Source of the DNA: a virus
DNA length: 24,257 nucleotides
Virus record (IMG/VR): IMGVR_UViG_3300035698_013615
Span: 1-24,257 of that record
Direction: 5' to 3' (one strand)
Shown: positions 1-24,257 of the stretch, one piece after another
How the letters are laid out: each line of letters opens with the position of its first letter
How positions within the stretch are numbered: position 1 is the first letter of the stretch
Notes under the pieces: model-generated
Told to the model about the DNA's origin: nothing
Databases searched by the model: none
Seen by the model: the letters and a program-made list of their open reading frames with translations, nothing else
Made by a program: the position numbers and the translations under genes

Positions 1-93
1 GAATATAGTGATGAAGTATTATTGTTTTTACAAGATGAAGAGCTTGAACAAACTGAGCAAATAATTGGTCCAATAAGTTATTTGTTTAAGTAA
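1..93 (+). CDS. 3' end of an unidentified phage gene
   Basis: An open frame enters from the left edge and ends at TAA 91-93, giving 30 residues that finish in GPISYLFK. The tail is acidic (DEELEQTEQ) and then hydrophobic. It sits just upstream of a small ORF and the terminase, where a small terminase or replication gene might lie, but the fragment is too short to identify. The same-strand, close spacing to the next ORF (3 nt) supports it being a real gene end. Confidence 0.5.
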   Translation, partial: EYSDEVLLFLQDEELEQTEQIIGPISYLFK

Positions 94-96
94 TTA

Positions 97-267
97 ATGC
101 TGGCGCAGAATATAAAAAGATTAAGATGGCATGCAAAGGCGGGGACTTGGAAGCATGTTTCAGATAATCCATCTTGTGTTCCGCTTGGTGCTAAGCACAA
201 AGAAGAAGAACCAACTCGTGACAAAACGTCACGAGTTGATGACATTGATCCGGCTCGTGTAAACTAA
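97..267 (+). CDS. Small hypothetical protein, 56 aa
   Basis: ATG at 97 opens a 56-codon frame ending TAA 265-267, 22 nt before the terminase start. The product is basic at the N-terminus (MLAQNIKRLRWHAKAGTWKH) and more acidic at the C-terminus (RVDDIDPARVN), with no motif I recognise. There is no obvious ribosome binding site. The ATG lies 3 nt after the stop of the preceding gene, so translation may be coupled. A perfect 11-bp inverted repeat falls inside the frame (212-238), so part of this stretch may be conserved as RNA or DNA structure rather than protein. Small ORFs directly before terL often encode the small terminase, but this is shorter than known TerS proteins, so I do not assign it. 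Confidence 0.45.
   Translation: MLAQNIKRLRWHAKAGTWKHVSDNPSCVPLGAKHKEEEPTRDKTSRVDDIDPARVN
212..238. repeat. Perfect 11-bp inverted repeat (hairpin) before terL
   Basis: CAACTCGTGAC (212-222) and its exact reverse complement GTCACGAGTTG (228-238) are separated by AAAAC. The stem is perfect and no T-tract follows, so it is not a classical terminator. It ends about 50 nt before the terminase start and lies within the 56-codon ORF. It could be an RNA hairpin controlling terL or a protein-binding site. Confidence 0.7.
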
Positions 268-289
268 AGTAAAACTATATTGGAGAGAT

Positions 290-1639
290 GTGAGTGAAGA
301 AAATAAGATTTACCTTAATAAGTTCATACCTCGCGACTACCAATTACCTATTGTTGATGCAATAGAGAATAAAGAGTACAAGAGAGTAGTCGCAATTATG
401 CCAAGACGTTCAGGAAAAGATATTGTTGCATTCAATCTTGGAATACGGCAGTGCCTTAAGAAAGTCTGCGTTGTTTACTATATATTTCCTACCTATGCAC
501 AAGCTAAAAAAGTCATCTGGGACAGTATTACGACCGATGGCATGCGTTTTACCGATTTTATACCATCTGAATTAGTTACATCCATGAACGGACAAGAAAT
601 GAAGGTTCGTTTTATGAATGGCTCAATTCTTCAGCTTGTTGGTTCTGATAATATTGATAGTTTAGTCGGAACAAACCCAACTGCATGTATTTTTTCTGAA
701 TATGCCATTCAAGATCCACGTGCGTATCAATTTATACGTCCTATTTTAACAGCTAACGAAGGATGGGCGCTGTTTATATCGACACCGCGTGGAAAGAATA
801 ACATGTATGATTTGTATCAGCTTGGTTTAAGGTCTAAAGAATGGTTTGCATATTATCTCACACTTGATGATACAAAGCATATATCTCAAGAGGCTATAGA
901 CCTTGAGCGCGAAGAAGGCATTATGTCTGAGGATCTTATCCAACAAGAATATTATTGCAGTTTCGAATTAGGAGTTGAGGGTGCCTATTACGCTAAGTAC
1001 TTTGATAAAATGAGAAGAAACAACCAAATTGGAACGGTTCCATGGGAGCCAGCATTTAAAGTACATACTGCTTGGGATATAGGAGTTAGGGATTCAACAA
1101 CGATTATCTTCTTCCAGAATATTGGCCAAACAGTTAGAATTATTGATTGTTATGAGCATGCAAAGGAAGGCCTTGAGCATTACGTTAAGATTGTTGAGTC
1201 TAAGCCTTATTCTTATGGTAGGCATATTGCACCACATGATATAGCTGTTAAAGAATGGGGGTCTGGTATGACTCGTATAGAGAAAGCTCGTCATCTTGGA
1301 ATAAAGTTTATTACGGCAAGAAATATATCTATTGAAGATGGCATTGAGTCTGTAAGATCTGCGTTAAGTAAGATATGGATAGATAGTGATAAATGTGTAC
1401 CGCTTATTAAGGCTTTAGAGAACTACAGACAAGAGTATGATGCGAAAAAGAAGATATATAATAACTTTCCTCTTCACGATTATTCGTCACATTTTGCAGA
1501 TGCAATGCGTTATTTATGTGTATCTTTACCAAGAACAAGGGATGGATTATCGTCAGAAGATCTTGATAAAAGATATCGAGAAGCTATATATGGAACAGAT
1601 GGTGGATTACCAGATGTTTTTAGAAGTGGGAGACGTTAA
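290..1639 (+). CDS. terL: Terminase large subunit (packaging ATPase-nuclease)
   Basis: This is the motor that pumps DNA through the portal and cuts the concatemer. The 449-aa length is normal for TerL. The N-terminal ATPase has a Walker A motif MPRRSGKD (residues 37-44), a Walker B region TACIFSEYA ending in the catalytic Glu137, and the coupling motif STPRG (164-168). The C-terminal RNase H-like nuclease shows three acidic positions: Asp263 in AWDIG, Asp317 in APHD, and Asp404 in HFADAMRY. The Walker B aspartate is replaced by Ser136, a variation seen in other phage terminases. The start is GTG at 290, preceded by TGGAGAG at 281-287. An ATG two bases earlier (288) hits an immediate stop, so it is not the start. 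The spacing from GGAG to GTG is short (4 nt). Confidence 0.95.
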   Translation: MSEENKIYLNKFIPRDYQLPIVDAIENKEYKRVVAIMPRRSGKDIVAFNLGIRQCLKKVCVVYYIFPTYAQAKKVIWDSITTDGMRFTDFIPSELVTSMNGQEMKVRFMNGSILQLVGSDNIDSLVGTNPTACIFSEYAIQDPRAYQFIRPILTANEGWALFISTPRGKNNMYDLYQLGLRSKEWFAYYLTLDDTKHISQEAIDLEREEGIMSEDLIQQEYYCSFELGVEGAYYAKYFDKMRRNNQIGTVPWEPAFKVHTAWDIGVRDSTTIIFFQNIGQTVRIIDCYEHAKEGLEHYVKIVESKPYSYGRHIAPHDIAVKEWGSGMTRIEKARHLGIKFITARNISIEDGIESVRSALSKIWIDSDKCVPLIKALENYRQEYDAKKKIYNNFPLHDYSSHFADAMRYLCVSLPRTRDGLSSEDLDKRYREAIYGTDGGLPDVFRSGRR

Positions 1640-1962
1640 AGTCTTTACGGAACAGTAAAATTATACTATATAAAATATAAGGAACTATAGCTCAGTTGGA
1701 CAGAGCAGCGCAGAGATACGCGGTCGTAGGTTCGACTCCTGCTAGTTTCTTATCAATCCCTAAGCGCACTTAGTTCGTTCTAGGGCTGGGTGCGCACCCC
1801 ATAAAATTATATTACCAGTAATAGTCTTGCTATATTACTCACATATCAATAAAATATTTATCATTAATACTTACACATCGTATGTTGCACAAATTATGTA
1901 TTGAGAGTCTAATGAATTAGCCACTGGATTTTGATCCAAATTATTGTAAAAGGGGATAAGAT
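1640..1962 (+). other. 323-bp non-coding spacer between terL and portal
   Basis: No convincing ORF is present. The spacer holds a -10-like TTATACTATA (1661-1670), the tRNA-like element at 1681-1750, and a perfect 12-nt palindrome GGGTGCGCACCC (1788-1799). It also has a 7-bp inverted repeat AGTAATA/TATTACT (1817-1823 and 1833-1839) and a long AT-rich stretch. The first part of the palindrome can alternatively pair with GCGCAC near 1764. The portal ribosome binding site (AAAGGGGA) is at the right edge. The 10-mer TTATACTATA also occurs upstream of the capsid gene at 6850-6859, suggesting a shared promoter element, although no good -35 box is visible here. Confidence 0.6.
1681..1750 (+). tRNA. 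tRNA-like element with a shortened anticodon arm (degenerate tRNA)
   Basis: The 70 nt fold as most of a tRNA. Acceptor strands GGAACTA (1681-1687) and TAGTTTC (1743-1749) pair over 7 bp with one G-U. The D arm is GCTC/GAGC with loop AGTTGGACA. The T arm is GTAGG/CCTGC with the canonical loop TTCGACT. Between position 26 and the T arm there are only 18 nt instead of about 22. The anticodon arm reduces to GCG/CGC around an 8-nt loop CAGAGATA, with no T at the position before an anticodon. No anticodon can be assigned and CCA is not encoded. I read it as a decayed tRNA or a tRNA mimic, not a normal decoding tRNA. Confidence 0.65.
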
Positions 1963-4041
1963 ATGCTTTTTCCACAGCTTGGCTCAAGTTTCTCTGAAGA
2001 AAGTGATAATTATATCTTAGCGAAGATGTCTAACTTTTATAAAGAGAGCATCACTATAAATCAGTCTTTTTGGGCTGAAGCTGAAATGGATACTCGTTTT
2101 AACGCAGGTGACCAATCGCTATGGAATGAGCTTTATGCTCATATTCCATCTGCACGAGGAAAAGAATTTAATTTTAATCGTATTCGTCGTGTTACTAATA
2201 TGATTTCTGGACAACAAAGAAAGAATCGCAAGTCTACTATCGTTACACCAGTTGAAAACGGTGATGAACAAACAGCCGATCAATTCTCTAAACTTTTAAT
2301 GTGGATTAATCAACAAGAAGGTGTATTAGAAACTGTATCTGATGCATTTCATGGATCTTTAGTTACAGGCATGAATCTTCTACAGGTATGGGTTGATTAC
2401 AGAACGGATCCTGTTTCAGGTAATATTAAGGTAGATAGTTGTGATTACAATAGTTTTCTTATAGATCCGTTCTTTAAGAAGAAGGATTTATCAGACTGTA
2501 ATGGTATTTGGAAACGATCATATCTTACTAAAAATGAAGCTATTTCTCTTCTTCCTGATCATGAAGATACAATTGAAAATATTAATATAAAAGAAGCTCG
2601 CGATGACAAGTTCCAACATATGCCTGAATCCTTTAACTTTAATCTTGGCAGTTTGCTTCCATACGACGAGTTCTATTATAAAACATACCGTAAACAAAAC
2701 ATGCTCATTGATTCTCAAACAGGCGAAACACTTGAATGGCAATCTAATGATCAAGACAGACTTAATGAATTTTTAAGAATATATCCAAGTGTTACTATCG
2801 TTAAACAAGAAGTACCAACAGTTAATCTTGCTATAGTTATCTCAGGTAACGTGTTATACGATGGACCAAATCCACTTGGTATAGATAATTATCCCTTTGT
2901 ACCTATTTTAGGGTATTATAATCCTCAAATGTCTGATTATTCTTCAAGAATACAAGGTGTTGTGCGCGGTCTTCGTGATGCGCAGTATCTTTATAATAGA
3001 AGAAAAACTATAGAGCTCGACATACTTGAAAGCCAAGTTGCTTCAGGATGGATATATAAAGAAGATGCTCTTGTTAATCCAAAAGATATATTTATGTCTG
3101 GCCAAGGTAAAGGTTTAGCACTTAAAGACACTGCCCAAATGACAGATGTTCAACAAATAGTTGCTCCTCAAATACCACCTTCAATGATTCAACTTTCAGA
3201 ACTTCTTGGTAAGGAAATACAAGAAATATCTGGAGTTAATGAAGAATTACTTGGTTCTGCTATGGATGATAAAGCTGGCGTTTTATCCATGCTTAGACAA
3301 GGTGCAGGCCTTACAACCTTACAGGGTCTTTTTGATAATCTTGATCATGCTCAAAAGCTACTTGGTAAAATAATGATTAATGTTGTTCAAAACAACTTTA
3401 CTCCAGGTAAAGTACAACGAATTATAGAAGAACAACCATCCAAACAGTTCTATAATAAAGCTTTTGGTAAATATGATGCAGCAGTTGAAGACGGTCTTAA
3501 TACAACTACTCAACGTCAAATGCAATTTGCTCAACTTCTACAACTTAAAGAAGCTGGAGTTGCTATACCTGACGATGTCTTACTTGATGCTGCAACAGTT
3601 CAAAATAAAGCTAAACTTACTGAATCCATTAAAGCAGCTAACGAAGCAAAACAACAAATGGAACAAATGCAAATGCAATCTGCTCTTAAAGAAGAACAAG
3701 CACGTACTGAACTTGCACAAGCACGAACACTTGCAGATAAGGGTCTTGGCTTAGAAAGAATAAGCAGAATAGAAGAAAACCAAGCACTTGCAGTTGAACG
3801 AAGAGCTGAAGCTAAGAAAGATGAAGATCAAGCTCTGCTTAATATGGTAAAAGCACTTAAAGAAATAGATGATATAGATCTTAACCAAATGGAACGACTT
3901 GTTACTCTTTCAAGAACATTAAGAGGTGAAGGCGAAGTACCAGCAAGCACAAGTGCCAGCGCAAGTGCCAGCACAAGTGCTGCTATAAGTTCTGTTATGG
4001 CACCTAAGCCTAAGGCTGCTACTACTCAACCAACGGTTTAA
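1963..4041 (+). CDS. P22-type portal protein
   Basis: This forms the dodecameric ring at one capsid vertex through which DNA is packaged and ejected. The N-terminal region resembles the P22 gp1 family: a helical start, then FNAGDQSLWNELY, then FNFNRIRRVTNMISGQQ (about residues 47-85). The middle contains the wing and clip region (DYNSFLIDPFF, GIDNYPFVPILGYY, GVVRGLRDAQYLYNRRKT). From about residue 555 the C-terminus is a long Gln/Glu/Ala-rich helix, matching the portal barrel. It ends in a low-complexity Ser/Ala/Thr tail encoded by 12-nt tandem repeats. At 692 aa it is in the usual range for P22-like portals (about 700). The ribosome binding site is AAAGGGGA, 7-8 nt before ATG 1963. The next gene starts 2 nt after the stop. 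Confidence 0.92.
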   Translation: MLFPQLGSSFSEESDNYILAKMSNFYKESITINQSFWAEAEMDTRFNAGDQSLWNELYAHIPSARGKEFNFNRIRRVTNMISGQQRKNRKSTIVTPVENGDEQTADQFSKLLMWINQQEGVLETVSDAFHGSLVTGMNLLQVWVDYRTDPVSGNIKVDSCDYNSFLIDPFFKKKDLSDCNGIWKRSYLTKNEAISLLPDHEDTIENINIKEARDDKFQHMPESFNFNLGSLLPYDEFYYKTYRKQNMLIDSQTGETLEWQSNDQDRLNEFLRIYPSVTIVKQEVPTVNLAIVISGNVLYDGPNPLGIDNYPFVPILGYYNPQMSDYSSRIQGVVRGLRDAQYLYNRRKTIELDILESQVASGWIYKEDALVNPKDIFMSGQGKGLALKDTAQMTDVQQIVAPQIPPSMIQLSELLGKEIQEISGVNEELLGSAMDDKAGVLSMLRQGAGLTTLQGLFDNLDHAQKLLGKIMINVVQNNFTPGKVQRIIEEQPSKQFYNKAFGKYDAAVEDGLNTTTQRQMQFAQLLQLKEAGVAIPDDVLLDAATVQNKAKLTESIKAANEAKQQMEQMQMQSALKEEQARTELAQARTLADKGLGLERISRIEENQALAVERRAEAKKDEDQALLNMVKALKEIDDIDLNQMERLVTLSRTLRGEGEVPASTSASASASTSAAISSVMAPKPKAATTQPTV
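3946..3981 (+). repeat. Three 12-nt tandem repeats in the portal C-terminus
   Basis: AGCACAAGTGCC, AGCGCAAGTGCC and AGCACAAGTGCT follow one another without a gap and encode STSA-SASA-STSA. The units differ only at a few positions, consistent with slippage expansion in a tolerant tail. Confidence 0.85.
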
Positions 4042-4043
4042 CA

Positions 4044-4892
4044 ATGAAGAAGATATTAGCAGTTCTATTACTATTTTTGGCTCCTTGCTTTATTAGTTGT
4101 GATAATAAAGAAGTGATTATAGAAACTTTGTCTGATAATATTCGTACCCTGTTTGATATGGCAGGGACGAGGGCTAAAGATAAGAGTGAAGTGAGAATAG
4201 AGAAGTCAGTTGCTTCATTTTCAGATGTTTATAATGCTATATATGCCCAGTTAAATGAAGATCCGACTAATAGAAAGATCAAGAAAACTGTATCTAGATT
4301 TAATAAGAACATGAGAACGTTAGAGGTTAATCTTTGTACTCTTCTTCAGAGTGTTGAAGACGGAGAAATAAATCATAGAGCAGCTGAAAGGGTATTTATT
4401 TCACTAGAGAATCTTAAGAATAATGTAGAAGATAGTACATTAATAGAAGACACATTAAAGATAAGATTTGTAAAATCTGTAAAGATTATAGTTATTAGTG
4501 CTACTTCTATAATTAGTCTTATGTTTATAAATAAAGTTTATAACATGATGAAGCCAGACAAGAAAGAAGAAGAGTTTGTAGAAACGCTTGATGTTATAGA
4601 AGATGGAATGGAGCAAGTTTCAGGAAAGGCTAAAGAAGCTGGTACATTTGCTGAACGTGCTTTGAATACAACTGCTCGCACCCTTGAGGTTACTGTTAAT
4701 ACTGAAAGAGCAGTTGGAGAACTTGGAAAAAGAGTTGGCACAGCATTAGAAGATTATGAATCTAGAATAGAAGCGCTTGAAAAGAAAAAAGTTCCCATTA
4801 AAGAGTTTCAGGAACCGCAACAAGCGGAACTACCCAAACAACCGCTTGTTGCGGTTCCTGAAGCTAGTAAAAAATGGTTTAAATTTGGATAA
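4044..4892 (+). CDS. Phage lipoprotein with one internal membrane segment
   Basis: 282 aa of unknown function. The N-terminus is a lipoprotein signal: MKK, a hydrophobic stretch (residues 4-14), then FISC with Cys19 as the likely lipidated residue and Asp at +2. After a helical region, a second hydrophobic segment lies at about residues 146-166 (KIIVISATSIISLMFINKVY). It is followed by an acidic, coiled-coil-like region (about 175-250) and a Pro/Gln-rich tail. It begins 2 nt after the portal stop without a ribosome binding site, so translation is probably coupled to portal. Lipoproteins in phages can act in superinfection exclusion or lysis, or can modify the envelope during infection. The position within the head module does not decide which. 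A 21-bp perfect inverted repeat lies in the last 30 codons. Confidence 0.8.
   Translation: MKKILAVLLLFLAPCFISCDNKEVIIETLSDNIRTLFDMAGTRAKDKSEVRIEKSVASFSDVYNAIYAQLNEDPTNRKIKKTVSRFNKNMRTLEVNLCTLLQSVEDGEINHRAAERVFISLENLKNNVEDSTLIEDTLKIRFVKSVKIIVISATSIISLMFINKVYNMMKPDKKEEEFVETLDVIEDGMEQVSGKAKEAGTFAERALNTTARTLEVTVNTERAVGELGKRVGTALEDYESRIEALEKKKVPIKEFQEPQQAELPKQPLVAVPEASKKWFKFG
4807..4862. repeat. 21-bp perfect inverted repeat with 14-nt spacer, inside a gene
   Basis: The arm 4807-4827 (starting TTCAGGAACCGC, ending AAGCGG) is the exact reverse complement of 4842-4862. The spacer 4828-4841 is AACTACCCAAACAA. A further T-G wobble extends the stem at the base. It lies in frame near the end of the lipoprotein gene, encoding the Pro/Gln-rich tail, 30 nt before the stop. 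No T-tract follows on either strand, so it is not an ordinary intrinsic terminator. Confidence 0.9.
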
Positions 4893-4976
4893 TAAGTCAA
4901 TGTAACAAGCCTCAACGGTTAGAGGTATTTTATTAACCTTGTAGCAATAAGCTGCAGTTTCCACGAAAGGCCTAAT

Positions 4977-5162
4977 ATGGCAAAGAAGTTTCACGGTAAC
5001 AGTCCTAAATCAATGCCTGCAACATTACCATCAGGATACAAAGTAACAACTAATAATAAAATAGGTGGATCATTTAACGAAACATACGACGATACAGTAT
5101 CTGGCATCGATAAACAAATCAATGCTGATGTTGCAAGTCTAAGAAAGAACAGCAAAAAGTAA
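4977..5162 (+). CDS. Small hypothetical protein, 61 aa
   Basis: ATG 4977 is preceded by AAAGG at a suitable distance. The product is polar and basic, with Lys/Asn/Ser-rich ends (MAKKFHGNSPKS and LRKNSKK) and an acidic middle (ETYDDTVSG). It has no hydrophobic segment and no motif that I recognise. It is followed 7 nt after its stop by a hairpin with a TTTT run. Its place between portal and scaffold suggests a minor assembly or virion protein, which is only an inference. Confidence 0.7.
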   Translation: MAKKFHGNSPKSMPATLPSGYKVTTNNKIGGSFNETYDDTVSGIDKQINADVASLRKNSKK

Positions 5163-5169
5163 TTAAATT

Positions 5170-5209
5170 AGTATGTGGAGCTGTCATTAAGATGGCTTCT
5201 CATACTTTT
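5170..5209 (+). terminator. Imperfect intrinsic terminator between small genes
   Basis: AGTATG (5170-5175) pairs with CATACT (5201-5206). After a T-T mismatch, GGAGCTGTC pairs with GATGGCTTC with three G-U pairs, closing on an ATTAA loop. TTTT follows directly (5206-5209). The T-run is short, so termination is probably partial, letting some transcription continue into the next genes. Confidence 0.55.
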
Positions 5210-5220
5210 GAGGAGAAACT

Positions 5221-5388
5221 ATGCCTGTTATGCCAAGAAAAAACGGCAAAGTAAGTACACTTGCAGCTAAGTTGTTAGGATTGCCTGAAATAGTCGACTC
5301 TTCTGGTAATATTAAAAAACTAAAAAGCGAGAAGAAAACAAATGAAGAAATATTTAAAAAAGATAATAGAAATATACAAAGAGATTAG
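5221..5388 (+). CDS. Small hypothetical protein, 55 aa
   Basis: A good ribosome binding site, GAGGAGA, lies 5 nt before ATG 5221, and the frame ends at TAG 5386-5388. The product MPVMPRKNGKVSTLAAKL... is strongly basic, with a short hydrophobic patch (LAAKLLGLPEIV) and a Lys/Glu-rich C-terminus that looks helical. I do not recognise a family. It follows a partial terminator hairpin and precedes a conserved phage gene, and the spacing suits a co-transcribed small gene. Confidence 0.65.
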   Translation: MPVMPRKNGKVSTLAAKLLGLPEIVDSSGNIKKLKSEKKTNEEIFKKDNRNIQRD

Positions 5389-5419
5389 AGATTGGATTAG
5401 AAAAACACTTGATTCATAG
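5342..5419 (+). CDS. Possible 25-aa amphipathic peptide overlapping the previous gene
   Basis: ATG 5342, with GAGAAG 7 nt upstream, opens a 25-codon frame in +1 relative to the 55-aa gene and ends at TAG 5417-5419. The peptide MKKYLKKIIEIYKEIRDWIR... would be a cationic amphipathic helix. It ends 16 nt before the next gene, so it bridges the gap between two good genes. The ribosome binding site is weak and the frame may be chance. Confidence 0.25.
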   Translation: MKKYLKKIIEIYKEIRDWIRKTLDS

Positions 5420-5435
5420 CGGATTGGAGAAGGGA

Positions 5436-5918
5436 ATGGATAAGAAAAGAAAGACACTTGGTGAGCTTTCTACTGAATTAGCAAAAAAGGATTTTGGTCA
5501 AATTTCAGTTCGTGATCAATCAAGCGCAATGCTTACTGATTACGAAAAGAACATGTTTGAATCTGTTGAAGAGGGAAAAAAGAAGTTTATTGGAAGCTTT
5601 TTTATTGTTGTTATAACTAAAAAAGAACGTATTTTACAGAATGTTATTAGAAATTATTTTGTTGCTCGTGTTTCTTGCCCTACTCCTGATTACGACCAAA
5701 TTGTTTATAAATATAATAACGTAGAAGATAAGATCGAGTTTATATGGGTAGTTCCATCAAAACATACATGCTTGTTATATCTTAAGAATGCAAAGATAAT
5801 TGATCCAAAAGAATATGCATTACTTATGTCTATCGTAGATTTTTCTGATGGAACACTATATAAAAAGTGTAAAAAGTTGAACAAAGAAGAAGATAATTCA
5901 AATATGATTGTTAATTAA
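5436..5918 (+). CDS. Conserved phage protein of the head module, 160 aa
   Basis: I place the start at ATG 5436, preceded by GGAG in GGAGAAGGGA. An upstream TTG at 5409 extends the frame but lacks such a site. The core GKKKFIGSFFIVVITKKERILQNVIRNYFVARVSCPTPDYDQIVYKY and the later FIWVVPSKHTCLLYL resemble a conserved protein that, from memory, recurs beside portal and scaffold genes in podovirus-like genomes. Its function is unknown to me. It is predicted to be a soluble alpha/beta protein without membrane segments. The next gene starts 12 nt after its stop with its own AAAGGAG. Confidence 0.8.
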   Translation: MDKKRKTLGELSTELAKKDFGQISVRDQSSAMLTDYEKNMFESVEEGKKKFIGSFFIVVITKKERILQNVIRNYFVARVSCPTPDYDQIVYKYNNVEDKIEFIWVVPSKHTCLLYLKNAKIIDPKEYALLMSIVDFSDGTLYKKCKKLNKEEDNSNMIVN

Positions 5919-5930
5919 CAAAGGAGAAAT

Positions 5931-6698
5931 ATGGAAGAAGAATCAAGACAGAACGAAGTTTTAGAAGAAACTCTAGGCGCAGTTAACGAAACAATTGAAG
6001 AAGTAACAAAGCAAGAAGAAGCTGTAAAGGAGGATGTTTCATCTAGTGATGTACCATCTAGAGATGTACCATCTAGAGATGTTTCTCCTTCTAGCAATCT
6101 AATAAAACTACGTGAAGCCAAGGAGAAAGCAGAATACGAACGCGATAAAATATTAGAGTATTATCGTAATGATCAACAACAAAAGAAACCTGAGCCAGTA
6201 GAAGAATTTAATGATTTTAATATTGGTGAAGATGATCTTGCTGAAGGAAAACATCTTAATAAAGTTGCTAAAAGAATAAGAGAACTTGAAAAGCAAGTTT
6301 CACAATTTCAGAAACAATCTACAGCTACAACAACGGAAGTTCGCTTAAAGAACAAGTATCCAGATTTTGATGTTGTTGTAAATTCAGATAACCTTTCAAT
6401 TTTGAGAAAAGATTATCCTGAAATAGCTAATACTATTAATGATTCTAAAGATCTTTATAACAAAGCAGTTACTGCATATACAATGTTAAAGAAACTAGGA
6501 ATACATATCGAAGATACTCATGAAACAGAAAAGAAATTAGTTCAAAGAAATATTTCTAAGCCAAGATCTCTTGCAAGTATTTCACCACAACAAGGAGATA
6601 GTCCTTTGTCTCATGCAAATGCTTTTGCTAACGGGCTTACTCCTGAATTAAAAGCAAAACTGTATCAAGAAGTTCTTGCTGCTAAAAAAAGACATTGA
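5931..6698 (+). CDS. Scaffold-like protein
   Basis: 255 aa, highly charged and largely helical, directly before the capsid block as scaffold genes usually are. The first 60 residues are acidic and disordered. A coiled-coil follows (about 60-80 and 110-128: KVAKRIRELEKQVSQFQKQ). A conserved-looking region comes next, RLKNKYPDFDVVVNSDNLSI (about 140-160), then DYPEIANTINDSKDLYNKAVTAYTM. The C-terminus is basic and helical (ELKAKLYQEVLAAKKRH), suitable for binding coat protein. It would guide procapsid assembly and leave or be cleaved later. ATG 5931 has AAAGGAG 6 nt upstream. The acidic linker contains three 15-nt repeats, and the stop is TGA. The role rests on composition, position and a remembered family pattern. 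Confidence 0.75.
   Translation: MEEESRQNEVLEETLGAVNETIEEVTKQEEAVKEDVSSSDVPSRDVPSRDVSPSSNLIKLREAKEKAEYERDKILEYYRNDQQQKKPEPVEEFNDFNIGEDDLAEGKHLNKVAKRIRELEKQVSQFQKQSTATTTEVRLKNKYPDFDVVVNSDNLSILRKDYPEIANTINDSKDLYNKAVTAYTMLKKLGIHIEDTHETEKKLVQRNISKPRSLASISPQQGDSPLSHANAFANGLTPELKAKLYQEVLAAKKRH
6039..6083 (+). repeat. Three 15-nt tandem repeats in the scaffold linker
   Basis: TCATCTAGTGATGTA, CCATCTAGAGATGTA and CCATCTAGAGATGTT are adjacent, encoding SSDV-PSRDV-PSRDV units. They lie in the disordered acidic region, where copy number could vary without loss of function. Confidence 0.85.
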
Positions 6699-6746
6699 TA
6701 TACTTTAGATAGTATTCTTTTCTTAGTGGGTGAGATTACTACTGTT

Positions 6747-6793
6747 TCCGTGTGCGGTTTTACTCCTTTTCTTGCCGCATGCGGAGTTTTTTT
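6747..6793 (+). terminator. Strong rho-independent terminator after the scaffold gene
   Basis: TCCGTGTGCGG (6747-6757) pairs with CCGCATGCGGA (6775-6785) over 11 positions with two G-U pairs and a 17-nt loop. A G and seven T residues (6787-6793) follow. The position, 49 nt after the scaffold stop, separates the packaging/assembly transcript from the capsid transcript. Confidence 0.85.
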
Positions 6794-6826
6794 GACTATT
6801 TTCTAATTTCCACAAATCTTTTTTTA

Positions 6827-6856
6827 TTGCATCTATATATGAAGAATGCTTATACT
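6827..6856 (+). promoter_or_regulatory. Candidate promoter for the capsid operon
   Basis: TATACT (6851-6856, 5 of 6 to the sigma70 -10 box) lies 18 nt after a poor -35 candidate TTGCAT (6827-6832). The location just downstream of a strong terminator and about 160 nt before the capsid start makes a promoter necessary somewhere here. The surrounding 10-mer TTATACTATA recurs before the tRNA-like element (1661-1670). A phage-modified or phage-specific recognition element is possible. Confidence 0.5.
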
Positions 6857-6895
6857 ATACCTGCGTATTGAAGAGTCGCGTCTTCGTTCTTTATC

Positions 6896-6980
6896 TGACG
6901 TAATGAGCCTCGTCAACTCACTTCGACGTAATGAGCCTCGTCAACTCAAATTGACGTACGTGCGCTTCGTCAGCGTTTGT
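6896..6980 (+). repeat. Array of three 28-nt repeats in the capsid leader
   Basis: Units begin at 6897, 6925 and 6953. The first two share 24 identical nt (GACGTAATGAGCCTCG plus TCAACTCA); the third keeps GACGTA and CGTCA but differs between. Each unit holds TGACG (or CGACG) and CGTCA in inverted orientation, able to form a small hairpin. The right half of one unit can also pair with the left half of the next, for example CGTCAA 6939-6944 with TTGACG 6951-6956. Seen as DNA, it is a row of alternating half-sites about 14 nt apart. It lies between the candidate promoter and the capsid start codon. Confidence 0.8.
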
Positions 6981-7013
6981 TAAATTTATATATTTATGTT
7001 GATAGGAAGTTAT

Positions 7014-7958
7014 ATGGCTATTACAACTACAACGCTCCTTCCAGCAGCAGTACAACAAAGTTTTGATGCTAAGTTGTTGGCGATTCCTGTTCCTCATATG
7101 ATCCACAAAATAGCTTCAGTTAAAAAGAGTATGCCAGCACATGGTGGCAGAATCTTGCGTATGGAAAGATATAATCCACTCGCAACAGCTATGGTTCCAT
7201 TGGGAAACTCAGGCGATACGCCACCACAACAAAACGTCACTAAAGTTGATATTGATGCTGAAATTTCATTTTTTGGAACACATGTTGCTATAAATGAACA
7301 AGTCATCTTGCAATCACAAAGCCCAATATTAAATATTAATATTGAACGACTTGGTGTTTCAATGCGTCAAACAGAAGATACACTTACAAGAAACATGCTT
7401 GCTTCTACAGCAACATTTGTTAACTGTACAGATGGTATCAATGGCGATACACCATCAGAAATTACACGTTCTGATGTTGATAATGTTTCTAGATCTTTGT
7501 TAAATAATGATGCTAAAACAATAGAAGAAGGTATTGAAGGTACTAACAAGTTTGGTACAGCTCCAATACGCGATGCTTATATTGCTTTAGGATCAACACA
7601 ACTATCTAAAGATCTTGATAATTGCACAGGATTTATTCATGCAAGCCAATATCCTTCAAGAATGGCCGCCCCTTCTGAAAGAGGATCAATTGGTGATGTA
7701 AGATTCTTCTTATCTTCAATCGGTTCTTATACAGCAGCTGCATCTGCACTTGGCGCAACTGTATATAACAGCTTTATTGTTGGTCAAGAAGCTTATGCAA
7801 GTATTGAACAAGATATGTATAGCGCAAAGACAATATACCGCGGACCTGAATTTAGTGGCCCATTAGCACAAAATTCAACCTTGGCATATAAATTTGCAGA
7901 ATGCCCAAGAATCTTAAATGATCTTTGGATTTTTAATCTTAGAACAACACTAGCGTAA
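7014..7958 (+). CDS. Major capsid protein, N4-gp56 family
   Basis: 314 aa forming the icosahedral shell. The sequence matches the N4-gp56 coat family as I know it. Examples are LLPAAVQQSFDAKLLAIPVP near the N-terminus, then MPAHGGRILRMERYNPLATA, FFGTHVAINEQVIL, RLGVSMRQTEDTLTRNMLA and INGDTPSEITRSDVD. The C-terminal part (YIALGSTQLSKDLD, GEFS-like loops, FAECPRILNDLWIFNLRTTLA) is also typical. I place the start at ATG 7014, with AGGA at 7004-7007. An in-frame ATG at 6996 lacks a ribosome binding site. The leader contains three structured repeats and a candidate promoter, consistent with separate high-level control. The next gene begins 9 nt after the stop. Confidence 0.93.
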   Translation: MAITTTTLLPAAVQQSFDAKLLAIPVPHMIHKIASVKKSMPAHGGRILRMERYNPLATAMVPLGNSGDTPPQQNVTKVDIDAEISFFGTHVAINEQVILQSQSPILNINIERLGVSMRQTEDTLTRNMLASTATFVNCTDGINGDTPSEITRSDVDNVSRSLLNNDAKTIEEGIEGTNKFGTAPIRDAYIALGSTQLSKDLDNCTGFIHASQYPSRMAAPSERGSIGDVRFFLSSIGSYTAAASALGATVYNSFIVGQEAYASIEQDMYSAKTIYRGPEFSGPLAQNSTLAYKFAECPRILNDLWIFNLRTTLA

Positions 7959-7967
7959 GGAATATGT

Positions 7968-8981
7968 ATGAACACTATTAACCATCAAGGTAACTTTTCG
8001 TCTGATGGAACAGACAAGTACATTAACATAGGCTCAGGTGTAGATTGGGTACATGTAAGAAACCTTACAACAATAGCATCTTCCACACAGTGGGTTGGAA
8101 CAGAATGGTTCTGGCAACGTGGAATGACAAATGACGATGCTATTACTAATTTCCATGCTACAGCAAGCCAAATAATCTCTACTTCTACGTGCGCAGTTGG
8201 TTATAATAGCGTAACGTATAATGGCGTATCTCTTATAGACACATCACTTAAAACCTATGGTTCTATTGTTGCGTCTACAGGAGTATCGGCCGCAGCACCT
8301 CCTTTGGTTGCAACAGCTTCAACAACAGGTCTTGTTGCTAACAAAACAATTGTTCGCTTAACAAACATGCTTGGATCAACACAATATTCAGGTATGGACT
8401 TTACAGTTGGTGCTGTTGTCGCAGACACAACATTTGCATTAGCTCACGTTGCACTTCCAGTAGTGTCAGCATTGGCTGGTGAATGGCGTGTTGTTGATTA
8501 TGATGCATCGTATTACCCAAGACGTCGTTATATTACAGCTATTAGCAACGCAGCTTCAGCTGTTGTAGTTACATCTGTAACAAATGACTTTACTGTCGGT
8601 GAAAAAGTACGATTTATTGTACCATCAGCATTTGGAATGACTGAAATCAACAATCTTGTTGGAACAGTTACCGCAGTTGTACAAACAGGTACAACAGGTA
8701 ATAACACAGTAACTGTTAATATTAATTCGGCTGCATTTACAACATTTGCATTCCCTTTAACAGGTGTATCATTTACACAAGCTCAATTAGTTCCAATTGG
8801 TGAAGACATGCCAACTGCTCTCGCTTCAGGACTTTCAAGTCTTGGTGGCGCGACTCTTGATAAAGACTTCATCGGATTCAAACTTGGAACAAGTTCAACC
8901 GCAGCCATAGCGCTCGGTTCAGCTGGTGGAACAAGTGGTGATGCTATTAAATGGCGTGCTGGTAAGTCTTTCGAATATTAG
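7968..8981 (+). CDS. Probable head decoration / virion structural protein
   Basis: 337 aa, rich in Thr, Ala, Val and Ser and predicted to be mostly beta-strand, directly after the capsid gene in the same transcript (AAGGA before ATG 7968). This position and composition suggest a protein that coats or cements the capsid. Residues about 182-279 (YYPRRRYITAISNAASAVVV to QLVPIGE) form a domain also found in the 118-aa protein at 9642-9998, including the shared spacing of YITAI, VTNDFTVG, VRFIVPSAFGMT and VPIG. The N-terminal part (TQWVGTEWFWQRGM) and the central LVATASTTGLVANKTIVRL region are not recognised. A 16-bp hairpin lies just after the stop. Confidence 0.65.
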   Translation: MNTINHQGNFSSDGTDKYINIGSGVDWVHVRNLTTIASSTQWVGTEWFWQRGMTNDDAITNFHATASQIISTSTCAVGYNSVTYNGVSLIDTSLKTYGSIVASTGVSAAAPPLVATASTTGLVANKTIVRLTNMLGSTQYSGMDFTVGAVVADTTFALAHVALPVVSALAGEWRVVDYDASYYPRRRYITAISNAASAVVVTSVTNDFTVGEKVRFIVPSAFGMTEINNLVGTVTAVVQTGTTGNNTVTVNINSAAFTTFAFPLTGVSFTQAQLVPIGEDMPTALASGLSSLGGATLDKDFIGFKLGTSSTAAIALGSAGGTSGDAIKWRAGKSFEY

Positions 8982-8987
8982 TAAGTA

Positions 8988-9032
8988 ATTTCCGATTTCC
9001 GATTCTCTATAGTGGGATCGGAAATCGGAAAT
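8988..9032. repeat. 16-bp perfect hairpin after the capsid/decoration genes
   Basis: ATTTCCGATTTCCGAT (8988-9003) is the exact reverse complement of 9017-9032, with a 13-nt loop. The stem itself contains a short direct repeat (TTTCCGA twice). No T-tract follows; instead the next ribosome binding site AAAGGAG begins 8 nt later. It may protect the 3' end of the abundant capsid mRNA, be an RNase processing site, or attenuate downstream translation. Confidence 0.85.
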
Positions 9033-9053
9033 AGTTATACAAAGGAGAATTTT

Positions 9054-9626
9054 ATGACAATAGAAATAAAACAAAAAGAAATAGATTCAAACAGCGAACT
9101 TCTTAAGTTAAAAAAAGAGATGGAATCTTTTAAGGACGAGTCTTTTAAATTATCTAAAGAAATTGCAGAAGCTAAGCTTGAGCTCTCGAAATTAGAAAAA
9201 GAAAAACTAGAAAAATACGCTAAAGATGAAATCAAAAGAATCGCTACTTTAAAATCAACTGTTGAAAGACGTAAAGCACAAGAAAGATTACGCATAAAAG
9301 ATCGCGAAAAAGTTAAAGGAATCTTTAGATACTATGAAATACCAGGCGGAGCCCTAGCATTTAATTTTAAAGTATATAAAGGTGATCCTATTGAATACTA
9401 TTCTTTTAATGATGGAGAAATATATACTATTCCTTTTGGTGTAGCAAAACATCTTAATAAGAACGGATGGTATCCTATTCATAGATATGAAAAAGATGAA
9501 ACAGGTAAATCAACAACAAGAATAGGTCAAAAAGTAAGACGATTTGGTTTTCAAGGTTTAGATTTTATTGATCCTGAAGAATTTAGTTTTGGTGATAAAC
9601 AAATAGTAACTATCGAACACTTATAG
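9054..9626 (+). CDS. Conserved phage protein with N-terminal coiled coil, 190 aa
   Basis: ATG 9054 follows AAAGGAG. A GTG at 9012 would extend the frame but lies inside the hairpin stem-loop and has no ribosome binding site. Residues 1-85 are a Lys/Glu-rich coiled coil. Residues about 86-190 form a globular beta-rich domain: GIFRYYEIPGGALAFNFKVY, GDPIEYYSFNDGEIYTIPFG, VAKHLNKNGWYPIHRY and KVRRFGFQGLDF. I recall this domain recurring next to N4-gp56-type capsid genes, with no known function. A role as a minor head or head-tail protein is an inference. Confidence 0.75.
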   Translation: MTIEIKQKEIDSNSELLKLKKEMESFKDESFKLSKEIAEAKLELSKLEKEKLEKYAKDEIKRIATLKSTVERRKAQERLRIKDREKVKGIFRYYEIPGGALAFNFKVYKGDPIEYYSFNDGEIYTIPFGVAKHLNKNGWYPIHRYEKDETGKSTTRIGQKVRRFGFQGLDFIDPEEFSFGDKQIVTIEHL

Positions 9627-9641
9627 GTAACTGGAGGGAAC

Positions 9642-9998
9642 ATGTCAAACTGTTATGCAGTCGAAGATCCTATTTATCAACCTGGAATGAGAATTATATC
9701 TGCTATAACAAAAGCTAGTCCTGCAGTAGTAACAACAACTTTTGATCATGATTTTATAACTGGTACTATTGTTAGACTTGTAATACCAAGAGCAGATGGA
9801 ATGACACAGGGTGATAAATTAACAGGAGAAATAACGGTAACAGGAACTGATACATTTTCTATAGATATAGATTCAAGACTTTTTGATACGTTCTCTATTC
9901 CTTCTTCTCCATCTCCACATACAGACGTATGCGCATTAGTTATCCCAATTGGATCAAAAAATAGTATTTTAACAATAGCTACTAAAAATACATTATAA
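9642..9998 (+). CDS. Small virion-type protein sharing a domain with the decoration protein
   Basis: 118 aa with GGAGGG before ATG 9642. Residues about 11-107 align with residues 182-279 of the 337-aa protein upstream: MRIISAITKASPAVVTTT against YITAISNAASAVVVTSV, DFITGTIVRLVIPRADGMT against DFTVGEKVRFIVPSAFGMT, and ALVIPIGS against QLVPIGE. It is therefore a stand-alone version of that domain, all-beta by appearance. It may occupy a different capsid or connector site. The stop codon lies within a 16-nt palindrome. Confidence 0.7.
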   Translation: MSNCYAVEDPIYQPGMRIISAITKASPAVVTTTFDHDFITGTIVRLVIPRADGMTQGDKLTGEITVTGTDTFSIDIDSRLFDTFSIPSSPSPHTDVCALVIPIGSKNSILTIATKNTL

Positions 9999-10003
9999 TG
10001 TAT
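9988..10003. repeat. 16-nt perfect palindrome at a gene end
   Basis: ATACATTATAATGTAT is fully self-complementary and spans the stop codon of the 118-aa gene, just before the ribosome binding site of the next gene. It could be an operator or form a short RNA hairpin covering the upstream side of that site. Its AT-only core makes chance a real option. Confidence 0.5.
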
Positions 10004-10014
10004 AGGAGTCCATA

Positions 10015-11049
10015 ATGGCTGTTCCCTCTCCAGATAGTAATCTTTCTACCCTTACTCAAATAAGAATAAAAGTAAGAAAGTTAACTCGTAGTCCGTCTAC
10101 CTCACAATTAAGTGATACTGATATCGATGCTCATATAAACAACTTTGTTTTATATGACTTTCCACGGCATTTAAACCTATTTACTTTAAGGAAGACTTTA
10201 AGTTTTTATACAAAACCATATATAGACGTATATGAAAACAATACAACACTTACAACAGATCCTCTTTATAACTTCATTAATAAATATAGTCATGTATATA
10301 GCCCTATTTATATTAGTGGATCTAGAACTAGTTATTCTCAATCAATAGATGAATTCTTTTCTTCGCATTCTAAATTAAGTTACAAAGTTGACACCGGACA
10401 TACGGGTAATGCCGTTACTACAACATTTGCCGGAACACTTTCATCTAATCCTATTTTACAAAATAATGTTTCTTTTACTTCAATAGGTGCTGATAGTGTT
10501 GGATTAATCGCAATAGATGTTCCAATAAAAGATGGAGTTACTGGATATAATACTATGACAGGTAATCTTGTTGTTCCTGGAACTGATACAAGTATAGGAA
10601 CCATTAATTATGTTTCAGGTGTCTATTCAGTTACATTTCCAACAGCTCCAGCGCTAGATCAAAAAATATATAGTAATACTATTCCTTTTACTGCGGGTAA
10701 ACCAACCTCTGTTCTCTATTTTGATAACAAGTTTACATTGCGTCCTGTTCCTGATGTATCATATCGTGTTGATTTAGTAGTACAAGAAAGGCCAGCAGAG
10801 TTTTTAGCAACAGCAACTACTAAGGCGCCTGAATTATCTGAATGGTGGCAATATATAGCATATGGAACTGCTAAAAAGGTCTTTGAAGACAGAATGGATA
10901 TGGAAAGTATTTCTAATATTATGTCTGAGTTTAAACAACAAGAATTACTTGTTTTAAGAAAATCTATTATCCAACAGTCTAATCAAAGAACCGCAACTAT
11001 ATATACCGGTCATTCAAACCAAGATTTCTATAATAGTGAAGGAAACTAA
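10015..11049 (+). CDS. Probable head-tail connector / virion structural protein
   Basis: 344 aa. The N-terminal region (TQIRIKVRKLTRSPSTSQLSDTD, then INNFVLYDFPRHLNLFTLRKT) and the C-terminal helix (WWQYIAYGTAKKVFEDRMDM, then QQELLVLRKSIIQQSNQRTA) resemble conserved proteins I associate with the connector region of similar podovirus-like genomes. A beta-rich domain of about 130 residues sits between them (about 125-245). Aromatic motifs PLYNFINKYSHVYSPIYISG (about 83-102) are typical of these proteins. ATG 10015 has AGGAG at a good distance. The gene overlaps the next by one base (TAATG), indicating coupled translation. I infer a ring or adaptor below the portal; no family name is certain. 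Confidence 0.65.
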   Translation: MAVPSPDSNLSTLTQIRIKVRKLTRSPSTSQLSDTDIDAHINNFVLYDFPRHLNLFTLRKTLSFYTKPYIDVYENNTTLTTDPLYNFINKYSHVYSPIYISGSRTSYSQSIDEFFSSHSKLSYKVDTGHTGNAVTTTFAGTLSSNPILQNNVSFTSIGADSVGLIAIDVPIKDGVTGYNTMTGNLVVPGTDTSIGTINYVSGVYSVTFPTAPALDQKIYSNTIPFTAGKPTSVLYFDNKFTLRPVPDVSYRVDLVVQERPAEFLATATTKAPELSEWWQYIAYGTAKKVFEDRMDMESISNIMSEFKQQELLVLRKSIIQQSNQRTATIYTGHSNQDFYNSEGN

Positions 11050-11648
11050 TGGCATATGATGAAAATAAACCAGCAGCAGCTGATAAGCTTTCTGCGTCAC
11101 AACTAGATATTCTTAATAACTTTACAGCTATAAAAACAGCATTTGAAATAAACCATGAAGACTTTAATGCTGGAGGACAAGGAAAACACATACATGTTAC
11201 TTTGCCACAACAAACAGTTGGCGGAACATTTCCTCCAATAACAAGCGCTACAGAATGTGGGATGTATTGCAAGACTGATGGTACTAGTCCAGCTGTTTAT
11301 TTTAGAAAACCTGGTCAAATGGTTGGTGATACAACTAATGATATTAGTTTATCTACACCTATTACAGGATCTTCTGTTGGCACTACATTAATGAACGGTC
11401 TTATAATAAAATGGGGTTCTGCTGTTATGGCTACAGGGAGCTATAATAAAACAATTGTATTTGCCGATGCTTTTTCAACGGGAGCACTATTTACACAATT
11501 AACACCAACTGCAACTTCTTTTACTGGTGCGGCTAAAGACCATGTAATAATTGTAAAAAATCTTACAACGGCTGGTTTTAGTGTAATAAGACATCCTTCT
11601 GATATAACAGCTACATTTAGTTTCTATTATCTTGCAGTAGGTTATTAG
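11049..11648 (+). CDS. Fibre-like protein with gp53-type C-terminal beta domain
   Basis: 199 aa starting in the overlapping TAATG. The first 90 residues include a helical start (LSASQLDILNNFTAIKTAFEINHEDF) and GKHIHVTLPQQ, resembling the region of small tail-fibre proteins that follows a trimer stem. The C-terminal 90 residues (LIIKWGSAVMATGSY, TIVFADAFSTG, IIVKNLTTAGFSVIRH, FYYLAVGY) look like the gp53-like tail-fibre C-terminal beta-sandwich, which ends in a short aromatic strand plus Gly. It probably contributes to host contact or to a small appendage. The assignment rests on pattern recognition only. Confidence 0.6.
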   Translation: MAYDENKPAAADKLSASQLDILNNFTAIKTAFEINHEDFNAGGQGKHIHVTLPQQTVGGTFPPITSATECGMYCKTDGTSPAVYFRKPGQMVGDTTNDISLSTPITGSSVGTTLMNGLIIKWGSAVMATGSYNKTIVFADAFSTGALFTQLTPTATSFTGAAKDHVIIVKNLTTAGFSVIRHPSDITATFSFYYLAVGY

Positions 11649-11658
11649 GAGTAACGTT

Positions 11659-14160
11659 ATGGCATCTCCATTCGATAAATTCTTGATAGCACCACTTAAT
11701 ACTGGTCTTCAAACCGATGTAGAACCATGGCTTATTCCAGATGATGCTTTCGAGTCATTAAATAATGCTTATATTTTAAATGGCAAACTTAAAAAACGAT
11801 TTGGTAGCACTTATACAGGTTATGGTTATTCAAGCGATCTTACTGAACAGTTATTCTCTCGTTTAAGAATAGGATTGCTAAGTAGTTCTGCTTCAGTTGG
11901 AACTACTAATGGAGTTACAGGTAATTTAAGCGGAACTGTTGCAGGAGCTTCTGGAGCTATAGGACAACAATTTGTTATAGGAGCAGAGGTATTTACTGTA
12001 GCTGTACTTGGAACTCCTGGAATTATGACTACAACTGGTGCTGCAACAATACATACATTTAATACAACTACTGGTGCATTTGTTATTGAGGGAGCTGCCC
12101 TTGCAACTGAATGTTTTTTCTATTCTTCTGGAATTGGTACAACTCGGGCAGATGGTTCTGCAACGGGAATTGTTCCCGGAGCTATATTTAAAGTCGGACA
12201 AATGTTTTCTATTGGAACAGAGATATATACTGTTTCTGTCTTGGGAACTCCTGGAATAATGTTAGCTTCCTCTGGAACAGCAACCGTATTTACTTTTAAT
12301 ACTACTACTGGAGCGTACGTATTTACTGGTGCTGATGCATCAAAACAAATATATTTTTATCCTTCAGAACCTGTAATGGGTCTTACTCAATATGAATCAG
12401 ATGCAATTAACGATAGACCTGCAATCGCATTTGATACTCAATATGCTTATAAATATTCCGGGGGATCTTGGGGATTTTCGGGACCCACATTACCAAAAAG
12501 ATGGAATGGTGGTAATGCAGATTTCTTCAATAGTACTAGATGGCGTGGATTAAAAGCAGAAAATTCAATACTTTTTACTAGTAATTATCATGCAGATGTT
12601 CCAACTGCTGTCGATACTGATGATCCAATTCGCTACTACGATGGAACTATTTGGACAGATTTTAGTTTTGAAACAATTGTAGGTGGAAACAAAATTTTAA
12701 CCTCTAAGATCATTATTCCGTTTAAAGATAGATTAGTTCTTTTAAGTACTATAGAGCAAAACACTGGCGGAACTGTTAATACTGAATTTAAAAATAGATG
12801 TAGATATTCTCATAATGGAAGTCCTTTAGATACAAATGCATGGCTAGAAAAAAATCAAGTTGGATATACCGGTGGTGGCTGGATAGATGCTGCAACAAAA
12901 GAACAAATAATGAGTGCAGAGCTTATAAGAGATAGATTAATAGTCTACTTTGAGCAAAGCACTTGGGAAATAGTCTATACAGGTAATCAAATTCTTCCTT
13001 TTTTATGGAAACAAATCAATCCAGAACTTGGATCTCAGTCCATGAATTCAACCATTCAATTAAATAGGTCTATTGCAACAATAGGATCAAGAGGAATTCA
13101 TGAATGTAATGGAGCAAACGTAGAAAGAATAGATAGAAAAATACCAAAAGAAGTATTTAAAATAAGTACAGATAATAATGGAATTGATCGTGTTGCTGGT
13201 ATAAGAGACTTCTATACTGAAATGCTCTACTGGAGTTTTCCAAAAAGTAATGCTGAAGAATATGCAGACGTATATCCAAATAAAGTCTTAGTATATAACT
13301 ATAAAAATGGATCTTGGGCATTCAATGATGATTGTATTACTGCTTTTGGTTCATTTGAACAACAAGAAGACGTTACGTGGGAATCACTTGGAGATTTAAC
13401 TTGGAAAGAATCAGATAGAGCCTGGGATTCAGGAGTTATGCAAGCAGACTTCAAGCAAGTTATTGCAGGAAATCAACAAGGATTTGTTTTTGTTATAGCT
13501 CCAGATGTTACTACTAATGCGCATGTTATGCAGGTTTCAAAAGTATCATATGCTGATTCTGGTGATAGCGTTCTTATAACATTAACTATAAAAGATCACA
13601 CGATTAAAAACAGTGAGTATATCAAGCTTGCAAATATGACAGGATTAACTATTAGTGGAAATGGAATCTATTCAATAACAATAGTTGATGCTGACACAAT
13701 TACTATTCTTGTTAAGACATGCACTGGAACATACCTAGGTGGTGGAACAGTAGCCAGAGTTTCAAAGATAGATATTTTATCTAAACAATGGAACTTCTAT
13801 ATGAAAGAAGCAGCAAACATATATCTTTCGCAAATAGATTTTATAGTTAAGAGAACATCTGCAGGAAAAGTTACAGTTAATTACTATCCTTCTACGTCTA
13901 GTTTAGATCTTATTGATGAAGCAACAACTACGGATACATTGATAGGAACTAATATACTTGAAACAAGCGCATACACTTTAGAACCATTTGAACAAACACA
14001 GGATAGATTAATTCATAGAGTTTATTTTGCAGGTGAAGGCAACTGTGTTCAGATACATATATACTTATCGCCAACTCAAACCATGGACCCAAGTATAGTT
14101 GAATCAGACTTTCAACTTGAAGGCATGATTGTTTATACAATGAAAACAGGAGGTTTTTAA
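11659..14160 (+). CDS. Tail nozzle/stopper-like virion protein with duplicated insert
   Basis: 833 aa. The opening LNTGLQTDVEPWLIPDDAFESLNNAYILNGKLKKRFGS resembles the large nozzle (T7 gp12-like) proteins of short-tailed phages, as do the many Trp/Tyr-rich beta motifs (WRGLKAENSILFTSNYH, RLVLLSTIEQN, CRYSHNGSPLDTNAW). Residues about 88-157 and 164-236 are two copies of one domain, 78 residues apart, sharing VLGTPGIM and TFNTTTGA(F/Y)V. Residues about 625-705 (VLITLTIKDHTIKNSEYIKL to GTVARV) resemble the FCCH-type beta domain often annotated in phage tail proteins. It would close and gate the tail. TAGGAGT before ATG 11659 overlaps the previous stop. Confidence 0.7.
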   Translation: MASPFDKFLIAPLNTGLQTDVEPWLIPDDAFESLNNAYILNGKLKKRFGSTYTGYGYSSDLTEQLFSRLRIGLLSSSASVGTTNGVTGNLSGTVAGASGAIGQQFVIGAEVFTVAVLGTPGIMTTTGAATIHTFNTTTGAFVIEGAALATECFFYSSGIGTTRADGSATGIVPGAIFKVGQMFSIGTEIYTVSVLGTPGIMLASSGTATVFTFNTTTGAYVFTGADASKQIYFYPSEPVMGLTQYESDAINDRPAIAFDTQYAYKYSGGSWGFSGPTLPKRWNGGNADFFNSTRWRGLKAENSILFTSNYHADVPTAVDTDDPIRYYDGTIWTDFSFETIVGGNKILTSKIIIPFKDRLVLLSTIEQNTGGTVNTEFKNRCRYSHNGSPLDTNAWLEKNQVGYTGGGWIDAATKEQIMSAELIRDRLIVYFEQSTWEIVYTGNQILPFLWKQINPELGSQSMNSTIQLNRSIATIGSRGIHECNGANVERIDRKIPKEVFKISTDNNGIDRVAGIRDFYTEMLYWSFPKSNAEEYADVYPNKVLVYNYKNGSWAFNDDCITAFGSFEQQEDVTWESLGDLTWKESDRAWDSGVMQADFKQVIAGNQQGFVFVIAPDVTTNAHVMQVSKVSYADSGDSVLITLTIKDHTIKNSEYIKLANMTGLTISGNGIYSITIVDADTITILVKTCTGTYLGGGTVARVSKIDILSKQWNFYMKEAANIYLSQIDFIVKRTSAGKVTVNYYPSTSSLDLIDEATTTDTLIGTNILETSAYTLEPFEQTQDRLIHRVYFAGEGNCVQIHIYLSPTQTMDPSIVESDFQLEGMIVYTMKTGGF

Positions 14161-14337
14161 ATGGGAATAAATGTTTTAATTAGAGTTGTAATTTTAGTGT
14201 TAGCTGGTCTTTGTGGATATACTGCTCAAAAGTTATTTAAACAAAGTGATTCTTTTGTAGAGCAAACAGCTGAAGAATATATAAAAGATGAAATAGGATT
14301 AGATATAGATTTTAGTTCTGAAGATAAGAAAGAATAA
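14161..14337 (+). CDS. Small single-pass membrane protein, 58 aa
   Basis: ATG 14161 follows the previous stop directly and has AGGAGG 9-10 nt upstream. Residues 3-20 (INVLIRVVILVLAGLCGY) form one membrane helix. The rest is acidic and soluble (QTAEEYIKDEIGLDIDFSSEDKKE), so the likely topology is N-terminal anchor with a charged cytoplasmic or periplasmic tail. I do not recognise a family. Small membrane proteins among tail genes can be lysis or ejection-related; nothing in the sequence decides this. Confidence 0.75.
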   Translation: MGINVLIRVVILVLAGLCGYTAQKLFKQSDSFVEQTAEEYIKDEIGLDIDFSSEDKKE

Positions 14338-14340
14338 GAA

Positions 14341-14868
14341 ATGTCATCAACAGACAACGGTGCATTTATACCAGTTGATTCTTTTAGTGTCTCAGAAATT
14401 TCTTCTACCGATATTAGAAGTTCTGAGTTTAAGGATTTACTTGTTCGTTTATATCAAAATCTTAATTTAATGGCGATTGGTATTAATAACAGAGATGCTG
14501 GATTCTATGATACAAGTGAGTTTGTGTGTGGACAGCAATTCTTTCCTGATCCATCGTTAACATCTGAGAGCGCACAAACTCCTGTGTTTAGAAATGTATT
14601 TAGAAAAGTAGTTATTTTTGGGGCTCTTCCAAATACAACCAACAAAAGTGTTGCGCATGATATAACAACTACGATAAATACTAGTTTTACAAGAATGTAT
14701 GGAGTTGCTACAAAGCAGCATGCAGATGCTGTTAGTTTTAGCTCACTTGCTATACCAAACACAGATATAAAATTGGAACTGGATGGCACTAATGTTATTA
14801 TAACAACAGCAGCAGATTTAACAGCGTATACGATAACGCATGTAATTTTAGAATATATTAAATCTTAA
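14341..14868 (+). CDS. Virion structural protein, 175 aa
   Basis: Begins 3 nt after the stop of the membrane protein, with only a weak purine-rich site, so translation is likely coupled. The N-terminal part (STDIRSSEFKDLLVRLYQNLNLMAIGINNRDAGFY) is helical and includes a conserved-looking region before FVCGQQFFPDP. The C-terminal half (FRNVFRKVVIFGALPNTTNKSVAHDI, LELDGTNVIITT, YTITHVILEYIKS) is a beta-sandwich pattern that I recall recurring in podovirus-like structural proteins. A role as a tail or fibre component is inferred from this and from its position between nozzle and ejection proteins. Confidence 0.6.
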   Translation: MSSTDNGAFIPVDSFSVSEISSTDIRSSEFKDLLVRLYQNLNLMAIGINNRDAGFYDTSEFVCGQQFFPDPSLTSESAQTPVFRNVFRKVVIFGALPNTTNKSVAHDITTTINTSFTRMYGVATKQHADAVSFSSLAIPNTDIKLELDGTNVIITTAADLTAYTITHVILEYIKS

Positions 14869-14897
14869 CAAGGCATCGCCTTAGTAGGGAGAATGTT

Positions 14898-15404
14898 ATG
14901 GCTGGATTTCTAGATTCATTAAGCAGAATGTTTATGGGACAAGAGGGTGGTCCATTACAAACTTCTCGCTACGCCCCAGAACAAGAATCAATTTTAAACC
15001 AATTTATGAAGAGAGGTGCAGCTGCATCTGATTTTGGTCCTATAGAACAACAAGAAAAACAACGATTCTCTGAAGAAACAGTTCCTGGATTAGCAGAAAG
15101 ATTTACTGCAATGGGTGGTGGTCAAAGATCTAGCGCTTTTGAAGGAGCACTTGGACAAGCATCTGCTGGATTAGGAACAGGGCTTAGTGCTTTGCGTTCA
15201 CAATATGGCATGCAACAAGCTCAAATGGGATTTCAACCACGATTTGATACTGACTATATGCAACGACAACCAGGATTAATTGAACAAGGTATAGGTCCAG
15301 CATTAGGAATTGCCGGTAAAGCTGGTCAGCAATATGGAGAAAACAACGTAGACGCAAAAGGAATGGTGGCTGGAATAATGAAACTTTTAGCATTATTAGC
15401 ATAG
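14898..15404 (+). CDS. Internal virion (ejection-type) protein, 168 aa
   Basis: ATG 14898 has AGGGAG upstream. The protein is Gln/Gly/Ala-rich with MAGFLDSLSRMFMG at the start, FMKRGAAASDFGPIEQQEKQRFSEETVPGLAERF in the middle, and a helical block with RSSAFEGALGQASAGLGTGL and LRSQYGMQQAQMGF. The C-terminus is hydrophobic (GMVAGIMKLLALLA). This composition and the placement just before two larger internal proteins are typical of phage proteins packed in the capsid and ejected with the DNA. The hydrophobic ends could help membrane insertion. Confidence 0.6.
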   Translation: MAGFLDSLSRMFMGQEGGPLQTSRYAPEQESILNQFMKRGAAASDFGPIEQQEKQRFSEETVPGLAERFTAMGGGQRSSAFEGALGQASAGLGTGLSALRSQYGMQQAQMGFQPRFDTDYMQRQPGLIEQGIGPALGIAGKAGQQYGENNVDAKGMVAGIMKLLALLA

Positions 15405-15413
15405 GATAATAAT

Positions 15414-16127
15414 ATGAGACAAATAATTAATGATCCATCTTTTGCAACAAATATTGCAACCGGTCTTACTTCGTTATTAAAAAACAAGCTTGTTCAGATG
15501 ACGGATAGACAGCAAAAAGCAGGTGTAACTAAAGCGATGACTCCTTTGTTTGGAGAAGAAAATGCAAAGGCTTTTTCTGGTTTACCAGAAAATCAACTCC
15601 CACAATTATTGAAAACTCTTATGTCCTCTGGTAGTGATGGAGGAGGAGAACAGAATCCTTTTATGCAATCTCTGTTACAAAACATGCAACAACCGACTAA
15701 TAGTGGCGGTCCTGAAACTGATCAATTTCAACAAATGATGCAACAAGCAGGATCAAAACAACAAGGTCTTCCAAGTCAAGAAGGACCTTATGGTGCTTAT
15801 GCAGCTCAAATGCGAGGAGAACCTATTGAAGGTCCAACAAAAGAAACTCCATCTTCTAAGTCAGGACAAAGAGCATTATCTGGAGCTGTTGTTAAAATTA
15901 GTAATAAAATAAAAAAACTTCGTACATCTGGTAGAGATGTTCCTAGCAATATTAGAAAAGATTTACATGCTCTTGGGTTGCCAAAAGAAGACATAGAAGC
16001 AATAATTGCTAATGATCTTACTCCAAGACTTACAGATTACTTTTTAAATAAAACAAAAAAACGCGACGGAAGTTTTGATCCTAAAAAGGCTCGTCTTCTT
16101 GCAAAGAAGTATGGGTTTAAGGCATAA
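15414..16127 (+). CDS. Probable internal virion protein, 237 aa
   Basis: ATG 15414 follows AGGATAATA. The N-terminal 75 residues are helical (FATNIATGLTSLLKNKLVQM, NQLPQLLKTLMSSG). A Gln/Met/Gly-rich, probably disordered stretch follows (about 76-150, including MQSLLQNMQQP and FQQMMQQAGSKQQ). The C-terminal 85 residues are basic and helical (SNKIKKLRTSGRDVPSNIRKD, then FDPKKARLLAKKYGFKA). No enzyme motif is visible. The gene ends 2 nt before the large ejection protein and is probably part of the same injection complex, an inference from context. Confidence 0.6.
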   Translation: MRQIINDPSFATNIATGLTSLLKNKLVQMTDRQQKAGVTKAMTPLFGEENAKAFSGLPENQLPQLLKTLMSSGSDGGGEQNPFMQSLLQNMQQPTNSGGPETDQFQQMMQQAGSKQQGLPSQEGPYGAYAAQMRGEPIEGPTKETPSSKSGQRALSGAVVKISNKIKKLRTSGRDVPSNIRKDLHALGLPKEDIEAIIANDLTPRLTDYFLNKTKKRDGSFDPKKARLLAKKYGFKA

Positions 16128-16129
16128 AA

Positions 16130-19100
16130 ATGGCAGATATTTTTGATAATCGTGCTAATCAACTTTCTTCACCTAAGAAAAGTAAAAATTCGTTTAAAAA
16201 ACAGGCTGAATATTATAACAAAACAAAAACGTTCTTTTCTGAATCACCTGAAGGACAAGATCTTGGAACTACATTTAAACAAGGAATACAGGGATCGTCC
16301 CTTGGTCAAGCCTTAGGTTTTAGTCCAACAGATATGACAACCAATGTTCCTATGTCACAAAGTCTTACTAAAGCAGCTGGGACTATTGCTGGAGATATTC
16401 CTGCAATGACAGGTGGAGCAACGATTGGTGGATTAGTTGGTGGTCCTGTTGGTGCAGGAGCTGGTGCGTTTGCATTTCCAGAATTAATCAAACAGATTCA
16501 AGAATATCGAAGAAAGCCCAAAAAAGAACGATTGCTTGATAAAATAAGTGATGTTGCACAAATACCTTGGCAAACGGTAAAGCAAGGAGTAGTTGGCGCA
16601 GCAACAAGTTTTGCAGGAGCTCTAGCGCCACTTATTAAGTTTTCTAATCCAGCTGTATCTAGAGTTGCTAAAAGTGCGTTAGGCGAAGCGCTTGTAAAAG
16701 GTGGAGCAGAATTTGCTGGAATGACAGGTTCGCAATCTGTACTTGAAGGAAGAGTTCCATCAGTTAGAGAGCTCGGGGAGAATGCTATTTTACTTGGTGG
16801 TATGAAGGGTGTTGGATTAGCTGCAAAGGGAATTAGAGCAGTAACTCCAGAATCTATAAAGGCACCTATTGGTAAAGCAGTAGAATCTGTTAAAGCAAAA
16901 GCTTCTGGATTGATACCTGAAGCAGCTAAACAAAAGGTTCAGCAATATAAAGATTCTCAAAAATATTATAATTTGCTTAGAAAACATATTGGTGAAAAGA
17001 ATAAATCTATTGTTGAAAGCCAGTTTAAATGGCGCAACGAATTAGAAAAAGCACAAATTAAAGAAAAATTAACTCCTAAACAATTAGAAGAAGCACTTTA
17101 TTACAGACAAAAAACAGGAAATCCATCTATTAAAGGTGATACATACGAACAACTTTCAACTCGTATCCCTAAAGAATTACAAAAGACAGTTGATACTGTT
17201 ATTGATGATCATTTTAAAACAACTCGTGAATTTATGAATAAACATAAATATATAAAAGATGTAAATCCACGAGACGCCCTTGTTGATAAATATATGCCTG
17301 GTATGTATGAACCAAGTAAAGATTTTGGAAAGGTTTACGACAAGGTAGCAAAACAATTAAAATTTAAGAATCCAATGGCTGAAATGAAAAACTTTTTGGA
17401 TTACCAAGAAGCTTTTGAGAAGGCCGGTTTAAAACCACGATTTAAGAACATTTTTCAGATGATGGAAGGTTATGACAGAACTTTCGCTAGAACAGTTTCT
17501 GGCGCCAATATGTTACAGGATCTTGAGGGTTTGCAATCAAAATCAGACAGTCCAATTGTAGTAACCAATAGAACTCCTAAGTTATATAAAATTGCTCAAC
17601 AGGCTGGATTTGTTCCTTTTGATGATTTCACATTGCGAGGATATACAAAAAAAGGTACTACATCTGGAAAACCAACACTTATGCCCGCACTTGTTGCGCC
17701 AGAAGCAGCCGGAGCATTTAAAGGTATTTTTAGTCAAGAAGCATTTAAACCAAAAAGTCCATTTCTAAAGGCATATGATACTCTTGGTGATATGGCTAGA
17801 TTTGGAAGAGTTAGACTTTCATTCTTCCATTTTGTTCCATTAACAGAAAGTTCTGCTGGAGCGCTTGGCGTTCGAAAGGCTTTTAATTTTAGAAACATTG
17901 CAGAGCAGGGAAACGACTTACGTGGTAATGCTGAGTTTATGTCTGATGCCGCAGAGCATGGACTTAAAGTTGAACCAGTTGAACGTTACCAACGAGCTAA
18001 AAAACTTGGTGCAAAAACTCAAGAACTTGCAGATAGATTAAGTGAAAAAGCTTTAAAAAAGATTCCAGAAAAAGTAGTAGATGTTTCCGGTAAGGCGTTA
18101 AAGGCAATTTCATCTCCATTGCGAACTCTTGCTCGTGCTCAAAAGTATTTGTTTGAACAATATCATCCAAATCTTAAAGCTGTTACATATCAAAATTTTA
18201 TTGATAAAGCGTTTAGTGAATTAGTTGCTGAAGGAAAAGCTCCTTCTGCAGCAGAGCGAACTAAGATTAAATACGACATGGCAGATTTAACTAATGCGCT
18301 ATATGGTGGTCAAAACTGGGAAATACAACGTGTATTTAATTCTCCTCAATACCGCAAATGGTTAAGTCGTGCTATTGGATATCCTGACTGGTGCTCGGAT
18401 TATGACACTAGAGCCATGACAAAAACAGGTTGGAAATACCACCACGAGCTTTCTATTGGTGATGAGATTATGGCTTTTGATCCAAAGACAAAAAATCTCG
18501 TTTGGAATAAGTTAAATGATATGTATGTAAATACTGATTATGATGGAGACATGGTTCAAATCAAGAATTATAATCGAGCCATAATGGTAACTCCAGATCA
18601 TACGTGTTATGTAGAACATGATAAAAGCAGGAAGAATCTTATTCTAAAAGCTGCTGAGCTTAATACTCATCATAAGATTCCAAGGTGTGCAGATTTTGCT
18701 ATATCAGAAAAAGAAATTTACAATGATTATCTCATTAAGATAGTTGGTTGGCTTGTTACTGATGGGCATATATTTAAACGCAAAAGAAAGAAAGTTGACG
18801 GAACTTTTTCTTCTAATTATGAAGCAAGAATTACCCAAACTAAACCACATACGGTTGAGATTTTAAAAGATCTAGGATTAAGTTTTTACGTAGATATGAA
18901 AAACTATGATCATGGAAAGTTTAAGGCTAATTATCCAAAATATGTGTTTAGAATTCCGACAGATGAAGTAAAAAACATTATTGATGCAGGTATAAATGCT
19001 GAAGACAAGACACTTACATGGAAATTTCTAAGCAAACTTAGCAAGCGACAATTAGAACTTTTATATGAAACGATGATGTTTGGTGACGGAACAGGTCAGA

Positions 19101-20182
19101 ATAGATTTTGTGGTAAAGAACGCGCAGTATTTTATATGACATTGGTTCAAGCAATGCTAGGAAAGCCTACAACATTTTATCAACAAGAAAAAAACTGCTG
19201 GCGAACAAGGATAGTAAAATCGAAAACAATATCTTGTCATGATAAAAAAATAATTAGCTATAAAGGTACAATTTGGTGCCCATCTGTAGATACTGGGTTT
19301 TGGGTTGCAGAACGCAAAGGCCTTATGTTTATAACAGGTAATACAACGTCAGCAGTACGCCAAGCAGCCAATGTATTTTCTGGTGGACTCAAAGGACAAA
19401 ATGCTAGAAATTATTGGATTAAGTTTGGCGTGAATTCTGTTGCTGCTCATTCATTATTACAGTTTATGTTTGGGGGTATGGAACAATCAGATAAGAAAGA
19501 TTATAGCGTTAAAGGAATTCGCTGGAATCCTGAAAAAGCTAGACAGTCTGTATTAAGTCCTGATCCAATTGAATGGTTTAAATTCCCATTGCCAGATGTT
19601 CCTGTAAAAATAGGTGGGAAAATGTTCAATCCTGGACGTGATGCAGGAACTAAGTGGAAACCAGAAGGTACAAAACTATATTCTCATTTTGGTAAACAAG
19701 CACTTGAAATAAAAGATGAAATGTATCATCCATTTAGCACGCTTTTTAGTAAATCAAATCCTTTAATTCAAATGGCGTGGAAGCAAGTTCTTGGTTCATC
19801 TCCAAGTAAAAGAGATCCATTTGCAGTTCGAAGCAGATATGTTCCTGCGTCTAGAAAATGGGAAGCATGGGATGCAACTAAAAAAGGAACTCCTGAACGA
19901 TTTGTTTCAAGGGCAGCACAACTTGTAGAAGATGTAGCACCATTTTCAATGCATGCGTTAAAGCAGCATGGAGTTGCTCCATATTTGGCTACTGGTCTTG
20001 CAAGTGTTCCTATATCCAAAGGAACAACTAAATACAAAGCTGAACCAGAATTAGAAAAAGCATTTAAGAAAAATGATATTAAAACGGTAAATAGAATTAG
20101 AACTGCTCTTAAAGATAATGGATGGAGCGATAAACAAATAAGATTAATCATTAATAAAGCAAGAAAAGCATCAAAAGATTAA
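16130..20182 (+). CDS. Large internal/ejection protein interrupted by an intein
   Basis: The frame of 1350 codons encodes a host protein of about 1033 residues plus a 317-residue intein (residues 755-1071). The host protein has a polar start and a Gly/Ala-rich hydrophobic stretch (about 82-120, GGATIGGLVGGPVGAGAGAF). It also has long Lys/Glu-rich helical regions (about 270-350) and conserved-looking blocks such as FGRVRLSFFHFVPLTESSAG and YGGQNWEIQRVFNSPQYRKW. It ends in a basic tail (IRLIINKARKASKD). I recognise no enzyme domain. Length, position after two internal proteins and the mixture of helical and hydrophobic segments suggest an ejection protein that helps DNA cross the envelope. It starts 2 nt after the previous stop, with AAGG as a weak site. 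The insertion site reads GYPDW, then intein, then TTSAVRQA. Confidence 0.75.
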   Translation: MADIFDNRANQLSSPKKSKNSFKKQAEYYNKTKTFFSESPEGQDLGTTFKQGIQGSSLGQALGFSPTDMTTNVPMSQSLTKAAGTIAGDIPAMTGGATIGGLVGGPVGAGAGAFAFPELIKQIQEYRRKPKKERLLDKISDVAQIPWQTVKQGVVGAATSFAGALAPLIKFSNPAVSRVAKSALGEALVKGGAEFAGMTGSQSVLEGRVPSVRELGENAILLGGMKGVGLAAKGIRAVTPESIKAPIGKAVESVKAKASGLIPEAAKQKVQQYKDSQKYYNLLRKHIGEKNKSIVESQFKWRNELEKAQIKEKLTPKQLEEALYYRQKTGNPSIKGDTYEQLSTRIPKELQKTVDTVIDDHFKTTREFMNKHKYIKDVNPRDALVDKYMPGMYEPSKDFGKVYDKVAKQLKFKNPMAEMKNFLDYQEAFEKAGLKPRFKNIFQMMEGYDRTFARTVSGANMLQDLEGLQSKSDSPIVVTNRTPKLYKIAQQAGFVPFDDFTLRGYTKKGTTSGKPTLMPALVAPEAAGAFKGIFSQEAFKPKSPFLKAYDTLGDMARFGRVRLSFFHFVPLTESSAGALGVRKAFNFRNIAEQGNDLRGNAEFMSDAAEHGLKVEPVERYQRAKKLGAKTQELADRLSEKALKKIPEKVVDVSGKALKAISSPLRTLARAQKYLFEQYHPNLKAVTYQNFIDKAFSELVAEGKAPSAAERTKIKYDMADLTNALYGGQNWEIQRVFNSPQYRKWLSRAIGYPDWCSDYDTRAMTKTGWKYHHELSIGDEIMAFDPKTKNLVWNKLNDMYVNTDYDGDMVQIKNYNRAIMVTPDHTCYVEHDKSRKNLILKAAELNTHHKIPRCADFAISEKEIYNDYLIKIVGWLVTDGHIFKRKRKKVDGTFSSNYEARITQTKPHTVEILKDLGLSFYVDMKNYDHGKFKANYPKYVFRIPTDEVKNIIDAGINAEDKTLTWKFLSKLSKRQLELLYETMMFGDGTGQNRFCGKERAVFYMTLVQAMLGKPTTFYQQEKNCWRTRIVKSKTISCHDKKIISYKGTIWCPSVDTGFWVAERKGLMFITGNTTSAVRQAANVFSGGLKGQNARNYWIKFGVNSVAAHSLLQFMFGGMEQSDKKDYSVKGIRWNPEKARQSVLSPDPIEWFKFPLPDVPVKIGGKMFNPGRDAGTKWKPEGTKLYSHFGKQALEIKDEMYHPFSTLFSKSNPLIQMAWKQVLGSSPSKRDPFAVRSRYVPASRKWEAWDATKKGTPERFVSRAAQLVEDVAPFSMHALKQHGVAPYLATGLASVPISKGTTKYKAEPELEKAFKKNDIKTVNRIRTALKDNGWSDKQIRLIINKARKASKD
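18392..19342 (+). other. Intein with LAGLIDADG homing endonuclease (317 aa)
   Basis: The intein starts at Cys755 (TGC 18392-18394) and ends at Asn1071 (AAT 19340-19342), followed by Thr1072 as the +1 nucleophile. Block A reads CSDYDTRAMTKTGW, followed by LSIGDEIMAFDP. Block B is VTPDHTCYV with Thr821 and His824. Two LAGLIDADG motifs are visible: IVGWLVTDGH (871-880, Asp878) and LLYETMMFGDG (977-987, Asp986). Block F/G is DTGFWVAERKGLMFITGN. The penultimate residue is Gly rather than the usual His, a variation known in some active inteins. All the splicing residues are present, so it should splice itself out. The endonuclease would cut intein-less alleles and spread the element. Confidence 0.9.
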
Positions 20183-20183
20183 C

Positions 20184-20627
20184 TTATTTCTCTCTTCTTA
20201 ATTTTTCTACAAGTGCCCTTATAACATATTTTGTAAGGGTACAATTTTTTTCTTCAGTAGTTTTATATAAATAACTATGTATTTTTTCTGGTAAATCTAC
20301 GCTTAATCGACGCCTTCCATTTCGCGAAAAGGCCAATAGGCTTTTTTTTTTATTAATCTTCTTTGCTATTTCTTCTCTTTTTGTAAGATATAAATGCTTT
20401 GGATTAACACACATTCTGTTATTACAGGTTTTTCCTATACACATCTTGTATGGAATCTCTCCATTATATATAATCCAGCTTACTCTATGAGCATTTGTAC
20501 TTAGATCTTTATAGAAGAATCGAGGATATCCTTTATTATTAGGTTTTCCTGTCCATAGCCAACAATCATCTTCGGTTTCACCTTTTAAGATATTCTTTTT
20601 AAAGCGCAATATTGTCTTTAATTTCAT
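20184..20627 (-). CDS. HNH-type protein fused to a ribbon-helix-helix domain, 147 aa
   Basis: The only clear minus-strand gene, ending 1 nt from the ejection-protein stop. I place the start at 20627, with AAAGGAG upstream; an in-frame ATG at 20663 lacks a site. Residues about 20-80 show an HNH pattern: CWLWTG, AHRVSWIIYNGEIPYKM, then CNNRMCVNPKHLYLT. His47, Asn75, Pro76 and His78 are present. In family members I recall, the sequence before CxN carries H-x-C; here it reads GKTC, so a usual active-site His seems replaced by Lys66. Residues 105-147 (RRLSVDLPEKIHSYLYKTTE, LTKYVIRALVEKLRREK) form a ribbon-helix-helix DNA-binding domain. Either a homing-type nuclease with a different DNA-binding module, or a DNA-binding regulator derived from one. 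Confidence 0.8.
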   Translation of the reverse strand: MKLKTILRFKKNILKGETEDDCWLWTGKPNNKGYPRFFYKDLSTNAHRVSWIIYNGEIPYKMCIGKTCNNRMCVNPKHLYLTKREEIAKKINKKKSLLAFSRNGRRRLSVDLPEKIHSYLYKTTEEKNCTLTKYVIRALVEKLRREK

Positions 20628-20646
20628 AATACTCCTTTTTCCTGGA

Positions 20647-20675
20647 AACATAGACCAGTTCATTGTTTATGTCAA
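20647..20675 (-). promoter_or_regulatory. Sigma70-type promoter for the HNH-RHH gene
   Basis: On the minus strand TTGACA (20670-20675, perfect -35) is followed after exactly 17 nt by TATGTT (20647-20652, 4 of 6 for a -10). Transcription would start about 7 nt later, just before the ribosome binding site, giving a very short leader. The gene therefore does not depend on the phage late transcripts, which run in the other direction. Confidence 0.7.
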
Positions 20676-20759
20676 CATTTGTTTTAAGATGTTTGCGTAA
20701 TTAATATATTAGTTGTTAGCTTACGATATTGTATCTTTTTATTTTTTATAGGAGGTAGT

Positions 20760-21350
20760 ATGGCAAGTTATCACAAGAACCAATTAAATGCTTCAGCATT
20801 TGCACCATTGATGTTCGATGATGTATATCCTGCTCCAGTAATTGGAAGTAGAGCCCCTACAACATCTGACAAAGCTGAATATGGAACAATCTGGGTAGAT
20901 AAAACAGCTGATACTGTATACATACTTACAAGTATTGTAGCAAACTCAGCAACATGGAAGAATCTTAGTGGCGGAGCAGGAACATTTGTAACTGTAACAG
21001 CAACTGGAGCAATTCTTGGCGCAACATCTATTACAGCAACAGCTGGAGCTATTACAGCAACCGCTGGAGCCGTAGTTGCTGGAACAACAGTAACAGGTGG
21101 AACAGGCGTAACAGCAACTACAGGTAATATAACTTGTACCGCTGGAGATGTTGAAGCAGCTACAGCAACTAAAGGATTTATTTGTGGGTCTGGACTAAAA
21201 ATTATTGATGGAGCTGGAACACCTCATGCATCAGTTACAGCGCCAAAAGGTTCTCTTTATTTAAGAACTGATGGAACGACAACAAACGACAGAATATACG
21301 TGAATACTGATAGTTCAACCACATGGACAGCTCTTACAACAGCTGCATAA
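20760..21350 (+). CDS. Tail-fibre-like virion protein with Gly/Thr/Ala repeats, 196 aa
   Basis: ATG 20760 has a perfect AGGAGGT site. The N-terminal 75 residues include YGTIWVDKTADTVYILTS and ATWKNLSGGAG, a pattern seen in phage fibre proteins. Residues about 80-140 are repeats of ITATAGA/VTATTGN type, suggesting a trimeric beta-helix shaft. The C-terminus (KGSLYLRTDGTTTNDRIYVN, then TTWTAL) is a small domain that also recurs in phage fibres. It begins the host-recognition block, after the minus-strand HNH gene. About 100 nt follow without a gene, containing a weak inverted repeat ATTCTC/GAGAAT. Confidence 0.7.
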   Translation: MASYHKNQLNASAFAPLMFDDVYPAPVIGSRAPTTSDKAEYGTIWVDKTADTVYILTSIVANSATWKNLSGGAGTFVTVTATGAILGATSITATAGAITATAGAVVAGTTVTGGTGVTATTGNITCTAGDVEAATATKGFICGSGLKIIDGAGTPHASVTAPKGSLYLRTDGTTTNDRIYVNTDSSTTWTALTTAA

Positions 21351-21456
21351 TTTTACATATTATTCTCTTAGTCATGTTTTTATTTCTGGGAGAATTATTG
21401 AGAGTTATATAGAATAATATTGATAATATTTTAATTCTTTAATACGAAGGAGTTTT

Positions 21457-21681
21457 ATGGAAGACAAGAATAAAGAAATGGTCATGGAAGTTAAAAAAGG
21501 GGATTTGGTATTTAAGTTTGAAATTCCTTCTGGAGCTTCTCTTGGAGATTGTTATGATGCTGCATTTGCAGTGGTGAGAAAGATAATATCTCATTTAGAA
21601 AAAGCAATTCCTACAGTCAATAAAGAAAAAGCAGAAGACAAGAAAGAAGAAGTAGCAAAGGGTTCAAAAGAATCTAAATAA
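21457..21681 (+). CDS. Small conserved phage protein, 74 aa
   Basis: ATG 21457 follows AAGGAG. The core KKGDLVFKFEIPSGASLGDCYDAAFAVVRKIISHLEKA is a short beta hairpin plus helix that I recall seeing as a small protein beside fibre genes in similar phages. The C-terminus is a Lys/Glu-rich disordered tail. No function is known to me. It is followed 5 nt after its stop by a terminator hairpin. Confidence 0.65.
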   Translation: MEDKNKEMVMEVKKGDLVFKFEIPSGASLGDCYDAAFAVVRKIISHLEKAIPTVNKEKAEDKKEEVAKGSKESK

Positions 21682-21686
21682 TAACT

Positions 21687-21738
21687 AAATGGAGTAGCAA
21701 CTATGTTAAACGAGATTATAAGTTGCTGCTCCATTTTT
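21687..21738 (+). terminator. Intrinsic terminator with 16-bp stem
   Basis: AAATGGAGTAGCAACT (21687-21702) pairs along its full length with 21721-21736, with a single T-G wobble and an 18-nt loop. A run of five T (21734-21738) closes the structure. It lies between two co-oriented structural genes, so it either ends one transcript or reduces expression of the following fibre genes. I see no strong promoter between it and the next start. Confidence 0.75.
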
Positions 21739-21756
21739 ATTTAAAGGATAGTAGTT

Positions 21757-22098
21757 ATGGCAAATAAGACTGAAATAAGGGCAGGAGTTGAAACTCTTAG
21801 AAGTTTAGCTTTTGGTTCTATTGGTGCAGGTTATGCTGCAGTTGGAACTGGATTCTTAAATCCAGCAAGAATTATGGTTTTATCTAATATTACAGATGTT
21901 ACTTTAACATTTTCTATGGATGGTACTAATGATCATTTTGTATTACCAAGTAAAGGATTTTTAGTACTTGATTTAACATCTAATAAAACATCTGATTCTG
22001 GTTTATTTTTCAAACAAGGAACAATTATATACGTAAAACAAACTGCTGGAGGTCCTGCAGAAGGATCGGCATACGCTTCTATTGTTTTTGGTGAATAA
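21757..22098 (+). CDS. Small conserved virion protein, 113 aa
   Basis: AAAGGA precedes ATG 21757. The product is beta-rich and Gly/Thr-rich: RAGVETLRSLAFGSIGAGYA, then FLNPARIMVLSNITDVTLTF, SMDGTNDHFVLPSKGFLVLDL and FFKQGTIIYVKQT. Proteins of this shape recur in the tail/fibre regions of podovirus-like phages, in my recollection. The pattern is that of a small beta-sandwich that may cap or decorate a fibre. No enzyme motif is visible. Confidence 0.65.
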   Translation: MANKTEIRAGVETLRSLAFGSIGAGYAAVGTGFLNPARIMVLSNITDVTLTFSMDGTNDHFVLPSKGFLVLDLTSNKTSDSGLFFKQGTIIYVKQTAGGPAEGSAYASIVFGE

Positions 22099-22128
22099 TA
22101 AAACTACTTTAAAATTTAGGAGGCTATA

Positions 22129-24257
22129 ATGTCGCAATCTGGATCTTTCGGAGGAAGCGATAGCGCTGGAACAGTAGAAACTTTAACTGGTAATGCTGGC
22201 GGAGCAGTAGGACCAGATTTACTAGGTGATATATCGATAGCTGGTGCTGGAGCTATAACAGTAACAGGAACTCCTGGTACTAATTCTTTTGAAATAACAA
22301 CTTCTGCTGTTATTGGTGACTTTGTCACTGATGCAGGAACAGCTAACCCTGTACTTGGCGCTTTAAATATTCTTGGTGGAACTAATCTTAATAGTGCTGG
22401 AGCAGGATCTACAGTAACAGTCAATCTTGATGACGCAATAACACTCACAACTGTAAACGCTTCAACACTTAATACAAACGTTGCAGCTGCAGCGATAAAT
22501 ATTGCAGGAACTAACTTTGCGGGAGTTGGAACAGATGCAAATATAGATATAAACATAAGCGCTAAAGGTACTGGACATGTTATTATAAATGACCTTCAGC
22601 TAACTACAGATCTTGCTGTAACCGAAGGTGGAACTGGAGCTTCAACATTTACAGATCATGGCATTATTGTTGGACAAGCTGCAGCAGCTATGGTTGCTCT
22701 TGCTGTAGGCGCTACCGGTGAAATGATTATAGGTAACACTGGAGCAGATCCTAGTTGGAGCGCAACAGGTACTCTTACTACAATGAATGCTACAACGTTT
22801 GATACTAATGTAGCAGCCGCAGCGGTAACTCTATCTGCTACTTCATTGATTGCAGATGGAACTGACGCTGATATAAGCATTAATATTACTGCCAAGGGAA
22901 CTGGGCAAGTAATTATTGACGATTTACAGCTCACAACTGATCTTGCTGTTACAGAGGGTGGAACTGGAGCTTCAACGTTATTAGACCATGGAGTATTAAT
23001 CGGTTCAGGTACAGCAGCAGTTGAAGGTCTTACAGTAGGAACAAACGGTCAACTCTTAATTGGTGCAGCCGGCGCAGACCCAGCATTCGCTACTATGACT
23101 TCTTCTAGTGATGTACTTACGTTTACAGCTGGAGCTAATACTTTAGAGATTGTTCCTAGTGAAGCATTATTACATGCGACTGGATTTGCTACTTGGGGCG
23201 GAGCAGGAAACTACTATGACGATACTACCCTAGGGGAATTTGAGGTATTACGAGCTGGAACAGGTTATATAAAAGGTGTTCTTACTGCTTGGGCTGGCGC
23301 ACAAACTGTAACAGGAATGACCGCTGGTAATACGTATTACATATATATGGATGATACGGGAACTATAGGTAAGACTACTTCTGGTGCACTTGCTACGTTC
23401 GAAGATTACATAGTTCTTTTTGAATGTTTAAGAGATTCTACTGGAACTAATATACAGTATACGGTTAAAGAAAATCATCCGTACGACTTCGATCCAACTA
23501 TTTCTTTATACCTTCATGAAGTTATTGGAACAGTAATAGCAAACGGTGATCTTGGTGCAAATATTACATTAAATGGTACTCAAAAAATAGAGATTGTTGG
23601 TGCCGACGAGCTTTCTGACCATGGTTTGTATACGGATATTCCAGATAGTGCATCTACTGGTGTAGTATTTAATCAAATGTATACAGATGGATCAGGTAAA
23701 TGGGCTACGTATCAGTCATCAGATACTTTTAATGGGTATTGGAATAGTGCTGGAACAGCAACAGCTCCTACTGGAAATAAATATAGTGCTTATGTTCTTT
23801 ACGTATCAAAAGATGACTTAACAACAACTACTCCTACGTATTGGGCGGTTCTTGATGATCAAGAATATGCTAATTTAGCAGCCGCACAGGTATCAGTAAC
23901 TGCTGGAACTTTATCTTATTCAACAAACGAGTTATCTAAATTAGAGCTTGCACAGCTTGGTTATATTATTTATAAGCAATCTACGTCTGAGATTATAGAT
24001 GTTATTATTGCTAAATCAACTCTTAAAGAAGCTGTTTCTGGCGGAGCTGGTGCATCAGAGGCAGCACTTGTATCTACAGTAGTCACTAACTTTAACGGTA
24101 TTTTATCTGCTTCAGATACTACTGTTCAAGTTGCTCTTGATACAATAGATGACTGGGGTGCTTCAACAACTGACCATGCCGTACTTATTGGTAATGGAGT
24201 TGGTGTTGCAATTGGATCAGTAGGCGTAGGAACAAACGGTCAAGTTTTAGTTGGAGC
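22129..24257 (+). CDS. Large tail-fibre protein, 5' part (runs off the window)
   Basis: AGGAGG precedes ATG 22129 and the frame stays open to the right edge, at least 709 codons. The start (MSQSGSFGGSDSAG, then TLTGNAGGAVGPDLLGDISI) resembles phage fibre and adhesin-like N-termini. Residues about 106-215 and 216-324 are two copies of a 110-residue repeat with DLQLTTDLAVTEGGTGAST and VGTNGQLLIG motifs. A third, partial copy appears at the right edge (TTDHAVLIGNGVGV, VGTNGQVLVG). Between them lies a different region (about 340-660) with LRAGTGYIKGVLTAWAGAQT and NTYYIYMDDTGTIG, resembling a carbohydrate-binding or beta-sandwich insert. The repeats are likely trimeric shaft segments. The receptor-binding tip lies beyond this window. 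Confidence 0.8.
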   Translation, partial: MSQSGSFGGSDSAGTVETLTGNAGGAVGPDLLGDISIAGAGAITVTGTPGTNSFEITTSAVIGDFVTDAGTANPVLGALNILGGTNLNSAGAGSTVTVNLDDAITLTTVNASTLNTNVAAAAINIAGTNFAGVGTDANIDINISAKGTGHVIINDLQLTTDLAVTEGGTGASTFTDHGIIVGQAAAAMVALAVGATGEMIIGNTGADPSWSATGTLTTMNATTFDTNVAAAAVTLSATSLIADGTDADISINITAKGTGQVIIDDLQLTTDLAVTEGGTGASTLLDHGVLIGSGTAAVEGLTVGTNGQLLIGAAGADPAFATMTSSSDVLTFTAGANTLEIVPSEALLHATGFATWGGAGNYYDDTTLGEFEVLRAGTGYIKGVLTAWAGAQTVTGMTAGNTYYIYMDDTGTIGKTTSGALATFEDYIVLFECLRDSTGTNIQYTVKENHPYDFDPTISLYLHEVIGTVIANGDLGANITLNGTQKIEIVGADELSDHGLYTDIPDSASTGVVFNQMYTDGSGKWATYQSSDTFNGYWNSAGTATAPTGNKYSAYVLYVSKDDLTTTTPTYWAVLDDQEYANLAAAQVSVTAGTLSYSTNELSKLELAQLGYIIYKQSTSEIIDVIIAKSTLKEAVSGGAGASEAALVSTVVTNFNGILSASDTTVQVALDTIDDWGASTTDHAVLIGNGVGVAIGSVGVGTNGQVLVG
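22444..23099 (+). repeat. Two tandem 330-nt repeats in the tail-fibre gene
   Basis: Copy 1 runs 22444-22773 and copy 2 from 22774 to about 23099, exactly 330 nt (110 codons) apart. The best conserved part is the segment around GTTGCTGTAACCGAAGG-type sequence (near 22600-22645 and 22930-22975), encoding LTTDLAVTEGGTGAST. A further half copy begins near 24165 and continues past the edge. Confidence 0.85.

What the first reader, a model, noticed from the sequence alone, without database searches (positions are those of the whole stretch)
6896..6980. Tandem 28-nt inverted half-site array in the capsid gene leader
Three units spaced exactly 28 nt apart sit between a candidate promoter and the major capsid start. 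TGACG and CGTCA alternate about every 14 nt, so each right half can pair with its own left half or with the next unit's left half. That permits competing RNA hairpins, or cooperative binding of a phage protein as DNA operators. Two units share 24 identical nt, while the third has diverged except for the half-sites, which suggests the half-sites are what is kept. I know of no described control element of this kind for N4-gp56-type capsid genes.
Basis: partly seen in the sequence, partly recalled or inferred. Interest (0 to 1): 0.72.

Follow-up and report, generated by a model that had tools for sequence, protein, structure and literature searches.

The report
Tandem RNA pseudoknots leading phage capsid mRNA
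Just before the major coat-protein gene of this uncultivated phage, and of many related and even unrelated phages, the messenger RNA carries a row of two to six tiny knotted structures that in most cases begin exactly where transcription is predicted to start, probably to protect or boost the message for the virus's most abundant protein; no catalogue searched here lists this element.

Summary
The repeat is real but is only part of the feature. The window holds four units (6862-6976), not three. Relatives' capsid leaders carry 1-6 such units, with strong covariation in both stems: S2 890/1168 Watson-Crick cells versus 458 +/- 15 shuffled. S2 pairs within its own unit, not with neighbours. G-U pairs favour RNA in the capsid sense. 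Among 87 arrays in N4-gp56 phages, the first unit sits exactly at the predicted +1: a -10 box ends 5-7 nt upstream of 65/87 first units but 1/178 later units. Sequence-only scans found arrays only before major capsid genes, of three unrelated families. There is no Rfam match and none in the isolate phages checked. Best explanation: a cis-acting RNA array at the 5' end of capsid mRNA that blocks 5'-end-dependent decay (favoured), or recruits ribosomes or a regulator. The structure is well supported; the function, and simultaneous formation of S1 and S2, are inferred. A second phage group has the array between genes without a promoter, so 5'-terminal placement is not universal.

The parts
6746..6793 (+). 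Intrinsic terminator after the scaffold-type gene: 13-bp hairpin then TTTTTTT; separates the capsid transcription unit from the upstream gene
   Evidence: Folding of 6742-6793 gives a 13-bp stem at -20.1 kcal/mol followed by the T-run
6827..6856 (+). Sigma-70-like promoter: -35 TTGCAT (6827-6832), 18-nt spacer, -10 TATACT (6851-6856); predicted +1 at G6863
   Evidence: Coordinates; the same -35/-10 placement relative to the first unit recurs in relatives. TSS inferred, not measured.
6862..6885 (+). Unit 0: S1 (U)GCG 6862-6865 with CGC(G) 6877-6880; S2 GAAGA 6870-6874 with UCUUC 6881-6885; begins at the predicted +1.
   Evidence: first-unit class TGCG...CGCG recurs in relatives with the -10 box shifted by 1 nt so that +1 is the G
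6897..6920 (+). Unit 1: S1 GACG 6897-6900 with CGUC 6911-6914; S2 UGAG 6904-6907 with CUCA 6917-6920
6925..6948 (+). Unit 2: S1 GACG 6925-6928 with CGUC 6939-6942; S2 UGAG 6932-6935 with CUCA 6945-6948
6953..6976 (+). Unit 3: S1 GACG 6953-6956 with CGUC 6968-6971; L3 A6972; S2 GCGC 6962-6965 with GCGU 6973-6976 (nearest relative L003: GCAC/GUGC, i.e. compensated)
6977..7013 (+). Unstructured AU-rich spacer with Shine-Dalgarno-like AGGAAG (7004-7009) before the capsid ATG at 7014
   Evidence: sequence
7014..7958 (+). N4-gp56 family major capsid protein gene
   Evidence: TIGR04387 E=3.4e-35, 121.9 bits vs cut-off 60; phrog_1357 major head protein
5931..6698 (+). Upstream gene, position and relatives of a scaffold protein (no family match)
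   Evidence: homologues lie directly before the capsid gene in relatives

Best explanation
The feature is a cis-acting RNA element: a tandem array of small H-type-pseudoknot units that forms the 5' leader of the capsid mRNA. Consensus unit: S1a RRCG - L1 UA(N) - S2a - L2 (N)NU - S1b CGYY - L3 A - S2b. Shown here by sequence evidence: two crossing stems per unit under covariation, RNA strand polarity, tandem copies, restriction to capsid (or scaffold-capsid) leaders, and registration of the first unit to the predicted transcription start in the N4-gp56 group. Inferred: both stems form together as a pseudoknot. In this window the capsid gene is cut off from the scaffold gene by a terminator and has its own promoter, and the transcript is predicted to begin at the first base of S1 of unit 0, leaving no unpaired 5' nucleotide. 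The most likely function is to shield the capsid message from 5'-end-dependent decay (pyrophosphohydrolase and the 5'-sensing ribonucleases RNase E/J). The further units would act as successive barriers, so that the most abundant virion protein gets a long-lived mRNA. In the operon-internal arrays of the second phage group, the same barrier would protect the capsid part of a longer transcript. Confidence by step: structured RNA array about 0.93; simultaneous pseudoknot rather than alternating stems about 0.75; decay barrier as the main function about 0.45.
For: Covariation of S1, with only the CG/UCG core anchored: 135 of 162 units form both outer S1 pairs, against a shuffled mean of 62 and a maximum of 78 in 1000. 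Covariation of S2, not used in selecting units: a clean diagonal in the pairing map in both capsid groups. WC cells are 890/1168 vs 458 +/- 15 in the N4-gp56 group and 110/184 vs 75.5 +/- 6 in the second group. On 98 gapless 25-mers the covariation score is 0.509 vs 0.186 shuffled and at most 0.161 for slid registers. Own S2b pairs in 0.74 of cells vs 0.38 for S2b of a neighbouring unit. RNA strand: G-U is favoured and A-C is not at S1 and S2 positions; forward 116 vs reverse 40 vs shuffled 4.6 hits. Location: 102 strict units in 300-nt capsid leaders vs 14 (+) and 9 (-) elsewhere in 1.37 Mb, several of those 14 also being capsid or scaffold leaders. Two sequence-only scans gave 67 + 26 loci with at least 2 paired units, all before a major capsid gene. 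+1 registration: a -10 box ends at -7..-5 of S1a for 65/87 first units and 1/178 later units; -35 TTG at -36..-34. The requirement of B. subtilis RppH for at least two unpaired 5' nucleotides is stated in PMC3997798.
Against: No experiment: TSS, structure and decay are unmeasured. L3 is only 1-2 nt across a 4-bp S1, shorter than in textbook H-type pseudoknots (own knowledge), so S1 and S2 might alternate instead. In the phrog_9953 phage group none of 15 first units has a -10 box, and the array follows or overlaps the end of the upstream gene, so 5'-terminal placement is not universal. One 5'-terminal unit should suffice for 5'-end protection; 2-6 copies with conserved unpaired bases (UA, U, A) hint at a binding partner. 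Hosts, and therefore their RNases, are unknown.
Confidence: 0.5

Rival explanations
1. Translation enhancer: the pseudoknots are landing sites for ribosomal protein S1 / 30S (standby site) and raise initiation on the capsid mRNA.
For: A 5' pseudoknot is required for S1/30S standby binding on tisB mRNA, and that paper states many pseudoknots have high S1 affinity (PMC7708055). Works for both 5'-terminal and intercistronic arrays. In the subclade with the array before the scaffold gene, the last unit abuts the Shine-Dalgarno sequence. An AU-rich single-stranded spacer follows the array in the window.
Against: Does not by itself explain the exact +1 registration of the first unit. The distance from the array to the SD differs between subclades.
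Confidence: 0.25
2. Autoregulatory operator RNA: a phage protein (capsid, scaffold or other) binds the units cooperatively and tunes capsid synthesis, as gp32 does on the T4 gene 32 pseudoknot.
For: Tandem copies with conserved unpaired bases (C3 G4 T14 C15 G16 invariant and T5 A6 nearly so in A2; part of this is imposed by the search pattern) look like a repeated recognition site. One array per capsid transcript. T4 precedent (PMC3014915).
Against: The same unit consensus stands before three capsid families that share no sequence similarity found here, so a cognate capsid-RNA pair would have had to arise repeatedly. Exact +1 placement is not needed for this.
Confidence: 0.17
3. Switch or attenuator: S1 and S2 are alternative hairpins, each 4-5 bp, whose exchange exposes or hides downstream signals, or acts on the polymerase (put-like antitermination).
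For: S1 and S2 cross, so they could alternate; each is weakly to moderately stable alone (median -4.2 and -2.5 kcal/mol). L3 is very short for a simultaneous pseudoknot.
Against: No terminator or SD-sequestering partner between array and ATG. S2 and S1 keep a fixed register in hundreds of units, which fits one compact fold better than a switch.
Confidence: 0.08
4. DNA element: binding sites for a dimeric transcription factor overlapping the capsid promoter.
For: S1 half-sites are palindromic, and the array lies directly downstream of the promoter.
Against: S2 covaries without shared sequence (67 distinct S2 pairs with at least 4 WC pairs). S1 itself varies between units of one array. G-U pairs are favoured over A-C, and there is strong strand polarity.
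Confidence: 0.03

Closest known systems
Bacteriophage T4 gene 32 mRNA pseudoknot (gp32 autoregulation)
   Same: Small pseudoknot in the 5' leader of a phage mRNA, 67 nt upstream of the start codon (PMC3014915)
   Different: Single pseudoknot followed by UUAA(A) repeats, controls an ssDNA-binding protein; not tandem, not before a capsid gene, not shown to start at +1
ompA-type 5'-terminal mRNA stabilisers (Bouvet and Belasco; cited in PMC3997798)
   Same: A base-paired structure at the extreme 5' end protects an abundant protein's mRNA from 5'-dependent decay; works like this in the favoured model
   Different: Plain stem-loops in cellular genes; no crossing stem, no conserved tandem units
tisB standby-site pseudoknot (PMC7708055)
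   Same: Pseudoknot near the 5' end of an mRNA, far upstream of the RBS, acting through S1/30S
   Different: Single element on a chromosomal toxin mRNA with a sequestered RBS; different sequence and no array
Upstream pseudoknot domain of tobamovirus 3' UTRs; tandem pseudoknots of aphthovirus 5' UTRs
   Same: Consecutive small pseudoknots in a viral untranslated region (UPD: PMC4683447; the number of pseudoknots and the aphthovirus case are own knowledge)
   Different: RNA viruses of eukaryotes, genomic RNA ends; no homology
Rfam release 15 families (4227)
   Same: Would include any curated leader RNA of this type
   Different: No relevant match in the window leader or in relatives

Membership tests
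T4 gene 32-type autoregulatory pseudoknot | one H-type pseudoknot followed by A+U-rich (UUAA) repeats up to the RBS | tested here: not met
   Array of 2-6 units; sequence unlike; no UUAA repeat tract
T4 gene 32-type autoregulatory pseudoknot | repression by the encoded protein | not testable with these tools
   needs binding and reporter assays
5'-terminal mRNA stabiliser (ompA-like) | paired structure starting at or within 1-2 nt of the transcript 5' end | tested here: met
   N4-gp56 group only: -10 box at -7..-5 of the first unit in 65/87 vs 1/178 for later units; predicted TSS, not measured. Second group: 0/15
5'-terminal mRNA stabiliser (ompA-like) | longer mRNA half-life that depends on the structure | not testable with these tools
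   needs half-life measurements
S1-dependent standby site (tisB-like) | S1/30S binding lost on breaking stem 2 | not testable with these tools
   needs toeprint and binding assays
Any curated Rfam family | covariance-model match | tested here: not met
   no match in the window leader; only two weak matches (E 0.09 and 0.7, far below gathering scores) in relatives
DNA operator array | conserved half-site sequence independent of strand | tested here: not met
   variable stems with conserved complementarity, G-U bias, strand polarity

The most novel reading that the evidence does not exclude
A previously undescribed phage RNA class: tandem mini-pseudoknot arrays that capsid mRNAs of largely uncultivated phages carry at their very 5' end, shared by at least three capsid families with no detectable sequence similarity, either spread horizontally as a capsid-expression module or arisen repeatedly, and acting through one common host factor (RNase, ribosome or S1).
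Probability: 0.6. Interest if true: 0.85.

Novelty: new variant of a known kind. Interest (0 to 1): 0.8.

Why it matters
The coat protein is a phage's most heavily made product, yet few cis-acting RNA elements are known to control its mRNA in dsDNA phages. Here one compact element recurs in over a hundred uncultivated phages and before unrelated capsid families, with strong covariation support. It gives a search signature for capsid transcripts in metagenomes. It offers a testable case of 5'-end protection or ribosome recruitment by pseudoknots, and a possible portable 5' tag for stabilising or boosting bacterial mRNAs. It also shows how nested RNA folding misses such elements (z near 0).

Tried and rejected
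Nested folding of the leader: z -0.07, uninformative because the stems cross. Rfam scans: nothing. DNA-operator reading: rejected. N4 virion-RNAP hairpin promoters considered: not pursued, because the stems are crossing RNA stems in the capsid sense downstream of a sigma-70-like promoter (and N4's ~3500-aa enzyme seems too large for ~40-kb genomes; own knowledge). Isolated phages with distant capsids (Pseudoalteromonas Y3, Bacillus Page, StenR_269, Paenibacillus API480, Rollin, Mx8, Mx9, Mae-Yong1326-1, BUCT555, ppBjS10J-1, Jasmine, DS1, PT11-V19 and uncultured records): no array in capsid or scaffold leaders. BLASTN of the leader against isolate phages: only short chance matches. Literature searches for tandem pseudoknots in phages or capsid leaders: nothing relevant (open-licence papers only).

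Full report
What is in the window. The window is a 24,257-base uncultivated virus record. It encodes a large terminase, portal, a putative scaffold gene (5931-6698), an N4-gp56 major capsid gene (7014-7958; TIGR04387 E=3.4e-35; phrog_1357) and virion genes. Between scaffold and capsid lie a strong terminator (13-bp stem then T7), a sigma-70-like promoter (TTGCAT-18-TATACT, 6827-6856), and the repeats. They are more than chance.

The nearest relative (L003, capsid 71% identical) has GGCG...CGCC where the window has GACG...CGTC, so the half-sites co-vary. Reading more leaders shows a second stem in every unit. The loop of the first hairpin pairs with bases just 3' of it: UGAG/CUCA in units 1 and 2, GCGC/GCGU in unit 3 (GCAC/GUGC in L003), GAAGA/UCUUC in an upstream unit 0. 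The unit is S1a(4)-L1-S2a(4-5)-L2(2-3)-S1b(4)-L3(1-2)-S2b, an H-type pseudoknot topology, and the window has four of them (6862-6976). Some relatives carry a hairpin inserted in L1 (L003, L042, L043), as expected of an exposed loop.

Statistics. Capsid searches in IMG/VR and GTDB genomes gave 111 leaders. In 93 non-redundant leaders, 116 pseudoknot units score above threshold on the capsid strand, 40 on the other strand and about 5 in dinucleotide shuffles. Anchoring only on CG...UCG, both outer S1 pairs form in 135 of 162 units (shuffled mean 62, maximum 78). With units chosen without reference to S2, the pairing map shows S2 as a clean diagonal, +24 to +44 percentage points over independence at its core. 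Watson-Crick cells are 890/1168 against 458 +/- 15. Swapping S2b between units of the same leader drops pairing from 0.74 to 0.38. On 98 gapless 25-mers the covariation score is 0.509 against 0.186 shuffled and at most 0.161 slid, with compensatory changes in all five S2 pairs and both variable S1 pairs. S1 in that set is paired by selection, so S2 is the independent test there.

RNA, not DNA. At the outermost S1 pair, G-U occurs 10 times and A-C twice although both are expected equally by composition. G-U is enriched about 2-4 fold at the ends of S2 cores while A-C is near expectation, after allowing for the exclusion of Watson-Crick pairs. A DNA palindrome would not distinguish these, and a crossing stem has no DNA-duplex meaning.

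Where it occurs. In 1.37 Mb of related loci, 102 strict units lie within 300 nt of the capsid start, against 14 and 9 on the two strands elsewhere. Of the 14, L110 and L123 are capsid leaders whose gene is split by an insertion. L004, L122 and L139 belong to a subclade in which the array sits before the scaffold gene, with little gap between scaffold and capsid. Two scans of IMG/VR by sequence alone returned 67 and 26 loci with at least two paired units. All precede a major capsid gene: N4-gp56 by HMM or, for L160 and L364 at contig ends, by its first residues; L166 before a phrog_9953 capsid; L328 before a phrog_14242 capsid. The N4-gp56 and phrog_9953 capsids show no sequence similarity. Relatives of L166 carry the same arrays with the same S2 diagonal.

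The array starts at +1. Aligning N4-gp56-group leaders at the first base of the first unit reveals a promoter in register: -35 TTG at -36..-34 and -10 TAnnnT at -12..-7, the canonical distances from +1. A -10 box ends 5-7 nt upstream of 65 of 87 first units and of 1 of 178 later units. First units of the UGCG type have the box one base closer, so that +1 is the following G. The predicted transcript therefore begins with the S1 strand, leaving no unpaired 5' end. Bacterial RppH needs unpaired 5' nucleotides (stated for B. subtilis RppH in PMC3997798), and 5'-terminal base pairing is a known stabiliser. The array is thus placed where a decay barrier should be.

Limits. The phrog_9953 group has the array between genes, the first unit close to or overlapping the upstream stop codon, with no promoter (0 of 15). 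A function restricted to the very 5' end therefore cannot be the whole story. A barrier against 5'-to-3' decay of the capsid part, a ribosome/S1 landing site (precedent tisB, PMC7708055) or a protein operator (precedent T4 gene 32, PMC3014915) would work in both places. L3 of 1-2 nt is short for a simultaneous pseudoknot. No isolate phage examined carries the array, which may explain why it has not been described. Rfam and the open literature searched hold nothing like it.

Verdict. A well-supported new structured RNA element, far more than the chance-like repeat it first seems. The function is inferred.

Noticed in passing
window 16130-20182: The 1350-aa virion-type ORF contains what looks like an intein (Hint-like block beginning near CSDYDTRAMTKTGWKYHHELSIGDEIMAFD and ending near GLMFITGN); Pfam and NCBIfam gave no intein match, so this is by eye only.
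   Followed up: partly
window 20184-20663 (-): HNH homing-endonuclease-like gene (PF13392, E=1.3e-5) on the opposite strand between virion genes.
   Followed up: no
L110, L123; also L010, L013, L022, L024, L042 (capsid matches stop near residue 96 or 115): Capsid genes of several relatives are interrupted by insertions, probably introns with homing endonucleases: L123 and L110 after about the first 12 codons, others near residue 96 or 115 (the L010, L022 and possibly other breaks are at contig ends). Terminase genes are also broken near residues 123 and 403.
   Followed up: partly
window 4044-4892: A 282-aa ORF after the portal gene starts with a lipoprotein-like signal (MKKILAVLLLFLAPCFISC); no family match.
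   Followed up: no
window 6040-6082: 15-nt tandem repeat inside the scaffold-type gene, encoding SSDVPSRDVPSRDV.
   Followed up: no
L003, L042, L043 leaders: Self-complementary hairpins (e.g. GACAC-ATC-GUGUC in L003) are inserted exactly in loop L1 of single units.
   Followed up: partly
L134, L138, L141: Capsid relatives in genome collections turn up in chlamydial MAG contigs (Simkaniaceae, Parachlamydiaceae), a hint at hosts but possibly binning artefacts.
   Followed up: no
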